A stretch of DNA of 64,000 bases from Kiloniella spongiae (GTDB lineage Bacteria > Pseudomonadota > Alphaproteobacteria > Kiloniellales > Kiloniellaceae): the NCBI RefSeq assembly GCF_001026905.1, contig NZ_LAQL01000002.1, positions 1 to 64,000 on the forward strand, in the 5' to 3' direction. The position numbers were made by a program, and so were the translations under genes. Positions 1-64,000 of the stretch are shown in pieces; within the stretch, counting starts at the first letter, position 1; every line of letters begins with the position of its first letter. The notes below the pieces were generated by a model. It saw nothing but the letters and a program-made list of their open reading frames with translations. It had not been told where the DNA came from and did not search any database.

Positions 1-3000
1 ACCTCGTTAACGGATGCATCGGATCCATCAACATCAAGTCCCTGATCCAACACCGCATCAACAACAACATCAATACTGTCATTCACTGCAGCTGATTTTA
101 CGGTTGTTCCAGGGTCCACGGCTGTTGCTTCAACTTTAATAGTACCCAAGTCAACATCACTATCGCCTGTTGGGGTGACTTTGATTTGAATATCAAGAGA
201 CTGCTTATCAAAAGTCGGTGGTGTTGTCAGACTTGCAACATCTAGCTCAGCTTTACCACCCAAAACAGAAACAGTAACACCATTAATTGTAACTTCGTAT
301 GTCGCGGCACCATCAAGCCCAGTAAGGGTGACAACATCAACAATATCATCCTGTTCAGTTGTAACCGTCGCAGTAACAGTCTTACTACCGTCTTCCTTAA
401 TGATCGCCTGATCACCAGAAATATCCGGCATTTCATCAGGTGTCGTGATCGTAACAGTCGGCGGCGTAACAGCTGGAGTGATTTCAAATGTTTCTGTTTT
501 TGTAGCGACATCACCATCGCCATCAGTCACAGCAACAGTAAATGAAACCTGAGGATTACCATTTGTGTGATCAACACCAGGATCCGCAGCAAAAGACCAA
601 TTTGTGGCATCAACAATAGTCAATGTACCTTTACCGGGAACATCAATTGCATCACCAATCGCGTGAGTACCACTGACGCCATCAACCGTAATCACAACAC
701 TGTCACTACTTGCAGCACCATCAGCGCCAAAATCACCGTCCCTGGTACCAGTTAGTGTCTGGCCCTCAACAACAGATGTTTCGTCAGAAATATCAACAGT
801 TGGAATATCGTCTTCAATACGAACTGTAATACCACTGTCGATTATAACGCTATCGCCATCGGCATCAAATGCTTCAAAAACATTTGAAAGATCAAGATCA
901 ATAGTCTGACTATCATCACTTCCGGCGTCATCTGGATGATCAATTTGCTCTAAGAGTTCAAACTGAAAAACCTCGTTTGGTTTTTTTATAATGGTGAAGA
1001 CAACTTTATCCGGTCCACCATTTGTGTCCGGAACAACACCATAAACCTGGCCAGAATTGATAATTTTGAAAACAATACTTGCGTCATCCGATACTAAGCC
1101 AGTCGGGGTACCGTCAATGGCGCTATTGATGTTAAATGTAGATAAAGGCAGTGAATCATGAGCGTCAGCACCAAAAGAAACGTGTGCCGCGAGATCAGCA
1201 AAACTAATATCTGTAAAGGTTTGTTTACTGCCTTCATTATTGCCATCAGGGAGGGCATCTTCCTGAACTTCAATCAATGTGCTTGATGGAACAACAACAG
1301 GAATATCGTCTTCGATAGAGATATTCAGGTTACCCGTGGCATCAACATAATCGCCATCAGCATCAGTCAAACGGATCAACGAACCGAAATCAATCGTTGT
1401 TGTTTGACTATCGTCATTAGTCGGATCATTCGCGTGATCGATCTGATCTTTGAGTGTGAAGGTATAGGTACCATCAGCCTCAAGTTTCAGTGTAAAGACT
1501 TCGTTGCCACCAGCTGTCGCGGTTAAAGTATCACCAGACACAGAGTATTCAACATCAACCCCGCCAGATTTGAGAGCAGGTAAAGCGTTTGTATTTGTTA
1601 AGAGGCTGTATGTGCCTGGGTCATCTGCACCAACACTGAACAATGCAGAGACAGATCCAGATGCAACTGTTGTTTGCCCGGCATTCTCTCTGTTGCCATC
1701 AGCAAGCGCATCTTCCTGAACACTGCCTTCTACTTTGGCACCAACATTCGCAACAGGAATATCATCCTGAACATTTATCGTAACAGCACTATCCAGAACG
1801 ACGCTGTCTCCATCAGCATCAAAGGCTTTTAAGAGGCTCGAGATATCAATACCAAGAACTTGTCCGTCATTATTGGCAGGAATATTTGGTAGGTGGTCAA
1901 TCTGATCATCAAGATCAAATCTGAAAGTACCATTATTCAGTATCTGTAACTGGAAAATAGGAACACCGTTTGCAACACCACTAATCTGTTCTGCGTTGTC
2001 ATATACGTAAGTGACGGGATGACCATTCGATGTAATTGGCGTTCCATCAGGAGTAGTCACAGCTTGACCGGTAATGTCAGCGTTTAGCTCAAACCGCGCT
2101 GGTGCATCAGCACCTACGGCAACATGATTAGCGAGATCACTAACCGTAAAGCTCGCAAACTCTGTATCACCAGGATCAGGATTCCCTTGTGAGCTATCAC
2201 CACCGCTTGGACCATTCAGTGCGTCTTCATGTACAGTGAAGACCTTCGCAGCTACATCGTTGTTTTCTGGAATATCGTCTTCGATTGAAATATTCAGTTT
2301 GCCTGTGGCATCAACGTAATCGCCATCGGCATCTGTCAGGCGGATCAGTGAACCAAAATCAATCGTGGTAGTTTGTCCATCGTCATTGGTCGGATCATTC
2401 TCATGATCAATCTGATCTTTGAGTGTGAAGGTATAACCGCCATCAGCTTCAAGTTTCAGCGTAAAGACTTCATTGCCACCCGCTGTTGCCGTCAGAGTGT
2501 CGCCGGAAACTATATATTCAACGTCAACACCGCCAGATTTCAAGGCCGGAAGATCATTTGTGTCTGTCAACAGACTATAAGTACCCGGGTTGTCTGCGCC
2601 AGCACTAAACAAACCAGTAACAGAACCAGTGGAAACTGTTGTTTGCGCAGGAACTGTTGTCTCAGTGTTACCGTCAGCAAGCGCATCTTCCTGAACGCTA
2701 CCGCTTACTTCAGCATCCTCAAGTGCAACAGGAATGTCATCCTGAACACGTATCGTGAAGCCATTATCAACAGTTACACTATCGCCATCGCCATCCGTTG
2801 CCACAATAGCAGAAGAAAGGTCAAGATCGACGAAGCCTTCCGCATTATCGGCAGCATTTACCGGATGGTGATCAATTTGATCTTTAAGTGTAAAGGTATA
2901 AGCACCATTTGCTTCAAGTTTAAGCGTGAAGACTGGGCCAGCCGTTGTCGACGCTGTCAGCGTATCACCAGACACAGCGTAGGAAACAGACAAACCATTC

Positions 3001-6000
3001 GATGTGAGAACGGGCAGGTTCGTAAGGTTATCCGCAAAACTGAAACCACCGCCAGCAGCAGCACCATCAGAGCCGAAATCAATCAAACCGGCAACAGAGC
3101 CAGTCGCAACTGTGCTACCAGATGCGTCTTCATCGTTTCCGTCAGTAAGATTGTCTTCTTCGACCGTTTTTGAAACTGCTTCAAGTGTGTTTACAGGTCC
3201 ATCATCTTCAAACTTGATCAGATCACCAAGTTCAGTGGACTCACTGTCCGTATCACCATCACCATCCGTGACTGTAACAGCCAACTTAATCGCACCTGTC
3301 GCAAGCTCCAGAGGATCAGAGTTCTCATCATGATCATCCGTTTTGTCATGTTTCAGCGCACGATACTGGACAACGGTTACACCGCCTGTGGCTGGATCAA
3401 CTGTAATGGTAAAGACTGTCTCTCCACCAGCTGTACCCGTAATAACGTCACCATCCAGGCTCAGAGCAACAGTTTCACCACTTGCCGTATCAACCAAACC
3501 ACTCGCAATCTGATCATCCAGTGTGAGGGAGAACACACGGGATTTCTCTCCATCTGTACCCGCATCAACTGCAATATTAATCAGATCTGTACCTGAGATC
3601 TTCGCATAACCAATGGCATTAGCTGGCGCGCCAACGGTCTCTTCGTCAGCTGCATTGCTGTCACCAACATCCGCACCCAATGACTCGTCAAGCGTCAGCT
3701 TCGTTGAAACACCGTCCTTCGTTGTAAACGAAGTAATCGCAGGTCCATCATCTTCGATCGAGATACTTCCATCATCCTTGTTTGCCAAGACAACTGTTGC
3801 ACTGTCAGAAGATGTATCACCGTCACCATCAGTAATTGTCGTTGTCAGCTTAAGGCCAACAACGTCATCACCAGTTGTTAATAGATTCTGAATGCTATCA
3901 TGATCATTACCATCGTCCCCATGATCAATAGGAACATATTGCTCAACTTTCAGATCGGCATCTGTCAAGCTGTCTGTATCATCAAGGGAAATACGTAAAG
4001 CAACACCGTAAACGGCATCACCACCCGCTTCAGAGCCGGAAATGAGAAAACGACCAACAATCTCGTCACCATCCATTACAAGCTCAATAGAAGGATCTGC
4101 ATAAGGAGAACCTGTTGCCGGTTGCGTTACGGACAGTGTTGTTGCCACAACAGCGCTAGAAAGCGTTAGCTCAAACTCATGTTCCAGATCACCAAGACCA
4201 TCTGTTCCAGCATCTGGATCAACATCAAACAAATCAGAAAGCGCAGCGCTGTCACGGGCGGTACGAACGCGACCAATCGGATCTTCACCAGTTGGGTCAG
4301 GTACCACATCACCAGTGTCATCGGAATCCGCATTCAAATCACCAGTATCTTCACCAGTAGATTCATCAAGGCTATTTAATGTAAGCGTTACAGGTTCGGC
4401 ATCTTCGCCTTGCCCAACGGTCTTAACAGAAACATCAACGGACGGGCCATCATCTTCAATGCCAATGCTACTGTTATTTTCATCAGCTAAAACAACTGTC
4501 GCACTATCTGATGCACTATCACCGTCACCATCTGTGACTGTCGTTGTTAGCTTAAGGCCAACAGAAGATTCATCGCCTGAAGTTAACAGGCTTTGCAAGC
4601 TATCGTGTTCGTTACTGTCACCACCATGATCGATTGCAACATACTGCTCGACAATTAGGTCAGCATTAACAAGACTGTCAGCCTCATCAAGGGAAATACG
4701 TAATGCAATACCATCAAATGGATTGTTATCACCCGGATTGTTATCAAAGCGACCAACAATCTGACCGTTCTCTAGGAACAGATATATTTTTGTATCTTCA
4801 TACTCATCAGAACCCGTACCTTGGGTAACCTCAAGGTTTGTGGCAATGCCACCGCCCTGCGCTGGATTCCCGGAAAGTGTCAGTTCAAACTGGTGCGCAA
4901 CTGTTTTTTCACCATCAGTTCCAGCATCCCAGATACGATTAAACAAATCGGAAAGTGAACCACTATTCGCCAATGTACCTACGCGACCAATCGGGTTTGC
5001 TCCTGTCGGGTCTGAAGCTGTATTTCCTGCAACATCATCAGATGCTGCATTCGCATCATTAGTATCCGTTCCGATGGATTCATCCAGATTATTCAGAGAA
5101 AGTCTTACAGGTTCAGCATCTTCACCTTGTCCAACTGTTTTGACAGAAACATCAACGGATGGTCCATCGTCCTCAATACCGATACTACTGTTTTCATTAT
5201 CAGCAAGAATAACTGTGTCATTACTCGTTGCTGTATCGCCATCACCATCGGTAACTGTTGTTGTCAATTTAAGGCCAACAACACCATCGCCCGATGTCAG
5301 TAGGCTCTGTAGGCTATCGTGATCATTACTGTCTGCACCATGATCAATTGGAACATACTGTTCAACAGTCAGATCGGCATTTTCCAGACTTGTCACATCA
5401 TCCAGAGATATCCGCAACGCTGTGCCATAAACAGCATCACCACCGGCTTCTGATCCTGAGATAAGGAAGCGACCAATAATCTCTTCTCCCTCAAGAACAA
5501 GCTCAATAGAAGGGTCCGCATAAGGAGCCCCAGTTACAGGCTGTGTCACGGAAAGTGTTGTTGCAATTACGTTTTCAGAAAGTGTCAGTTCAAACTGATG
5601 AGCAACTGATTTCTCACCATCTGTACCCGCATCAATAACAACGTTAAACAGATCAGAAAGCGCCTTACTGTCACTCGCAGTTCCAATACGGCCAATAGGG
5701 TTTGTTCCTGTCGGATCAGGAGTAGTATTACCAATCACATCATCTGACGCAGCATTCGCATCGCCAGTATCCGTTCCTATGGATTCATCCAGATTATTAC
5801 CCAATGAAAGCGTTGCACGACCGTTACCGTCATCCTTCACATTGACTTCAACTGTAGGACCATCATCTTCGATATTGATGGTGGCAGTCGCCGTTACGCT
5901 ATCACCTTCATCATCTGTCAGCTTAACAGGAAGATTAAATGATGCGTTCTCATCATGAGATCCTTCACCACCATCGCCCGGTTGATCGTGATCGATCGGG

Positions 6001-8402
6001 CCGTATTGCACAAATGTAAGGTTACCAGTGTTCCCATTATTGCCAAGCGTACCATCAATATGTACTGCAAAGATAACATCGCCAGATGCATCAATCCCCC
6101 AGACCACCTGTGGCTGTTCTGGGTCTTGACGAAGTGTGATCACAGAACCACCAGACGTTAAGCCACTATCAACATCACCTGGCAGATTAAACGTTATTGC
6201 TTCAAGATCATCCGGAATTGCTAAATCATCATTAAGGGTAGCATCTGTGTCACGAATTTTAGTAACGTTATCTTCGTCACTAATCGTCAAGTCCGAACCA
6301 TCGTCCTCATCTTTAGAGCCATCTGACTTCAAATCATAAGTAAAGGTATTTTGAGCCTGACCGACGGTTTCTCCAAGTGTGGCACCTTCGTCGTCTTTCA
6401 AGACCTTATATCTTGTATCAAGTACAGTCTGTATTGACGCAGGGACATCAGCAATATCATTTGAATCAGGATCGACACCAACGCCCTTATCACTAACTGT
6501 ACGCTGTGTTTCATCGTGAATTAGTGTAATCGGAGATGTAAATTCAGGCACATCTTCTTCGATAGAAATATCAACAGAAACTGGTCCTGTCACAGCCTGG
6601 TTGTTTTCATCAACTGGCGTTCCATCTGGATCAGTAACTTCAGCCCCGGATTCATCAGGAAGAGTTTCCGTTGCTACGGCATGCACAGTAATCGTTGCAG
6701 GACCACCTTGATCTCCACCATCACCGTCACGAAGTGTTCCATCAGGCAAACGACTATTGGTCCAGTCGTTTGGTGCAAATGAAATATTCGTAGTCAGGCT
6801 TCCTGTGCCGTCATCTGATGTGTCAGGAGTATTTCCACCATTCGCTTCATCAACATTTTCGGAAACATCAATAAAATAACGAACATAACCATCATCTGCA
6901 GTTTCATCACCGATTGTATTTTCTAGTGGGTTTAATGCACCCGGCGCAGGGACCTCACCAGCAGCCAAAGCAATTTGATGCTGAAGAGAAGCTGGAAGGT
7001 TCGTTGTATCTGTTACAAGTGTAAGAACTGGTTTTCCATCAGTATCAAACGTCACTTGGTAAACATTGTCACCATCCATTTGCCAGATTTCAGCACCTGG
7101 AACAGGGCGAATATCCCAACCAACAGGCACACCATCGACCACCAATTCATGTGCTTCAGAATCATCGGCAAAATCACCAAAATCAACCGTTACCGGAATT
7201 GTAACAATTTCTTCTTCCTTGCCAGAATTAACAACTTCACCGTCAGAAGATACAGATCTAGTTGTAGTCGAATCGGTAGGTATCTGTACCCCATTTTCAC
7301 CACCATCATCATTGCCGATACGAAGTTCGTCCGGCAAATCAGCGACGGCATCAATAACAGCAACAGATGAATAACTCAGAGTTTGAGTTTCTCCAGAGTC
7401 TGGGTCAGAAATAGTTGCTAATCCGGTAACAGTAATATCAGCATCAGAATTAACCGGCGGCAGGATATAAATTTCATCAAAATCAGCAGGCGTAATGGTA
7501 ACAGGGAATGTACCTGTAAACTCATCACCAACTTCATTACCACCAATAAAGAGGCGTGCTCCTTCGGGAAGGGCATCAAGAACGAGACTATCAAGTGTTT
7601 CATTGTCAGCAGGTGTAAACGTTAGCGTCATCCGCATTGCTGCAGACACACCCTCGTTACTCCCATTCCCACCTTCAAATGGGCTACTATCTCTGTCAGT
7701 ATCTCCACCCGAAAGATGCTGATTTGGCAACCAATCCTCAAACCCACCCGCAAAGGTTCCAGATATTCCACCTGAAGGAAACTCATCAACTTCTGTTGTT
7801 GTCGTAATAAAGTTAATCAGAAGCGTGCCTTGCGCAGGGTCGGTAATGTCCTCACTTCCACCAAGCAGACCAAACTCGAGCAGAGTACCGCCGAGAACAC
7901 CTTGCGCATCCAGGAGATCAATCGCACTACCGAGATCATCACTGTATGTGCTTCCGCCACCACCAGTTGGGCCAGCACCTGCACCAGCTGCAGTTTCAAG
8001 AGTTTCACCTTCGGCAAGGGCCTGCGCCTGACCGATCAGAAGACCGGCAGACAGTTCAACGCCACCAATAATAAGAACAGGCGCATCCGCGCCTTGAGAT
8101 TCCTCGACCAAATTCTGGAAAACAATTCGACTGTCAGCTTCCCCGTCACCGTTTGAATCGAACGTCAGAACGAAATCATTACCATCGACAACTGGCGTTG
8201 CAGCGGTTGCATCGAAGTTAAGGTTTGCGCTTTGTCCTTTGACAAGAGTGACATTAACTGTCTCTCCTGCGCCTGGCGCTGAAACATCAACTGCCCCCGC
8301 AGCCTGTCCGACCAGTACATCACGTCCCGTTTCCCCAACGACATTTACATCATTTGTATCAACCATTGCTTCACCATCGTTTCGTTTAAGATCATCAGTC
8401 AT
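1..8402 (-). CDS. Giant LapA-like type I-secreted repeat adhesin (C-terminus off window)
   Basis: One uninterrupted minus-strand frame of 2,800 codons runs from an ATG at 8402 (preceded by AAGGGGG, about 7 nt spacing) to the left edge without a stop. Residues about 50-135 resemble the LapA-type retention module (hydrophobic IIGGVELSAG segment), followed by a TAAG motif at 137-140 and a Gly-rich linker. From about residue 600 the chain is built of Ig-like repeats with Ca-binding-type DGDGD turns and SIEDDGP/SIEDDIP junctions, as in T1SS-143/DUF5801 repeat proteins. There is no N-terminal signal peptide, as expected for type I export. The C-terminal RTX/secretion signal should lie left of the window. 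The likely role is cell-surface adhesion or biofilm formation. No LapD, LapG or type I secretion genes are in the window. The family is secure; the exact repeat-family name is from memory. Confidence 0.9.
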   Translation of the reverse strand, partial: MTDDLKRNDGEAMVDTNDVNVVGETGRDVLVGQAAGAVDVSAPGAGETVNVTLVKGQSANLNFDATAATPVVDGNDFVLTFDSNGDGEADSRIVFQNLVEESQGADAPVLIIGGVELSAGLLIGQAQALAEGETLETAAGAGAGPTGGGGSTYSDDLGSAIDLLDAQGVLGGTLLEFGLLGGSEDITDPAQGTLLINFITTTTEVDEFPSGGISGTFAGGFEDWLPNQHLSGGDTDRDSSPFEGGNGSNEGVSAAMRMTLTFTPADNETLDSLVLDALPEGARLFIGGNEVGDEFTGTFPVTITPADFDEIYILPPVNSDADITVTGLATISDPDSGETQTLSYSSVAVIDAVADLPDELRIGNDDGGENGVQIPTDSTTTRSVSSDGEVVNSGKEEEIVTIPVTVDFGDFADDSEAHELVVDGVPVGWDIRPVPGAEIWQMDGDNVYQVTFDTDGKPVLTLVTDTTNLPASLQHQIALAAGEVPAPGALNPLENTIGDETADDGYVRYFIDVSENVDEANGGNTPDTSDDGTGSLTTNISFAPNDWTNSRLPDGTLRDGDGGDQGGPATITVHAVATETLPDESGAEVTDPDGTPVDENNQAVTGPVSVDISIEEDVPEFTSPITLIHDETQRTVSDKGVGVDPDSNDIADVPASIQTVLDTRYKVLKDDEGATLGETVGQAQNTFTYDLKSDGSKDEDDGSDLTISDEDNVTKIRDTDATLNDDLAIPDDLEAITFNLPGDVDSGLTSGGSVITLRQDPEQPQVVWGIDASGDVIFAVHIDGTLGNNGNTGNLTFVQYGPIDHDQPGDGGEGSHDENASFNLPVKLTDDEGDSVTATATINIEDDGPTVEVNVKDDGNGRATLSLGNNLDESIGTDTGDANAASDDVIGNTTPDPTGTNPIGRIGTASDSKALSDLFNVVIDAGTDGEKSVAHQFELTLSENVIATTLSVTQPVTGAPYADPSIELVLEGEEIIGRFLISGSEAGGDAVYGTALRISLDDVTSLENADLTVEQYVPIDHGADSNDHDSLQSLLTSGDGVVGLKLTTTVTDGDGDTATSNDTVILADNENSSIGIEDDGPSVDVSVKTVGQGEDAEPVRLSLNNLDESIGTDTNDANAASDDVAGNTASDPTGANPIGRVGTLANSGSLSDLFNRIWDAGTDGEKTVAHQFELTLSGNPAQGGGIATNLEVTQGTGSDEYEDTKIYLFLENGQIVGRFDNNPGDNNPFDGIALRISLDEADSLVNADLIVEQYVAIDHGGDSNEHDSLQSLLTSGDESSVGLKLTTTVTDGDGDSASDSATVVLADENNSSIGIEDDGPSVDVSVKTVGQGEDAEPVTLTLNSLDESTGEDTGDLNADSDDTGDVVPDPTGEDPIGRVRTARDSAALSDLFDVDPDAGTDGLGDLEHEFELTLSSAVVATTLSVTQPATGSPYADPSIELVMDGDEIVGRFLISGSEAGGDAVYGVALRISLDDTDSLTDADLKVEQYVPIDHGDDGNDHDSIQNLLTTGDDVVGLKLTTTITDGDGDTSSDSATVVLANKDDGSISIEDDGPAITSFTTKDGVSTKLTLDESLGADVGDSNAADEETVGAPANAIGYAKISGTDLINIAVDAGTDGEKSRVFSLTLDDQIASGLVDTASGETVALSLDGDVITGTAGGETVFTITVDPATGGVTVVQYRALKHDKTDDHDENSDPLELATGAIKLAVTVTDGDGDTDSESTELGDLIKFEDDGPVNTLEAVSKTVEEDNLTDGNDEDASGSTVATGSVAGLIDFGSDGAAAGGGFSFADNLTNLPVLTSNGLSVSYAVSGDTLTASTTAGPVFTLKLEANGAYTFTLKDQIDHHPVNAADNAEGFVDLDLSSAIVATDGDGDSVTVDNGFTIRVQDDIPVALEDAEVSGSVQEDALADGNTETTVPAQTTVSTGSVTGLFSAGADNPGTYSLLTDTNDLPALKSGGVDVEYIVSGDTLTATAGGNEVFTLKLEADGGYTFTLKDQIDHENDPTNDDGQTTTIDFGSLIRLTDADGDYVDATGKLNISIEDDIPENNDVAAKVFTVHEDALNGPSGGDSSQGNPDPGDTEFASFTVSDLANHVAVGADAPARFELNADITGQAVTTPDGTPITSNGHPVTYVYDNAEQISGVANGVPIFQLQILNNGTFRFDLDDQIDHLPNIPANNDGQVLGIDISSLLKAFDADGDSVVLDSAVTINVQDDIPVANVGAKVEGSVQEDALADGNRENAGQTTVASGSVSALFSVGADDPGTYSLLTNTNALPALKSGGVDVEYSVSGDTLTATAGGNEVFTLKLEADGTYTFTLKDQIDHANDPTNDDSQTTTIDFGSLIRLTDADGDYVDATGNLNISIEDDIPVVVPSSTLIEVQEDALPDGNNEGSKQTFTDISFADLAAHVSFGADAHDSLPLSTFNINSAIDGTPTGLVSDDASIVFKIINSGQVYGVVPDTNGGPDKVVFTIIKKPNEVFQFELLEQIDHPDDAGSDDSQTIDLDLSNVFEAFDADGDSVIIDSGITVRIEDDIPTVDISDETSVVEGQTLTGTRDGDFGADGAASSDSVVITVDGVSGTHAIGDAIDVPGKGTLTIVDATNWSFAADPGVDHTNGNPQVSFTVAVTDGDGDVATKTETFEITPAVTPPTVTITTPDEMPDISGDQAIIKEDGSKTVTATVTTEQDDIVDVVTLTGLDGAATYEVTINGVTVSVLGGKAELDVASLTTPPTFDKQSLDIQIKVTPTGDSDVDLGTIKVEATAVDPGTTVKSAAVNDSIDVVVDAVLDQGLDVDGSDASVNE
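480..3745 (-). repeat. Shorter Ig-like repeats of the adhesin (about 153-180 aa each)
   Basis: Junction motifs (EDDGP, QDDIP, IEDDIP) recur near 3745, 3205, 2740, 2270, 1760, 1300 and 800, giving units of 460-540 bp. Two subtypes alternate: one with a VQDDIPVA-type start and one with ISIEDDIPE. Repeats in the 2270-2740 and 1300-1760 intervals are closely related to each other, suggesting duplication of a two-repeat block. The region below about 480 changes to another beta-rich domain type. Confidence 0.8.
3745..6550 (-). repeat. Long Ig-like repeats of the adhesin (about 228-237 aa each)
   Basis: Within the adhesin the junction motif [I]EDDGP or IEEDVP recurs near 6550, 5865, 5160, 4450 and 3745, giving four units of 685-710 bp. 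Each carries a DGDGDTATS-like turn and shared segments such as SLNNLDESIG and SIGIEDDGP. The units starting near 5160 and 4450 are nearly the same protein but differ at many synonymous positions, so the repeats are old or diversified rather than fresh duplications. Confidence 0.85.
7983..7994 (-). other. Candidate LapG-type cleavage site (TAAG) in adhesin retention module
   Basis: Codons 137-140 of the adhesin read Thr-Ala-Ala-Gly, just after the conserved hydrophobic retention segment and just before a Gly-rich linker. This is where the periplasmic cysteine protease LapG cuts LapA (TAAG, between the two alanines) in Pseudomonas fluorescens. The match is to motif and position only; the protease gene is not in this window. 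Confidence 0.6.
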
Positions 8403-8807
8403 TTGGAATCCCCCTTAAGGTTCCTATGTCTTGTGCCTCTCTCAGTACAATTGGTACGGCACTTAATTCTTATAAGGCGCACGACGCCCATTAAACTTTG
8501 AGTTAATATTACTAGGAAGTGAATTCAACTCAAGTGAATCATCTTCAAAATCTACATCTATATGTATGAGTTTAACTTATTAATTTTATTTTAACCATAA
8601 ATAGCACCCCCCGATACTACGTAATTCCCCCTATACACAGCATTTATAGGACATTTGAACTAACAAAGAGCTAAAGAATCCTTTCTTAAGCATTACCAAA
8701 CGAGACACATCCCAATGGAATCCTAGCCAAAATAACAAAAAAAGCCCCACCGAATCGGCAGGGCTTTTAGATGACCTAAACGGTCAAATTTTCATCGTGA
8801 GATCAGA
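8403..8807. other. Intergenic region: adhesin leader plus ompA-gene terminator
   Basis: This 405-bp AT-rich stretch lies between the OmpA-family gene and the adhesin, both on the minus strand. It holds the terminator at 8734-8768 and must hold the adhesin promoter, because the terminator separates the two genes. I see no convincing coding frame and no clear promoter hexamers. Confidence 0.6.
8734..8768 (-). terminator. Rho-independent terminator after the OmpA-family gene
   Basis: Read on the minus strand, AAAAGCCC (8768-8761) pairs with GGGCTTTT (8747-8740). The loop can form an extra CCG/CGG pairing, and the stem runs into a T-rich tract. It lies 40 bp past the stop of the OmpA-family gene. 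Confidence 0.85.
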
Positions 8808-9731
8808 TTATTGAACCAGATCAATTTCCACAACGCGGTTACCTGGTTCACGAACACCATCTTCCGTTGGGATAAGAGACTGTGTCTCACCAACAGCATC
8901 CGGAACGATGCGTCCCACATCAACACCAGCACGCGCCATTGCTTCCATCACAACGGAAAGGCGGCGCTGAGAAAGCGCTTGGTTATAATCAATCGCACCC
9001 GAACGGTCAGCGTGAGCAACCATGCGAACAGTTGTTGCATCATTACCCTGAGCCGCAGAAAGAGCTTCTTCCAAAGATTGACGTCCGGCGTCTGTCGCAA
9101 CCGTACTGTCAAAGTTGAAGTACACGAGGAAAGAACTTGCCAGTGGTGCTTCTTCAGCAGCTGGTGCAGGAGAAATATATGGTTGGAAATCCGTAAGCTT
9201 GAAAGTTGCAAGCGCATCGAGACCGTTCATAGCAGCGTCGAAAGCTTCTTTACATTCAGCGCCACGTGTTGACGGTTGATACTGAACGGAACGACCAGCT
9301 TCAGTTGCTTCAATCCAGCAATCATAATTAACCTGAGCTTTAGCAGCCAACTGAGGCGCTACAACACGGCCACCACGATCAAAAGCTTTGCGCATACGCA
9401 AAAGCGCATCAGCAAACTCAGGCTTTTGGTCGTCGCGCAACCAACGATCATCCGGCGCATCTGGCAACACGGAAGAACGGCGCGCAGCAGTGCGTGCTTT
9501 GTGATTAAAATGCTCGGCATCTACCAGATCCCAGTTATCATCACGCTCTTCAGAAAGAGCAAGATAGCCGTCGTACAAGGCGTTGCTAAACTGAACACCT
9601 TCAACTTCAAGACCCTGAGCACTGTCAGTATCGAATAAGCCACCGAACATAGCGTCCAGCGGACCAGCGTTTGCCGGTGCAGCAGCGATCACAGCCGCAA
9701 CAGCCCCGAACAGAAAACTTTTGGTTTTCAT
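8808..9731 (-). CDS. OmpA-family peptidoglycan-binding protein
   Basis: This 307-aa protein begins with a signal peptide (MKTKSFLFGAVAAVIAAAPANA, cleavage likely after ANA). A helical, charged N-terminal part (about 30-195) of no recognised family is followed by an Ala/Pro linker and a C-terminal OmpA/MotB-like domain (about 203-305). That domain has the YFNFDS strand, the AHADRSG loop and the YNQALSQRR segment; the conserved Asp and Arg that grip diaminopimelate appear present. An AAGGGG Shine-Dalgarno precedes the ATG. The protein is probably periplasmic, attached to the cell wall. It lies directly upstream of the giant adhesin but a strong terminator separates them, so they are neighbours rather than clearly one operon. 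Confidence 0.85.
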   Translation of the reverse strand: MKTKSFLFGAVAAVIAAAPANAGPLDAMFGGLFDTDSAQGLEVEGVQFSNALYDGYLALSEERDDNWDLVDAEHFNHKARTAARRSSVLPDAPDDRWLRDDQKPEFADALLRMRKAFDRGGRVVAPQLAAKAQVNYDCWIEATEAGRSVQYQPSTRGAECKEAFDAAMNGLDALATFKLTDFQPYISPAPAAEEAPLASSFLVYFNFDSTVATDAGRQSLEEALSAAQGNDATTVRMVAHADRSGAIDYNQALSQRRLSVVMEAMARAGVDVGRIVPDAVGETQSLIPTEDGVREPGNRVVEIDLVQ

Positions 9732-10060
9732 TGTCCACCCCTTAATGAGTGCTGCAACCCACAGCAGAAATAATTTCAGTAATAGCTATACCGTTTCAAG
9801 CTCTTAAGAGCAAGCCATAGTAAAAAAAATTATATTTTCCACGCCAGACTCTCCCCAATCTCCGTACGGAACAAGCACGAAATCTAGTTTATTTTCAATC
9901 CTTAAACTTAAAGCCTGAATAGCTATAGAGGTCTGAATTTATTAAGAATCCGTTAAAAAAAGAATCCCAAAATGGTCACACCCTTTCCCGAAACGACTTG
10001 ATACCTTCATTTCCATCACAGAGTTCGCCGCAGAGTTTTCAATAGAAGTGTGTTTAGTTG
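9732..10060. other. Divergent intergenic region
   Basis: About 330 bp between the OmpA-family gene (-) and the trypsin-fold gene (+). The AAGGGG ribosome site of the former lies at its left end. It is AT-rich with several TTAA-type words, but I see no clear promoter, operator or RNA element. Confidence 0.5.
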
Positions 10061-10909
10061 ATGTTTCATAAGTATCCAACCCTGTTTAATCAAGTATCGA
10101 AGTCTTTTGCCCTTGGTTTAAGTGCTCTTATTCTATCAGCCGCAACAACACCTGCTGCACTAGCTTCATCATTTTACAATGAAAAAGGCGCGAGAGTATC
10201 TCTCTTAAAGAATACGGGAAATAACAAAGGTACAGTCGATGCGCTGACTTACCCATGGAGTACAATTGGTCGCCTAAATATTGGCGGCAAGCGCCATTGC
10301 ACTGGCGTCATGATTGGAAAGAAACATCTCTTTACCCAGGCAAATTGCCTTTATAACAAGGCGGAAAAGAGATGGTGGAACAAGAATGAACTCCACTATC
10401 GTGCCGCCTACCAGCACGGCAAACATATGGCATCATCAAACGTCGCCCGTATAGAAATTTCTGATAGCTACAACCCGAAATCACCCGATAGCCTTGCCAG
10501 CATAGCAGGCGATTGGGCAGTCGTTACATTGAAAGAACCACTGGGCCAATATACGGGTTGGCTGGGATTAAAAAGTCTGAACAAAGGCGTACGCCACCAA
10601 CTAAGATTAGGGTCAGCTAAAATGTTTAATGCTGGCTACCACAACGGCTGGGAGCACGCTGTTCGTCTTTCCAACGGATGTTCACAAAAACTATCCAAAC
10701 AAAAGCTCCCCCACGTTGGTACTATCCCATGTAGAGGCACGAATGTCGCGCAGAGATCCTTGCCTACTTTGATTTACCAAAATGGGTCCTACCATTTGGT
10801 TTCTTCGGCAGCCTTCAGTAAAAATGATGCCCCAAGAAAGAATGATAGCTGGGTCTTTGCTAGCCTAAAAAACGCACGTTACCGATGGGGCAATAGCCAT
10901 CGCCCCTAG
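10061..10909 (+). CDS. Secreted trypsin-fold pseudoprotease (S1 family, catalytic residues lost)
   Basis: The 282-aa protein has a signal peptide (ending about AALASS, residue 37) and the layout of bacterial S1 serine proteases: YPWSTIGRLN, then RHCTGVMIG, a DWAVV strand and a late PTLIYQNG segment. The usual TAAHC is TQANC (His57 equivalent = Asn95), and the GDSGSP loop is replaced by AQRSLP, putting Arg232 where Ser195 should be. Only the Asp (Asp151) remains. The frame is intact, so this is a pseudoprotease, not a broken gene. I chose ATG 10061; the TTG just before is also open. It may be an inhibitor, binding protein or adhesion factor; function unknown. Confidence 0.75.
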   Translation: MFHKYPTLFNQVSKSFALGLSALILSAATTPAALASSFYNEKGARVSLLKNTGNNKGTVDALTYPWSTIGRLNIGGKRHCTGVMIGKKHLFTQANCLYNKAEKRWWNKNELHYRAAYQHGKHMASSNVARIEISDSYNPKSPDSLASIAGDWAVVTLKEPLGQYTGWLGLKSLNKGVRHQLRLGSAKMFNAGYHNGWEHAVRLSNGCSQKLSKQKLPHVGTIPCRGTNVAQRSLPTLIYQNGSYHLVSSAAFSKNDAPRKNDSWVFASLKNARYRWGNSHRP

Positions 10910-10931
10910 CGTCCTGGAGGCAAAGAGAAAC

Positions 10932-10957
10932 AAGCACTTCAAGATTTGCTTCTTTTT
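10932..10957 (+). terminator. Weak candidate terminator
   Basis: A 5-bp stem AAGCA/TGCTT with a 10-nt loop is followed by CTTTTT, 22 bp after the trypsin-fold gene and before the convergent bisC-like gene. The short stem makes this tentative. Confidence 0.3.
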
Positions 10958-10983
10958 CCCACTACATTGATCAGTAATATCGC

Positions 10984-13287
10984 CTATAGACCGATGATTT
11001 CGGGAGGTGTATAGACACTGACCTCTGGAACCTGGCCTTCAAATTTTTCAACTTCAACCAATGTAGAGTGAGCTGTTGGCCCCTGCCCCAACTCTGACGA
11101 TCCTTCATCTCTGGTCAGAACATTGGGGTTACCCGCTTTGTCCAAACTACCAATCATACCCGGATCGACAGGATCGTACCAAGCCCCGGTAGGTAGCTGA
11201 ACAACACCAGGCTGTACGATTGTGCTAATGATCAATCCGGCAAGGGTGGCTCCACGATCATTATACACCCGAACGATATCACCAATATTGAGACTTCTCT
11301 CCTGCGCATCATCAGGGTGCATTGTCATTGCTTCCCGACCCGAAACTTTGCTCTCCTGACTGGCTTTTCCATGATCTAACTGACTATGAAGGCGAGTTGC
11401 CGGTTGATTTGATATAAGGTGCAAGGGGAATTTCTTGGCATGTTTCCCACCCAACCATTCTTTGGGCTCCAGCCACATCGGGTGCCCTTTGCAGCTTTCC
11501 AATTTAAAAGAGGCAACTGTCTCAGAATAAATTTCAATCAAGCCAGATGGCGTTCTGAGCTTATGAGTTTCGGGATCTTTACGGAAATCTTCAAGTAAAA
11601 CGAGATCTTTGCCGGCTGGCAGTGAATATTCGCCACCTTCCCAAAAACTGTCAAAGTCCGGCATGTCAATGCCAAAACTGGCAGCCCGTTGGCGGTTTTT
11701 AGCGTGAAACAGCTTAAGCCAATCCATTTCATCCCGACCTTCGCTGAAACGGTCCAGAGCACCGATAGAACGTGCAATCCCGCAAAAGATATCGTAATCG
11801 TTTTTCGCTTCGCCAACAGGTTCAACAACCTGTTTCAAGGCAAAGATATCATCGTCCCGTTTGGCACAGACAATATCGTTACGTTCGGCTGTCATTGTCG
11901 CAGGCAAAACAATATCAGCGTGACGGGATAGGGCGTTCCATGTCTGTTCATGAACAATAATGCTATCCGGTTTTTGCCATGCCTTCAGCAGACGGTTCAA
12001 ATCCTGATGATGATGGAATGGATTACCACCTGCCCAATAAACCACTTTGGTGTCTGGATAGATATAGTCCTGACCGTTATAAGAAAAACGCCCTCCGGGA
12101 TTCAACAGTAGATCACTGATCCGAGCCACGGGGATAAAATCACAGACGTTGTTGACACCTTGGTCTAACGACGCCCAGGTAAAGTTTCGGAATTGATGTC
12201 CCACACCATTAACGCCGGCATAACCAAGCCCAAAGCCACCACCTGGCAAGCCGATTTGCCCCAGCATTGCCGCAAGAACAATCGCCATCCAATGTGTTTG
12301 CTCACCATGATCCGCACGTTGAAGTGACCAACTGGCTGTGATCATCGTTCGTTTAGTCGCCATTTCGATAGCAAGATCGCGGATAACCGAAGCTTCAACA
12401 CCTGAAATCCTCTCGGCCCAGTCAGCGTCTTTGGCTTGCCCGTCAGTTTTTCCCAACAGGTACGGCTTGAACTGATCAAATCCAACACAGTATTTATTCA
12501 AGAATTCCTGATCGTGTCGCCCGCCATCATAAAGATGGTATGCCAAGGCAAGCATGATGGCGACATCACTATTGGGCACGAGTTGATAGTGCTGGGCATC
12601 CAACGCATCGTCGACATCTTCACGGATCGGGCTGAAATTAACAAACTTTGTTCCCGCTTTTTTACAAGCAAGCAGGCCTTCCCTTGCCGAATGGCGGCCA
12701 ACACCGCCAGCGTTAATCTGCCCGTTTTTCAGGGCCACGCCACCAAACATTACCATCAACTGACAATGTTTTTCCAATACGGGCCAGGACGTATGCTGTG
12801 ACAGTAACCAATCCATCATACCAACGACATGGGGGAGAATTACTTCAGATGCAGCATAGCTGTAGGTATTCACAGATTTTGTGTACCCACCAATAGAATT
12901 CATAAAGCGGTGAATTTGACTCGGCGCATGATGAAAGCGTCCAGCACTGGCCCATCCATAAGACCCAGCAAAAATTGATTGATTACCAAAATCAGTTCGA
13001 ACACGATCCAGTTCTTTGGCTACAAGCTCAAAAGCAGTATCCCATTCTACCTCGACAAAAGGTTCGGCCCCACGCTTATCCGTTGCGGCACCGGGGCCTT
13101 TTTCCAAGTAGCTTTTACGTACAGCAGGACGCTTTACCCGGCACGGGTGTTGTATACCATCAACAAATGATTGACCTATAGCAGATGGATCTGGATCCAT
13201 TTCATAAGGATCAACAGCCGTAATTTTTCCTTGGTCAACAGAAAGATAATAAGTTCCCCAGTGGGAAGCCGTTAACCTTTTCTCCAT
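10984..13287 (-). CDS. bisC: Cytoplasmic molybdopterin S/N-oxide reductase (BisC-like)
   Basis: The 767-aa protein matches the DMSO/TMAO reductase family in length and motifs. The GSYGWASAGRFHH segment carries the active-site Tyr110 and Trp112, and NTYSYAASE supplies Ser143, the expected Mo ligand (Tyr114/Trp116/Ser147 in Rhodobacter DMSO reductase). The C-terminal part (about 625-745) is the dinucleotide-binding domain. There is no Tat leader and no N-terminal Fe-S cysteine cluster, so it is probably cytoplasmic and reduces biotin sulfoxide, methionine sulfoxide or similar N/S-oxides. Two small hypothetical genes lie just upstream on the same strand (75- and 42-bp gaps). The Mo-cofactor gene mog lies about 7 kb away. 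Substrate is uncertain; a TorZ/MtsZ-type activity is possible. Confidence 0.85.
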   Translation of the reverse strand: MEKRLTASHWGTYYLSVDQGKITAVDPYEMDPDPSAIGQSFVDGIQHPCRVKRPAVRKSYLEKGPGAATDKRGAEPFVEVEWDTAFELVAKELDRVRTDFGNQSIFAGSYGWASAGRFHHAPSQIHRFMNSIGGYTKSVNTYSYAASEVILPHVVGMMDWLLSQHTSWPVLEKHCQLMVMFGGVALKNGQINAGGVGRHSAREGLLACKKAGTKFVNFSPIREDVDDALDAQHYQLVPNSDVAIMLALAYHLYDGGRHDQEFLNKYCVGFDQFKPYLLGKTDGQAKDADWAERISGVEASVIRDLAIEMATKRTMITASWSLQRADHGEQTHWMAIVLAAMLGQIGLPGGGFGLGYAGVNGVGHQFRNFTWASLDQGVNNVCDFIPVARISDLLLNPGGRFSYNGQDYIYPDTKVVYWAGGNPFHHHQDLNRLLKAWQKPDSIIVHEQTWNALSRHADIVLPATMTAERNDIVCAKRDDDIFALKQVVEPVGEAKNDYDIFCGIARSIGALDRFSEGRDEMDWLKLFHAKNRQRAASFGIDMPDFDSFWEGGEYSLPAGKDLVLLEDFRKDPETHKLRTPSGLIEIYSETVASFKLESCKGHPMWLEPKEWLGGKHAKKFPLHLISNQPATRLHSQLDHGKASQESKVSGREAMTMHPDDAQERSLNIGDIVRVYNDRGATLAGLIISTIVQPGVVQLPTGAWYDPVDPGMIGSLDKAGNPNVLTRDEGSSELGQGPTAHSTLVEVEKFEGQVPEVSVYTPPEIIGL

Positions 13288-13362
13288 CTTACAACACTCT
13301 TGCTTTGACTATTAAGCACTAGAATACACAACAGCTTGCTAGATCCGGGAACAACCCAGAAT

Positions 13363-13719
13363 TTACTTTGGCGCCTGCAATCGAGGATCAGCGATTGCGC
13401 CTTCAACCAAAGATGCATCAGATCTCATTGCCATGTGGCGGTTGGCAATAATGTCATCAATCAATAGAATAAAAGCATTCCACTGAAATTCCTTCAAAGC
13501 TTCACCCTGCAAATTTTCTACGCCTTTTTTCAAGCAAGCAGAAAACTTCTTAACAGTAGATCGCAAAATCGCTTTTCGATGTGAACCCTTAATCGAAATC
13601 TGATCTTCTATTTCCTGCTTAATCACAGAGTTTTTTAGCGGAATAACAACCTCACTACCATGCAAAGTAACCGTTGCATCCCAGGAAAACTCTTCATCTT
13701 TGGTTTCGGTTTCACTCAT
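13363..13719 (-). CDS. Hypothetical protein, 118 aa
   Basis: No family recognised. The protein is acidic at the N-terminus (MSETETKDEEF), then alternates beta-like and amphipathic helical segments; it has one Cys (Cys61) and no signal peptide or membrane segment. It lies 42 bp downstream of another small acidic protein gene and 75 bp upstream of the bisC-like gene, all on the minus strand, so the three may be co-transcribed. A chaperone-like role for the molybdoenzyme would be a guess with no motif support. Confidence 0.6.
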   Translation of the reverse strand: MSETETKDEEFSWDATVTLHGSEVVIPLKNSVIKQEIEDQISIKGSHRKAILRSTVKKFSACLKKGVENLQGEALKEFQWNAFILLIDDIIANRHMAMRSDASLVEGAIADPRLQAPK

Positions 13720-13761
13720 ATCTTCGTTCTTTATCTTTTAAATTCCGATCAATCAGATCAA

Positions 13762-14001
13762 TTATTTTTTGGGCTTGTTCTCACGACGATAGGCTTTTAC
13801 ATAATCTTCCAAAAGATCCGCTACAAGCTCTGGATCGCCCAAAGAATCCCAGATGGAAAGATCAATTTCATCATCGTCTGTGTACTTCAAGCCAAACACG
13901 ATCAGGTCTTCGGCACCAAATTCTACCAGCTCATCTCTCAAACCATCAAGGAGCTCATCACTTTCTGTATTTCTTTCACTCATGTTCATAATCTCATTCA
14001 T
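13762..14001 (-). CDS. Hypothetical acidic protein, 79 aa or less
   Basis: Very acidic helical protein (many Asp/Glu, basic C-terminal tail RRENKPKK); family not recognised. Three in-frame ATGs lie close together (14001, 13989, 13983); none has a good Shine-Dalgarno, and MSERN at 13983 is an equally good start, giving 73 aa. It is the first of three minus-strand genes ending with the bisC-like gene. Confidence 0.55.
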   Translation of the reverse strand: MNEIMNMSERNTESDELLDGLRDELVEFGAEDLIVFGLKYTDDDEIDLSIWDSLGDPELVADLLEDYVKAYRRENKPKK

Positions 14002-14558
14002 AATGTGTTGCTTATAACGTCACGGTTAAAGTCACGGCAAGAAAGCAGACATAAATCGACAATCTCACTCCTGATGCCCTTATGTCAGAGCCAATGAGAT
14101 CATAAAAGAAAATTCGACCACCCATAAACGGTAAAACCTTTTTAGATGATTTCGAAACCTGTATGAAAGATCAGATCAGATCCGCCTGCTTAATCTAGAT
14201 CAGGATCTTGAAACATTGGATCCCTATTTCGGCAATGCAGGGATTATGTTTGAAAATGACAACCTGTTTGCTCAGGGCAAAACAGAAAGTCACAAAAAGC
14301 AGAAACCTTACATAAACAGTGCCAAGACAATAGTCGGTAAGATTGAAGACCTCGTGATTGTTCCAAACCATCAAGTTTGCCTGTTTTTCAACAAATCAAA
14401 AAATTAGTATCAATGGTCTGTACTGGCAGCAGTGGCACGGGAATAGAATTAAGGAAGAACGCCATTATCACGGTGACAGATGCAGGAACTAATAGCACAA
14501 GGTCATCCGAGCGATTGCTCGTTGTTAGCTAATGACACTTCTGATTAGTTGTTGGCCA
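14002..14558. other. Long intergenic region without a convincing gene
   Basis: 557 bp between the small acidic protein gene and the 3' end of panB. A 63-codon plus-strand frame from a TTG at 14216 has no ribosome site and no recognisable product. A short GC hairpin (CGAGC-GATT-GCTCG, 14508-14521) lacks a T tract. I see no RNA gene. Confidence 0.5.
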
Positions 14559-15329
14559 TTAGTTATTGGGGAAATCCCTGTTACGAACATCATTGGCATA
14601 ATTCTGTACCGCCTTGGTAATGTCTTCATGCACCTGTGCATATCGACGAACGAAGGAAGGCACGTAACCTGTTCCCTGTCCGATCATGTCCTCAGTCACC
14701 AGGATTTGGCCATCGCAATCTGACCCAGCCCCAATACCAATTGTCGGAATTGCAATCTCTTCACTTATACGGCGCGAAATTGCAGGTTCAGTACACTCAA
14801 TAACCGTCGCAAAGGCTCCGGCCTCAGTAACTGCATGAGCATCAGCCAAAATCTTTTCTTCATCACGCTGTGTCAGGAAACCGCCCACTCTGTTGGCATG
14901 CTGTGGCAACAGCCCCACGTGGGCCAAAACTGGCACACCTCGTTCTACGAGGAATGTGATAGTTTCAGCCATTTCCAGGCCGCCTTCAAGCTTGATCCCC
15001 GCACAACCTGTCTCTGCCATAATACGTGCTGCATTTTCAAAAGCCTGTACTGGGGACGCCTGATAACTACCAAAGGGCATGTCCACAATCACACATGCTT
15101 TTTTACTGCCACGCACGACTGCCGCACCATGGGCAATCATCATATCCAGAGTCACACTCAGCGTATTGGGCATCCCATAGATAACCATCCCCATGCTATC
15201 CCCGACCAATAAGAAATCGACATGTTCGTCCAACAAATTAGCCAACGATGCCGTGTAGGCCGTCAGGCTTACAATAGGACGTTGCCCCTTAAGGCGCATA
15301 ATCTGTGGGATAGTTGTGCGTTTTGCCAT
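14559..15329 (-). CDS. panB: 3-methyl-2-oxobutanoate hydroxymethyltransferase
   Basis: PanB makes ketopantoate from 2-ketoisovalerate and methylenetetrahydrofolate, the first committed step to pantothenate and CoA. The 256-aa protein has the TIM-barrel signatures in order: [16 protein letters not shown] (Asp44, metal), VDMPFGSY (Asp83, metal), GIKLEGG (Lys113/Glu115), HVGLLPQ, IECTEP (catalytic Glu) and IGIGAG. I chose ATG 15329 (MAKRTT), preceded by an AGAG ribosome site, rather than the TTG 24 nt upstream. panC is not in the window. The gene lies downstream of the CoA-transferase gene with a 157-bp gap and may have its own promoter. Confidence 0.95.
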
Positions 15330-15486
15330 TTTTAGATCTCTGTAGTACTGCAAATAGTTCTCGTGCCTAATGACGCGTGAAAGGCACTATAACCAGATCG
15401 ATTGTGCACCGCAACAAAGCCTGTCATATAATTATAACACACCTCAATTGTGACAGTACAATCAACCCTGACAATTAACCTTGGAA

Positions 15487-16809
15487 TCAGCTTAACAATC
15501 CGCGTACCCTACCCGCTTCTCTCAATTCATCTCGGAAATCCGGATGGGCAATAGCAATAAGAGATTCTGCTCTTTGGGAAAGTGACAACCCTTTCAAATC
15601 AACCATTCCATATTCCGTGACGACATGGTGCGTATCCATTCGAGGATCTGTTGCAGGGCCGTCCAGCTGAGATACAATCCGCGAAACACTACCCGCTTTT
15701 GCCGTTGAATGCAGAGCAACAAAAGATTTACCGCCACGAGACGCATAGGCCCCACGCACAAAATCGAGTTGCCCGCCGGGTCCACTAAATTCTCGCCCTC
15801 TTAGATACTCGGCATTAATTTGTCCGGTTAAATCAACCTGCAACGCTGAATTAACGGAAATCATATTTTCATTCTGGGCAATAATTGTAGGGTCATTAAT
15901 ATAAGAAGCCGGATATCCCGCAAGCGATGGATTATCGTCCATAAAATCATAGAGTTCTTTATTACCCAGCGCCAAAGTGAACAAGTGTTTCAACCTGTGC
16001 AGTGTTTTGCGTTGACCATTGATAACACCGCTTTTTATCAGATCCATAATCCCCGGTGACAACAGTTCACTGTGTAGCCCCAAATCGTTGTGTTTTACCA
16101 GAAAACCAGCCACAGCATTTGGTACACCGCCAACCCCCATTTGGATGGTAGCCCCGTCGGGAATTAGCTCGACGATTTGTCTGGCAATGATCTCATCCAC
16201 CTCTTGCGGTGCAGATGGCAAAACTTCCTGAAGCGGAACGTGGTTTTCTACAATGGCGTCCACTTCTGATATGTGAATAAGGGCTTCGCCAAAAACCCTC
16301 GGCATCTCCTCATTAACTTCAACAATCAGTTTCCCGCAACTTCGAGCAACTGTGGTGCCATAATCACTATTCGTTCCAAGGCTAAAATATCCATGTCGAT
16401 CCATGGGAGAAACTGTCGCAATAAAACAATCTGCCCCCAACGTCTCGCTCATGAGGCGCCCAACCTGGTGAAAGGTACTTGGAATATATTCCAGCCAGCG
16501 TTTACCCCGCTCCAACCCAAGCTTTTCAATCTGCCGGTCATGGCTACTCATAAAGAGTGAATGCGGCTTGATAACAGACATCACTTTGGGGTCGAGAATT
16601 GTCTCACCAGCATGAGAACTGGCATGCATATAATACGTTTTCAAATATGTCAGATCTCCACTCACTGCACGATCAGCAACCGCCTGCATTAAGGCCGGAG
16701 GCATCGATACTCCCATAGAAATCATAAGGTTACTCTTATCTTTTACTATCTGTGCTGCTGTAGAGGCAGACATTAATTTTTCAAGATAAAGCTCTTGCGC
16801 TGCAGTCAT
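15487..16809 (-). CDS. Acetyl-CoA hydrolase/transferase family CoA-transferase
   Basis: The 440-aa protein belongs to the acetyl-CoA hydrolase / 4-hydroxybutyrate (butyrate):acetyl-CoA CoA-transferase family. It has QMGVGGVPNAV, the catalytic-Glu segment LHSELLSPG, FSGPGGQLDFVRGA and the C-terminal VVTEYGMVDLKG. Such enzymes move CoA between acyl-CoA and free carboxylates in the cytoplasm, often in fermentative or short-chain-acid metabolism. It follows the PAS protein gene and ubiTUV on the same strand with about a 110-bp gap, so read-through from the ubi promoter is possible. Substrate cannot be read from sequence. Confidence 0.85.
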   Translation of the reverse strand: MTAAQELYLEKLMSASTAAQIVKDKSNLMISMGVSMPPALMQAVADRAVSGDLTYLKTYYMHASSHAGETILDPKVMSVIKPHSLFMSSHDRQIEKLGLERGKRWLEYIPSTFHQVGRLMSETLGADCFIATVSPMDRHGYFSLGTNSDYGTTVARSCGKLIVEVNEEMPRVFGEALIHISEVDAIVENHVPLQEVLPSAPQEVDEIIARQIVELIPDGATIQMGVGGVPNAVAGFLVKHNDLGLHSELLSPGIMDLIKSGVINGQRKTLHRLKHLFTLALGNKELYDFMDDNPSLAGYPASYINDPTIIAQNENMISVNSALQVDLTGQINAEYLRGREFSGPGGQLDFVRGAYASRGGKSFVALHSTAKAGSVSRIVSQLDGPATDPRMDTHHVVTEYGMVDLKGLSLSQRAESLIAIAHPDFRDELREAGRVRGLLS

Positions 16810-16918
16810 AATTTTTCCTCAGGAAAACACGCCATCATCAGAATGAATTATAATAAAATGTATAAGTAGAATAAGAAGTGTCCTGAAGATATCTCAAACA
16901 GAACAAATTCAAATGAAA

Positions 16919-17380
16919 TTAAAAATAAACTGTTAAGGCAAAGATCATGTTCACATCTGTACCGTTTTCGGCGAGCGGTAACATAATACGCTCAATCGTT
17001 TTGTAATTCGGTATATGAAATGAAGCGGGTCCATTACGGTAAATAGGCATTTTATTCTCAATAAGGTTTATATAATCATCATAAACTTCTGATTCCAAGA
17101 AACTTGAAAAAGCCTCGTCAATCCACATTCCCGTACAGTCTCTATCCATTGCGCCATAATGCGCCGTACAAAACAAGCGGAACCGAAATCGCACAGGGTC
17201 TTTGACGACATCAACAAGCCAGACATTCGGCAATAGCGATGGAATATCAATTGGGTCAAGATGTTGCCGTCCCGGAAGTGTATCTTTGTCCGGGTGAATA
17301 GAAAGCCAGTACTCGTAGAGAGCTCTGTTTTTCTCACCCCATGCCAGACGCTCTTGTTCTGAGTACCAAATCCAAGCCAA
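16919..17380 (-). CDS. PAS_5-type PAS domain protein (first copy)
   Basis: About 153 aa, almost entirely one PAS_5-like domain as found in many Rhodospirillales stand-alone proteins: ALYEYWLSI, then DPIDIPSLLPNVWLVDVV, RFRFRLFCTAHYG and the DCTGMWIDE turn. There is no output domain, so it is probably a small sensor or adaptor; the ligand is unknown. The only start near the domain is TTG 17380, four codons after an in-frame stop; an AGG directly abuts it, a poor ribosome site. The gene lies 96 bp downstream of ubiV on the same strand. A second member is at 21.5 kb; both have a TAACATGTTA-like palindrome upstream. Confidence 0.75.
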   Translation of the reverse strand: MAWIWYSEQERLAWGEKNRALYEYWLSIHPDKDTLPGRQHLDPIDIPSLLPNVWLVDVVKDPVRFRFRLFCTAHYGAMDRDCTGMWIDEAFSSFLESEVYDDYINLIENKMPIYRNGPASFHIPNYKTIERIMLPLAENGTDVNMIFALTVYF

Positions 17381-17428
17381 CCTGCGAAGCTAATGTATGG
17401 TGGTATATTTCCCTACCGAGGAGTACCA

Positions 17429-17438
17429 TAACATGTTA
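17429..17438. promoter_or_regulatory. TAACATGTTA palindrome upstream of the first PAS gene
   Basis: A perfect 10-bp palindrome centred about 53 bp upstream of the PAS gene's TTG, in the short ubiV-PAS gap. Nearly the same sequence (AACATGTTAA) sits 42-60 bp upstream of the second PAS gene. It may be a shared operator; only the sequence similarity supports this. Confidence 0.35.
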
Positions 17439-17476
17439 ACAACCTGACTTAAAATCGCCATTATGGTTTAACCAAG

Positions 17477-18406
17477 TTACTCGACCAGCTTGTTTCCCTC
17501 TACATCATGGTAGAAACCATTTGCAAAGGGCGCAAAATCAACAAGATTTGACAAAACGTCCTGCCCCTCTTCATTTGTAACCTTTCCGTCCAATCGTGCC
17601 CGATATGTTTCTGCAACCCGAACCATGTCCACCTGTTGAGGCCACAATCTAAAATGCGTTACACCAAGCTTGTTCAAATAGTTGACCTCATCCAGAAGAT
17701 TATTAACTGTATATGACATCGTCTGGGTGCCGTTCACAGCAAGAAACGGTTCTCCATCCAGCGTCTCGACATTCATTCCATCGGGATCTTGCTCACACAC
17801 ATACAGACAACCATCCTTACTCAGCCCATGAGATCTGGCGTGATAACATCGTGCAGACAGGGCTAGCGGAACCCGCCCGAAAGCCTGAATTTCAATCTCT
17901 TTGCTATTATTGGACAACAACAGCCGCTCAATAGCTTTTCCTGACAATTCACATGGTAAAACAATCCGCTGCGCACCATTACGATAAAAATAATCCAACG
18001 TATCTTCGTTATAGACATTTACAAAGGGGCCAACGATATGTTCCCGCCCCTCAAGTAATCCGATGGCAGAGAGATCATTTGCTTCTAAAGTCCAGGGACT
18101 ATCCTGAACAATCTCGTGTAGTTCTTTTCTTTCCCGCTTTGACATCACAAGTGAGAGGGTCGAGATAACAACTTCCTTACCCGCCCGCTCCAGACGCTCA
18201 CATATCTCTGGAATGAAAGGAGTTAAAAATGGTGCTCTTTTGGAACAGGTAACTTCGCCAATATAAACAACATCAACGGGTGCTTCCTCTGCTATTTGAA
18301 AATAGAAATCCCGTCTTTGCTCTGCTGGCCAATTGTAAAGAACGGGACCAAGTGTCAGTTTTGCCTTTGAACTTGTTGCCTGTGAATTCATTACCTGCGA
18401 ACTCAT
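17477..18406 (-). CDS. ubiV: Oxygen-independent ubiquinone hydroxylation protein UbiV
   Basis: A U32-peptidase-family protein of 309 aa that, with UbiU, carries out oxygen-independent hydroxylation of the ubiquinone ring. Cys54, Cys187, Cys200 and Cys204 reproduce the four-cysteine [4Fe-4S] pattern of E. coli UbiV (C39, C180, C193, C197; identical 13/4 spacing at the end). Its GGAG ribosome site lies inside the last codons of ubiU and the genes are 6 bp apart, so they are translationally linked. It has a short extra N-terminus (about 15 aa). Order ubiT-ubiU-ubiV is the standard operon. Confidence 0.93.
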   Translation of the reverse strand: MSSQVMNSQATSSKAKLTLGPVLYNWPAEQRRDFYFQIAEEAPVDVVYIGEVTCSKRAPFLTPFIPEICERLERAGKEVVISTLSLVMSKRERKELHEIVQDSPWTLEANDLSAIGLLEGREHIVGPFVNVYNEDTLDYFYRNGAQRIVLPCELSGKAIERLLLSNNSKEIEIQAFGRVPLALSARCYHARSHGLSKDGCLYVCEQDPDGMNVETLDGEPFLAVNGTQTMSYTVNNLLDEVNYLNKLGVTHFRLWPQQVDMVRVAETYRARLDGKVTNEEGQDVLSNLVDFAPFANGFYHDVEGNKLVE

Positions 18407-18412
18407 AAAATG

Positions 18413-19393
18413 TTATCTCCAGTTCTTTTCATAGGCCCCTGCCGTTGAACGGGTTCCTTCGGTAATATTCCCCATATCCATAAGCGGAACTGGTTCTCCC
18501 TTCATTGCCGCATCAATCGCTTTTCGATACCCGGAGACCACTTGATAAACATAAGCTTTTCCTCGTTGACGCCCCTCTATTTTTAACGCTTTCACTCCTG
18601 CTTGAATTAGCTCAGGCAGCAGCATCATGACGTTCAATGATGTTGGCTCTTCAAAAAGATACGATGGCTCACCCGTGTGCCCGACAAACCTGCCTTTGCA
18701 TAAGGTTGGATAACCAGCGGCTTCTTCGTTGGGGAAAGAGTTGATCGTAAATTCCCCAAGCCGGGAAACAAGCTTTCCACGGCGTTGTTCGTATTCAACA
18801 TGACTGGCAGGGGAACACACGCCGTTCATGTTCGGGGACTTACCTGTTGCGTAGGAAGAAAGGGAACACCGTCCTTCTGCCATGACACACATCCCCCCAA
18901 AAGCGAAGACTTCAGTCTCGACATCAATTTCTTTGATCAGTTCAGCAATCTCGTGAACGGTCAACACACGCGGAAGCACAACCCGCTGAACATCAAAGGC
19001 AGAGTGATAAAAATTGATTGCTTCAGGATTGGATGCAGAGGCCTGTACAGATAAATGTCGCCTTAATTCGGGGTGTTGTCGCTTGGCATAATCCAACAAA
19101 CCGATATCAGCCAGAATAACCGCATCAACACCTATTCTGGCGGCAGTATCAACGGCTCTATACCAAGGCTCCAAATTTCCTGCCTGCGGATATGTGTTGA
19201 TCGCCACATAAACCTGTCGTCCCATATCATGGGCTTTCTCCAGGCTCTCCTCCAACTCTTCGGGGCTGAAGTTCAAGCCAGGGAAGTTACGGGCATTGGT
19301 CTCATCCCTAAAACCAACATAAACAACATCGGCCCCTGCGTCCAAAGCTGCTCGCAAAGAAGCTGGTGTACCAGCAGGGCAAACAAGCTCCAT
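18413..19393 (-). CDS. ubiU: Oxygen-independent ubiquinone hydroxylation protein UbiU
   Basis: U32-peptidase-family protein (326 aa), partner of UbiV in anaerobic ubiquinone synthesis using prephenate as oxygen donor in E. coli. Cys169, Cys176, Cys193 and Cys232 fall at exactly the residue numbers of the [4Fe-4S] ligands in E. coli UbiU. The N-terminus MELVCPAGTP and the segment FGGMCVMAEGRCSLS are typical. Its ATG shares one base with the ubiT stop (TAATG), showing coupled translation. It should act in the cytoplasm in a complex with UbiV. Confidence 0.95.
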   Translation of the reverse strand: MELVCPAGTPASLRAALDAGADVVYVGFRDETNARNFPGLNFSPEELEESLEKAHDMGRQVYVAINTYPQAGNLEPWYRAVDTAARIGVDAVILADIGLLDYAKRQHPELRRHLSVQASASNPEAINFYHSAFDVQRVVLPRVLTVHEIAELIKEIDVETEVFAFGGMCVMAEGRCSLSSYATGKSPNMNGVCSPASHVEYEQRRGKLVSRLGEFTINSFPNEEAAGYPTLCKGRFVGHTGEPSYLFEEPTSLNVMMLLPELIQAGVKALKIEGRQRGKAYVYQVVSGYRKAIDAAMKGEPVPLMDMGNITEGTRSTAGAYEKNWR

Positions 19394-20112
19394 TACTGCA
19401 TGCCCCCCACAAATTTATGATTTGATTGCTGTTTTTTTCTCAACGATGCTTTGATCCGGACGAGCTCTTTATCCATTTTCTTCATCCGGTCTTCCGACTT
19501 ATCCAGCTCCTTATCTATCTCATCCATATGCCTTGTAATCGGCAGCAGAATAGATCGGTGAACAGTTTCAAAATCTTGCTCTAGATATTCAAAAAAGGAC
19601 CCAATCTTTGAAAATAATTTGTCAAATCCAGGCTTCATAAAAGGAACGGGGCCACCCAAAATATCCACAAGAGAAACATCAGCACTATCAACCGCATTAC
19701 GAAGAGTAAGAACAGCCTCGGTATCTCCCTCTATATTCAAGGCTCTGGAGAAAAAAAGAGCATCACCGTCAACCCGACCTTCTAACAGTTTTAATAAATC
19801 AATCATGGGGCCAGAGATAGCAGCCTGAAACTCTGGGTGCTCTGCATCATTCACACCCACATCAATATATGTTTGTCCCTCTTCGACAGACAGATAAAAA
19901 CAGTACTGCAAATCTGTCGGGGTAATAAGAAACTTGGTATTTTCCAGAACAGCCAAGCGAGAGAAAATTTCCGGATATAGCTTCTTCATCCTTGCCAAAA
20001 CACGCTTGGCAACTGGCTTGAGAAAGAATGCCGGAACGGGTCGCATCATAAACCCTGCAAACAGCATTGGCGTAAAAGGTGGCATCTTGAGAAGGGCATT
20101 TTTGTCATGCAT
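19393..20112 (-). CDS. ubiT: SCP2-domain accessory factor UbiT with coiled-coil tail
   Basis: First gene of ubiTUV. UbiT has an SCP2 lipid-binding fold that presents ubiquinone intermediates to the enzymes. The SCP2 region spans about residues 40-150 (SRLAVLENTKFLITPTD, then EGRVDGDALFFSRALNIEGD). At 239 aa it is much longer than E. coli UbiT (about 170 aa). The extra C-terminus, from about residue 180, is strongly charged with heptad-like spacing (MDEIDKELDKSEDRMKKMDKE) and looks like a coiled coil, perhaps for complex assembly. A perfect FNR/FixK box lies 68-82 bp upstream of the start codon. Confidence 0.88.
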   Translation of the reverse strand: MHDKNALLKMPPFTPMLFAGFMMRPVPAFFLKPVAKRVLARMKKLYPEIFSRLAVLENTKFLITPTDLQYCFYLSVEEGQTYIDVGVNDAEHPEFQAAISGPMIDLLKLLEGRVDGDALFFSRALNIEGDTEAVLTLRNAVDSADVSLVDILGGPVPFMKPGFDKLFSKIGSFFEYLEQDFETVHRSILLPITRHMDEIDKELDKSEDRMKKMDKELVRIKASLRKKQQSNHKFVGGMQ

Positions 20113-20152
20113 TGAGGATACTCTGGAACAAAAGCTAGTAATGATTTCGCCA

Positions 20153-20194
20153 ATAATGCTGCGACCTTACCAACTGTGCCTTGATCTTCATCAA
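20153..20194 (-). promoter_or_regulatory. FNR/FixK-type box and -10 element of the ubiTUV promoter
   Basis: TTGATCTTCATCAA at 20181-20194 is a perfect TTGAT-N4-ATCAA site for FNR/ANR/FixK-type Crp-family regulators. On the ubiT strand a CATTAT -10 hexamer lies at 20158-20153. If it is used, transcription starts near 20146 and the box centre falls at -41.5, the classical activating position. The site also lies 124 bp upstream of mog, too far for class II activation of that gene. Confidence 0.75.
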
Positions 20195-20317
20195 AGACAT
20201 CACATCTTTAATTTACTATTCAGCTCACATGACTGATCTTCCTGTTTCCCAATTGATCTCACCAACAAAGGTCAGGCATTTAAAACAGCGATCACTAGCC
20301 AGCTTCAGGAGCGTTTC

Positions 20318-20872
20318 ATGACCACAACCTCAACCCAGTCAAAAATTGCAAAAATAGGAATAGTCACCGTTTCTGATCGCGCCAGTCGAGGGGAATATGA
20401 AGATCTTGGAGGTCCAGCAATCCATAAAGAATTATCGCAAATCCTCTCTTCCAGTTGGAAACCTGTCATACGAGTCATTGCGGATGATCAGGACCTTATC
20501 GAACAGACATTAATTGAGCTTGCTGATATGGAAGAATGTTGTCTGATTGTGACAACTGGCGGCACAGGTCCAGCGCCACGGGATGTCACACCGGAAGCAA
20601 CGGAAGCTGTTAGTGAAAAACTCATGCCGGGTTTTGGTGAGCTTATGCGTCAGGTAAGTCTGAAGTTTGTGCCAACAGCCATTTTGTCCCGACAGACAGC
20701 AGGTATTCGGGGCAAGACTCTAATGGTCAACCTGCCCGGTAAACCATCGGCAATCAAAGATTGTCTGGACGCTGTCTTCCCCGCTATCCCCTATTGCATT
20801 GATCTTATAGACGGCCCCTTTTTGGAAACCGATAACAGTTACTGCACAGCCTTTCGCCCCAAAAACAAATAA
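20318..20872 (+). CDS. mog: Molybdopterin adenylyltransferase Mog
   Basis: Mog (184 aa) adenylylates molybdopterin before molybdenum insertion. It closely follows the E. coli Mog layout: IGIVTVSDRASRGEYEDLGG at the start, the TTGGTGPAPRDVTPEAT loop, PGFGELMRQ, FVPTAILSRQ and NLPGKPSAIKDCL. It is divergent from ubiT. Molybdoenzymes such as the BisC-like protein at 11-13 kb need this cofactor. The ATG follows a GGAGCG-like ribosome site. Confidence is high; MoaB is the only realistic alternative, and the sequence favours Mog. Confidence 0.93.
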   Translation: MTTTSTQSKIAKIGIVTVSDRASRGEYEDLGGPAIHKELSQILSSSWKPVIRVIADDQDLIEQTLIELADMEECCLIVTTGGTGPAPRDVTPEATEAVSEKLMPGFGELMRQVSLKFVPTAILSRQTAGIRGKTLMVNLPGKPSAIKDCLDAVFPAIPYCIDLIDGPFLETDNSYCTAFRPKNK

Positions 20873-20921
20873 CGGTCACTAGCGTAAAAAGAACCATAAC
20901 GGGATAATAAAGGTGCGTTGG

Positions 20922-21341
20922 TTACTCTCCGATCAGATGAGCAACGACCTGGCGTTCATGTCGCATAGCACGATGCTCAAAGAGATAAATGCCCTGCCAG
21001 GTTCCGAGAGCCAGTGAACCATGAACAATAGGAATGCTAAGTTGTACATCTGTCAGGGCTGAGCGAATATGTGCGGGCATATCGTCCGGCCCCTCACAGG
21101 TATGGCGATAGAGAGAAGGGTTTTCTTCGACGACTCGACGGAAAAAATTATTTAGATCAAACTGTACATCCGGGTCGGCATTCTCTTGAATTGTTAAGGA
21201 AGCCGAAGTATGCCGAATAAAAAGGTTTAATAGTCCGCAAACAATATTTTGCTGCTCTGTCCACAAAGAAACCTCACGGGTAAATTCATAAAGGCCTTGC
21301 CCTTTTGTATGAATATCAAATATCGTCTGCACCTGTTTCAT
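20922..21341 (-). CDS. yjbQ: YjbQ/UPF0047 family protein
   Basis: A 139-aa single-domain protein of the YjbQ (UPF0047) family, showing the conserved FIRHTSASLTIQENADPDV, the middle HTCEGPDDMPAHIRSAL, and C-terminal LGTWQGIYLFEHR. Members form small trimers with a His-rich metal-like site; E. coli YjbQ has weak thiamin-phosphate synthase activity in vitro, but the physiological role is unsettled. It converges on mog with a 49-bp gap. Confidence 0.88.
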   Translation of the reverse strand: MKQVQTIFDIHTKGQGLYEFTREVSLWTEQQNIVCGLLNLFIRHTSASLTIQENADPDVQFDLNNFFRRVVEENPSLYRHTCEGPDDMPAHIRSALTDVQLSIPIVHGSLALGTWQGIYLFEHRAMRHERQVVAHLIGE

Positions 21342-21403
21342 TCAATACCCCGGCAATTCTAGCCTCTACAAGCCTTCAAGAATGTGAAATTTATCTTTTA
21401 ACA

Positions 21404-21413
21404 GATAATTATC
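21404..21413. promoter_or_regulatory. GATAATTATC palindrome (Fur-like half-sites)
   Basis: Perfect 10-bp palindrome between yjbQ and the second PAS gene, extending to AGATAATTATCAT. It resembles Fur-type half-sites but is short and in AT-rich DNA, so chance occurrence is possible. Confidence 0.25.
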
Positions 21414-21429
21414 ATATTTTTGCCGGATA

Positions 21430-21458
21430 TTAACCCATGTTCGAATGAAACATGTTAA
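21430..21458. promoter_or_regulatory. Inverted repeat upstream of the second PAS gene
   Basis: TTAACCCATGTT and AACATGTTAA form an imperfect inverted repeat with a 7-nt centre, 42-60 bp upstream of the possible start codons. Its right arm matches the palindrome upstream of the other PAS gene, hinting at a common regulator. Confidence 0.35.
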
Positions 21459-21517
21459 ATACGGTGGCCTTGCCGCGATAGCGTCTCATTTAAAGTGTAT
21501 TGAACAGTACTGTAACC

Positions 21518-22006
21518 ATGGCTAAAACGTTTGATATAGTTAAAGTTTTAGAAGTGACCGAGCAGAATTTAAAATCTGTTGCTCAGGCCAACCTCTATCG
21601 CTATTGGCTGGACTTAAAAGCGGAGAAAGAACTCCCTATCTGGTCAAGCTTCAATCCCGCCGCTGTACGCGAAGCGTTGCCGGATGTCATGCTGTTTGAC
21701 GTCCTTAAAGATGCCAAGTTCTTTGTTTCCATCACAGGTGATAACTGCCGGGAGAATCTTGGTATCAAAGCCAGTCGTTCTCCTTTAGAAGAAGTCTTGC
21801 CTGAAAACGCGGTTGCTGATGCAAGGTCCCGCTTAATCCATGTTTACAATACCAGAAAGCCTCATCTTGTTACCAAGACGATGCGATGGGAAACAGCCGT
21901 TAAAAAAGAGCTACAACAACAATCCTATACTGTGTTGTTTCTGCCCTTTGATGTTGAGCATGACAAAATCGAATTAAAAATATTAAATTCACTCTATTTC
22001 AATTAA
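21518..22006 (+). CDS. PAS_5-like PAS domain protein (second copy)
   Basis: About 162 aa. The PAS_5-like core is visible as LYRYWLDLKAEKELP, then EALPDVMLFDVLKD, an ITGDNCRENLG turn and a final beta segment, the same order as in the protein at 16919-17380, though pairwise identity is low. There is no output domain or membrane segment. I chose ATG 21518; TTG 21500 adds six residues and would mirror the TTG start of the paralogue. Neither has a clear Shine-Dalgarno. Probably a small cytoplasmic sensor; ligand unknown. Confidence 0.6.
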   Translation: MAKTFDIVKVLEVTEQNLKSVAQANLYRYWLDLKAEKELPIWSSFNPAAVREALPDVMLFDVLKDAKFFVSITGDNCRENLGIKASRSPLEEVLPENAVADARSRLIHVYNTRKPHLVTKTMRWETAVKKELQQQSYTVLFLPFDVEHDKIELKILNSLYFN

Positions 22007-22134
22007 TTTTAATAGTTTACCGAGCGTCTTCTCGCCTTTTCATAATTTAGTGATCTAAATGAATTCCTTCTTGTACTTGCAGAAGAAGGAAAGTTACCTT
22101 GCGTATAAATTTACATCCTAAAGGAATCAAAAAC

Positions 22135-22548
22135 ATGAAAACACGCATCAAATGGATAGAGAATGTTGCCTTTATGGCTGAAAGTGGCTCTGGACATGCT
22201 GTTGTCATGGACGGCGCTATTGAAGGTGGCGGAAGAAATCTCGGACCTCGCCCCATGGAAATGCTTTTAATGGGAATGGGTGGCTGCTCGGCATATGACG
22301 TTGTTTACATTCTGAAGCGTGGACGCGAAAACGTTGAAGATGTCGATGTGGATGTCGAAGCAGAACGCGCAGAAACCGACCCTAAAGTTTTCACGAAAAT
22401 CCACATGCACTTCCGCGTTAAAGGTGAAGGCTTGAACGAGAAAAAGGTCGAGCGCGCGGTTGAACTCTCAGCTGATAAATATTGCTCAGCATCCATTATG
22501 CTTGGAAAAGCAGCCGAAGTTACTCATAGCTTTGAACTGATTAATTAA
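22135..22548 (+). CDS. OsmC family peroxidase-like protein (YhfA type)
   Basis: OsmC-fold protein of 137 aa. OsmC proteins reduce hydroperoxides with two cysteines; here these are in MGGCSAYDVV and ADKYCSASIML, both at the expected places. Size and the RPMEMLLMGMGGC segment suggest the YhfA-like branch. I chose ATG 22135 because AAAGGA lies 9 nt upstream; the longer frame from TTG 22099 is not supported. dtd follows 30 bp downstream on the same strand, so they may be co-transcribed. Confidence 0.88.
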   Translation: MKTRIKWIENVAFMAESGSGHAVVMDGAIEGGGRNLGPRPMEMLLMGMGGCSAYDVVYILKRGRENVEDVDVDVEAERAETDPKVFTKIHMHFRVKGEGLNEKKVERAVELSADKYCSASIMLGKAAEVTHSFELIN

Positions 22549-22578
22549 TCAAAGTCCTAAATATATTGGAAATAAATA

Positions 22579-23028
22579 ATGAGAGCAGTTCTACAGCGGG
22601 TAAGTGAAGCATCTGTAACCGTCGATTCCAATATAACCGGGGCAATAAAACAAGGACTGCTCATTCTCTTTTGTGCAGAGCATAACGATAGTGATGATGA
22701 CGCAGCTTACTTTGCCAGAAAAATCAGCAAAATGCGGATTTTCACCGATGACAATGGCAAAATGAACCACTCTGTTCTTGACATTAATGGATCAGTATTG
22801 GCTGTCAGCCAGTTCACCCTCGCGGCGAACTGGAAAAAAGGAAATCGCCCCGGGTTCTCTGGTGCCGCCGCTCCTGCCGAGGGAGAAAGACTTTACGAAT
22901 TCTTCTGCAATGCCTTAAAGAGCGAAGGTCTCACTGTAGAAAAGGGTGTTTTTGGCGCACACATGGATGTCAGGTTGCTTAACGACGGTCCGGTGACAAT
23001 CGTTATGGATTCAAAAGACAACGCCTGA
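22579..23028 (+). CDS. dtd: D-aminoacyl-tRNA deacylase
   Basis: DTD (149 aa) removes D-amino acids, and glycine from tRNA-Ala, to protect translation. Family marks are all present: MRAVLQRVSEASV at the start, LAVSQFTLAA with the substrate-contacting SQFT, the NRPGFSGAA segment, GVFGAHMDV and the cis Gly-Pro motif NDGPVTIVMDS. It converges on the racemase-type gene with only 16 bp between stops; a CTGAG-CTTC-CTCAG hairpin spans the dtd stop. Confidence 0.95.
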   Translation: MRAVLQRVSEASVTVDSNITGAIKQGLLILFCAEHNDSDDDAAYFARKISKMRIFTDDNGKMNHSVLDINGSVLAVSQFTLAANWKKGNRPGFSGAAAPAEGERLYEFFCNALKSEGLTVEKGVFGAHMDVRLLNDGPVTIVMDSKDNA

Positions 23029-23044
23029 GCTTCCTCAGTTACAC

Positions 23045-23809
23045 TTATTCCGAAGTTGATAGAAGGCTTTGCGCAAATAACTTTCCGGGTGCTGTTCCTC
23101 TTCCATCGACACCTGCAAGCCTCAACATATGCCATATAAGCGCCAGATTGCTTGAGATAACAGGCTTACCGAGTATTTGCTCGGCTTCGTCTAATATCCC
23201 TAGGGTACGTAGATTGGTGCAAGAAACGAAAACGCCATCACAATCTGACTTTTGCCCGACTTGAACAATCCCGTCCAATGTGGATGCTTCCGATATTCTG
23301 GAAACAACCTTTTCCTGGTCCTGTTCAAAAGACCCAAAGCCTGCAATTTCAAGCCTGTTGTCTTCCAACAAAGTCCTCATTGCATTCGAGACTTCAGGTA
23401 CATAGGGCGTTAGAAAACCCAGCTTGTTTATTTGAAGAACCCGGCACGCTGCGATCACCGCCGTAATAGGGTCTGTGACGGGAGCCCCGGGATGTTGCGA
23501 GTGTATTTTAGCTGCCACCTCTGACGGTCCGATAACGGTTGCACCGGATGTACAAGCATAGGCTATCGCATCAAAAGCTGTACTCTGTGGAAGCAATCCG
23601 GCAGCAGTCGGCATATCATTAGCCATCTGCGCCAGAGTTTCCTTCGTCACCGATGGACGACTAGGGATACGGGAATGAAAAAGAGAGACATCAAAATCCC
23701 GAATAGCATGTCGGAATTCATTCTCAAGCGTTTCATCTGCCTGTAGGACAATCAGACCGAGACAAGCCTTGACCTCGGTTCCTTTATCAAGCGTAAAATC
23801 CAGCTTCAT
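23045..23809 (-). CDS. Asp/Glu racemase / maleate isomerase-type protein
   Basis: A 254-aa protein with the two-cysteine active site of the Asp/Glu racemase superfamily (Cys in YACTSGATVIG and in FVSCTNLRTLG). This branch includes maleate cis-trans isomerase, arylmalonate decarboxylase and the EutA protein of ectoine operons. It lies 68 bp downstream of an M24 peptidase gene, and the pair is probably an operon. EutA also co-occurs with an M24 protein, but the neighbour here does not look like ectoine hydrolase and other eut genes are absent. The substrate is therefore open. Confidence 0.75.
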   Translation of the reverse strand: MKLDFTLDKGTEVKACLGLIVLQADETLENEFRHAIRDFDVSLFHSRIPSRPSVTKETLAQMANDMPTAAGLLPQSTAFDAIAYACTSGATVIGPSEVAAKIHSQHPGAPVTDPITAVIAACRVLQINKLGFLTPYVPEVSNAMRTLLEDNRLEIAGFGSFEQDQEKVVSRISEASTLDGIVQVGQKSDCDGVFVSCTNLRTLGILDEAEQILGKPVISSNLALIWHMLRLAGVDGRGTAPGKLFAQSLLSTSE

Positions 23810-23877
23810 CTTTCAATCCTACAACTCTTCTTTCAAGAAGTTCTATTTTCAAAACCAGGAAAAACGAACCATTATAT

Positions 23878-25005
23878 CTAGATAATCGGCAACTCAGGGG
23901 CAGCACGTTGCGTTAACAACAAAGGCGCATCTTCTGTAATCAGAATATTTTCTTCATGAACCATGATTTTCCCGGTCGAAATTTCCAGACTGGGTTCTAA
24001 TGTCATAACCATTCCGGGTTTGAGGACTGTATGGTCATGCGCATAAATAGACGGCCATTCTGTCAACTGCATTCCAAGACCATGACCATAGCGCCCGACA
24101 TCAGATGAGCCACCGCCCAATGCTTCATGCATCACATTAAATAAATCGGAACAACGTGTGCCAGACCGGGCATGTTTCAGCCCGACTTCTGTTGCCTGCC
24201 ACAGCATCTCATAGCCGCGTTTTGCCGCATCATCTGCATGGGAAATCGCAAAGTTTCGGTCAAAATCACAGAAATATCCCTTCAGGGTTGCGCCTGTATC
24301 CAGCATCAGAACATCACCTTCACGCAAAGGCGTTTCTGTCGGCGGCGAGATCACATCACCATAGCCGCCTTGCCCTGCGGCACCAACCAGATAAGGAACA
24401 TCTTCGGCCCCTTCTTGCAAAAGCGTAATTTTGAATTGTCGGAATACATCATCCAGCGCTTGTCCGGGAGAAAAAAGCTCCCCAACTCTCGCAAACGCAG
24501 AACTGCCAATGCCGCAGATATTCCTGATAATTTTCAGTTCAGCCTCTGATTTCACCATGCGCAACGCTTTGAGAAGATCAGTGCAATCGACAAATTCTGC
24601 CCCAACGGACGAGCGCAGTTCATCAAAATCACGGACCGGGATACGCAGGCTCGTCTCTGGTCCCATTGGCCATCCTATACGGGAATAATTACTGAGAGCT
24701 TTCGTCAAAAGACCAATACCATCATCCGTTGGATGTGGCGAAGACCATGTTCGAATATCTTTCACCCAAGTCTTTTGCATCAAATCCGCGCCAATTGCCG
24801 GAATAACAGCAATCGGTTCGCCTTTTTGTGGGAGCACAAGGAACCAAGGCCGTGTTGGGCTGAGCCAGAACAGCGTACGAAACCCGGTAAAATATCTGAC
24901 CTCTGCTTCTGTACAGAAAACCAGTGCATCAAGGTTATTCTCACACATTGCCTTTTGCGCAAGCGACAGGCGTGTCTGGTATTCTACTAAATCAAAATCG
25001 CTCAT
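23878..25005 (-). CDS. M24 family metallopeptidase (Xaa-Pro peptidase/creatinase type)
   Basis: 375-aa protein with an N-terminal creatinase domain (about 1-140) and a C-terminal pita-bread metallopeptidase domain. Metal-binding positions are visible: LMLDTGATLKGYFCDFDR (two Asp), GRYGHGLGMQ (His), MTLEPSLE (Glu) and MVHEENILIT (Glu). It likely hydrolyses an imidodipeptide or a small C-N bond substrate such as those of creatinase or ectoine hydrolase. It precedes the racemase-type gene on the same strand. Substrate unresolved. Confidence 0.82.
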   Translation of the reverse strand: MSDFDLVEYQTRLSLAQKAMCENNLDALVFCTEAEVRYFTGFRTLFWLSPTRPWFLVLPQKGEPIAVIPAIGADLMQKTWVKDIRTWSSPHPTDDGIGLLTKALSNYSRIGWPMGPETSLRIPVRDFDELRSSVGAEFVDCTDLLKALRMVKSEAELKIIRNICGIGSSAFARVGELFSPGQALDDVFRQFKITLLQEGAEDVPYLVGAAGQGGYGDVISPPTETPLREGDVLMLDTGATLKGYFCDFDRNFAISHADDAAKRGYEMLWQATEVGLKHARSGTRCSDLFNVMHEALGGGSSDVGRYGHGLGMQLTEWPSIYAHDHTVLKPGMVMTLEPSLEISTGKIMVHEENILITEDAPLLLTQRAAPELPII

Positions 25006-25358
25006 GTATATTCCCTGAAACGAGAGGTCTTTTGAATCCGTCTCTCAGCCAAGAAACGATTCAGAAATCACAGTTTAGTAACTGTCAGGATACGAATTTC
25101 CTCATTTTCGAATACGCTTATGAAAAATATAATACTATTTTTCAGATTGATGCTTGAATTTAATCAACAATCAATTTCAGACTCAAACACTTGATCCCCC
25201 GCACACAGGCAGAACGGAGTCTGATAAACCCAGATGGCCCCCCGAATAGTTATAGATGCGACATTCCGGCTCTTTGACTTGCTGTCCTTATAGGATTACT
25301 GCTTAATTGATAATAATTCCTATTCACAAATTATTCTTCTCAAAGATTCAAGAATACC
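25006..25358. other. Divergent intergenic region upstream of the multicopper oxidase
   Basis: 353 bp between the M24 gene (-) and the multicopper oxidase gene (+). The right end holds a Fur-like sequence at 25307-25326 listed separately. The remainder is AT-rich with no clear gene or RNA element. Confidence 0.5.
25307..25326 (+). promoter_or_regulatory. Candidate Fur-type box
   Basis: TTGATAATAATTCCTATTCA resembles classical Fur sites (GATAATnATTctCAtt). It is 33-52 bp upstream of the multicopper oxidase start. A ferroxidase-type role would fit iron control, but alphaproteobacteria often use Irr or RirA instead, so this is tentative. Confidence 0.35.
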
Positions 25359-26744
25359 ATGCTTAACAGAAGACATTTTTTAAAAGCCGGTTTGGTCACA
25401 GGCTCCGCTGTTATTGGCGGGGGATCATTTGGATTTCTTGCATCACAGGCAAGTGCAACGCCCGATCTGGTTCTGAAACCAAGAATAATCGAACAGAATA
25501 TTCTCGGACCCAATCCGACCCAAAATGTGTTTTCTTACAATGCAACAGGCCCCGCCCCTATCCTTCGGGCAAAACAGGGGGAATCTTTCCATGTACGTCT
25601 AGAAAACAAGTTGCCGGAACCGACAACAATTCACTGGCATGGCTTGCGCTTACCCAATGCGATGGATGGTGTACCATTTGTGACCCAGCCCTATACTTAT
25701 GAAAACGAGACGTTTGATTATATCTTCACGCCACCTGATGCGGGGACCTATTGGTATCACCCGCATTGCAATACCTTGGAACAAATGAGCTATGGGCTTA
25801 CAGGGGTATTAGTCGTTGATGAAAAAGAAACTCCTGATTTTGACGCCGATGTTACTTTAAACTTGCGGGACTGGCGCTTGGGATCAGATGGTCAATTTAT
25901 TAATCTCTACAAAGCCAGAAAAAGTGCACGCGCAGGGACCTTCGGAACCGTAAAGACCACCAACTGGGAAGAAAACCCGGTTTATGACGTTCCCAGCTGT
26001 GGCATCATCCGTCTGCGGGCAGTGGTCAGTGACGTTACGCGAATATTCAAACTGAAAACAGAAGGGGCAGACGCAACAGTTATTGCACTAGATGGGTATC
26101 CCGTGCCGCAACACTTCCCGCTTGATCATCAAGCTGTTGGCCCGGGACAGCGCATTGATATCGCGCTTAGAATGCCTGATGAAGAAGGTAAAGAAGTCAA
26201 GCTCATCAATGCATCTTCATCAAAAGCCTGGACGGTTGCAACTTTACGATCACAGGGCCCATCCTTGAAGCGCGATATACGCGATCTCAAACCTCTACCA
26301 CGAAACCCGGTGCCAATCCCCGATATTAAAAATGCGGAGCACATTCCTTTCGAGTTTACAGCAACAGCTGAATCAGCCCCGAAGAACGGTTTTTGTGGTA
26401 CAATTGGCTTTTCCTTCTGGGCCATCAATCGAAAAGCATGGTTGGGCGTTTCACCAGATCCGATGGAACCAATCGCAGAGTTGAAGTTAGGGAAAAGTTA
26501 TATTTTTAGCTTCAGGAATAGAACACCTCATACACATCCGATCCACCTGCATGGGCTTTCCTTCACACTGCTCAATTCCAATAAACGGCAGATTGATCCC
26601 TTTGTGACTGATACAGCCCTTGTCTTACCTGATGAACGCATGGACGTCGCCTTTGTTGCCAATAACGTGGGTGATTGGCTTCTTCACTGCCACATTATCG
26701 AACACCAAAAGACCGGTATGAGCAGCTTTATCCGAATAACTTAG
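25359..26744 (+). CDS. Tat-exported multicopper oxidase
   Basis: 461-aa three-domain laccase-like oxidase. The N-terminus NRRHFLKAG with a hydrophobic stretch is a Tat signal, so it should be exported folded with copper. All copper motifs are present: HWHG (His92/94), HPH (His134/136), HTHPIHLHG (about 391-399) and HCHIIEH followed by Met454 as the likely T1 axial ligand. It oxidises metals (Cu+ or Fe2+) or phenols using O2. No Met-rich CueO-like insert is seen. The gene converges on the LysR gene with 17 bp between ends. Confidence 0.9.
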   Translation: MLNRRHFLKAGLVTGSAVIGGGSFGFLASQASATPDLVLKPRIIEQNILGPNPTQNVFSYNATGPAPILRAKQGESFHVRLENKLPEPTTIHWHGLRLPNAMDGVPFVTQPYTYENETFDYIFTPPDAGTYWYHPHCNTLEQMSYGLTGVLVVDEKETPDFDADVTLNLRDWRLGSDGQFINLYKARKSARAGTFGTVKTTNWEENPVYDVPSCGIIRLRAVVSDVTRIFKLKTEGADATVIALDGYPVPQHFPLDHQAVGPGQRIDIALRMPDEEGKEVKLINASSSKAWTVATLRSQGPSLKRDIRDLKPLPRNPVPIPDIKNAEHIPFEFTATAESAPKNGFCGTIGFSFWAINRKAWLGVSPDPMEPIAELKLGKSYIFSFRNRTPHTHPIHLHGLSFTLLNSNKRQIDPFVTDTALVLPDERMDVAFVANNVGDWLLHCHIIEHQKTGMSSFIRIT

Positions 26745-26761
26745 TTATCTCAAAATGCCTC

Positions 26762-27628
26762 TCAGGGCACAGCATGAGAAATCAGTCGGCAGACTTCTTC
26801 AATATCCGCTCTCATCTGCCCTGCTTCCTTTCTAACCAACCAGTTTCCGCTCGGCATCGCCAGTTCTATAGGGGACAAGCGAACCACTTCGCCTCGGGAC
26901 AAGGCTCCCTCACTTAACGGGAGTGATGCCAGCAGCACACCAACACCTGCTTTTGCAGCATCCAGTGCAGTAATGAAACTATCAAACCGAATTGCTGTTT
27001 TTCGAGGAGGAGAGACCTTTGCTTCAATCGCCCATTCTGACCAGCCACTCCGTCGCCCAGCCAACCGAATACATGGCAAGTTTTGCCACGCATTCTTATC
27101 AACATCGTCTAATAGTTGTGGCGTACATATTGGCGATAAAACCTCGGAGAAAAGGTGTGTCGCAATCTTCCCTTCCCAGTTTCCAGTGCCAAACCTGATC
27201 TCAATATCCGCATTAATTGCTTCATAGTCCGCTGGGCGATGAATAGATGCAATGGAAAGGGTAACATTGGGGCGTGCGTCTCTGATCCAGCGCAAGCGGG
27301 GCACCAACCACAAAGATGCGATGGATGCAGGGCAAGCGATCGTTATGATTTTCGAACCCTTCTTGCCAAAGAGATCTTCTGTCGATCTCGCCAGAGCATG
27401 TAGTGAGGATCGAACGGATGGAAGATAGGCATCCCCCTCTGCAGTCAATTCAACGCCCCGCGCCAAACGGTGAAACAAAATCACACCAAGATGGGCTTCG
27501 AGCTTTCGGATTTGCTGACTAACAGCAGCTTGAGTCAAGCCAAGCTCCAGACCAGCTTCCGTGAAGTTTTCATGACGGGCCGACGTTTCAAATGTTCGCA
27601 ACCAGTCCAAAGGAGGTAATGATGCCAA
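26762..27628 (-). CDS. LysR-family regulator, likely of the tmp genes
   Basis: 288-aa LysR protein of the GcvA-like branch: N-terminal HTH (PPLDWLRTFETSARHENFTEAGLELGLTQ motif region, 5-65) and an effector-binding domain. The start is TTG 27628 with GGAG seven nt upstream; no in-frame ATG fits. It is divergent from tmpA with a 120-bp gap containing an ACTGGA-N4-TCCAGT inverted repeat, the usual arrangement for a LysR regulator of its neighbour. The ligand is probably the phosphonate or a betaine intermediate; that is inference. Confidence 0.85.
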   Translation of the reverse strand: MASLPPLDWLRTFETSARHENFTEAGLELGLTQAAVSQQIRKLEAHLGVILFHRLARGVELTAEGDAYLPSVRSSLHALARSTEDLFGKKGSKIITIACPASIASLWLVPRLRWIRDARPNVTLSIASIHRPADYEAINADIEIRFGTGNWEGKIATHLFSEVLSPICTPQLLDDVDKNAWQNLPCIRLAGRRSGWSEWAIEAKVSPPRKTAIRFDSFITALDAAKAGVGVLLASLPLSEGALSRGEVVRLSPIELAMPSGNWLVRKEAGQMRADIEEVCRLISHAVP

Positions 27629-27700
27629 TAACTTACTCCATAGCCATAAAAATAGTTAGGTCATAGGGTTACATTATATTGATTGTTTTTATTCCTTATA

Positions 27701-27716
27701 ACTGGACTAATCCAGT
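27701..27716. promoter_or_regulatory. Inverted repeat, probable LysR operator
   Basis: ACTGGA-CTAA-TCCAGT, perfect 6-bp arms, sits 32 bp before the tmpA start in the LysR-tmpA gap; the symmetry extends partly into flanking ATAA/TTAT. Position and symmetry fit LysR binding. Confidence 0.55.
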
Positions 27717-27748
27717 CAATTATAAAAATTCTGTCTTGGAGAGATTAA

Positions 27749-29505
<1,757 letters not shown>

Positions 29506-29534
29506 TGACGAGATATCAAACAGGTTAAAACGAT

Positions 29535-30368
29535 ATGTCCAATAAAGTAATTCTCGTCATCATGGACGGTGTTGGTTATGACACCGCCCTCTCTCAATGT
29601 GGTTATCTGGAAGGAATGGTTGAGCTGGGTCGAGCCCGCCGCTGGAAAATGCGCACAGCTTTACCAACTATTTCGGCGGCAATGTATGAAACCATCCACA
29701 CCGGTCTATCGCCCCTTGATCATGGTGTCAGCGGCAACGAAGCTCTGCGACGCTCAAACGTTCCAAATGTCTTTGACCAACTACATCAGGCGGGGCATAG
29801 CACAGCAGCTGTCGCCCATTCCTACTTCCACACACTCTATAACGGACCTTATGATCCTGTTGAGCATGTCGAAGTAGAAGATGAAACAAAGGCAATCCAG
29901 TACGGGCGCTTCTATTCTATGGAAGGTTATTCTGCGGCAAACATTTGTGCCCCGGCAGAAATTGATCTCTGCGCACAGGCAACACGTCTCATTCGCCGTC
30001 ATACACCGGATTACGTTCTCTTACACAGCTCATCCGTTGACAGTCTTGGTCATAAATATACTGCGGACTCTGCACAATATCGTATTCAGACATGGCATAT
30101 AGACAACGCACTGGCCCGAACGATACCAATCTGGTTAGAGTCAGGGTATGAGGTTTTGGTTACAGCCGACCATGGTATGAATGCTGATGGTCATCACGGT
30201 GGTAACGAGGAAATCATGCGCCATGTTCCCTTTTACTATTTTGGCGCAGACGAAGTTCCGACAAAGGATCAGGTGCTTGATCAACTGGCGATAGCGCCAA
30301 CAGTACTCTCTCGAATTGGTGTTGGTATTCCGGAAAGTATGAAACAGAGACCTCTACTTAAGGGGTAA
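29535..30368 (+). CDS. Alkaline phosphatase superfamily hydrolase, third gene of tmp operon
   Basis: 277-aa alkaline-phosphatase-superfamily protein. Visible are a metal Asp in VIMDGVGYD, a Thr nucleophile in ALPTISAAMYE, Asp/His in SVDSLGHKY, and ADHGMNADGHHGG with two further metal ligands. It resembles nucleotide pyrophosphatase/phosphodiesterase and phosphonoacetate hydrolase types. There is no signal peptide, so it is cytoplasmic. It follows tmpB by 29 bp. It could remove an ester group from a phosphonate or hydrolyse a related C-P or P-O bond before TmpA; its exact substrate is not deducible. Confidence 0.75.
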   Translation: MSNKVILVIMDGVGYDTALSQCGYLEGMVELGRARRWKMRTALPTISAAMYETIHTGLSPLDHGVSGNEALRRSNVPNVFDQLHQAGHSTAAVAHSYFHTLYNGPYDPVEHVEVEDETKAIQYGRFYSMEGYSAANICAPAEIDLCAQATRLIRRHTPDYVLLHSSSVDSLGHKYTADSAQYRIQTWHIDNALARTIPIWLESGYEVLVTADHGMNADGHHGGNEEIMRHVPFYYFGADEVPTKDQVLDQLAIAPTVLSRIGVGIPESMKQRPLLKG

Positions 30369-30399
30369 TAAACGTTACAAAGAAGATGCTTATTCAACG

Positions 30400-32712
30400 T
30401 TACTGGACGGTCAGACCATAGGGTCCACCATCCAGATATCCAAGATAGGCATCTTCTTCGTACCAGTATTCCTGATCCAATTCCTGCCCTGCCCTGTTGA
30501 TATAAACACCTGTATAGAACGGTAAATCATAATACCAGTACTTGACCCGTTCTGACTTTGGATACTTCAAAGTCAGCGTTTCAAACCAGCTCTGAAATTG
30601 CTTCTTGGGGATATCTTTCCAACGCAGACAATAACTGACGTTATTTGCGCCTTTAGCACAAAATATCATAATCCGAAGCAATCTGGCTTGCTCAGCAGTC
30701 GTCCCTTTTTCTTGGCGATAAAGATCCAATGCTTCTGCAAACATCTCGATCGGTGCCCTTGGCTGATCAACCGTTTTATTTTCCGCCCAAACGCCTTCGG
30801 CAGCTAAGTGGACATAAACAGGTTGGCAATCTTCAAGGTAGCGATTGATCAATTTGGTACGTGCGTAACTACAGCGCGGTGCAATATGATTTTCATAGAG
30901 AAAATAGGCAATATTTGACAACGCTCTGGCCCGACCTCGACTTTTCGCCTGCATTAAAGCGAGTGTTTCCATGTCTTGTTCGAGATCGGCATAGAGCTTT
31001 ATTTCTTCCCGCAGTTTATTAGATTTTTCCAACGCACTGGCTTGAAGAGCAGCTTCCCAGTCCAGTTTTTTCGAGAGCATTATTGCGCCTTGCCAATCTT
31101 CCTGAACCAATGCTTCATCCAGATGTGGGCGGATCAACGCAAATTGCAACAGGGGATCCGCTGTACCAGACAAGGCCGAGATAAAGTCATTAGCGCTCAA
31201 AAAATAACGAGACACCTGCTCGTAAAGAACCACGTCCAATATCGCAAGTTTAGAAAGTTGTTCATTTTTATCAGCGCCATTAATCAGAATTTTATCGTTC
31301 AAAATGAAATCCAGTGGCGTTTTGTTTTTTAACCGGACTTCAAGCTGTTTGCTTCGCAAGGCAAAAAGATCTTCAAGCGAGGTTTCTTTTCCGGCTGCGA
31401 TATCACTAATTTGCATTTGTGCTTTATCAAACTCACCATGTTCCAGGTTAACCATCGCCTCAAAAGCGAGAGCATGGCTATAGAGAGGCGTGTCTTTATA
31501 TCCGTCACTAGAAGGTCTCTTCTCCTTAAGTAAATAATCACAGACCATCGCGCTATAAGCTTGAATTTCTTGATGTTGGCCAGAGACAACATTTTTTCTC
31601 TGTGCACAAAGCCCTACGACATTATCAGGCTTGGAAAGAATGGCCGCTAAAAGCGTGATCCCATTACGATGTGTCAGCCGGCGGTTTGCGATTTCATCAA
31701 TGTTAGCCCGCAAGGCATTTATCGCCAGATGGTCCAGTTGATCTAATGAATTCTTACCATTCGTGAGTAACTCGCCTACTGCAATTTCATCCAAAAGCTC
31801 AGTGTAATAACGATCACGATCTCCGTAATGTAACCAAATGCCAATTTCCATATCTTCAACATGGCGCCGGTATTCTGATTGGGGAAAATCTGTCAGAAAA
31901 GCTTCGGTAAAGCTATTGAAGATAGCTGGAAGGAAGACACTTTCTTGCCCTTCCCTACCATTGTGGAACAGGGCCAGAACTTCCATATATCGCGCAGTTT
32001 CGATTAACCAACCCGTCTTGCGCCCCGCATTCTTTTCTTCCAATGCAATCATGGCAAAAAGTTCTGCAGCCTCGGGGAAAAAACCATCATGATAAAAGGC
32101 TGCCGCTTCGATATATTGAGACCAGTTTTTATATAAGCCCTGTTCCTTACCGACATGCCCTTGGAATGTCTGAGAACTTTTTAAATAGTCATCGAGATTG
32201 AAAAGACAGTCTTGAACAAGAGCAAGACGCATCATGGCCAGATGCCTGATTTCTTCCTGTTCCAAATTGCTATCTTTCAAGCCAGCATAATAACTGTGGA
32301 GGTTTGAGAAATTGCCCCCACTGTAACAATACGCCTGTGTTAGATAGTCCCCATTGGCAAAAATATCTTTGTTCTCTTTACGAACAAAGAGACCTAACTC
32401 TTCCGATGCAAGTTCCTCAATACGATAGGTTCTGTGGAAATTCTGAATATCAGCGAAAATTTTAGAATTTTCATTTGGTCTGTCAGCATACTCGAGTAGT
32501 TCCGGTCGATAGCCACGGATTAGTTGCTCCAGGAATACCTTCGAACGGCCTTCTTGCGGAACAAGCATATCAAGCTGGGTTGACGAACAATAGCGCGATG
32601 CTATGGGTTGCTGGCAAGGGGGACCTCCCCCTGCTGCGAGATCACGAGGGAGCAAGCTCGCGATTAACATGACACTCAGTAGTAATGAATATTGCCATGC
32701 GAAACGTCCCAT
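30400..32712 (-). CDS. Exported all-helical repeat protein, 770 aa, unknown function
   Basis: The start is ATG 32712 (MGRFAWQYS), with AAGGAG 9 nt upstream. A signal peptide (about 1-27, ending DLAAGG) is followed by about 740 residues of predominantly helical sequence with TPR/Sel1-like helix pairs (for example AAAFYHDGFFPEAAELFAMIALEE) and scattered cysteines; the C-terminus is aromatic-rich (YWYYDLPFYTGVY, EQYWYEED-like). I do not recognise a family. Its first 71 bp overlap the end of the upstream DUF3142 gene, so the two are translationally linked. Probably a periplasmic or outer-membrane-associated scaffold. Confidence 0.75.
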   Translation of the reverse strand: MGRFAWQYSLLLSVMLIASLLPRDLAAGGGPPCQQPIASRYCSSTQLDMLVPQEGRSKVFLEQLIRGYRPELLEYADRPNENSKIFADIQNFHRTYRIEELASEELGLFVRKENKDIFANGDYLTQAYCYSGGNFSNLHSYYAGLKDSNLEQEEIRHLAMMRLALVQDCLFNLDDYLKSSQTFQGHVGKEQGLYKNWSQYIEAAAFYHDGFFPEAAELFAMIALEEKNAGRKTGWLIETARYMEVLALFHNGREGQESVFLPAIFNSFTEAFLTDFPQSEYRRHVEDMEIGIWLHYGDRDRYYTELLDEIAVGELLTNGKNSLDQLDHLAINALRANIDEIANRRLTHRNGITLLAAILSKPDNVVGLCAQRKNVVSGQHQEIQAYSAMVCDYLLKEKRPSSDGYKDTPLYSHALAFEAMVNLEHGEFDKAQMQISDIAAGKETSLEDLFALRSKQLEVRLKNKTPLDFILNDKILINGADKNEQLSKLAILDVVLYEQVSRYFLSANDFISALSGTADPLLQFALIRPHLDEALVQEDWQGAIMLSKKLDWEAALQASALEKSNKLREEIKLYADLEQDMETLALMQAKSRGRARALSNIAYFLYENHIAPRCSYARTKLINRYLEDCQPVYVHLAAEGVWAENKTVDQPRAPIEMFAEALDLYRQEKGTTAEQARLLRIMIFCAKGANNVSYCLRWKDIPKKQFQSWFETLTLKYPKSERVKYWYYDLPFYTGVYINRAGQELDQEYWYEEDAYLGYLDGGPYGLTVQ

Positions 32713-33430
32713 ATTTCTTTTTCTCCTTAAAAAGACTATGCCATCTATCATCATTACAGAGAAATCCGTATCTGATGTTATTCACACCCTTTATGGCATC
32801 AAGAAGATGATCTGTTATTGGCGTTTGTTTTTGTCGATAAAACATCAACGAGACCTCTGTAACAGCTGCAGCCAGTTTTTTTGCTGCCTTACGGTTGTCT
32901 TCGTACCAGGTGGGTAAACCTGTTATCCCGATAGAAATATCCTCAGGTATTTGTTTCTGCACGACCTGTAGCCAAACACGATAGTCATCAAGCTTTGAAC
33001 TCGGACTATCATAATCAATTTCAACACCAACAATATCCCGTCCAGCCCGCTTCCAGATATTAATGTCGCGATTAATGAAAGCCGCAACCTCTCTGGCCCC
33101 AACTCGTTTTTCCATACGGTATGTCAGTATAATCTTTTCTGTATCTGGAAAAGATTTCGGACTGTGGTGTGGCGTTGATTTTTGACCTAGTTCATGTCCC
33201 CACGAACGAACGAGAATTCTGGCTTCACCCCTTTGGCAGGATAATTTGAACGTTTCACAATCGTACATAAATTTTTGCTGGTTCTCATCTCTGTCATCCA
33301 GCGATTGTCCCGCCCAGACCCAATGGTCAACAATCAAGTCTTGCGCGCAAACGGGCCAGGCAAACAACAAAACACAAAAGAATATGCCAGACAGTATTTC
33401 CTTTGACGTGCCTGAAACCATCCGCTTCAT
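32642..33430 (-). CDS. DUF3142 family exported protein
   Basis: 262 aa with a signal peptide (hydrophobic GIFFCVLLFAWPVCAQ). It has the DUF3142 signature GVEIDYDSPSSKLDDYRVWL and ISIGITGLPTWY, reminiscent of a TIM-barrel glycosidase-like fold with an acidic cluster. Function is unestablished. It is the first gene of a pair with the helical-repeat protein, overlapping by 71 bp in another frame. Both products are exported, so they probably act together in the envelope. Confidence 0.72.
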   Translation of the reverse strand: MKRMVSGTSKEILSGIFFCVLLFAWPVCAQDLIVDHWVWAGQSLDDRDENQQKFMYDCETFKLSCQRGEARILVRSWGHELGQKSTPHHSPKSFPDTEKIILTYRMEKRVGAREVAAFINRDINIWKRAGRDIVGVEIDYDSPSSKLDDYRVWLQVVQKQIPEDISIGITGLPTWYEDNRKAAKKLAAAVTEVSLMFYRQKQTPITDHLLDAIKGVNNIRYGFLCNDDRWHSLFKEKKKYGTFRMAIFITTECHVNRELAPS

Positions 33431-33612
33431 AAATCTATTCGCCTATCACTCGCTTAACTGTTATCAGGCAGATTAACACAAAATGCAGCACGTAAGACAA
33501 GCTTATGAACGCGTAAAGGCGTTTCCTTCACAAAGAAGACACAAGGTAAAATCCCCAACAGAATGATGTCATTAAAACATCCCTAGTTAATAGAATTGAT
33601 ACTCCAAATTTA

Positions 33613-33978
33613 TCAAGGAGCTTTGGGAAGATCCAATTCAAGATCATCCTTATCATTGGTGATTTCAGCATGCATCAAAATTTTGGATGTAAAGGCCATC
33701 GACGTATCAATGACCCATCGTACCTGCTTTTCCCCAGCTTCATTTTGAGCCGCAACAACCTCTGGCAAGATTTGTTTCTGAAGGAATCCGGCAACACCAG
33801 CCAAGGCGCGAGACCCCAAACGTAGATCTTGTGCCTTTAGCTTAAAAGCAGATTTTGTCTCTATTTGGGTAGCGATATCATCCAGAATATCCATCATCCT
33901 GGAAACGTCTTCATTTACCCGCCCGGTCCGATTGGCAATAAAACGTAAATGACCTACATAAAAAGCATAATCAGACAT
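33613..33978 (-). CDS. Hypothetical helical protein, 121 aa
   Basis: No family recognised. The sequence is mainly helical (MMDILDDIATQIETKSAFK, SRALAGVAGFLQKQILPEVV), without signal peptide, membrane segment or cysteines, and ends in an acidic stretch. It lies alone, 182 bp upstream of the DUF3142 gene on the same strand, so co-transcription is possible but not clear. Confidence 0.6.
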   Translation of the reverse strand: MSDYAFYVGHLRFIANRTGRVNEDVSRMMDILDDIATQIETKSAFKLKAQDLRLGSRALAGVAGFLQKQILPEVVAAQNEAGEKQVRWVIDTSMAFTSKILMHAEITNDKDDLELDLPKAP

Positions 33979-34302
33979 TCATTTAATCCCAATAAGTTAC
34001 CAACCCGTCGTCTTCAAATTCAGAATTGTCGTTAGTAGTCCAAGCTACTGAAGATCAACAAATCTGTAGTTTACCACTGAATAACCATTAGTCTTGAAGC
34101 AAGCAATAAGATTATCAGTAAATCAAATCCAACTTTGACCTGATCTATCTCATTGCCGATATCAAGCTCATGGGTAAACAATCAAAATAGTATTAACTTG
34201 CGAATTCCTGTAACAGAAAAATACTTGGACAATATAGCACGTTGCATTCTAAAAGCTGCTGGCATAGCTTAGCAAAAATTACAGAACTAAAGGTTTAAAG
34301 TT
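33979..34302. other. Intergenic region upstream of the DUF2946-ABC transporter operon
   Basis: 324 bp, AT-rich. The right part holds the candidate promoter/hairpin at 34225-34272. I found no B12-box (GCCACTG-type) sequence that would suggest a cobalamin riboswitch and no coding frame. Confidence 0.5.
34225..34272 (+). promoter_or_regulatory. Candidate promoter with overlapping hairpin/operator
   Basis: TTGGAC and TCTAAA, 17 bp apart, form a plausible sigma70-type promoter. An inverted repeat (CTAAAAGCT with AGCTTAG, 34249-34272) covers the -10 and start region. That would suit a repressor or a short RNA hairpin. Confidence 0.3.
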
Positions 34303-34677
34303 GTGAGATTGATTTCGGCAAAAAGAGGGTTGTTTGCGCTATACTTCGCGCTGCTACAGCTTTTTGTGCCGCCTGGTTTCATGGCCGCCAATGGCACAGA
34401 TGGTTTTGAGATTGTCATCTGTACCGCGCAAGGTATAAAAACCATTGTGGTTGATGAAAACGGTCAACCAATCAAACCCGATCCCAAACAACAACAAAAT
34501 TCTGTCTGTAGTTTTGCGTCCAACGCGATAAAAGCAACAGCATACCATACCCCGAATTTACCTGTTCCATCACAGGAACTTAAATTACGTCTGTTGCCGC
34601 AAGATGATATTTGTCATCTTTGCTCTCCTCTTCTGACATCTTATCGCCCCCGGGATCCGCCTTTTATTTTGAGTTAA
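34303..34677 (+). CDS. DUF2946-like small exported protein
   Basis: 124 aa from GTG 34303 (AAAGG upstream). A hydrophobic N-terminal segment ends near FMAAN; then comes the DUF2946-like EIVICTAQGIKTIVVDENGQP block, a later CSFASNA and a CHLC motif, and a Pro/Arg-rich end (RPRDPP). DUF2946 genes often accompany metal-uptake genes. Three to four cysteines could bind metal. It precedes the ABC transporter binding protein by 35 bp and is probably co-transcribed. Function unknown. Confidence 0.6.
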   Translation: MRLISAKRGLFALYFALLQLFVPPGFMAANGTDGFEIVICTAQGIKTIVVDENGQPIKPDPKQQQNSVCSFASNAIKATAYHTPNLPVPSQELKLRLLPQDDICHLCSPLLTSYRPRDPPFILS

Positions 34678-34712
34678 CACCCAAGAATTTCTCAAAATTT
34701 AAGGACAAAATC

Positions 34713-36260
34713 ATGTCAGCATTTACCCGCACGCTACGTGCAGGGAGTATCGCAATTGTCTGTTGCTTATTGCCGCTCTCATCCTCAGCAATTGCAGAAG
34801 AAACAACACACCTTCGCATCGCCGTAAAAAAAGACCGTTACAGCGTTGATGCCAAGAAGTTCTCTTTTACAACACGCCGTCCCTCAGCACAAATTGTTGA
34901 GACCGCTGTCAAACCGGATGTAAACTTCAAACCACAGGGTGTTCTGTTTAAAGACTGGGACTATAAAAACGGGGTTTATTCAATCAACGTCCGTGAAGGA
35001 ATCAAATTTCATGATGGATCAAATTTCAATGCCGAAGCCGCAATTGCGGCGTTGAAGCTCTATGATCAGGGGAAATCCGACTTCCTTCAGATTGACCAAG
35101 CAAGCTTTGAACAAACAGGTCCTTATAGCTTTACATTCAAATCAGAAATCGGTTCTGCACTGGTCATTGAAAACATGACCCACCGTGGTGCTTCTTTGTT
35201 CTCTACGGCGGGTGATCGCAGCAAGAACCCTATTGGGACAGGCCCATACCTGTTGGAAGATTATCAACCTAAACAATCCATCACGCTAAAGCGAAACGAT
35301 AATTACTGGGGTGAAAAACCAGCAACTGAGAAAATTTCCTATCGCTTTATCGCCGATGACCAAGTACGCCTGTTAGCGCTGAAAAACAACGAAGTCGATG
35401 TCATTGCCGAAGTTACCCCACAAATGATGTTGGCCCTGCCAAAAGACGGTTCTATTGTTGTTCATCAATCTCGCCCCATCCGTTACGTTGCCCTGTTGGC
35501 AAATATGCACGGTAAAGCCCCCTTTGATATCATGCAGGATAAACGGGTTAGAGAAGCGATTGCCTATGCTATTAACCGTCCACAGTTGGCAGAGATTCTG
35601 TTCGATGGTCGCGGCGAAGTTGCCAAAGGCATATTGCCGAACTGGATGTTTGATCTTGGTGATGATCACGTAGACGGCTTTGCGTACGATCCTGACAAAG
35701 CTGGTGCCCTTTTGGATGACGCAGGTTGGGCCATAGGTGAAAATGGTATGCGCGCAAAAGATGGTCGCCAGTTGAAACTCAGACTGGTTGCTGCCTATCC
35801 AAACGTATCTTCTGTTCGTCCGATGCCTGAATTACTGGAACAAATGTTCCGTTCTATCGGTGTCGAAATTGATCTCGTACAGGTGGATGATTCCGGTGTG
35901 TATGACGACACCTATCTCGCCACGGGTGAAGCTGATCTCTATATGGAATTTGCTTCCAACAACAACACAGATCCAACCTATCTGCTTTATAACCTATTCC
36001 ACTCAAGAACACCTTGGGGTTATCAATACACAGCCCCTGGAAAAACTGTAGATGCTTTGTTGGAAAAAGCACGAGCAGCCCAAAGCCGCGAAGAAATCAT
36101 TGACTATGTTCGCAAAGCACACAGATCTATTGTGCAAGATGAATTGGCCGCTATTCCAATTCTGATGGTGCCTAATTTCAACCTGTCACGTCCCGGCATG
36201 GAAATCCCTATGTTTGAGCACGCTGACTGGATTGATTATGGTCGCGTAACGGTCAAATAA
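34713..36260 (+). CDS. ABC transporter substrate-binding protein, peptide/nickel family
   Basis: 515-aa family 5 solute-binding protein. ATG 34713 follows AAGGA; the longer frame from 34611 would overlap the DUF2946 gene. A Sec signal (about 1-28, SSSAIAEE) is followed by typical elements: NVREGIKFHDGSNFNAEA, NPIGTGPYLLEDY, RVREAIAYAINR. First of five genes of a complete DppABCDF/NikABCDE-type importer. Ligand cannot be read; the nickel/metallophore branch is plausible given the DUF2946 neighbour, peptides less so. Confidence 0.85.
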   Translation: MSAFTRTLRAGSIAIVCCLLPLSSSAIAEETTHLRIAVKKDRYSVDAKKFSFTTRRPSAQIVETAVKPDVNFKPQGVLFKDWDYKNGVYSINVREGIKFHDGSNFNAEAAIAALKLYDQGKSDFLQIDQASFEQTGPYSFTFKSEIGSALVIENMTHRGASLFSTAGDRSKNPIGTGPYLLEDYQPKQSITLKRNDNYWGEKPATEKISYRFIADDQVRLLALKNNEVDVIAEVTPQMMLALPKDGSIVVHQSRPIRYVALLANMHGKAPFDIMQDKRVREAIAYAINRPQLAEILFDGRGEVAKGILPNWMFDLGDDHVDGFAYDPDKAGALLDDAGWAIGENGMRAKDGRQLKLRLVAAYPNVSSVRPMPELLEQMFRSIGVEIDLVQVDDSGVYDDTYLATGEADLYMEFASNNNTDPTYLLYNLFHSRTPWGYQYTAPGKTVDALLEKARAAQSREEIIDYVRKAHRSIVQDELAAIPILMVPNFNLSRPGMEIPMFEHADWIDYGRVTVK

Positions 36261-36275
36261 TATTACCTGTGAATG

Positions 36276-36303
36276 CCGCAGGTTGATTTATATCGGTCTG
36301 CGG
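36276..36303 (+). repeat. Intergenic hairpin between binding protein and permease genes
   Basis: CCGCAG and CTGCGG pair across a 16-nt loop in the 93-bp gap. Such stem-loops commonly protect the upstream mRNA so that binding protein exceeds membrane components. No T tract follows. Confidence 0.4.
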
Positions 36304-36353
36304 ACCACGGCTTGAGATATTTGGTAATTTCTTGAGCAAAGGGAGTAACCCGC

Positions 36354-37307
36354 GTGCAAACCTTTATTCTAAAACGTATAGCAACAGCTATTCCAACTTT
36401 GCTTGGCATGTCTATGCTGGGGTTTTTCATGGTCGCCTTGACCCCCGGCGATCCCGTAGAGATGGAATTACGACGTCTGGGCGTTATCTTCACGCCGGAT
36501 CAAGTAACTGCACTGCGTCAGGAATACGGCTTGGATCAACCAATTTTCAAACGTTATCTCGACTGGCTTATACGACTCCTGCATCTCGACATGGGGCATT
36601 CCATTGCTTCTGGCCGTTCTGTACTGGAAGAGTTTAAAACACACCTTCCTCTTACTCTTATTCTGGCAAGCTTATCTCTGTCTCTCTCTATCTTACTCTC
36701 GAGCCTATTCGGTATTACCGCCGCTTTGACACGCTCACAAATACTGGGAAGTTTCGTACAATTTTTTTCCATTTTTTTAGTGTCTATTCCTTCCTTCTGG
36801 CTCGCTCTACTTCTCTTGTTTATTTTCGCCCTCAGCCTTGAATGGATTTCCCTGTTGGGGTCAGGGGCATGGTATGACCTCGTCCTCCCTGTTTTGACAC
36901 TTTCTCTCGGTAGTGCTGCAACAATGGGCCGTTTGATAAGGGACCGTATCCTGGCAGCCATGAGTGAAGATTACATCCGCCTCGCGATTACGAAAGGTCT
37001 TAGCCCAGCGCTGATCCTGCGTCGCCACATTCTGAAATCTATCCTCCCGCCCTTGGTCACCAACTGGGCTGTGACCTTTGGTGCATTACTAGGCGGATCC
37101 GTTATTGTTGAGAATATTTTCAATCTACCGGGTCTTGGGCAAATGGCGTTACAGGCCGTCTTCGAACGCGACTTTTCTATTTTACAGGCTTACTTGCTAT
37201 TCATGGGGCTGATTTTCTTTGTCAGTAATTTCATTGCCGATCTCCTGAACTATTGGCTGACCCCGCATTTTAGAGAACAGAATAGTTCCCAAGGGGCAAC
37301 GGAATGA
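36354..37307 (+). CDS. ABC transporter permease (DppB/NikB type)
   Basis: 317-aa inner-membrane permease with about six hydrophobic segments, the N-terminal LKRIATAIPTLLGMSMLGF typical of this family, and an EAA-like loop (ILAAMSEDYIRLAITKGLSP). GTG 36354 is preceded by GGGAG with 8-nt spacing. Its stop overlaps the start of the second permease (ATGA). Works with the permease, binding protein and two ATPases encoded alongside. Confidence 0.9.
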   Translation: MQTFILKRIATAIPTLLGMSMLGFFMVALTPGDPVEMELRRLGVIFTPDQVTALRQEYGLDQPIFKRYLDWLIRLLHLDMGHSIASGRSVLEEFKTHLPLTLILASLSLSLSILLSSLFGITAALTRSQILGSFVQFFSIFLVSIPSFWLALLLLFIFALSLEWISLLGSGAWYDLVLPVLTLSLGSAATMGRLIRDRILAAMSEDYIRLAITKGLSPALILRRHILKSILPPLVTNWAVTFGALLGGSVIVENIFNLPGLGQMALQAVFERDFSILQAYLLFMGLIFFVSNFIADLLNYWLTPHFREQNSSQGATE

Positions 37308-38137
37308 AACTCTTGTCATTGCGTACAACACCTCTTGGCTTAAACACAGGTATAATCCTGATTGGATGTTTGCTGCTGATTGCCTTCTTCGGGGAAAATT
37401 TGGCCCCGCATGATCCCAATAAAATGGACCTTCTTCGTCGTCTGGAAGGAATGAGTTGGACCTATCCATTGGGGACAGATCATCTCGGGCGAGATGTACT
37501 CTCACGCTTGATGTCCGGGACACTGCTCTCCCTTGGGGCTGCAGTTATGACCGCCGTAACTATTCTTTTTATCGCCCTACCGATTGGGCTTATATCCGCG
37601 ATGCTCGGTGGGTGGGTTAACCATCTTCTCATGCGAATAACAGATATCTTTCTCGCCTTTCCAATGATTATTTTTTCGCTGGTTATTATCGGATTTTTGG
37701 GTGCATCACTCAACTCTGCCATCATCGGCGTCGCGCTGGCCTGGTGGCCTAGCCTTGCCCGTCTGGTTCACACGCTGACCACAGACGCCCTGTCCAAAGA
37801 TTTTGTACTGGCATCCCGTCAATGCGGTATAAGTCCGATTAAATTGGTCATACGGCATATTCTCCCCCAGATCTTACCTCCTCTATTTGTTGTGATGAGT
37901 TTGGAAATGGCGTCGATCCTGCTCGTTCTTTCCTCTCTCAGTTTTTTGGGGATTGGCGCGCAACCGCCCGAAGCTGAATGGGGTGCAATGTTAAACGAAG
38001 CACGTCCCTTCTTCACCGAACGTCCCGGTCTGTTACTTGCCCCCGGATTACTGATAAGTCTTGCGGTAATGGGATTTAACCTTCTTGGGGAAGGAATACG
38101 ACACAAGCTTGATAACAGGAGCCCTTTCCGATGGTAA
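37304..38137 (+). CDS. ABC transporter permease (DppC/NikC type)
   Basis: 277-aa permease with an N-terminal DppC-like segment (APHDPNKMD, HLGRDVLSRLMSG), several membrane helices and the conserved EAA loop (SKDFVLASRQCGISPIKLVIRHILPQ). Overlaps the preceding gene by 4 bp and the following ATPase by 7 bp. Pairs with the DppB-type permease to form the channel. Confidence 0.9.
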   Translation: MKLLSLRTTPLGLNTGIILIGCLLLIAFFGENLAPHDPNKMDLLRRLEGMSWTYPLGTDHLGRDVLSRLMSGTLLSLGAAVMTAVTILFIALPIGLISAMLGGWVNHLLMRITDIFLAFPMIIFSLVIIGFLGASLNSAIIGVALAWWPSLARLVHTLTTDALSKDFVLASRQCGISPIKLVIRHILPQILPPLFVVMSLEMASILLVLSSLSFLGIGAQPPEAEWGAMLNEARPFFTERPGLLLAPGLLISLAVMGFNLLGEGIRHKLDNRSPFRW

Positions 38138-38910
38138 ACAGCCCTCTTTTCAAGCTGGATCACTTAACAATCTGTCAGCAAGGTACAGATCAGAAACCTA
38201 TTATAGATGATGTCAGCTTTTCTCTGGCACAGGGACAACGTCTTGGGCTTATCGGACGCTCCGGTTGCGGAAAATCAGTCACAAGTCACGCCATCATGGA
38301 TATACTACGTCCACCCCTTGTCAGGAAACAGGGCGAAGCGATCTTGCAGGGGCAGGATCTTTTTACCCTTAGCCCTGTTGAAAAACATCGCATCCGCGGT
38401 CGGGGGATTTTCTGTATTTTTCAAAGTCCGGGAAGTGCCCTTCACCCTGCCCTGACGGTTAGACAACAGATGTCCGAGATCTCGACAGTTATCGATCTGG
38501 ATCAAGCCGCGACGTCAGATGTTATTGAATACGCCTTTGACCGCATGCAATTGCCGATACGATGTCTGGAACAGTATCCACACCACCTCAGTGGTGGCAT
38601 GAAACAGCGTGTGCTAATGGCAATGGCTCTGTTGTTAAAACCAAAATTTTTAATCGCTGACGAGCCAACGACCGGACTGGATGTTTTAACGGAACAGGAC
38701 GTTCTCACCGCAATGGATGTCATGCTGGAAGAAACGCAATCATCTTGCCTGTTCATCAGTCATGACATCCGAATTGTCAAACGTGTCTGTAGTGATCTTT
38801 TGGTCATGCAAGATGGCAAGATTGTTGATCGTTGCACAAGGGACGAACTCACCTATCGCGAACGGGCCGAAACCACCCGGGAAATTATCGATGCTATGAA
38901 GGTCGCCTAG
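38131..38910 (+). CDS. ABC transporter ATPase (DppD/NikD type)
   Basis: 259-aa nucleotide-binding subunit: Walker A GRSGCGKS, Q-loop (FCIFQSPG), signature LSGGMKQR, Walker B FLIADEP and switch His (FISHD). It lacks the long C-terminal oligopeptide-binding extension with cysteines seen in DppD/OppD, as in NikD. One of two ATPases in the cluster. Confidence 0.9.
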   Translation: MVNSPLFKLDHLTICQQGTDQKPIIDDVSFSLAQGQRLGLIGRSGCGKSVTSHAIMDILRPPLVRKQGEAILQGQDLFTLSPVEKHRIRGRGIFCIFQSPGSALHPALTVRQQMSEISTVIDLDQAATSDVIEYAFDRMQLPIRCLEQYPHHLSGGMKQRVLMAMALLLKPKFLIADEPTTGLDVLTEQDVLTAMDVMLEETQSSCLFISHDIRIVKRVCSDLLVMQDGKIVDRCTRDELTYRERAETTREIIDAMKVA

Positions 38911-39648
38911 ATGAGTTTTCAGGTTGATAATTTATCGCTCTCCCTTGGTGACAACAAGATATTGCATGATATCTCGTTCACTCTTGAACGTGGTCAAGTG
39001 ACGGGGTTACTGGGGCGGTCTGGGTGTGGAAAATCTACTCTGGCCAAGGCAATGGTCGGTATCCACCAATCGGAACAGTCTTGCCTGAAAATAGATGGTA
39101 CGGCGTTCCAACCCAAGTTCGGTAAAACCGGACACAAAATACAATACATGTGGCAAGATCCCCATATGGCGCTTAGCCCGTTTTTGTCTGCTGTTCGCTG
39201 TGTCGAAGAAGCCATGGAAACACATAAGAGCACGACAAAGGTACAACGAAGAGAAAAAGCACAAGGCCTGCTACAGCAAGTGGGGCTAACTCCTTCACTT
39301 ATGCAAAAACAACCTCACGCTTTATCCGGGGGGCAATGCCAACGTATCGCGCTCGCACGGGCAATCGCTGCCCGACCTGAATTTCTGATTTTGGATGAAC
39401 CGTTTTCCGCACTTGATCTTGTTACGCAAAAAAACATTATAGCACTGCTGGGTAACCTACGGCAGGTCTATGATTTCGGCCTGATGATTATTTCCCATGA
39501 CCTTCGAACGCTTTGGCGACTGGCAGATAAACTCATCTTGATTGATCAGGGGCGCATTATCGAAGACAGGCCAACATCTGACTTTATCCATGCCCCCCAA
39601 CACGAACTGACAAAAACCTTTGCCAGTTTTGCTCTGGCCGAAACTTAA
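38911..39648 (+). CDS. ABC transporter ATPase (DppF/NikE type)
   Basis: 245 aa, starting directly after the previous stop. Walker A GRSGCGKS, signature LSGGQCQR, Walker B FLILDEP and switch His (IISHD). Last gene of the importer. A 6-bp hairpin GTGCAG/CTGCAC lies at 39675-39692 downstream, without a T run. Confidence 0.9.
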   Translation: MSFQVDNLSLSLGDNKILHDISFTLERGQVTGLLGRSGCGKSTLAKAMVGIHQSEQSCLKIDGTAFQPKFGKTGHKIQYMWQDPHMALSPFLSAVRCVEEAMETHKSTTKVQRREKAQGLLQQVGLTPSLMQKQPHALSGGQCQRIALARAIAARPEFLILDEPFSALDLVTQKNIIALLGNLRQVYDFGLMIISHDLRTLWRLADKLILIDQGRIIEDRPTSDFIHAPQHELTKTFASFALAET

Positions 39649-39744
39649 TTCGTGCTCAAGCCGCGAAGGGAAAAGTGCAGAAAAACCTGCACGAACGATG
39701 AAACAGCCTATGAGAAAGAGTTAAGCTAAGTAACTATAACTGAC

Positions 39745-40710
39745 TTAAAATTCACCAGACAAAATTGCCTCAACCTTTTCCTGAACAGACAAGGCATCGG
39801 CAAAGCTTGCAATTGAGCACTCCTTACCTTCCCTCCAGGCAATAAGATTATCCAGCCCGCGCATATAGCCATGCTGCCGCGCATCTTCGATCTCGGACAG
39901 TTCCCGTATCCAATCGTCACCTGTTGTTGAATAGAGCTGGTCCCACATCGTCAGACGGTAGGATTTTTTCTCTCCCCAGATCGTAAACTCAACGACATCG
40001 GGGCCAACACCGCCCGCACTGGCATGAAAGGAAACAGGCGCGTTATCACAAGCGAATTGCGCCTGAACGCTTGTTTCGCAGGAAACATCATCTTCCGGAT
40101 ATATCGCACAAGCGCTTAAAATTTCTGCAGGCCCCAAAAGACGCTCGGTCAAGTAAATGAAATGCGACCCTACTTCCCGCACAAAGCCACCTTCTGCTCG
40201 CAGGGACAACCAAGTCGCATCCTGTTGCCAATCCCGCGGCCAAGGGGCGAAATGCAGACGAATATCGACAGAGTTAATCTTACCCAACTTACCAGCATCA
40301 ATATCAGCCTTCATCAAATCAGCCGCCTGAGAATTTGCCAGTGGATAGTTCACAGCATTCAAAACATCTTTTTGTTTAAAAGCTTCGACCAGTTCCTGTG
40401 ACTGTTCAACATCGATCCCTAGAGGCTTTTCACAAAAAACAGCCTTACCCGCATCCGCAGCTGCCAAAGCATAATCCCGATGGGACGCCGGCGGACTGGC
40501 AATATAAACCACATCAACATCAGGGTGTTTGATGACTTCTTGAACATCCTCAAAAACAGCCAAAGATGGATAATTTTTTCGAGCATCGGATCGCGCAGTT
40601 TCATTGGGATCCCAGGCAGCAACCAGGTCAAATCCGCCATGCACTGACATATTTGTCAGCATACGGTTGCCCATAATACCCAAACCAATAAAACCAATAC
40701 CCAACGCCAT
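39745..40710 (-). CDS. Gfo/Idh/MocA family oxidoreductase
   Basis: 321 aa from ATG 40710 (MALGIGFIGLG), which puts the Rossmann GxGxxG near the N-terminus; the GTG 39 nt upstream is less likely. Typical marks: VVYIASPPASHRDYAL and the catalytic-region motif FCEKPLG. NAD(P)-dependent dehydrogenase of a sugar, inositol or related substrate; not inferable further. Convergent with the ABC importer genes. Confidence 0.85.
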   Translation of the reverse strand: MALGIGFIGLGIMGNRMLTNMSVHGGFDLVAAWDPNETARSDARKNYPSLAVFEDVQEVIKHPDVDVVYIASPPASHRDYALAAADAGKAVFCEKPLGIDVEQSQELVEAFKQKDVLNAVNYPLANSQAADLMKADIDAGKLGKINSVDIRLHFAPWPRDWQQDATWLSLRAEGGFVREVGSHFIYLTERLLGPAEILSACAIYPEDDVSCETSVQAQFACDNAPVSFHASAGGVGPDVVEFTIWGEKKSYRLTMWDQLYSTTGDDWIRELSEIEDARQHGYMRGLDNLIAWREGKECSIASFADALSVQEKVEAILSGEF

Positions 40711-40827
40711 TGCACTACCCCGACTGTAATCTGAAACCTGACGGCCCACTTTTAAAGAAGGACAGATAATGCGTCACAAAAATTGGTTTGACCAGTTTTA
40801 AGTTTTTAAAATTAGATCATGAAACAG

Positions 40828-40857
40828 AAAAAGCCCCAGCGTTTGCTGAGGCTTTTT
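40828..40857 (-). terminator. Terminator downstream of tRNA-Met
   Basis: AAAAAGCC-CC-AGC / GCT-GA-GGCTTTTT with a 4-nt loop. On the minus strand it lies 4 bp past the tRNA 3' end and runs into TTTTTCTGTTTC. Confidence 0.85.
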
Positions 40858-40861
40858 GAAT

Positions 40862-40938
40862 TGGTAGCGGAGGAGGGACTTGAACCCCCGACACGCGGAT
40901 TATGATTCCGCTGCTCTAACCAGCTGAGCTACTCCGCC
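40862..40938 (-). tRNA. tRNA-Met (CAT), elongator type
   Basis: 77 nt including encoded CCA. Acceptor stem GGCGGAG/CTCCGCT, D-arm GTAGCTCAGCTGGTTAGAGC, anticodon stem GCGGA/TCCGC with loop ATCATAA (anticodon CAT), T-arm GGGGGTTCAAGTCCCTC. The first pair is G-U(T) rather than the mismatch of initiator tRNA, so this is elongator Met; tRNA-Ile2 (lysidine) shares this anticodon but the body matches elongator Met of alphaproteobacteria. Confidence 0.93.
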
Positions 40939-41216
40939 ATAAGGCTTTGACAGTACCATTGCGATTAACTGATTCGTCAACCGTTCGCGCTGTAAGAGGG
41001 GTGATAATGCCATGACACAAAACTGTCAATAGCGGAGTGATACGCTTTTTATTTTTTTTGAAAATTCATCTCTCTTCCCTCACCCATAATCCGTGCAAAG
41101 CCCGACAGGCAACGAATGCAAAGAGTTATAATATTAGCTTGTATCAGGCTTTTCAGATTACTAACCTCGTCAATACCCCTTCTTGGACGAAAACAAAATC
41201 GTAGCAAAGTGATATC

Positions 41217-41720
41217 ATGCGAAACATTTTCAAAATGTCGCAGAATACGTGGGAACACCATTCTCACCCCATGTCAGGGTGGACACGCCTTGTAACGGGG
41301 TGGCTCATCTTCCCTGCGATATGGTCTCATGAAGCATGGGGCTGGCCCGTGGCTGGATTTCTTATCTTTCTCTTTGTCTTCTGGATGTATCTCAATCCCC
41401 GTATCTTCCCCAAGCCCCGTCACACTGATTTCTGGGCTTCACAGATTACCTTCGGTGAACGTATTTGGCTCAAAGAGGTTCCCTTTAACGGGTTGGACGA
41501 ACTTCTCGACATGCACAGATCCCAGACACGCGCTTTGAGCATTTTGGCCGGGTTTGGATTTTTTGGCGGCCTTATCACCGCTTATCTGAACCTATTCTGG
41601 CCAACCATGTTTTTTGGTTTTGCCATGATCATCGGAAAAATGTGGTTCTGCGATCGTATGGTCTGGCTTTTTAATGACGCCATCGAAATAAATCCAAAAC
41701 TTGCGGAATGGATTTATTAA
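41217..41720 (+). CDS. DUF6653-like small membrane protein
   Basis: 167 aa (149-161 if started at a later Met). An N-terminal HxHPMSGWTR motif is followed by two membrane helices (LIFPAIWSHEAWGWPVAGFL; LFVFWMYLNPRIFP) and a second pair near the end. The pattern HPxSxWTR...LNPRxFPxP...WASxxxxGExxW matches what I recall of the DUF6653 family. Function is unknown. No operon partner is evident. Confidence 0.65.
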   Translation: MRNIFKMSQNTWEHHSHPMSGWTRLVTGWLIFPAIWSHEAWGWPVAGFLIFLFVFWMYLNPRIFPKPRHTDFWASQITFGERIWLKEVPFNGLDELLDMHRSQTRALSILAGFGFFGGLITAYLNLFWPTMFFGFAMIIGKMWFCDRMVWLFNDAIEINPKLAEWIY

Positions 41721-41758
41721 GATCTTTTTTCCAGTAGGTTAAACGTAAGATGATAGAG

Positions 41759-42967
41759 TTAACCTGACTTCAGATAATCATCTGCAAAAGTCAGACTTTC
41801 ACAGCCAACAAAACGCCTGATCCGCTCCAGCTCGGACGTTAAGGCATTTAAGCGCCCCTTACTGGCCCGCACTTTAGGCTCAAACCACAAGCCTTTAACA
41901 AACAACTCCGTTCCCTGTCGTTTCATATCAATCCGGCCGATAAGGTTTTCACCCTCAAGCAAAGGGAAAACATAGTACCCATATTGTCGTTTTGCTTCTG
42001 GCACAAAAACTTCAATGCGGTAGTGAAAATCAAAAAGACGTTCGGTCCGCTTTCTATTCCGGATCAAGGGATCAAAAGGACTAAGCACCCGAACTCGTTT
42101 CGGGGCTGTCGGCAAACTATCCAACTGATTTATGATACCCTCAAAGGCATAAACCTTGCGCGGTTTGCTGCCATCGGCAGACAGGATCTCGACCTCAATA
42201 AGTTCCTTGCCAAGCCTGTCTTCGCACCATGTTTTGGCTTCCGCAGGCTTTATCCCATCCCAAAAAGAAGCGAGTTCACCAGACGTCGCAAAGCCAAGTT
42301 TTTCCATCGCGGAACGGCACGACCAGCCTATAAAGCTCTCATGATTGATATCTTGGGAAAGGATTTCTGATGGAATAATTCTGTCTGTGACGTCATAAAC
42401 CTTCTGAAAACCATCACGCCGATCAACAGACAAAGCCCCGGTCCGCCACAGAAATTCCAAAGCCGTCTTGGATGGATGCCAATCCCACCAGCCCTGATTT
42501 TTCTTTTTCCCATCACTCGTATCCGGTTTTTTCATATCCCGGGAACGTGTCGGCCCATTTACCCGAATATGTTCCAGGACTGTTCGAAAGCTTTCTTCAA
42601 AGCCTTCCTGTCGCCACTTGCGCCATCTTTCCAGCAAGTAAACCTCTGTACGCCCAAAGCGATATTTCCAATAGGGATAATAGACCATCGGGATCACTGA
42701 TGCGTCGTGCGTCCAGTTCTCAAACAAAGAACGGTCTTTTTCCAAAAGCTGATCAAAGTGCTTTTTCTGATAGGTCTGATTTCGAGAAAAGAGGATCATA
42801 TGATGAGCGCGCTCCACAGTATTGATACTGTCGATCTGCACAAAGCCCATGCGTTCTATCAGGTTTAGTAACTCGGGTTTACTCTGTTTCGGGGCAGGAT
42901 TATCGCATAACCCCTGCCGCTCCATAAACAGTCTTCGGGCTTGGGAGTTGGCTATCTGAGGAATCAT
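41759..42967 (-). CDS. YcaQ/AlkZ-like winged-helix DNA glycosylase
   Basis: 402-aa HTH_42 family protein. The N-terminal part has FVQIDSINTVERAHHMILFSR, carrying the QxD catalytic motif and ERAHH of E. coli YcaQ (AlkX), which unhooks interstrand DNA crosslinks. The central block YPYWKYRF and C-terminal LSPFDPLIRNRKR, GRIDMKRQG are family typical. Likely a DNA repair glycosylase. Solitary gene. Confidence 0.85.
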   Translation of the reverse strand: MIPQIANSQARRLFMERQGLCDNPAPKQSKPELLNLIERMGFVQIDSINTVERAHHMILFSRNQTYQKKHFDQLLEKDRSLFENWTHDASVIPMVYYPYWKYRFGRTEVYLLERWRKWRQEGFEESFRTVLEHIRVNGPTRSRDMKKPDTSDGKKKNQGWWDWHPSKTALEFLWRTGALSVDRRDGFQKVYDVTDRIIPSEILSQDINHESFIGWSCRSAMEKLGFATSGELASFWDGIKPAEAKTWCEDRLGKELIEVEILSADGSKPRKVYAFEGIINQLDSLPTAPKRVRVLSPFDPLIRNRKRTERLFDFHYRIEVFVPEAKRQYGYYVFPLLEGENLIGRIDMKRQGTELFVKGLWFEPKVRASKGRLNALTSELERIRRFVGCESLTFADDYLKSG

Positions 42968-43066
42968 GCGCTGCTATTTCTGTGAAATGAATAAAGAAAC
43001 ACTTCACAGAACATAACAGGAACAAAATTACATTTCCAGAAAGAAATAAACCTACTGACTTAAAGG

Positions 43067-44221
43067 TTAAGCGGCACCCTGTGCCTCTTCATCCAGAACC
43101 TGCTTTTTCGTAGACACGATCCAGCCGCCACCTAAAACACGATCACCATCATAAAAAACAGCGGCCTGACCCGGTGAGATGCCATAAAGCGGATCGTGCA
43201 GTACGACACGTGCACCGCCCATACCCAGTCCCTGTCCTTCGGGATAAACCGTGGCAGAGGTTGGCTTTGATGCAGATCGTAGTTTAACAGTGACTTCACG
43301 GCCCTGATCATTCAAAGGATCTGCCAACCAGTTGAGTTCATTCACAAGAACGACATCACGGGAAAGCGCTTCTTTGGGGCCGACAATAACCTGTTTTTTC
43401 TCTGCGTTGAGACGAATAACATAAATAGGATCGCTGGTGCCACCAACACCAATACCCCGACGCTGTCCAACCGTATAGTTGATAATTCCGTCATGCTGTC
43501 CCAGAACGGTGCCGTCAAGGTGGACAATATCCCCTTTATCCAAAGCACCGGGGCGCAACCGTTCAACCACACGGGCATAAGACCCGTCCGGTACGAAACA
43601 GATATCCTGACTATCCGGTTTATCCGCAACCGACAGCCCCATACGTTCCGCGATCTTGCGGGTTTCCGTTTTTGGCAACCCGCCGAGGGGAAAGCGCAGA
43701 AAATCCAGCTGATCTTCGGTTGTTGTGAACAGGAAATAAGTCTGGTCTTTTGTATCGTCGAAAGCCCGATGGAGTTCAGGACCATTAGGGCCTTCGATCC
43801 GCTGTACGTAATGGCCCGTTGCCATCACATCCGCACCGAGATCCTTGGCCATCGCCAGCATGTCTTTGAATTTGACTTTCTGGTTGCACCGCACACAGGG
43901 GATAGGTGTTTCACCGCGCATATAGCTGTCAGCGAAATCTTCCATAACATCCTGTTTAAAGCGCGATTCATAATCCAGAATATAGTGTGGGAACCCATAA
44001 CGATCAGCCACAGTACGGGCATCATAAATGTCCTGCCCGGCACAACAGGCACCACTTTTCTCCAAGGCAATTCCATGGTCATAGAGTTGAAGGGTAACGC
44101 CAATAACGTCATAACCTTCTTCTTTCAGCATACACGCAACAACAGAACTGTCGACACCACCAGACATGGCAACAACAACGCGTGTATCTTTAGGCTCTTT
44201 ATCTATACCAAGAGAATTCAT
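43067..44221 (-). CDS. mnmA: tRNA-specific 2-thiouridylase
   Basis: MnmA puts the 2-thio group on U34 of tRNA-Lys/Glu/Gln. 384 aa from ATG 44221 (MNSLGID). P-loop SGGVDSS at 20-26, catalytic Cys in [12 protein letters not shown] and cysteine-persulfide Cys in [10 protein letters not shown], plus the C-terminal beta-barrel ([11 protein letters not shown] onward). A GTG/ATG-type longer frame exists but the shorter start fits the family length. Confidence 0.95.
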
Positions 44222-44478
44222 GAGTTCGCTTATCTCGTAAAAACTTACTTTGACGCCAATCGTCAAAGTCTGTCCATTGGATGGCTATGTAAGACCATCC
44301 CCTATGGTAATCAAGCCCGAAATAGTTTTGGGCTTTCGTCTGCGAAAACCAGCAGAGTACAAATTTTTGGCAACATATCAGATAACAATCATTTTGTTAA
44401 TGCCCTGCCTCACAGAGCACCTGTGCCATAATTGCATGTGTAGAATCATCCAGTAATATTTGTAAAAGAGCCTAGGGA

Positions 44479-45867
44479 TTACGACGTGATTTCAGTCAAT
44501 CGTCTTAAGACAGCTGGATCACGGATAAGGTCAATAAGCAGAGAGAAATGCCCCTTACTTCTTCTGAGGAACCTGTTTTCCGGGGGAACCCGCCAGCGAT
44601 TGGCAAGATCCAGTCCACCTTTGTAAGGTGTTAGTTTATCAGCTTGGCCAAGCATAAAAATTATCTTTTCCGGCGGAACAACAGAATGTCCCGTTGGCTG
44701 AACAAAGGGCAAACACTTCACATAGTCGGCTTCGCGCCAGCCCAGTTCGTGAAGTTTTCTGGGAATAGCAAGTGCCTGTGTCAAACATCCTTTAAGTAAT
44801 ACATCCATTACATTTCCGCTGGTGCCAATCAAAAGTAAAGCGTCCGGTTTCAAAGCATCACGCCAATTCCAGGCAACAGATGAATAGAGCTGTGCGGTTA
44901 GCGCACCTAAACTCACACCGCCGAGAACAACAGGGCCTCCACCTTGCTGCCGCACCCAGTTCATCAATACAGAAATATCTGAAATCCATTGCCTATAGAG
45001 CTTGATCAACCCCATAGGACCTTCGCTGAATATCTGTTCTCCGGCATAAAACCCCGGCGCTTTGCGGAAACCATGGCCGGGTTGCTGCATACGCAAAACG
45101 CGAAAACCAGCCTCCGTCAACGCACAAACCGGATCTTCCCGATCCTGAAAACAGTCCTGTTCAACGCCCAGCCCTTGCAAAAAAATAATCGTCGGGGCGG
45201 TCGGGTTCAATCCTGTCAGCGGTTCATAACAGCGCACCCAGTTCTCTGCGCCAAACTCAGAGTCATAGCGCAGCCAATATTCACGACCATAAACCCCGTG
45301 AATAGAATGTGATGAATGAATCCCAGACATTTTTTTAGGCGGGCGATAAAAAGCATTTAGATCGTCCTGATACCCCTCAAAGGTTTTAAAAAACTCTTTG
45401 GGGGTTGGCAGTTGCCATTGGACAGGGGCGACTTCTTTACGAATCTCTTTGAAAAACAGGGATGCTTCCAACAATCTTTGCTGCGTTTCCTGTCTGCGTC
45501 GTTCGGCAAAGACTCTCCCAGCGATACTCAGACCGTCGCCGAACATGACCACTTTCCAGCGCTCGAAAGCTGATTTAGCCACATGATGGCGGATACAAAC
45601 TTCAGTCAGAGCTTTATCACTGCTATCAGGCAATGCGTGTTTGAGACCAAGATCATCTATTAGCTTTTGGGCATTTCCCTCACTCACAATTGCCCTCTGT
45701 AAAACACGGGTAAGCGGAAAGAGATACTTAACAACCAACCGAAGAGCCAACGCATCAAACCACGGGCGTGCGATATATCGACCAACTGTCCCTCGGATCA
45801 TCGGGTAAGCTTGGGGTGGTGGTAAACACTGAGCAGAACTATGAAAACGTTCTCGGTTCACTTGCAC
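44479..45867 (-). CDS. Alpha/beta hydrolase, membrane-peripheral N-terminal extension
   Basis: Up to 462 aa; the C-terminal half (about 220-455) is an alpha/beta hydrolase: PTIIFLQGLGVEQD, nucleophile elbow LGGVSLGAL, HSV and GQADKLTPYKGG acid region, final His in KGHFSLL. The N-terminal half (about 30-210) is amphipathic and family-less. The start is unclear: GTG 45867, or ATG 45801 (MIRGTVG); neither has a good ribosome site. Substrate unknown (esterase/lipase-like). Confidence 0.7.
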   Translation of the reverse strand: MQVNRERFHSSAQCLPPPQAYPMIRGTVGRYIARPWFDALALRLVVKYLFPLTRVLQRAIVSEGNAQKLIDDLGLKHALPDSSDKALTEVCIRHHVAKSAFERWKVVMFGDGLSIAGRVFAERRRQETQQRLLEASLFFKEIRKEVAPVQWQLPTPKEFFKTFEGYQDDLNAFYRPPKKMSGIHSSHSIHGVYGREYWLRYDSEFGAENWVRCYEPLTGLNPTAPTIIFLQGLGVEQDCFQDREDPVCALTEAGFRVLRMQQPGHGFRKAPGFYAGEQIFSEGPMGLIKLYRQWISDISVLMNWVRQQGGGPVVLGGVSLGALTAQLYSSVAWNWRDALKPDALLLIGTSGNVMDVLLKGCLTQALAIPRKLHELGWREADYVKCLPFVQPTGHSVVPPEKIIFMLGQADKLTPYKGGLDLANRWRVPPENRFLRRSKGHFSLLIDLIRDPAVLRRLTEITS

Positions 45868-46008
45868 GTGATACTTTCCTCTCGAGTATGCGAATTCAGA
45901 TTGAACTCACAAAACCCCTCGTAAAGATAGTAGCACAGTTTTTGATTTTTTTCCGCTTAAAGCAGTACAATCAGCATACAGACGATTCCACTAAAGCAGA
46001 CTCGTCTT

Positions 46009-47391
46009 TCAGGATTGATCAATAAGATGGATATAAGACCCCATCACAGAACCATTTACACAACCAACCTGCCCTTGCTTTTGACCGGCTGCATCCCTGA
46101 CATCAAACAAAGGATCATCGCCTTCATTTCCCACGACTGTAGAGTAATGAAATTCATGAGCCTTAAAAGTTGTTCCCTTGTCGCCCAAAGCAGTGTTTCT
46201 AAGCGTCGTTACCTCACGATAGCCCAATGATCGACGCCGAACGGCAAAAGACGTCTCAACAGGTAGCAACCCAGCAAGTTCATGGTGATCTCCACGGGTA
46301 TCAATAAGTCCCTTGCCGAGAACCATATAGCCGCCACACTCCCCATAAATGGTTTTGTTCTTCTTTGCTGCCTGACGCAGGCTTTTTAGAAATTTCAGAT
46401 TTGCGCCAAGCTGTCCCACATGTAGCTCGGGGTATCCGCCGGGCAGATAGATTGCATCAGCTTCTGCACATGGTTTTTCATCAGCAAGGGGAGAGAAAAA
46501 ACTCAACTCTGCGCCTGATCTTTTCCAGCCTTCCAGAAGTGCCGGATAGATAAAGGAAAAGGCAACATCCTGTGCTATTGCAATGCGTTGCCCTATCGGC
46601 GGCACAAAACTGTGTATGTCTTTACCTGAACAAGAAGAAAGCCCCGCAAGAATAGAAGGACGTGCCAGCTTCAGAAGCTCTTCACAGCGAACATCCCAAC
46701 CAACCTGCTCTGCGGCTTCATCGAGATAACCATCGAGTTCGCTGTGTTCAATTGCCTGCACCAAACCCAGATGCCTATTTGGCAAAACCAGATTATCCTG
46801 CCTTTTCAGATAACCGAGAACAGGAATTCCAAGGGGGCCACAAGCTTCTTTCAACAACTCGGCATGCCTTGGAGAACCAACTCTATTGAAGATAACCCCA
46901 CCGACAGAAACTTTAGGATCAAAAGAAGCAAAGCCGTGTAAAATAGCCGCCGCCGAAGCAGACATACCCTTAACATCAATAACAAGGATAACAGGCCATC
47001 CGGTTTTCTTAGCTAATTCCGCGGTTGACCCTGCTCCACCGGCTGCGCCGTCAAAAAGCCCCATCACACCTTCGGTCAGGATAACATCAACATCTTGCCC
47101 GCTGAGGGTAATGATAGAGGCCAAACTCTCTTGTCTCATGGCCCAGGGGTCAAGGTTAAAACAAGGGCGTCCTGCTGCTGCGGTATGATACGCCGGGTCA
47201 ATATAATCCGGCCCGACCTTTGCCGGGGCAACACGTAGATTATTGTTTTTGAAATAACGCAACAATGCCAAGGTCAGCGTGGTCTTGCCACTTCCAGAAG
47301 AAGGTGCCGCAATAATCAGTCCCTTAGCTGCCTCTGGATTTATAGAAGCGCCTTGCTGTTGTGAATTTTCGGCACCGTCTTTCGATATCAA
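46009..47391 (-). CDS. cobB: Cobyrinate a,c-diamide synthase
   Basis: CobB/CbiA amidates the a and c side chains of the corrin ring using glutamine. 460 aa: P-loop IIAAPSSGSGKTT, YIDPAYH, EGVMGLFDGA; the C-terminal glutaminase domain has LPGGYPE and the Cys nucleophile in YGECGGYMV, with RSLGYREV and His further on. The start overlaps the cobA stop by 4 bp. Because the cluster uses CbiD/CbiG/CbiX, the cobalt is probably already inserted, so CbiA-type activity is expected. Confidence 0.94.
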   Translation of the reverse strand: MISKDGAENSQQQGASINPEAAKGLIIAAPSSGSGKTTLTLALLRYFKNNNLRVAPAKVGPDYIDPAYHTAAAGRPCFNLDPWAMRQESLASIITLSGQDVDVILTEGVMGLFDGAAGGAGSTAELAKKTGWPVILVIDVKGMSASAAAILHGFASFDPKVSVGGVIFNRVGSPRHAELLKEACGPLGIPVLGYLKRQDNLVLPNRHLGLVQAIEHSELDGYLDEAAEQVGWDVRCEELLKLARPSILAGLSSCSGKDIHSFVPPIGQRIAIAQDVAFSFIYPALLEGWKRSGAELSFFSPLADEKPCAEADAIYLPGGYPELHVGQLGANLKFLKSLRQAAKKNKTIYGECGGYMVLGKGLIDTRGDHHELAGLLPVETSFAVRRRSLGYREVTTLRNTALGDKGTTFKAHEFHYSTVVGNEGDDPLFDVRDAAGQKQGQVGCVNGSVMGSYIHLIDQS

Positions 47392-48236
47392 GCGTTCGCA
47401 ACCTTATCAACATTTTCGGATAGGTTAAGCGGGTCAGATGTAAGAACTCGACCGTTCATCGCCCCCATCCAGTCAAGTCCCGACCGCAAGCGCACAACTT
47501 CGCCAATCACCACAAGTGCTGGCGGCTCAATGCCACTTTTGGCGACATCTTCGACACAGCGCCCCAAACTGGTTTCCAAAACCTCTTGCGACGGGGTCGA
47601 CGCCCGGCTGACAATGCCAACGGGCTCATCAGCGGACCGGCCATGGGCCATTAATTTTTGCGCGATATCACCCAAGTGTTTGATCGCCATATAGATCACA
47701 ATTACGGGTGATCCCTGAGCAAGACCTTCCCAGTTAATGTTATCCGGCACAATACCGCTGGCATTATGCCCGGTCAGAAAGGTCACCGCCGAATTGCAAT
47801 CGCGGTGGGTAACAGGAATTCCGGCATAAGCCAGCCCGCCAATACCACTGGAAATACCCGGAACAACACGGAAAGGAACATTCGCTTCCACCAGCGCCAA
47901 AGCTTCCTCGCCGCCTCTGCCAAAGACAAAAGGATCGCCGCCTTTCAGACGCAAGACTCTTTTGCCTTCTTTGGCCAATTGAATAAGACGCTGAGAAATA
48001 TCAGCCTGTTTTGAAGACGGCTTACCACCCCGTTTGCCTGCATATTCAAGAACACAGCCTTCACGGGCCATTCTCAGAATATCTTCGCCAACCAACGCAT
48101 CATATACCAGAACATCAGCTGATCTCAGTGCATGCAACCCATAGAGTGTCAAAAGGCCAGCATCACCTGGTCCGCCACCAACAAGCCAAACCCAGCCGGG
48201 TTCAAAATTTGGAAGGTCTAGAGGCAGTTTATCCAT
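47388..48236 (-). CDS. cobA: Uroporphyrinogen-III C-methyltransferase
   Basis: SUMT, 282 aa; makes precorrin-2 by two SAM methylations at C2 and C7. Motifs: VWLVGGGPGDAGLLTL, VLVYDALV, RLKGGDPFVFGRGGEE, VVPGISSGIGGLAYAGIPVTHR. First gene of the cobA-cobB unit, divergent from cbiD with a 124-bp gap. A stand-alone methylase without CysG oxidase/ferrochelatase domains. Confidence 0.95.
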   Translation of the reverse strand: MDKLPLDLPNFEPGWVWLVGGGPGDAGLLTLYGLHALRSADVLVYDALVGEDILRMAREGCVLEYAGKRGGKPSSKQADISQRLIQLAKEGKRVLRLKGGDPFVFGRGGEEALALVEANVPFRVVPGISSGIGGLAYAGIPVTHRDCNSAVTFLTGHNASGIVPDNINWEGLAQGSPVIVIYMAIKHLGDIAQKLMAHGRSADEPVGIVSRASTPSQEVLETSLGRCVEDVAKSGIEPPALVVIGEVVRLRSGLDWMGAMNGRVLTSDPLNLSENVDKVANA

Positions 48237-48290
48237 TTATCACACTGTCCTTCTCGTGTAGCTTCACACTAAAGATACCTCAAACTGGTG

Positions 48291-48318
48291 TTACTTTCTG
48301 ATTCTGATTCAGAAGTAA
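48291..48318. promoter_or_regulatory. Inverted repeat in the cobA-cbiD divergent promoter region
   Basis: TTACTTTCTGA and TTCAGAAGTAA form an imperfect palindrome 43 bp upstream of cbiD and 55 bp upstream of cobA. It could be an operator for both divergent units. I see no B12-box typical of a cobalamin riboswitch. Confidence 0.35.
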
Positions 48319-48360
48319 AGCCGAACGATCTATAAAATAACGGTTTAGTATTATACTGTC

Positions 48361-49452
48361 ATGGCACGAAAACCCGAAGGAAAATTGAAAAGAGGCTGGA
48401 CCACCGGTGCCTGTGCCACTGCGGCAACCAAAGCGGCCTATACAGCTCTTGTAACAAATCAATTTCCAGATCCTGTTACTATAACTCTCCCAAAAGGAGA
48501 GCAACCCGCTTTTGCTCTTTGCAGAGAAGAAAAAGACGATTGCTCGGCCATGGCAGCAATTATAAAGGATGCGGGCGACGATCCGGATGTCACCCATCAT
48601 GCCACAATAATCTCTCGGGTTCGACATGGCGTGCCTGGAAGCGGCATAATCTTTCACGCTGGCGAAGGGGTTGGCATGGTTACAAAACCTGGTTTACCCA
48701 TTCCTGCGGGGGAGCCAGCAATCAATCCGATCCCAAGAAAAATGATGACTGAGGTCATCACAGAAATTGCCCATGCGCACAATCTGCCCGGTGATGTCGA
48801 AATTGAAATATCCATTCCCGATGGCAAAGAGCTGGCTCAAAAAACATGGAATCCACGCTTGGGTATTCTTGGTGGCCTGTCCATTCTGGGAACCACAGGC
48901 GTTGTTATTCCCTTTTCCTGCTCGTCCTGGATTCATTCCATTCACCGCGGCATTGACGTTGCCATAGCCACCAATCGTCCACACGTTGCCGGTTGCACAG
49001 GATCAACATCAGAAAAAGCAGTTATGGATCTTTATAATTTGGAAGATACAGACATGCTTGATATGGGGGATTTTGCCGGGGGGATGCTCAAATATCTGCG
49101 AGACCACCCTGTCCCTAAACTGACTATAGGCGGTGGCTTTGGTAAGCTGACAAAACTTGCCATGGGCCATATGGATCTTCATTCTGGGCGAAGTCAGGTC
49201 GATATGTCGTGGCTCGCCGATAGATTGCGTGAAATAGACGCCTCCGAAGATATCATTGAAGAAGCACAAACAGCCAATACAGCAAACCAGATCCTTTTAC
49301 GTTGCCTCGCCGAAGATGTTCCTTTGGCTGAAAAGATCGCTTACCTCGCCCGAACCGAAGCCTTGAAGATTCTAAGAGGGAATACTGAAGTTGAAGTAAT
49401 CATCATTGACCGACCCGGGACCATCGTCGCTAAAACCGGGTTTGCAAAATGA
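48361..49452 (+). CDS. cbiD: Cobalt-precorrin-5B C1-methyltransferase
   Basis: CbiD (363 aa) methylates C1 in the anaerobic/early-cobalt pathway. Family features: GWTTGACATAATKAAY at the start, GPGSGIIFHAGEGVGMVTK-like segment, EISIPDGKELAQKTWNPRLGI, the long GGLSILGTTGVVIPFS stretch, THIGGG-like KLTIGGGFGKLTKLA. Overlaps cobK by 4 bp. Its presence instead of CobF shows the anaerobic-type route. Confidence 0.95.
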   Translation: MARKPEGKLKRGWTTGACATAATKAAYTALVTNQFPDPVTITLPKGEQPAFALCREEKDDCSAMAAIIKDAGDDPDVTHHATIISRVRHGVPGSGIIFHAGEGVGMVTKPGLPIPAGEPAINPIPRKMMTEVITEIAHAHNLPGDVEIEISIPDGKELAQKTWNPRLGILGGLSILGTTGVVIPFSCSSWIHSIHRGIDVAIATNRPHVAGCTGSTSEKAVMDLYNLEDTDMLDMGDFAGGMLKYLRDHPVPKLTIGGGFGKLTKLAMGHMDLHSGRSQVDMSWLADRLREIDASEDIIEEAQTANTANQILLRCLAEDVPLAEKIAYLARTEALKILRGNTEVEVIIIDRPGTIVAKTGFAK

Positions 49453-50258
49453 CCTCACAGACCTTCAGGACAACAACGGGGAAAACAAATCATAATGACA
49501 CTCAGCCACGCATTTTGATTCTGGGCGGCACCACCGAAGCTAACGAGCTTGCAGAGCACCTATCCAAAGACCCAACCTTTCATGTAACGACATCACGCGC
49601 GGGGGTCACAGTAAACCGTGCGAAAGTATCAGGTAACGAGAGGATGGGTGGCTTTGGCGGTGTGGAAGGTCTCATAGAATATCTCAGAACAAGCGCCATA
49701 AACGTCGTTATAGATGCCACGCATCCCTTTGCATCAACAATAACCGGCAATACCTGGACAGCGTGCCAAAAGTTTGAAATTCCTCACCTTATCTTGCAGC
49801 GTTCAGCTTGGTGCGCAGAACAGAATGATAACTGGATTGAGGTTCCTGATATTCAGACAGCACAGGAATATTTACGAACTTTAGAAAATTCTATGACCGT
49901 TTTTCTGACGACAGGACAGAAGAAACTCGACGGTTTCATCGCAATCAAACAGCATAAATTCATAGCCAGAATGATTGAACCATCTGTCTCAGACGCAGAG
50001 AAACAGAACTTAAAAATAATCTTACAACGTGGTCCCTTTTCTGAGGATGAAGAAACTCGCCTTGTAAAAGAAGAAAAAATTGACCTGATTGTCTGCAAAA
50101 ACTCAGGTGGCACTGCAACTTACGCCAAACTAATCGTCGCCCGAAAACATAATATCCCTGTACTGATGATATCGCGACCACCGCTGCCATCTGCGATAGT
50201 GAAATCCACTGTCAAAGGCATTCTCAGTTGGTTACAGAATCACTTCTCAGCCCTGTGA
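49449..50258 (+). CDS. cobK: Precorrin-6A/cobalt-precorrin-6A reductase
   Basis: CobK/CbiJ, 269 aa, NAD(P)H-dependent reduction of the corrin macrocycle. ILILGGTTEANELA (nucleotide-binding), TTSRAGVT, GGFGGVEGL, VVIDATHPFAS, and the final VCKNSGGTATYAKL are typical. A slightly long N-terminus (about 20 aa before the Rossmann-like strand) follows from the overlapped ATG. Second gene of the cbiD-cobK unit; no terminator seen after it. Confidence 0.93.
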   Translation: MTSQTFRTTTGKTNHNDTQPRILILGGTTEANELAEHLSKDPTFHVTTSRAGVTVNRAKVSGNERMGGFGGVEGLIEYLRTSAINVVIDATHPFASTITGNTWTACQKFEIPHLILQRSAWCAEQNDNWIEVPDIQTAQEYLRTLENSMTVFLTTGQKKLDGFIAIKQHKFIARMIEPSVSDAEKQNLKIILQRGPFSEDEETRLVKEEKIDLIVCKNSGGTATYAKLIVARKHNIPVLMISRPPLPSAIVKSTVKGILSWLQNHFSAL

Positions 50259-50337
50259 TTTTACCTTCGAAATATCCCGTTACAAAAAAACCAAAACCAA
50301 TCATTAGACACTCTATCGAAATGAAAGCGCTGATATC

Positions 50338-50571
50338 ATGCGTATTAAACTTGAAAAAGAACGAAGAGCCGAAATTATTGAAGCATTGATCAATTTTCAC
50401 TATTCAGAATTTGACGAAGATATCAGCGAATTTCGTGCGGCAGAGGTGATCGATTTCCTCCTCAAAAAGATTGGACCATCACAATACAACCAAGGTATCG
50501 CCGATGCTCGGAAATATATCGCAGAAAAGCTTGATGATCTGGATACCGAATTTTATGAACCCGAAGATTAG
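50338..50571 (+). CDS. DUF2164 family protein
   Basis: 77-aa protein matching DUF2164: a basic start MRIKLEKERRAEI, FHYSEFDEDISEF, VIDFLLKKIGPSQYNQGIADARKYI and DDLDTEFYEPE. No known function; helical and cytoplasmic. Stand-alone between cobK and the next oxidoreductase; a weak TAGATAG-type hairpin follows. Confidence 0.85.
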   Translation: MRIKLEKERRAEIIEALINFHYSEFDEDISEFRAAEVIDFLLKKIGPSQYNQGIADARKYIAEKLDDLDTEFYEPED

Positions 50572-50714
50572 ATAGTATTTTTTTGTTATCTATCGGTAAT
50601 GATTCACATAACATCAAACAAGGACAACAACTCGCTTCTGATTTTATTGGTGAAATTTCAATTACCTCTTTAGTATCATCCAGATAAAAAATCTTACTTT
50701 GAACGGGATGAAAA

Positions 50715-51713
50715 ATGCTGCGCTGGGGAATTCTATCGACTGCCAAAATTGGTGTAGAACACGTTATTCCGGCAATTTTAAATGCAGACAATGCTGTGAT
50801 TGCCGCTATCGCCAGTCGGGATAAGTCAAAGGCAGATGCCCTTGCAGAACGCTTTGCTATTCCACATACCTTTGGGTCTTATGATGATCTACTGGCAAGC
50901 AACCTTGTAGACGCCGTTTACATCCCCCTGCCCACTGCACATCATGTGGAATGGTCTATCAAGACAGCAAATGCGGGAAAACATGTGCTTTGTGAAAAGC
51001 CAATTTCTCTAAAGGCATCTCAAATCGCAGAGATCATTCAGGCACGGGATAAAAATAACGTCCTGGTTTCAGAAGCATTCATGATCACCTATCACCCTCA
51101 ATGGCACAAAATACGTGATTTAATCCAAGGTGGTGCCATCGGTACTCTTTCCCACGTTCAATCCGCGTTTACCTACTTCAACAAAGACAGCAATAATATG
51201 CGGAACATCCGCGAATTAGGCGGTGGCGCCTTACCTGATATCGGTGTTTACCCAACCGTCGCGACACGTTTCGCAACGGGTGTTGAACCTGTCGCCGTTT
51301 CCGCAAAGGTAAAATATGATAAAGATTTTGGTACCGATGTTTTTGCCTCCTGTCGTGCTGATTTTGGTGACTTTGAAATGACCATGTATGTGGCAACACA
51401 ACTCGCACATCGACAGGAAATTTCATTCCACGGTGATAAAGGATGGATTGAAGTTTCAGCCCCGTTTAATGCGGGTCTTTACGATGCAGATAAAGTAACA
51501 CTGCACAATACAAGCCATTCCGAAAAACAGGAATTTCACTTCCCCGGCGCGAACCAATACAAGCTACAGATAGAAGCCTTCTCACGCGCAGTGCTTACCA
51601 GAACTTCTGCAGATATTGCAAAAGTTTTTACCCTTGAAAACTCACAAAAAAATCAGCGTTTAATTGATACAATCTACGTGGCTGGCGAGAGCGGGCTTTG
51701 GGAAAACATTTAA
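50715..51713 (+). CDS. Gfo/Idh/MocA family oxidoreductase (second)
   Basis: 332 aa with an N-terminal Rossmann fold (LRWGILSTAKIG, VDAVYIPLPTAHHVEW) and the catalytic-region motif LCEKPISLKA, then the C-terminal substrate domain (GGGALPDIGVYP). NAD(P)-dependent oxidation of a polyol or sugar, similar to trans-dihydrodiol or glucose-fructose oxidoreductase types. It is distantly related to the gene at 39.7 kb; no catabolic neighbours indicate the substrate. Confidence 0.85.
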   Translation: MLRWGILSTAKIGVEHVIPAILNADNAVIAAIASRDKSKADALAERFAIPHTFGSYDDLLASNLVDAVYIPLPTAHHVEWSIKTANAGKHVLCEKPISLKASQIAEIIQARDKNNVLVSEAFMITYHPQWHKIRDLIQGGAIGTLSHVQSAFTYFNKDSNNMRNIRELGGGALPDIGVYPTVATRFATGVEPVAVSAKVKYDKDFGTDVFASCRADFGDFEMTMYVATQLAHRQEISFHGDKGWIEVSAPFNAGLYDADKVTLHNTSHSEKQEFHFPGANQYKLQIEAFSRAVLTRTSADIAKVFTLENSQKNQRLIDTIYVAGESGLWENI

Positions 51714-51900
51714 CGGGTGATCTGTAAAGGAGCATCTGGCTTTCTAATCCCACTAGATGAGAAACTTGCTTTTTTTCAATTTCACTTCTATGTTTTCCCC
51801 ACTCTTCAACAGAGACAACACTTAAATTTATAAAAAATCGACGATATAGCTTTTAGTGTTGCCCTTCTAATTCACCTGCTCATAAATCCTGAGTACCAAA

Positions 51901-52170
51901 ATGACAATTAAAGCAATTCTCCAAAGCGGAGATGAAATTCAGGTCAATGGGCCTCTTATGCTGATGGCAGACGACGGGCATATTGCCGTAAGCCCTGAAT
52001 TGTTTTCCTGCGCCCAGAACGGACAGTTTATCAAGATCCATATTGATAAACTCAGAAGAGCAAACTTCTCGGAAGACAGCCTTGGTAAAATAAAAGAATT
52101 AATGTCCTCTGAACTGCCGAGCATTAAAGAAGTCTGGAAAAAGCTGCATAATCACCACATTCAGAATTAA
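51901..52170 (+). CDS. Hypothetical protein, 89 aa
   Basis: No family recognised. Beta-rich first half (IKAILQSGDEIQVNGPLMLMADDGHIAVSP) and a charged helical second half. No signal peptide or membrane segment. Three AATACTTC repeats lie just downstream (52184-52226), and an AT-rich imperfect hairpin (52174-52208) could act as a terminator. Confidence 0.55.
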   Translation: MTIKAILQSGDEIQVNGPLMLMADDGHIAVSPELFSCAQNGQFIKIHIDKLRRANFSEDSLGKIKELMSSELPSIKEVWKKLHNHHIQN

Positions 52171-52328
52171 AGTCATTAATCAAAATACTTCTGTTTTTTG
52201 ATATTAATACTTCAGGAAAATACTTCTTGGACTCCGCCAAAACACACCCAAAAATAGAAAAATAACTTTTCACACAAATAATGTGATACATTAGGTACTT
52301 ATTTTAGCCCGCAGCAAAGATTATTACC

Positions 52329-53129
52329 ATGACCAATGATCTTCGTAGTGTATCTATTTCTCACGTCCATTATATAGCTTTAATGTTCATCGTAAGCTTG
52401 GCTTTTGGAATACTCTTTCCCCTAAAGATCTCCCTAGCCACTGAATATCAAATTTACAGCTATCACAATGTTCCCCCATTTATTGTCGGTGAGAACAAAG
52501 GCTTGAGTCACGATCTTGTGAATTATCTAAATAAACACGGCGCAAAAAAGTTCCAATTTAAACTCAGTATCCTTCCCAGAAAGCGATTGGACAATCTGCT
52601 AAAAGCAAACAGCGATATAATCATCCCCTGGGTTTCACCGGATTGGTTTGGGCCGGATGCAAAAAGTAGGTTTGAATGGACCACACCTCTCATATCCGAC
52701 GGAAATGTTTATTTTTCACGTAAAGACCGTTCCATAGAAGTTAAAAGTATGGGGGATCTTGAGGATTTATTGTTGGGCGGCGTACTTGGTCACCGCTATG
52801 CACGGATTGACAATGAAGTCGCAAAAGGATCTTTTTCCAGAATGAATGCGCCTCATGAGCGAAACCTTATCAAAATGCTTGTAGGCAAACGTGTTGATAT
52901 CGGAATAATGGCAGAAAGCTCTGCACGCTATCTGGTATGGGAAGAAAATCTTAGTGAAGAAATTCATTTCAGTACCTATAAACACAGCATCTTTCTTAGA
53001 CGCTTTCTCATAAGTGGATATCTTCCACAGGCCAGAGAATTCCTTGATAGCATGATACTAAAAATGAAAGATGATCCGGAATGGAACGCCATTAAATCAC
53101 GCTACCAACTCCCCATCGAAGTCAACTAA
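52329..53129 (+). CDS. Periplasmic solute-binding-like protein (family 3)
   Basis: 266 aa; an N-terminal hydrophobic segment (about 14-37, ALMFIVSLAFGILFPLKISLA) is a signal peptide or anchor. The rest has the two-lobe family 3 layout: YSYHNVPPFIVGENKGLSHDLVNYLN, ILPRKRLDNLL, VLGHRYA, a second-lobe VGKRVDIGIMAES and the late KDDPEWNAIKSRY. No transporter genes are adjacent, so it may be an orphan receptor or sensor rather than an importer subunit. Confidence 0.75.
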   Translation: MTNDLRSVSISHVHYIALMFIVSLAFGILFPLKISLATEYQIYSYHNVPPFIVGENKGLSHDLVNYLNKHGAKKFQFKLSILPRKRLDNLLKANSDIIIPWVSPDWFGPDAKSRFEWTTPLISDGNVYFSRKDRSIEVKSMGDLEDLLLGGVLGHRYARIDNEVAKGSFSRMNAPHERNLIKMLVGKRVDIGIMAESSARYLVWEENLSEEIHFSTYKHSIFLRRFLISGYLPQAREFLDSMILKMKDDPEWNAIKSRYQLPIEVN

Positions 53130-53218
53130 TTCCCCTTCCGGTCAAAGTATCTCCCTAGTCTCGTCATTACCTTGGCACAAACATTGATTGTACTTTAAGC
53201 ATAGGAAGGATAGTTCCC

Positions 53219-53392
53219 ATGTTTAAAATTACATTTTTCCTCGTATCGTTGTTGAGTGGGCAACAGGAAATGACTATTGGGGGATCAGAAACCTACGCAA
53301 CCTACGAAAGTTGCAAAACCTCGGCCGAGTTTGTTGCCCAGAACTCACCCGAAGGTTATCAAACGATATGGGAGTGCAAGAAAACGAGCTGA
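53219..53392 (+). CDS. Small exported protein, 57 aa
   Basis: ATG 53219 follows a strong AGGAAGGA ribosome site (8-nt spacing). The product starts with a hydrophobic segment (MFKITFFLVSLLSG) then a short polar domain with two cysteines (YESCKTS, WECKKTS) that could form a disulfide. No family recognised. A decayed copy of its last 18 codons lies at 56651-56704, supporting that it is a real gene that was duplicated or split. Confidence 0.65.
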   Translation: MFKITFFLVSLLSGQQEMTIGGSETYATYESCKTSAEFVAQNSPEGYQTIWECKKTS

Positions 53393-53459
53393 TAGAGCCA
53401 AACTATTCACTATTGTTCCATAGACTATTGTATTTAAAGCATCCAAATATTTTACTCTC

Positions 53460-54452
53460 TCAAAACGATACTTTAAGCCCACCTCCTTTCTTGCGTATCT
53501 TTTCTAATACGGCCTGAGCAACGGCAATATCCTGTAAAACGATGCCAGAGCTGTCAAAAATAGTAATGTCTCTTTCGCCCGTCCGCCCTTTACACACGCC
53601 CGTTAAGACTCTGCCGATTGCCGTAATATCCTGCTCCCGGATCAACTCTTGTTGGGTCGCGCTTTGAAATTCTCCGATCTCAACAGACTGTGGCGGGTGA
53701 TCAGCAAAAAGCTTGCCGCCCTCTACTAAGCGAGGGTCCAGTTCCTGTTTGCCCTTTTTATCGGCTCCCATCGCCGAGATGTGGGTTCCAGGACGCACCC
53801 ACGCTGATTGGATTAACACTTGGGTTGAGGGCGTGACTGTGGTGATGATATCCGCCTCTCCAGCAGCCATCTCCAGATCTGAGGTCGCAGAAAATTGGGC
53901 AAAAGACTGATTTGAGGCGCTCGCGGATAATTCTTCTGCCAATTCCGCGGCATGGTTTAGATTACGGCTCCAGATCAGCACCCGAGAAATCGGGCGAATG
54001 TCACAGAGGGCTGCGATTTCGCAGCGGGCCTGATGCCCGGCCCCTACCAGCAAAAGAACCTCGGCATCCGGTCGCGCCAGAACATTGCTTGCAACCGCAT
54101 TGGCCGCGGCAGTGCGCAAACCGTTCAGCGCCACAGCATTAAATAACACCGTCGGCATACCTGTGTCCGGATCCAGTAACAAGGTTGTTGAGCCGTGATT
54201 GGTCAAACCCATGTCCCGGTTGTTCGGCCAATAGGTTCCGACCTTCATTCCGACAACCCCCTCTGGAGCCGACATTCCTGATTTTATCGCCACCATACTC
54301 TCATCGGGTACTCCCCGGCCAATGGTTACCGGGAACAAACGGCTATCCGGTTTGGTGATTGCAATCAGGGCTTTTTCAACAGCCGCAAAGGCAAGATCAC
54401 GAGTCACATACTCTGCAATATCAGATGCACTGATAACGGTTAATTCGCTCAT
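53460..54452 (-). CDS. Ornithine cyclodeaminase family, iminosuccinate reductase (BhcD)-like
   Basis: 330 aa, mu-crystallin/ornithine cyclodeaminase family: GMKVGTYWPNNRDMGLTNHGST, NAD-binding LLLVGAGHQARCEI, THISAMGADKKGKQELDP. From memory the last segment and YWPNN block are very close to BhcD of Paracoccus denitrificans, which reduces iminosuccinate to aspartate in the beta-hydroxyaspartate cycle. The partner gene (DSD1-like) is 12 bp upstream and a LysR is divergent. BhcA and BhcB are not present, so a full cycle is not encoded here. Confidence 0.75.
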   Translation of the reverse strand: MSELTVISASDIAEYVTRDLAFAAVEKALIAITKPDSRLFPVTIGRGVPDESMVAIKSGMSAPEGVVGMKVGTYWPNNRDMGLTNHGSTTLLLDPDTGMPTVLFNAVALNGLRTAAANAVASNVLARPDAEVLLLVGAGHQARCEIAALCDIRPISRVLIWSRNLNHAAELAEELSASASNQSFAQFSATSDLEMAAGEADIITTVTPSTQVLIQSAWVRPGTHISAMGADKKGKQELDPRLVEGGKLFADHPPQSVEIGEFQSATQQELIREQDITAIGRVLTGVCKGRTGERDITIFDSSGIVLQDIAVAQAVLEKIRKKGGGLKVSF

Positions 54453-54464
54453 AACTCTATCTCC

Positions 54465-55601
54465 TTACCAGCCAGAAAACCGGGGCCAGATAGCCTCGAC
54501 TTCCGCTTGTTTGTTGATGACGTGATAGGCCCCGTGCTGCGCCGCAGTAGCACAAGCATGATTGGGCAAGATACGCAACTGGTCACCGATTGATAATTTG
54601 GGCAGACACGCACTTGATCCACGACGCACCCCGATGATCCCGTGTTCTTGTTGCGCATCCAGCACCAGAACATCTGTCAGGATGATGCCGTCCGGTAGGC
54701 AAACCTGCCCATAACCATAGTCTTCAGCTTGGGATGCTGTTCCCCGGTCGCGGGACAAGGCCATCCAGCCGGCATCAATGACCAGACGGCTGGCATCTGG
54801 GTTAGTACTGATCACCGTGCTGAGGACGCTCAACGCAATATCGTCTTTTCTGCACACCCCCACCCCCGACTGGACCAGATCAAAGAACATAAAGACTCCC
54901 GCTCGCAGTTCGGTAACGCCTTCGTAGCTTGTCCCCATCAAGGCCGTTGGCGTGGAGCCGATACTCACAATCGGACACGGCAGGCCAGAATTACAGAGGG
55001 TTTGCGCCGCCGCACAAGCTGACTTTGCTTCATTGTCGGCAGAATGCTGCAGGTCAGCGGGATCTGAAAGCGCGTAACTTTCACCCGCATGGGCCATCAC
55101 CCCTCGTAACTGCTGATACCTGTCGAGTTCTCTCCCAATAGCAAGAAGCTGAATGCTATCCTCGGGGCGAACGCCCGATCTGTGTCCATCCAAGTCGAGC
55201 TCAATCAAGGTCGGGATGGTTTGCCCAGTCTGCTCATAAAACGCGGACAGATGCTCGGCCATCTCAACATTGTCGACAACAACCTTTAGATCAATACCTT
55301 CAGCTCTCAAACCAGCAACACGTTTGAGTTTTTGTGGTGAAATGGCAACCGCATAAAGCAAATCAACGGCACCGCTGCGCCCAAGAACCTCTGCTTCTTT
55401 CAAGGTAGAGACTGTTGCCCCGCCGCCACTTGCTTTCAGAGCCAAAGAGGCAACCTCTAGCGACTTGGAGGTTTTTAAATGCGGCCTCAACAGCGTCGAT
55501 CTAGATGTCGCGACTTTTTTCATGCGCTCAAGATTGGTCTCTAGGCGATCTCGGTCCAGTAACAAACATGGTGTATCCAAATCGTGAATTTTATTACTCA
55601 T
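54465..55601 (-). CDS. DSD1-like PLP enzyme (D-threonine aldolase / D-serine dehydratase family)
   Basis: 378 aa from ATG 55601 (AAAGGG ribosome site); the frame extends further upstream but that overlaps the LysR promoter. N-terminal alanine-racemase-fold domain with the PLP lysine in LLRPHLKTSK (Lys43), THG-type VMAHAGESYAL, and the C-terminal domain with metal-binding PNHACAT. Possible reactions: cleavage of D-threonine or 3-hydroxyaspartate, or dehydration of D-serine/hydroxyaspartate. With the iminosuccinate-reductase-like neighbour, 3-hydroxyaspartate to iminosuccinate/oxaloacetate to aspartate is an attractive inference. Confidence 0.8.
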   Translation of the reverse strand: MSNKIHDLDTPCLLLDRDRLETNLERMKKVATSRSTLLRPHLKTSKSLEVASLALKASGGGATVSTLKEAEVLGRSGAVDLLYAVAISPQKLKRVAGLRAEGIDLKVVVDNVEMAEHLSAFYEQTGQTIPTLIELDLDGHRSGVRPEDSIQLLAIGRELDRYQQLRGVMAHAGESYALSDPADLQHSADNEAKSACAAAQTLCNSGLPCPIVSIGSTPTALMGTSYEGVTELRAGVFMFFDLVQSGVGVCRKDDIALSVLSTVISTNPDASRLVIDAGWMALSRDRGTASQAEDYGYGQVCLPDGIILTDVLVLDAQQEHGIIGVRRGSSACLPKLSIGDQLRILPNHACATAAQHGAYHVINKQAEVEAIWPRFSGW

Positions 55602-55702
55602 AGAGACGCCCTTTCTTCTAATTCGTTTTCTTGTTGCAGTTTGCACCTGGATCAACGAAAAGGTAAATTTATGATTTTTCACTTTAAACGTTAGATAAAC
55701 TA

Positions 55703-56602
55703 ATGATTTCATCAACCGACTTGCAACTTGTCCAAGCCATCGCCAGAGGAGGCTCCCTCGCCGCGGCTTCACGCACGCTCAATGTCACGGCCTCCGCTGT
55801 CAGCCAGCGACTTTCAAGCCTTGAACAACGCCTTGGGCTGAAATTGGCTGAGCGCTCAGGCGGAGCAAGCCTTGTAATGACTACAGAAGGTGAACTACTT
55901 GCCGCCCGGGCCGAACAGCTTCTCAATACCCTTGATGGGCTAGAGGAAGAAATCGCAGCCCAACGTGGCATTATTTCAGGTCATCTGAAAGTCATCGCCC
56001 CTCTTGGTTTCGGCAGACTTCGTATTGCACCATTACTCGCTACTTTTCAGACACAAAACCAAGGAATCACAGTTAACCTGCAACTCAGCGATCAATTGGG
56101 GCACTTACCGCGTGACAGTTGGGATATTATCTTCCGGGTTGGCCCCTTAAAAAACAGTGATTTACTGCGAACCACCATAGCATCCAACAGACGTATTCTT
56201 TGTGCTTCTCCGGATTATCTGAAACAACACGGTTCCCCCCGCACCCCCGCTGATCTAACGAACCATCAATGCATTGCTATCCGTGAAGATGACGAAGACG
56301 TCACCTTATGGCGGTTCACAGGTAAAGAAGGAAAACGTTCTGACATCCGTATCGCCCCGCCCCTTGCCAGCAACGACGGCGAGGTCGCCAAAGGCTGGGC
56401 GCTCTCTGATCGCGGTATTATTCTAAGATCGGAATGGAGTGTTCGAGAAGATATCAAAGCGGGCCGCCTGACAGAGCTCCTCCCCCACTGGCAAGCACCC
56501 GACGCCCCGGTCACTGCCTTGACACACCACAACTCAACAAAGCCAGCCCGGGTTCAATTGTTTTTGGATTTTGCCAAAGAAAGGTTAGGGAAAACCGTAT
56601 AA
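55703..56602 (+). CDS. LysR-family regulator
   Basis: 299 aa; N-terminal HTH (DLQLVQAIARGGSLAAASRTLNVTASAVSQR) and a substrate-binding domain. Divergent from the DSD1-like gene with a 101-bp gap, so it is the probable regulator of the two-gene unit. A fragment of the small exported protein gene lies 49 bp downstream. Confidence 0.9.
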   Translation: MISSTDLQLVQAIARGGSLAAASRTLNVTASAVSQRLSSLEQRLGLKLAERSGGASLVMTTEGELLAARAEQLLNTLDGLEEEIAAQRGIISGHLKVIAPLGFGRLRIAPLLATFQTQNQGITVNLQLSDQLGHLPRDSWDIIFRVGPLKNSDLLRTTIASNRRILCASPDYLKQHGSPRTPADLTNHQCIAIREDDEDVTLWRFTGKEGKRSDIRIAPPLASNDGEVAKGWALSDRGIILRSEWSVREDIKAGRLTELLPHWQAPDAPVTALTHHNSTKPARVQLFLDFAKERLGKTV

Positions 56603-56638
56603 TTTCCCCAAAACCCTTCGTATCAAAATGATAGAATA

Positions 56639-56704
56639 AAGTTTTCCATACAGAACTCACCCGAAGATTACCGAACGGTTTGGGAACGTAAGAAAACGGG
56701 CTGA
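56639..56704 (+). pseudogene. Decayed 3' fragment of the small exported protein gene
   Basis: 54 bp ending in TGA align base-for-base with the end of the 53219-53392 gene at 45 of 54 positions, encoding QNSPEDYRTVWERKKTG versus QNSPEGYQTIWECKKTS. There is no start or signal sequence, and the second cysteine has become Arg. It is a non-functional remnant in the same orientation, bracketing the 3.2-kb LysR/DSD1/reductase block. Confidence 0.7.
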
Positions 56705-56711
56705 GATGGCT

Positions 56712-57545
56712 TTATTTCGCTATTTGTATATGAATATGATCATCATGGCGAGCAGCTCTACATCCTTGGAAACGAATAATTTTATTAGAAACACCTAAAC
56801 GCTTAGCCAAATAAGGTTCGACAAATATTTTCGACACCTTATAAGATTGTCCTTGATTCGCAAGCCATTGCAACGCCACCGAGGTTCTTTCTCGATCAAG
56901 TTGGTAGTGTTGTTTATTCAAAAATTGAAACCAATCCATATCCCATCGTAAATTCCAATTATCATCATTATTGGAACAAAGTTGACTACGGCTATCAGTA
57001 GGTTGCTCGAACCCCCAATATCCGATTGGGGATTTGGTTTTTCCCACCACATATTCGTTTTTATCATTCCGATAATAAAACGCGATATCAAGCTTTCTCC
57101 CATCATCGTGGGATAAATGCGGCAACAGAGGAAATTTGTCAAAAAATGGAAAGTTAGCGTCAAGAGCCTGTGTTTGTGTTCTTGGAAATCTGGCGTCTAT
57201 ACTACTCGCCAGAGCATTCCCAAGCTCTAACAATTTGGGGGTAACATAATGCCTGTTCAGCAAACAATAAAGCGGAGACTGAACTGCAATTTTATCTGTT
57301 TGATCTGAAAAACAAGGAAGTGCTACACGGCCAAACTGTGGTGCGATAAATATCGAGCCGCCCCATAACAAGCCATAAAAAATAGCAAATAGAAGAAAAC
57401 CATAACCAAATTTCAATTTCCCTACTCGAGCTATATACTTTTTAAATACCAAAGAAAGAAGGTAAGCAACACCGCCAATTTGTGTAATTACTGTTAGAAT
57501 CACGACAATGACAAAGTGCAAAAGGCATCGAAAAATATTAATCAT
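56712..57545 (-). CDS. Membrane-anchored LAS-type metallopeptidase candidate
   Basis: 277 aa. The N-terminus has two hydrophobic segments (about 8-33 and 47-68), then a soluble part. It has LSHDDGRKLDIAF with H-x2-G-x3-D (His146, Gly149, Asp153), and HDDHIHIQI with HxH (His270/272); a Glu (243, VEPYL) lies between. This is the zinc-ligand and catalytic pattern of LAS enzymes (M15, M74 such as MepA, D-Ala-D-Ala carboxypeptidases), though overall similarity is low. Likely a periplasm-facing cell-wall peptidase. I do not recognise a named family. Confidence 0.55.
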   Translation of the reverse strand: MINIFRCLLHFVIVVILTVITQIGGVAYLLSLVFKKYIARVGKLKFGYGFLLFAIFYGLLWGGSIFIAPQFGRVALPCFSDQTDKIAVQSPLYCLLNRHYVTPKLLELGNALASSIDARFPRTQTQALDANFPFFDKFPLLPHLSHDDGRKLDIAFYYRNDKNEYVVGKTKSPIGYWGFEQPTDSRSQLCSNNDDNWNLRWDMDWFQFLNKQHYQLDRERTSVALQWLANQGQSYKVSKIFVEPYLAKRLGVSNKIIRFQGCRAARHDDHIHIQIAK

Positions 57546-57615
57546 ACTGTTTGTTCAAGTATTTTTATTACCAGAATTTAAAAACTGTATTACATCCTGC
57601 ACATCGATTGTGACC

Positions 57616-57648
57616 AAAATAAAAAAGAGAGGCTCTGGGGCCTCTCTT
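57616..57648 (-). terminator. Terminator of the cbiX-to-cobM operon
   Basis: On the minus strand AAGAGAGGC-loop-GCCTCTCTT with a 6-nt loop is followed by TTTTATTTT. It lies 25-57 bp past the cobM stop; strong stem and T tract. Confidence 0.9.
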
Positions 57649-57672
57649 CTTAACCATAAAACCTAATTGACC

Positions 57673-58491
57673 TCAATCCAGCCCGCCCGGCACATTGGCT
57701 TCGTGTTCCACGGCTGCGGCTTTTTTCTTATCTTTCCCAAGACGCAGGACGTGAACAAAATCCGGATCGTAGAGTTTGCTGTCGATGAAGTCTTTATCAT
57801 CCGCCAGCACGTGTCCGACAAGGATAAGGGCTGTGCGGGTGATCTTGGCTTCACGGGCTTTTTCACGCACGTCTTTGAGGGTACAGCGTATGATCAACTC
57901 ATCCGGCCAGGTCACGCGATAGGCAATCACCACGGGGCAATCTTCGCCGTAATGCGGGGTCAGGGTTTCCTGAACGTGTTTAAGATTACGCACCGATAGA
58001 TGGATGGCAAGGGTCGCACCGGACTTGCCAAAGGTATCCAGATCTTCGTTATTGGGCATTGCCGAAGATTTCATGGCTGTTCGTGTCAGGATAATCGACT
58101 GACTGACTTCCGGTAATGTCAGTTCCTTCTGGATAACCGCAGAGGCCGCAGCATAGGCTGAAACGCCGGGGACAACTTCGTAATCAATACCCAGTTGATC
58201 AAGGCGGCGCATCTGTTCAGCAACAGAACCATAAAGACAGGGGTCACCGGAATGCACCCGGGCAACATCCTTGCCGTCTTTATGGGCCGTATTGATATCC
58301 TCGATAATCTCATCCAGGTTCATCGGGGCCGTGTCTTTGATCAGCGCGCCTTCTGGTGCAAAGGCAATAACACCTTCGGGGACCAGCGATCCTGCGTAAA
58401 GACACACAGGACACTTGGCAATGAGATCACGGCCCCGAATGGTAATGAGATCCGGTGCACCCGGACCAGCGCCAATGAAATAAACCGTCAT
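57673..58491 (-). CDS. cobM: Precorrin-4 C11-methyltransferase
   Basis: CobM/CbiF, 272 aa, SAM-dependent methylation of C11. MTVYFIGAGPGAPDLITIRG start, RVHSGDPCLYGSVAEQ, VVPGVSAYAAASAVIQKELTLPEVSQ. A Lys/Glu-rich C-terminal tail of about 20 aa is extra. Overlaps the cbiG-cobJ stop by 4 bp; last gene before the terminator. Confidence 0.95.
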   Translation of the reverse strand: MTVYFIGAGPGAPDLITIRGRDLIAKCPVCLYAGSLVPEGVIAFAPEGALIKDTAPMNLDEIIEDINTAHKDGKDVARVHSGDPCLYGSVAEQMRRLDQLGIDYEVVPGVSAYAAASAVIQKELTLPEVSQSIILTRTAMKSSAMPNNEDLDTFGKSGATLAIHLSVRNLKHVQETLTPHYGEDCPVVIAYRVTWPDELIIRCTLKDVREKAREAKITRTALILVGHVLADDKDFIDSKLYDPDFVHVLRLGKDKKKAAAVEHEANVPGGLD

Positions 58492-60356
58492 GCTGCTGAT
58501 CCTTCTGTGATCGTTTTCACTTCACCCGTCTCGTCAAAGTTCTCATAGAGATGGGCTTTCTTTTCATAGCCACGCGGTGTGTAAACCCAGCATGAGCCGT
58601 CAGATTTTTCAATCTTGCGCGAGGTAGATGACCCCACAAGGACAACGGTCAACATATCAACCTGATCCGGTGTCAATTCATCAAGCCGCAGCACTGTCAT
58701 ACTCTCACCTTCGCGACCAAGATTACGGCCCAGCATAACCGGCGTATCTGCCGGACGGTGTTGAAGGAGGATTTCAACCGCTGTGGCTAGTTGTTTCGTC
58801 CGACGACGAGAAACCGGATTATAGAAGGCAATAACAAAATCGCCCTGTGCTGCTGCATTCAAACGCTTTTCAATGGCTTCCCACGGGGTCAGAAGATCAG
58901 AGAGAGAGATCGTGCAGAAGTCGTGTCCCAAAGGCGCGCCGATACGAGCAGAAGCCCCTTGTAGTGCAGAAATACCCGGCGTCACCTGAATATCAACACG
59001 GTTCCAGTCCGCCCGTTCTCCGCGATCCAATAGCTCAAAGGTCAAAGCGGCCATGGCATAAATTCCGGGATCACCTGAACAAACCAAAGCAACCGAGCGC
59101 CCTTCGGCAGCAAGATTCAGGGCAATGCGCACCCGCATTTCTTCTTCGCCCAGTTCATAACCATGACGATCCTTGCCTTCGGCCAAGGGACCAAGCAGAT
59201 CAAGATAGAGATGATATCCGACCAAATCTGTAACACCGCGAACCACACGATCCACTTCCGGTGCACGCCAGCTTTGATCACCCGGACCAAGGCCAACCAC
59301 AAATAGTTTACCGCGCGCTTGACCCAGGGTTGAGGTATCAATGATACCTGTTGCTTCTCCGATCGCACAGGTTGCGCGTTTGGATTTATTTTTCGCAACA
59401 CGCAACTTGCCTGTCTCGCCAACAGCAGCAAGGGCAGATCCTTCGGACACACCATGGCAGCCGACCTCGGCAAAGACGATATCTGATGGTGTTTCTAAAC
59501 GTGGAGTTTGTTTTTCAAGCTCTGCCGCCGGGAAGAAACGTGCAGGAACGTCCAGTTCAGCAGCAAGAGCCTGAACAGCAGTTTCATCTGCTTTAACATC
59601 AATAGAGAACACCCCCGCTAGGGCTTTCGGCGAAAGCCCCCCAGCTTTGAGGGTCTCAGAAACAAGTTTTGAAAGTTCTTCTGATTCTGCATTGCGTTCG
59701 CAACCAACACCAAGCGAGAGCGTTGCTGGGTGCAGGACAAGCTCTTTCTCAGAGCCCGCGAGATCCTTCTCGGTTACCGTGATAACAAGCTCACCGTTGT
59801 CAGAGATTGGAAGGCTCCCCGCCTTCACCCAGTCAGCTTCCCCGTTGAGTTGAACCTTGGCACCAGCCAATACAACGGCGATAAAAGCTTTGTAATCTTG
59901 CGGGTTGCCAAGCTTCCAGCCAGCAGGCGGATTATCCAGGGCAATGCCGAAACGATTATCAGAAGCTGTGGTAATAGAAGCAGAAACATCCAGCTTGGCA
60001 GAAAGATCCTTGGCAAGGTCATTAGCCCCGTGATGACCGCCAAGTAAGGGAACCACCGCAGAGCCGTTTTCAGCAACAGCAATAACAGGTGGTTCAGCGC
60101 GCTTATCAGCCAAGAGAGGTGATAGACCACGAATCAAAACACCAGCGGCACAGATACCAACAATGGCGCGCCCTTCGCGGAAAAGCGATTGAAGATGCAC
60201 GATGGTTTCATCAAAAGAAACATCTGCGCCTTCCACACGACCCACACGGCCATGAACTTCACCAGCGCCATAGGCATCACGTAGTTGTTTGGCAAGTTTC
60301 GCACCTTCTGCTGTCAGAGCAACAAAGGCAGGGGAGTGATCAAATTTTTGCGTCAT
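58488..60356 (-). CDS. cobJ: CbiG-CobJ fusion: cobalt-precorrin-5A hydrolase and precorrin-3B C17-methyltransferase
   Basis: 622 aa fused. N-terminal about 1-340 is CbiG (delta-lactone hydrolysis): VGICAAGVLIRGL, LLGGHHGANDLA, LGVGCERN, AEVGCHGVSEGSAL. C-terminal about 345-600 is CobJ/CbiH (C17 methylation and ring contraction): LFVVGLGPGDQSW, ALVCSGDPGIYAMAAL, TPGISALQGASARIGAPLGHDFC, GRNLGREGE. CbiG indicates the early-cobalt route. Stop-start overlaps on both sides with cobI (1 bp) and cobM (4 bp). Confidence 0.95.
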   Translation of the reverse strand: MTQKFDHSPAFVALTAEGAKLAKQLRDAYGAGEVHGRVGRVEGADVSFDETIVHLQSLFREGRAIVGICAAGVLIRGLSPLLADKRAEPPVIAVAENGSAVVPLLGGHHGANDLAKDLSAKLDVSASITTASDNRFGIALDNPPAGWKLGNPQDYKAFIAVVLAGAKVQLNGEADWVKAGSLPISDNGELVITVTEKDLAGSEKELVLHPATLSLGVGCERNAESEELSKLVSETLKAGGLSPKALAGVFSIDVKADETAVQALAAELDVPARFFPAAELEKQTPRLETPSDIVFAEVGCHGVSEGSALAAVGETGKLRVAKNKSKRATCAIGEATGIIDTSTLGQARGKLFVVGLGPGDQSWRAPEVDRVVRGVTDLVGYHLYLDLLGPLAEGKDRHGYELGEEEMRVRIALNLAAEGRSVALVCSGDPGIYAMAALTFELLDRGERADWNRVDIQVTPGISALQGASARIGAPLGHDFCTISLSDLLTPWEAIEKRLNAAAQGDFVIAFYNPVSRRRTKQLATAVEILLQHRPADTPVMLGRNLGREGESMTVLRLDELTPDQVDMLTVVLVGSSTSRKIEKSDGSCWVYTPRGYEKKAHLYENFDETGEVKTITEGSAA

Positions 60357-61063
60357 TACAGTGTCCAGGCCTCACCACGTTTGTGGACCAAAATCATTGA
60401 GAAGTAAGGTGCCTTGGCATCCCCCACTTCGCTTAAGGGCATTACTTTCTGGTTTTCCATGGTTGCGCGTTCCACATAGCGCGCACAATCAACCAAATCC
60501 AGTTCTTCAAGAATGCTGCGAATTTTTTCAAAATGACGACCAACCTTGATGATCGCCGCAGCCTGCACATTGCGCAGACGTTGCTTCATAATATCGGCAT
60601 CGACAGGACCGGGAATAATAGTCATGACATCGTTCCGCGCAGCCAAAGGCGCGCCGACCATTGCCGAACAGGCCATCAGCGAAGAAACGCCAGGGACGAC
60701 TTCAACTTCAAAGCGTTCCATCATACGCCCAAAGAGATACATAAAGGAGCCATAGAAAAAAGGATCGCCTTCGCAAAGCACGACAACGTCCTGTCCTGCG
60801 TCCAGAAATTCTGCAATATCTTTGGCCGCCTGGTCATAAACATCCTGTGCCGGGAAACGCTCTGTAACCATCGGTATCCGGATTGGGTATTCGGTCTGTC
60901 CACCGGGTAGATGTTCCGCCACAATTGTCCGTGCCAGACTATCGCCAACATCCGGTGCCGGATAAGCCAATACCTTGGTCTTCTGGATCAAGCGCAAGGC
61001 TTTTAAAGTCAAAAGCTCAGGATCGCCGGGCCCAATGCCGACGCCATAAAGTTTACCCGTCAT
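60356..61063 (-). CDS. cobI: Precorrin-2 C20-methyltransferase
   Basis: CobI/CbiL, 235 aa. MTGKLYGVGIGPGDPELLTLKA, VLCEGDPFFYGSFMYLF, VVPGVSSLMACSAMVGAPLA, and the C-terminal YVERATMENQ are standard. Overlaps cobL by 11 bp and shares one base with the next gene (TAATG). Confidence 0.95.
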   Translation of the reverse strand: MTGKLYGVGIGPGDPELLTLKALRLIQKTKVLAYPAPDVGDSLARTIVAEHLPGGQTEYPIRIPMVTERFPAQDVYDQAAKDIAEFLDAGQDVVVLCEGDPFFYGSFMYLFGRMMERFEVEVVPGVSSLMACSAMVGAPLAARNDVMTIIPGPVDADIMKQRLRNVQAAAIIKVGRHFEKIRSILEELDLVDCARYVERATMENQKVMPLSEVGDAKAPYFSMILVHKRGEAWTL

Positions 61064-62297
61064 ATCTTTTCGTCACTGCATACTGGGTTACAGGCATCGC
61101 CGCCCGCCAGCCATGATAAGGTCCAATGGGGGATGCCTGATTAATCGAAATACGATTAAGTTCTCCCCCTACTTTTTTATGCCATTCAAAGAGCTTCATT
61201 TCGCCTTCCAGCGTCACAACGTTTGCGACAAAGCGACCTCCAGGCTTTAAAGCCTTCCAGCAGATATCAAACAATCCATCAGAAGTGGCCCCTCCGCCAA
61301 CAAAAATGGCATCTGGTCGCTGCTCTTCTTTCATCAACTCGCCGAGAACAGAAAGAAGTTCCCCTTCCTTGATAGACAGAAAGGGTGTCCCCAAAGCCTG
61401 AGCATTTGCCGCAATACTTGAAAGACGCTCTTGATCCCGCTCGATAGCAACAGCCTTTGTTCCCTGTGCGGCACGCATCCATTCGATAGAGATTGATCCG
61501 CAACCAGCGCCCAGATCCCAAAGAACCTGTCCCGTCATCGGCATCAGAGCAGACAGGGTCGATGAGCGCACAATCTTTTTCGTCAATTGCCCATCATGCA
61601 CAAAGGCATCATCAGGCAATCCGGGAACAGTCGGCAAGACTTCTGCGCGGTGCGTTGCAATACACTCAACAGCAATTGTGTTCAGATCAGCACAGGCAGG
61701 ATAGGACCAACAGTGCGCAACACCGTCAAGTACCTGCTCTTTCTCTCCACCCATGTGCTCAAGAACAGTAATCTTACTATCGCCAAAGCCACGGTCCGTC
61801 AGCAAAGAAGCAACTTCGGCTGGCGTGGTTCCGTTCTCACTCAGCATGAGCAACTGTGCTCCGGGTTGAACATGCGGATGAAGCAAGCTCAAAGGACGTC
61901 CGTGTAGCGTTAGCATATCAACATCCATCATGGCCCAACCAAGTCTGGAACAAGCAAGTGAATAGGATGAGATACCGGGAACAACAAGCATTTCACAAGC
62001 GGGAATGCGTTTGGAGAAGGTGGCCCCAACACCGAAGCACATCGGATCGCCCGACGCCAGAATACAGATGCTCTCTCCTCTTCGAGAGAGTATCTTCTCG
62101 ACCATCGAAGAAAAGGGGGAGGACCAGTTTATTTGTTCTCGAGGATCTTCGCCCAACATTGCCAGATGACGTTCTCCGCCGACAAGTACTTTTGCCTGAT
62201 CGAGCAAACGACGAGCAACAGGCGTCAGGCTATCCAGCCCTTCTTCGCCAATACCCAAAATCGTGAGCCAGGCACCCGTGTTTGCTTCAGAAGTCAT
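61053..62297 (-). CDS. cobL: Precorrin-6Y C5,15-methyltransferase (decarboxylating), CbiE-CbiT fusion
   Basis: 414 aa. CbiE-like half (about 10-205: LTILGIGEEGLDSL, ILASGDPMCFGVGATF, VVPGISSYSLACSRLGW) fused to a CbiT-like methyltransferase half (about 240-400: VLWDLGAGCGSISIEWMRA, AIERDQER, AIFVGGGATSDGLFD). Methylates C5 and C15 and decarboxylates C12 acetate. ATG overlaps the cobH stop by 4 bp. Confidence 0.95.
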   Translation of the reverse strand: MTSEANTGAWLTILGIGEEGLDSLTPVARRLLDQAKVLVGGERHLAMLGEDPREQINWSSPFSSMVEKILSRRGESICILASGDPMCFGVGATFSKRIPACEMLVVPGISSYSLACSRLGWAMMDVDMLTLHGRPLSLLHPHVQPGAQLLMLSENGTTPAEVASLLTDRGFGDSKITVLEHMGGEKEQVLDGVAHCWSYPACADLNTIAVECIATHRAEVLPTVPGLPDDAFVHDGQLTKKIVRSSTLSALMPMTGQVLWDLGAGCGSISIEWMRAAQGTKAVAIERDQERLSSIAANAQALGTPFLSIKEGELLSVLGELMKEEQRPDAIFVGGGATSDGLFDICWKALKPGGRFVANVVTLEGEMKLFEWHKKVGGELNRISINQASPIGPYHGWRAAMPVTQYAVTKRYDG

Positions 62298-62929
62298 TTG
62301 TTATCCTTTGCCACCGCATTCAGCGCAGCGGATGCAATGGCACTTCCCCCGCGACGACCACGCAATGTCATGTAAGGGATGTCAATATTGGCAGCAATCA
62401 AGGCATCTTTTGATTCAGCCGCACCAACGAACCCGACAGGAAAGCCAAGAATTGCAGCAGGCTTCGGTGCACCATCATGCAAAACTTCCAGTAATCTGAA
62501 CAGCGCTGTCGGCGCATTCCCTATGACGACAACAGCGCCCTCAAGATGCTCTTTCCACAATTCCACCGCAGCGGCGGATCTTGTATTTCCGATTTCTTTG
62601 GCAATTTCCGGCACACGCTCATCAATCAAGGGGCACAAGATCTGATTATTCGCAGGAAGCCTGTTTTGAATAATGCCATCACGTGCCATACGACAATCAA
62701 CAATAATGGGCGCGCCCGCTTTAAGGGCAGCCCGCCCCTTCGCCGCGAAATCATCAGTCCAGGCAAGATCATCAATAACTTCCGGCATTCCGCAGGCATG
62801 AATGATACGCACAGCAACATCAGCAACATCAGCAGGCATCTTCCCAAAATCCGCAGCGGCCTCTATCTGCGCAAATGACTCGCGATAAATTTCCTGTGGA
62901 TCCCGGATATAGTCGTATTCAATCGACAT
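62294..62929 (-). CDS. cobH: Precorrin-8X methylmutase
   Basis: CobH/CbiC, 211 aa: moves the C11 methyl to C12, yielding hydrogenobyrinate or cobyrinate. Catalytic His in VRIIHACGMPEV; PIIVDCRMARDGI, GNAPTALFRLLE and GFPVGFVGAAESKDAL are typical. 24 bp downstream of cbiX in the operon. Confidence 0.95.
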   Translation of the reverse strand: MSIEYDYIRDPQEIYRESFAQIEAAADFGKMPADVADVAVRIIHACGMPEVIDDLAWTDDFAAKGRAALKAGAPIIVDCRMARDGIIQNRLPANNQILCPLIDERVPEIAKEIGNTRSAAAVELWKEHLEGAVVVIGNAPTALFRLLEVLHDGAPKPAAILGFPVGFVGAAESKDALIAANIDIPYMTLRGRRGGSAIASAALNAVAKDNK

Positions 62930-62953
62930 ACTTAAAAACCTTGATCCGCTTAT

Positions 62954-64000
62954 CTACGAGCTTTTATCATCTTTGGCCATGGTCACAGGCCCAAGAGGGT
63001 GATCCGCATGCGGATAGGGATGATGGTGGTGGTCGTGATCATGCCCATGATCGTGACTATGACCATGTCCATGAGAATGACCGTGTGAGTGATCGTGCCC
63101 ATGAGAGTGATCATTCTCATGAGAGTGGTCATCAGCAGTGCCAGTACCGATACCTTCAACATGATGATGGTGACTTTCCTGCGGCAGGCCAATTTCTGCT
63201 TCAAAACCCAGAACCTGTTCTCTGTATTTACAGAGCTTACAGTTCATCACGTTGGTTCCATCCAGGATTTCCTGAACGCGATCAGCAAAGGCATCAAGAA
63301 CCTGCGGATGATCTGACAGATAAGGCGCTTTCACAAAATCAATATCTGAATGTGCTTCGGCCACAACATCTGTGTAATCATAAATGCGTTTCACCAAAAT
63401 GCCTGTGAAAAGGAAGTAAGGGAAAACGATAATACGTTTGTACCCAAGCTTCGCCGCATGTTCCAGACCAGGTTGAACCAACGGGAAAGTAACACCGGAA
63501 TAACAAACTTCTCCCCAGCCAAAGCCAAACCCTTCCCAGAGAAGACGCATCACTTTGTTAACGTTGGAATTTGCATCCGGATCTGATGCACCACGACCAA
63601 CAACCATCAACATAGTCTCGTTGATAGGCATTTCGCCGTTTTCTTTGTTGGCGCGATCAACTGCTTCTTGAATACGGTCAGCAGCAGCTTTGATCAGTTT
63701 GGTATCAATGCCCAACTCGCGCCCATATTCGATCTTCATGTCTGGATGTTGTGCTTCGTATGTACGTAACACGGACGGAATGTCGTTCTTCGCGTGACCA
63801 GCCGCAAAGAGCATACCCGGAATAGCCAAAACCAAATCATGTCCAGATTCACGCAAGTTATCCAGACCAGTACGAATAATTGGCGTTGCAAACTCCAAGA
63901 AACCGCTATCGACTTCGTATTGAGGCAAGCGCTCACGAATACCCCGGGCAACGGATTCAAACTCGCGGACGGCGCCTTCATCACGGCTGCCATGTCCACA
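62954..64000 (-). CDS. cbiX: Sirohydrochlorin cobaltochelatase CbiX, long form with His-rich tail (N-terminus off window)
   Basis: The frame is open to the right edge: TGT at 64000 begins CGHGSRDEGAV, the CbiX start motif, so the true start lies past 64000. Catalytic-type His residues occur in CGHGSR and LFAAGHAKND; YSGVTFPLVQPGLEHA and FPYFLFTGILVKR follow. The C-terminus carries MNCKLC, an MxCxxC motif linked to an Fe-S cluster in Bacillus megaterium CbiX, and then a tail with 25 His in about 60 residues, probably for cobalt storage or delivery. It inserts Co2+ into sirohydrochlorin; first visible gene of the cob operon. Confidence 0.92.
   Translation of the reverse strand, partial: CGHGSRDEGAVREFESVARGIRERLPQYEVDSGFLEFATPIIRTGLDNLRESGHDLVLAIPGMLFAAGHAKNDIPSVLRTYEAQHPDMKIEYGRELGIDTKLIKAAADRIQEAVDRANKENGEMPINETMLMVVGRGASDPDANSNVNKVMRLLWEGFGFGWGEVCYSGVTFPLVQPGLEHAAKLGYKRIIVFPYFLFTGILVKRIYDYTDVVAEAHSDIDFVKAPYLSDHPQVLDAFADRVQEILDGTNVMNCKLCKYREQVLGFEAEIGLPQESHHHHVEGIGTGTADDHSHENDHSHGHDHSHGHSHGHGHSHDHGHDHDHHHHPYPHADHPLGPVTMAKDDKSS
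62996..63176 (-). repeat. His-Asp/Gly repeat coding tract in cbiX
   Basis: Low-complexity DNA (runs of CATGATCGTGAC-like units) encoding alternating HSHGHDH residues near the CbiX C-terminus. It is translated in frame and its function is most likely metal binding; slippage could change its length between strains. Confidence 0.8.

What the first reader, a model, noticed from the sequence alone, without database searches (positions are those of the whole stretch)
30400..33430. DUF3142 protein plus a large exported helical-repeat protein, genes overlapping by 71 bp
Both products have signal peptides, and the signal peptide of the second is encoded inside the 3' end of the first in a different frame. 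Neither family has a known function, and the long overlap argues for a constrained, co-produced envelope pair. DUF3142 has glycosidase-like features (acidic GVEIDYDS motif).
Basis: partly seen in the sequence, partly recalled or inferred. Interest (0 to 1): 0.6.

Follow-up and report, generated by a model that had tools for sequence, protein, structure and literature searches.

The report
Conserved chitinase-fold and solenoid envelope pair
Two exported bacterial proteins, one folded like a chitin-cutting enzyme and one a long helical-repeat scaffold, are encoded side by side in almost every genome examined that has this type of enzyme, so they very probably work together on a sugar polymer of the cell envelope.

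Summary
In detail: a 262-aa DUF3142 protein (33430..32642, minus) and a 770-aa exported protein (32712..30400, minus) overlap by 71 nt. The overlap has the same length in 6 of 6 Kiloniella genomes that carry the genes, and synonymous change collapses inside it. The overlap is genus-specific; the pairing is not. Small DUF3142 proteins lay beside a ~700-865-aa exported partner in 21 of 21 loci, 80 of 80 named loci and 6 of 6 more; 71 of 71 partner-bearing loci of another family kept both, two of them with a broken partner. One outlying relative (G229) has no partner. Two Kiloniella species lack exactly these two genes. The DUF3142 model is a GH18-type barrel closest to TfeC, a solved Yersinia chitinase that reviews call an antifungal type VI effector. 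Yet 13 of 21 pair-bearing genomes, all six Kiloniella included, show no T6SS sheath gene. The partner is a TPR-like solenoid. Best reading: Sec-exported glycan hydrolase plus scaffold. Substrate, catalysis and contact are untested.

The parts
32642..33430 (-). DUF3142 gene, 262 aa, GH18-type TIM barrel with export-type N-terminus
   Evidence: Pfam PF11340 50.3 bits against a cut-off of 30, covering profile positions 19-90 of 202; model and PDB matches
30400..32712 (-). gene of the exported TPR-like alpha-solenoid partner, 770 aa
   Evidence: translation; NCBIfam NF053584 (PA5441 family) 29.1 bits, below its cut-off of 300; all-helical model
32642..32712 (-). 71-nt overlap coding in two frames: C-terminal 23 codons of DUF3142 and most of the partner's signal peptide
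   Evidence: same length in 6 of 6 Kiloniella genomes; synonymous differences 18 of 259 inside, 532 of 1224 upstream
32723..32728 (-). AAGGAG, ribosome-binding-site-like, inside the DUF3142 frame and 10 bases before the partner's ATG
   Evidence: sequence; AGGAG or GGGAG at the same place in the 6 genomes
33005..33028 (-). GVEIDYDS motif, residues 135-142, end of strand 4 of the barrel
   Evidence: D139 in 33 of 33 and D141 in 31 of 33 (Glu in 2) aligned sequences; the end of the strand in the model; aligned with the DFE of the GH18 enzyme SleL
33344..33430 (-). probable signal peptide of DUF3142 (residues 1-29, cleavage site judged by eye)
   Evidence: hydropathy 2.86 over 12 residues in the first 45
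32632..32712 (-). probable signal peptide of the partner (residues 1-27, cleavage site judged by eye)
   Evidence: hydropathy 2.80 over 12 residues in the first 45

Best explanation
The two genes are an inherited unit that makes a two-part, Sec-exported glycan-processing device of the cell envelope. DUF3142 is a small GH18-type (chitinase-fold) hydrolase acting on a polymer with beta-1,4-linked N-acetylglucosamine, such as peptidoglycan or chitin-like material. The large protein is a TPR-like solenoid in the same compartment that holds, localises or regulates it. In Kiloniella the second gene starts inside the first, which ties their production together. Shown: the pairing, export-type N-termini, constraint on both frames of the overlap, predicted folds, conserved motif residues. 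Inferred: catalysis, substrate, physical contact, final location.
For: Adjacent on one strand in 21 of 21 small-type loci, 80 of 80 named loci and 6 of 6 more; in an enterobacterial family 69 of 71 partner-bearing loci have both, the other two a DUF3142 gene or remnant with a broken or remnant partner. Present or absent as a unit: the same 6 of 61 genomes of the order, and an empty site with intact flanks in two Kiloniella genomes. Gene order differs between lineages while linkage stays, which argues for linkage of function. Large DUF3142 proteins are followed by a different ~700-aa protein family in 11 of 13 loci. The barrel model is closest to TfeC (Z 18.9) and then to GH18 chitinases (Z 13 to 15.5); D139, E192, Y198, W39, W175 are invariant in 33 of 33. 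Both proteins start with a hydrophobic export-type segment.
Against: No enzyme assay. The residue at the place of the GH18 proton donor is Asp, not Glu, in 31 of 33 sequences. Foldseek ranks unrelated TIM barrels next after TfeC, at E about 3e-4, ahead of the GH18 chitinases. The partner's fold matches are generic for helical repeats and its model is of middling confidence (pTM 0.59). A related 342-aa protein in G229 (below the Pfam cut-off, grouping with G116/G108 in the tree) has no partner nearby, and 2 of 13 large-type loci have none. No contact between the two proteins was tested. Correlated divergence (r = 0.97 over 528 pairs) may reflect shared descent only.
Confidence: 0.5

Rival explanations
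1. The DUF3142 protein is an antifungal effector delivered by a type VI secretion system, as reported for TfeC, and the solenoid is its adaptor, chaperone or immunity protein.
For: TfeC is the nearest solved relative, and two reviews report it as a T6SS4 antifungal chitinase (passages only). 8 of 21 pair-bearing genomes have a T6SS sheath gene.
Against: No sheath gene (PF05943) in 13 of 21 pair-bearing genomes, all six pair-bearing Kiloniella included; export-type N-terminus on the DUF3142 proteins.
Confidence: 0.1
2. The pair trims or exports a secreted polysaccharide, as PgaA/PgaB do for PNAG (analogy recalled): the solenoid guides the chain and the barrel cuts it.
For: PgaB's C-terminal domain is among the structural matches (Z 13.4). 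In four genomes with the pair a PgaC gene lies 14-17 kb from it.
Against: PgaC above cut-off in only 5 of 23 genomes and in none of the 8 Kiloniella; no synthase beside the pair in the loci listed; the partner has no predicted barrel.
Confidence: 0.13
3. DUF3142 here is a glycan-binding protein without catalysis, a lectin-like GH18 relative, and the solenoid is its docking partner.
For: Asp in place of the usual Glu proton donor in 31 of 33 sequences; non-enzymatic GH18-fold proteins such as narbonin and concanavalin B are among the structural matches.
Against: TfeC, with the same IDFD motif, is called a chitinase in its PDB title and in the reviews. The acidic pair is kept across distant branches.
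Confidence: 0.17
4. The large protein is a type IV pilus biogenesis factor, as the NCBIfam label of the PA5441 family suggests.
For: A homology-modelling paper models the C-terminal part of PA5441 on PilW and notes earlier motility and virulence screens (PMC8516228, passages only).
Against: PilW is itself a TPR protein (recalled), so that match may be generic. PilQ is above its cut-off in 10 of 21 pair-bearing genomes and in none of the 8 Kiloniella.
Confidence: 0.05

Closest known systems
TfeC of Yersinia pseudotuberculosis (PDB 8y6t, 9vtv), a DUF3142 chitinase
   Same: Same family: family profile 241 bits, E 1e-70; the window's protein alone 34.6 bits; best fold match, Z 18.9, 198 residues, 2.9 A
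   Different: Only 24-32% identity to the five Kiloniella proteins compared, over 50-142 residues; reported as T6SS cargo, whereas Kiloniella shows no T6SS sheath gene
NCBIfam NF053584, PA5441 family protein (Pseudomonas)
   Same: Large exported partner adjacent to a small DUF3142 gene; the window's partner matches profile positions 150-246
   Different: 29.1 bits against a cut-off of 300; opposite gene order
GH18 chitinases and the spore cortex-lytic enzyme SleL
   Same: TIM barrel (Z up to 15.5 and 15.0); motif aligned with SleL, family profile E 4e-4
   Different: Short barrel with no SxGG-like loop seen and Asp in place of the catalytic Glu (motif names recalled)
PgaA/PgaB and PelB/PelA envelope pairs (recalled)
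   Same: Division of labour between a TPR scaffold and a glycoside-hydrolase-fold protein; PgaB is among the structural matches
   Different: No synthase beside the pair, no outer-membrane barrel, a self-standing two-gene unit

Membership tests
Pfam PF11340 (DUF3142) | match above the curated cut-off of 30 bits | tested here: met
   50.3 bits; covers only profile positions 19-90 of 202, as in the other small-type members
GH18 glycoside hydrolases | TIM barrel with the acidic motif at the end of strand 4 | tested here: met
   model strands, Z 13-15.5 to GH18 entries, D139 and D141 at the end of strand 4
GH18 glycoside hydrolases | DxxDxDxE motif with catalytic Glu (motif recalled) | tested here: not met
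   E137-x-D139-x-D141 in the window; D141 is Asp in 31 of 33 and Glu in 2 of 33. So called GH18-like, not GH18
GH18 glycoside hydrolases | hydrolysis of beta-1,4-GlcNAc polymers | not testable with these tools
   needs an assay; reported for the relative TfeC (PDB title; reviews)
NCBIfam NF053584 (PA5441 family) | score above the curated cut-off of 300 | tested here: not met
   29.1 bits
T6SS antifungal effectors of the TfeC kind | genome encodes a type VI secretion system | tested here: not met
   no PF05943 match in the window's genome or in the 7 other Kiloniella genomes searched
Type IV pilus biogenesis proteins | type IV pilus secretin PilQ in the genome | tested here: not met
   only weaker secretin matches in Kiloniella, none above the PilQ cut-off
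TPR-type alpha-solenoids (partner) | TPR repeats recognised by sequence or fold | tested here: inconclusive
   no TPR model matched the window protein; sub-threshold TPR matches in relatives; fold matches at Z 9-12, a range generic for helical repeats

The most novel reading that the evidence does not exclude
DUF3142 and its solenoid are one widespread, undescribed two-part envelope glycan machine of Pseudomonadota, with several deep branches and both gene orders. The reported type VI effector TfeC would be the hydrolase half of one such machine, so that Sec export with the solenoid is the family's basic mode and type VI delivery, where it occurs, is secondary.
Probability: 0.4. Interest if true: 0.75.

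Novelty: new variant of a known kind. Interest (0 to 1): 0.55.

Why it matters
It gives two poorly understood families one testable joint function, in pseudomonads, enterobacteria, Acinetobacter, Inquilinus, sphingomonads and marine Kiloniella. It also raises a direct question about TfeC: relatives of this reported type VI effector start with an export-type leader, sit beside an exported solenoid gene, and occur in bacteria in which no type VI sheath gene was found. The Kiloniella overlap is a clean case of two exported proteins sharing 71 coding bases under constraint in both frames.

Tried and rejected
T6SS effector as the general role: not supported for Kiloniella. Type IV pilus role: not supported. 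PNAG role: not general. Anti-phage defence: no PADLOC match for the two window proteins or the two Pseudomonas-type relatives scanned. A third gene in the unit: the 121-aa gene at 33613-33978 also occurs in two Kiloniella genomes without the pair, so it is a flank. Conserved neighbours: clustering flanking ORFs of 27 loci gave no family shared across many lineages; the two mixed clusters (5 and 4 loci) have a NUDIX-like and an ABC-ATPase-like representative, named by eye. Cpx-like two-component genes beside the pair in L043 and L046 were found in 5 of 50 other loci, many of them short stretches. Mobile spread: related small DUF3142 genes lie on 12 plasmid-collection records; of the 4 inspected, 3 have an annotated 710-723-aa upstream neighbour and 1 has no annotation there; I did not test those neighbours against the partner profile. 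The Kiloniella solenoid had no match in that collection. Literature: DUF3142 gave 1 paper, listing only; four variant terms gave one irrelevant paper; 8Y6T gave none; PA5441 gave 7 listed papers, of which I saw passages in 4, none mentioning DUF3142; TfeC plus chitinase gave 9 listed, passages seen in 2. The primary TfeC paper is not held. The tree does not resolve how the DUF3142 branches join (root forks 43/5) and the program warns that the Kiloniella and L056-group branches are long. One genome, G362, matched the PA5441 family at 18.6 bits without any DUF3142 match; I took it as a chance match and left it out. Two sub-cut-off DUF3142 matches, G378 and G229, were left out of the small-type count; G378 was not recovered by my own profile and G229 has no partner.

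Full report
What is there. The window carries two genes on the minus strand: a 262-aa DUF3142 protein (33430..32642) and a 770-aa protein (32712..30400) that share 71 nt. The ATG at 32712 follows AAGGAG, and in 4 of 6 relatives it is the first possible start codon of the frame. Named relatives place the window in Kiloniella: four of the five closest named loci are Kiloniella, the fifth is a metagenome bin labelled only Rhodospirillales, which the genome tool puts in the same genus.

Is the overlap more than chance? The same 71-nt overlap is found in 6 of 6 Kiloniella genomes that have the genes. In the DUF3142 frame synonymous differences drop from 532 of 1224 codon comparisons upstream to 18 of 259 in the overlap (without the most distant genome: 328 of 899 to 4 of 208). 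In the partner's frame they are 31 of 247 in the overlap and 285 of 564 in the next 46 codons. The overlap is the lowest of 177 sliding windows, which overlap each other. Both frames are therefore constrained, although the pressure for a ribosome-binding site just upstream could add to it.

Is the pair conserved? In the order, 6 of 61 genomes have DUF3142 and the same 6 of 61 match the PA5441 family, all in one genus. In a phylum sample of 398, 26 have DUF3142: 16 of the small type, 8 of the large type, 2 below the cut-off. Fifteen match the PA5441 family: 13 above its cut-off, the window's genome at 29.8 bits, and G362 at 18.6 bits with no DUF3142. All 13 strong ones have a small DUF3142 gene beside it. 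With iterated profiles, 21 of 21 small-type loci fetched (16 of the phylum sample and 5 further Kiloniella) have a large partner next to the DUF3142 gene on the same strand, G116 and G108 with only about 39 bits. Among named genomes 80 of 80 loci are paired: 5 Kiloniella-type with DUF3142 first and 75 with the partner first; one of the 75, L099, was labelled the other way by the script because its open frame runs far upstream. These are the best 80 of 121 confirmed loci; 41 were not examined. Six of six further small-type genomes of another order sample are paired. Of these 71 loci, 69 have both genes on one strand, and two have a DUF3142 gene or remnant with a broken or remnant partner.

Exceptions. 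G229 holds a 342-aa relative, below the Pfam cut-off but 112 bits with my profile, that groups with G116 and G108 in the tree (100/99) and has no partner in the 13 kb seen. Two of 13 large-type loci (G213, G098) lack the large-type partner.

The pair moves as a unit. In two Kiloniella genomes without it (G042, G043) the genes that flank it elsewhere, a phosphodiesterase gene and a 121-aa gene, lie about 60 nt apart. Gene order is not conserved: DUF3142 comes first in Kiloniella, in G116 and G108 and in the large type; the partner comes first in the PA5441 type. In 17 of 75 named loci no overlap is possible. Divergences of the two proteins correlate at r = 0.97 over 528 pairs, which shared descent alone could give.

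A second branch. Large DUF3142 proteins (about 400-535 aa) have no PA5441-type partner, but in 11 of 13 loci they are followed by another ~700-aa family; 4 of 4 members read in frame start with an export-type segment. It may be a remote relative of the small-type partner (hhalign E 2e-4, probability 45%), though helical repeats can give such scores by chance. In a tree of 32 DUF3142 proteins the Kiloniella, PA5441-type, large-type and G116/G108 groups each lie on one side of a branch, but how they join is unresolved.

What the proteins look like. The DUF3142 model (pLDDT 79.5, pTM 0.77) is a TIM barrel. Its best PDB matches by VIA-align are the two entries of TfeC (Z 18.9 and 18.8), then a GH18 chitinase (15.5), SleL (15.0) and other GH18-fold proteins, PgaB among them (13.4). 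Foldseek also puts TfeC first (E 4e-9), but next ranks unrelated TIM barrels at E about 3e-4. W39, D139, Y150, W175, E192 and Y198 are invariant in 33 of 33 sequences; D141, at the place of the GH18 proton donor, is Asp in 31 and Glu in 2. The partner model is almost all helix (pLDDT 70.5, pTM 0.59), with generic TPR matches by VIA-align (best Z 11.9) and none by Foldseek at E 0.001 or better.

Known relatives. TfeC is described in two reviews, of which I saw passages only, as a Yersinia T6SS4 antifungal chitinase (PMC13162877; PMC13008689); the primary paper is not held. TfeC's nearest relatives here, in the G688 family, are 51-68% identical over 205-217 residues in 70 of 71 loci (the last is a remnant) and are encoded beside the solenoid gene. 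I could not identify or inspect a Yersinia genome. PA5441 itself was modelled on the pilus protein PilW in one paper (PMC8516228, passages), perhaps the source of the 'T4P' label.

Tests of pathway. A T6SS sheath gene is found in 8 of 21 pair-bearing genomes and not in 13, all six pair-bearing Kiloniella among the latter (2 of the 23 genomes searched lack the pair). PilQ above cut-off: 10 of 21, none in Kiloniella. PgaC above cut-off: 5 of 23, none in Kiloniella. None of these is a general companion.

Conclusion. The ordinary core is a GH18-like exported protein. The unusual part is its near-absolute linkage, across lineages and in both gene orders, to an exported helical scaffold, and that a reported type VI effector belongs to this family. 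I favour an envelope glycan hydrolase with its scaffold; activity, substrate and contact remain to be shown.

Noticed in passing
27749-30368: TmpA and TmpB genes (trimethylaminoethylphosphonate dioxygenase and oxygenase, both above NCBIfam cut-offs) followed by a type I phosphodiesterase-like gene, conserved beside the pair in Kiloniella.
   Followed up: partly
33613-33978: A 121-aa gene with no Pfam or NCBIfam match, found in 8 of 59 genomes of the order, all Kiloniella, including two without the pair.
   Followed up: partly
L060, L061, L175-L180, L249-L251: Large-type DUF3142 genes followed by a ~700-aa family without Pfam or NCBIfam match above cut-off in the two members scanned; G688 has both a small-type and a large-type locus.
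   Followed up: partly
L243, L245: Decaying copies: partner broken beside an intact-looking DUF3142 gene (L243), and remnants of both genes side by side (L245).
   Followed up: no
G296:C21, G402:C74, G369:C1, G345:C1: In four Pseudomonas-type genomes a PgaC gene lies 14-17 kb from the pair; probably local synteny.
   Followed up: no
L254 2860-5690: On a Providencia rettgeri plasmid a 714-aa hypothetical protein and a DUF3142 protein are annotated with a 31-nt overlap between iron-export and haem-uptake genes.
   Followed up: no
L052 4582-8869: In a Pseudomonas-type genome the DUF3142 gene lies between a gene that looks like a U32 peptidase (by eye) and the PA5441 homologue; by recalled PAO1 numbering no gene is listed there, so it may be unannotated or absent in PAO1. 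Not tested.
   Followed up: no
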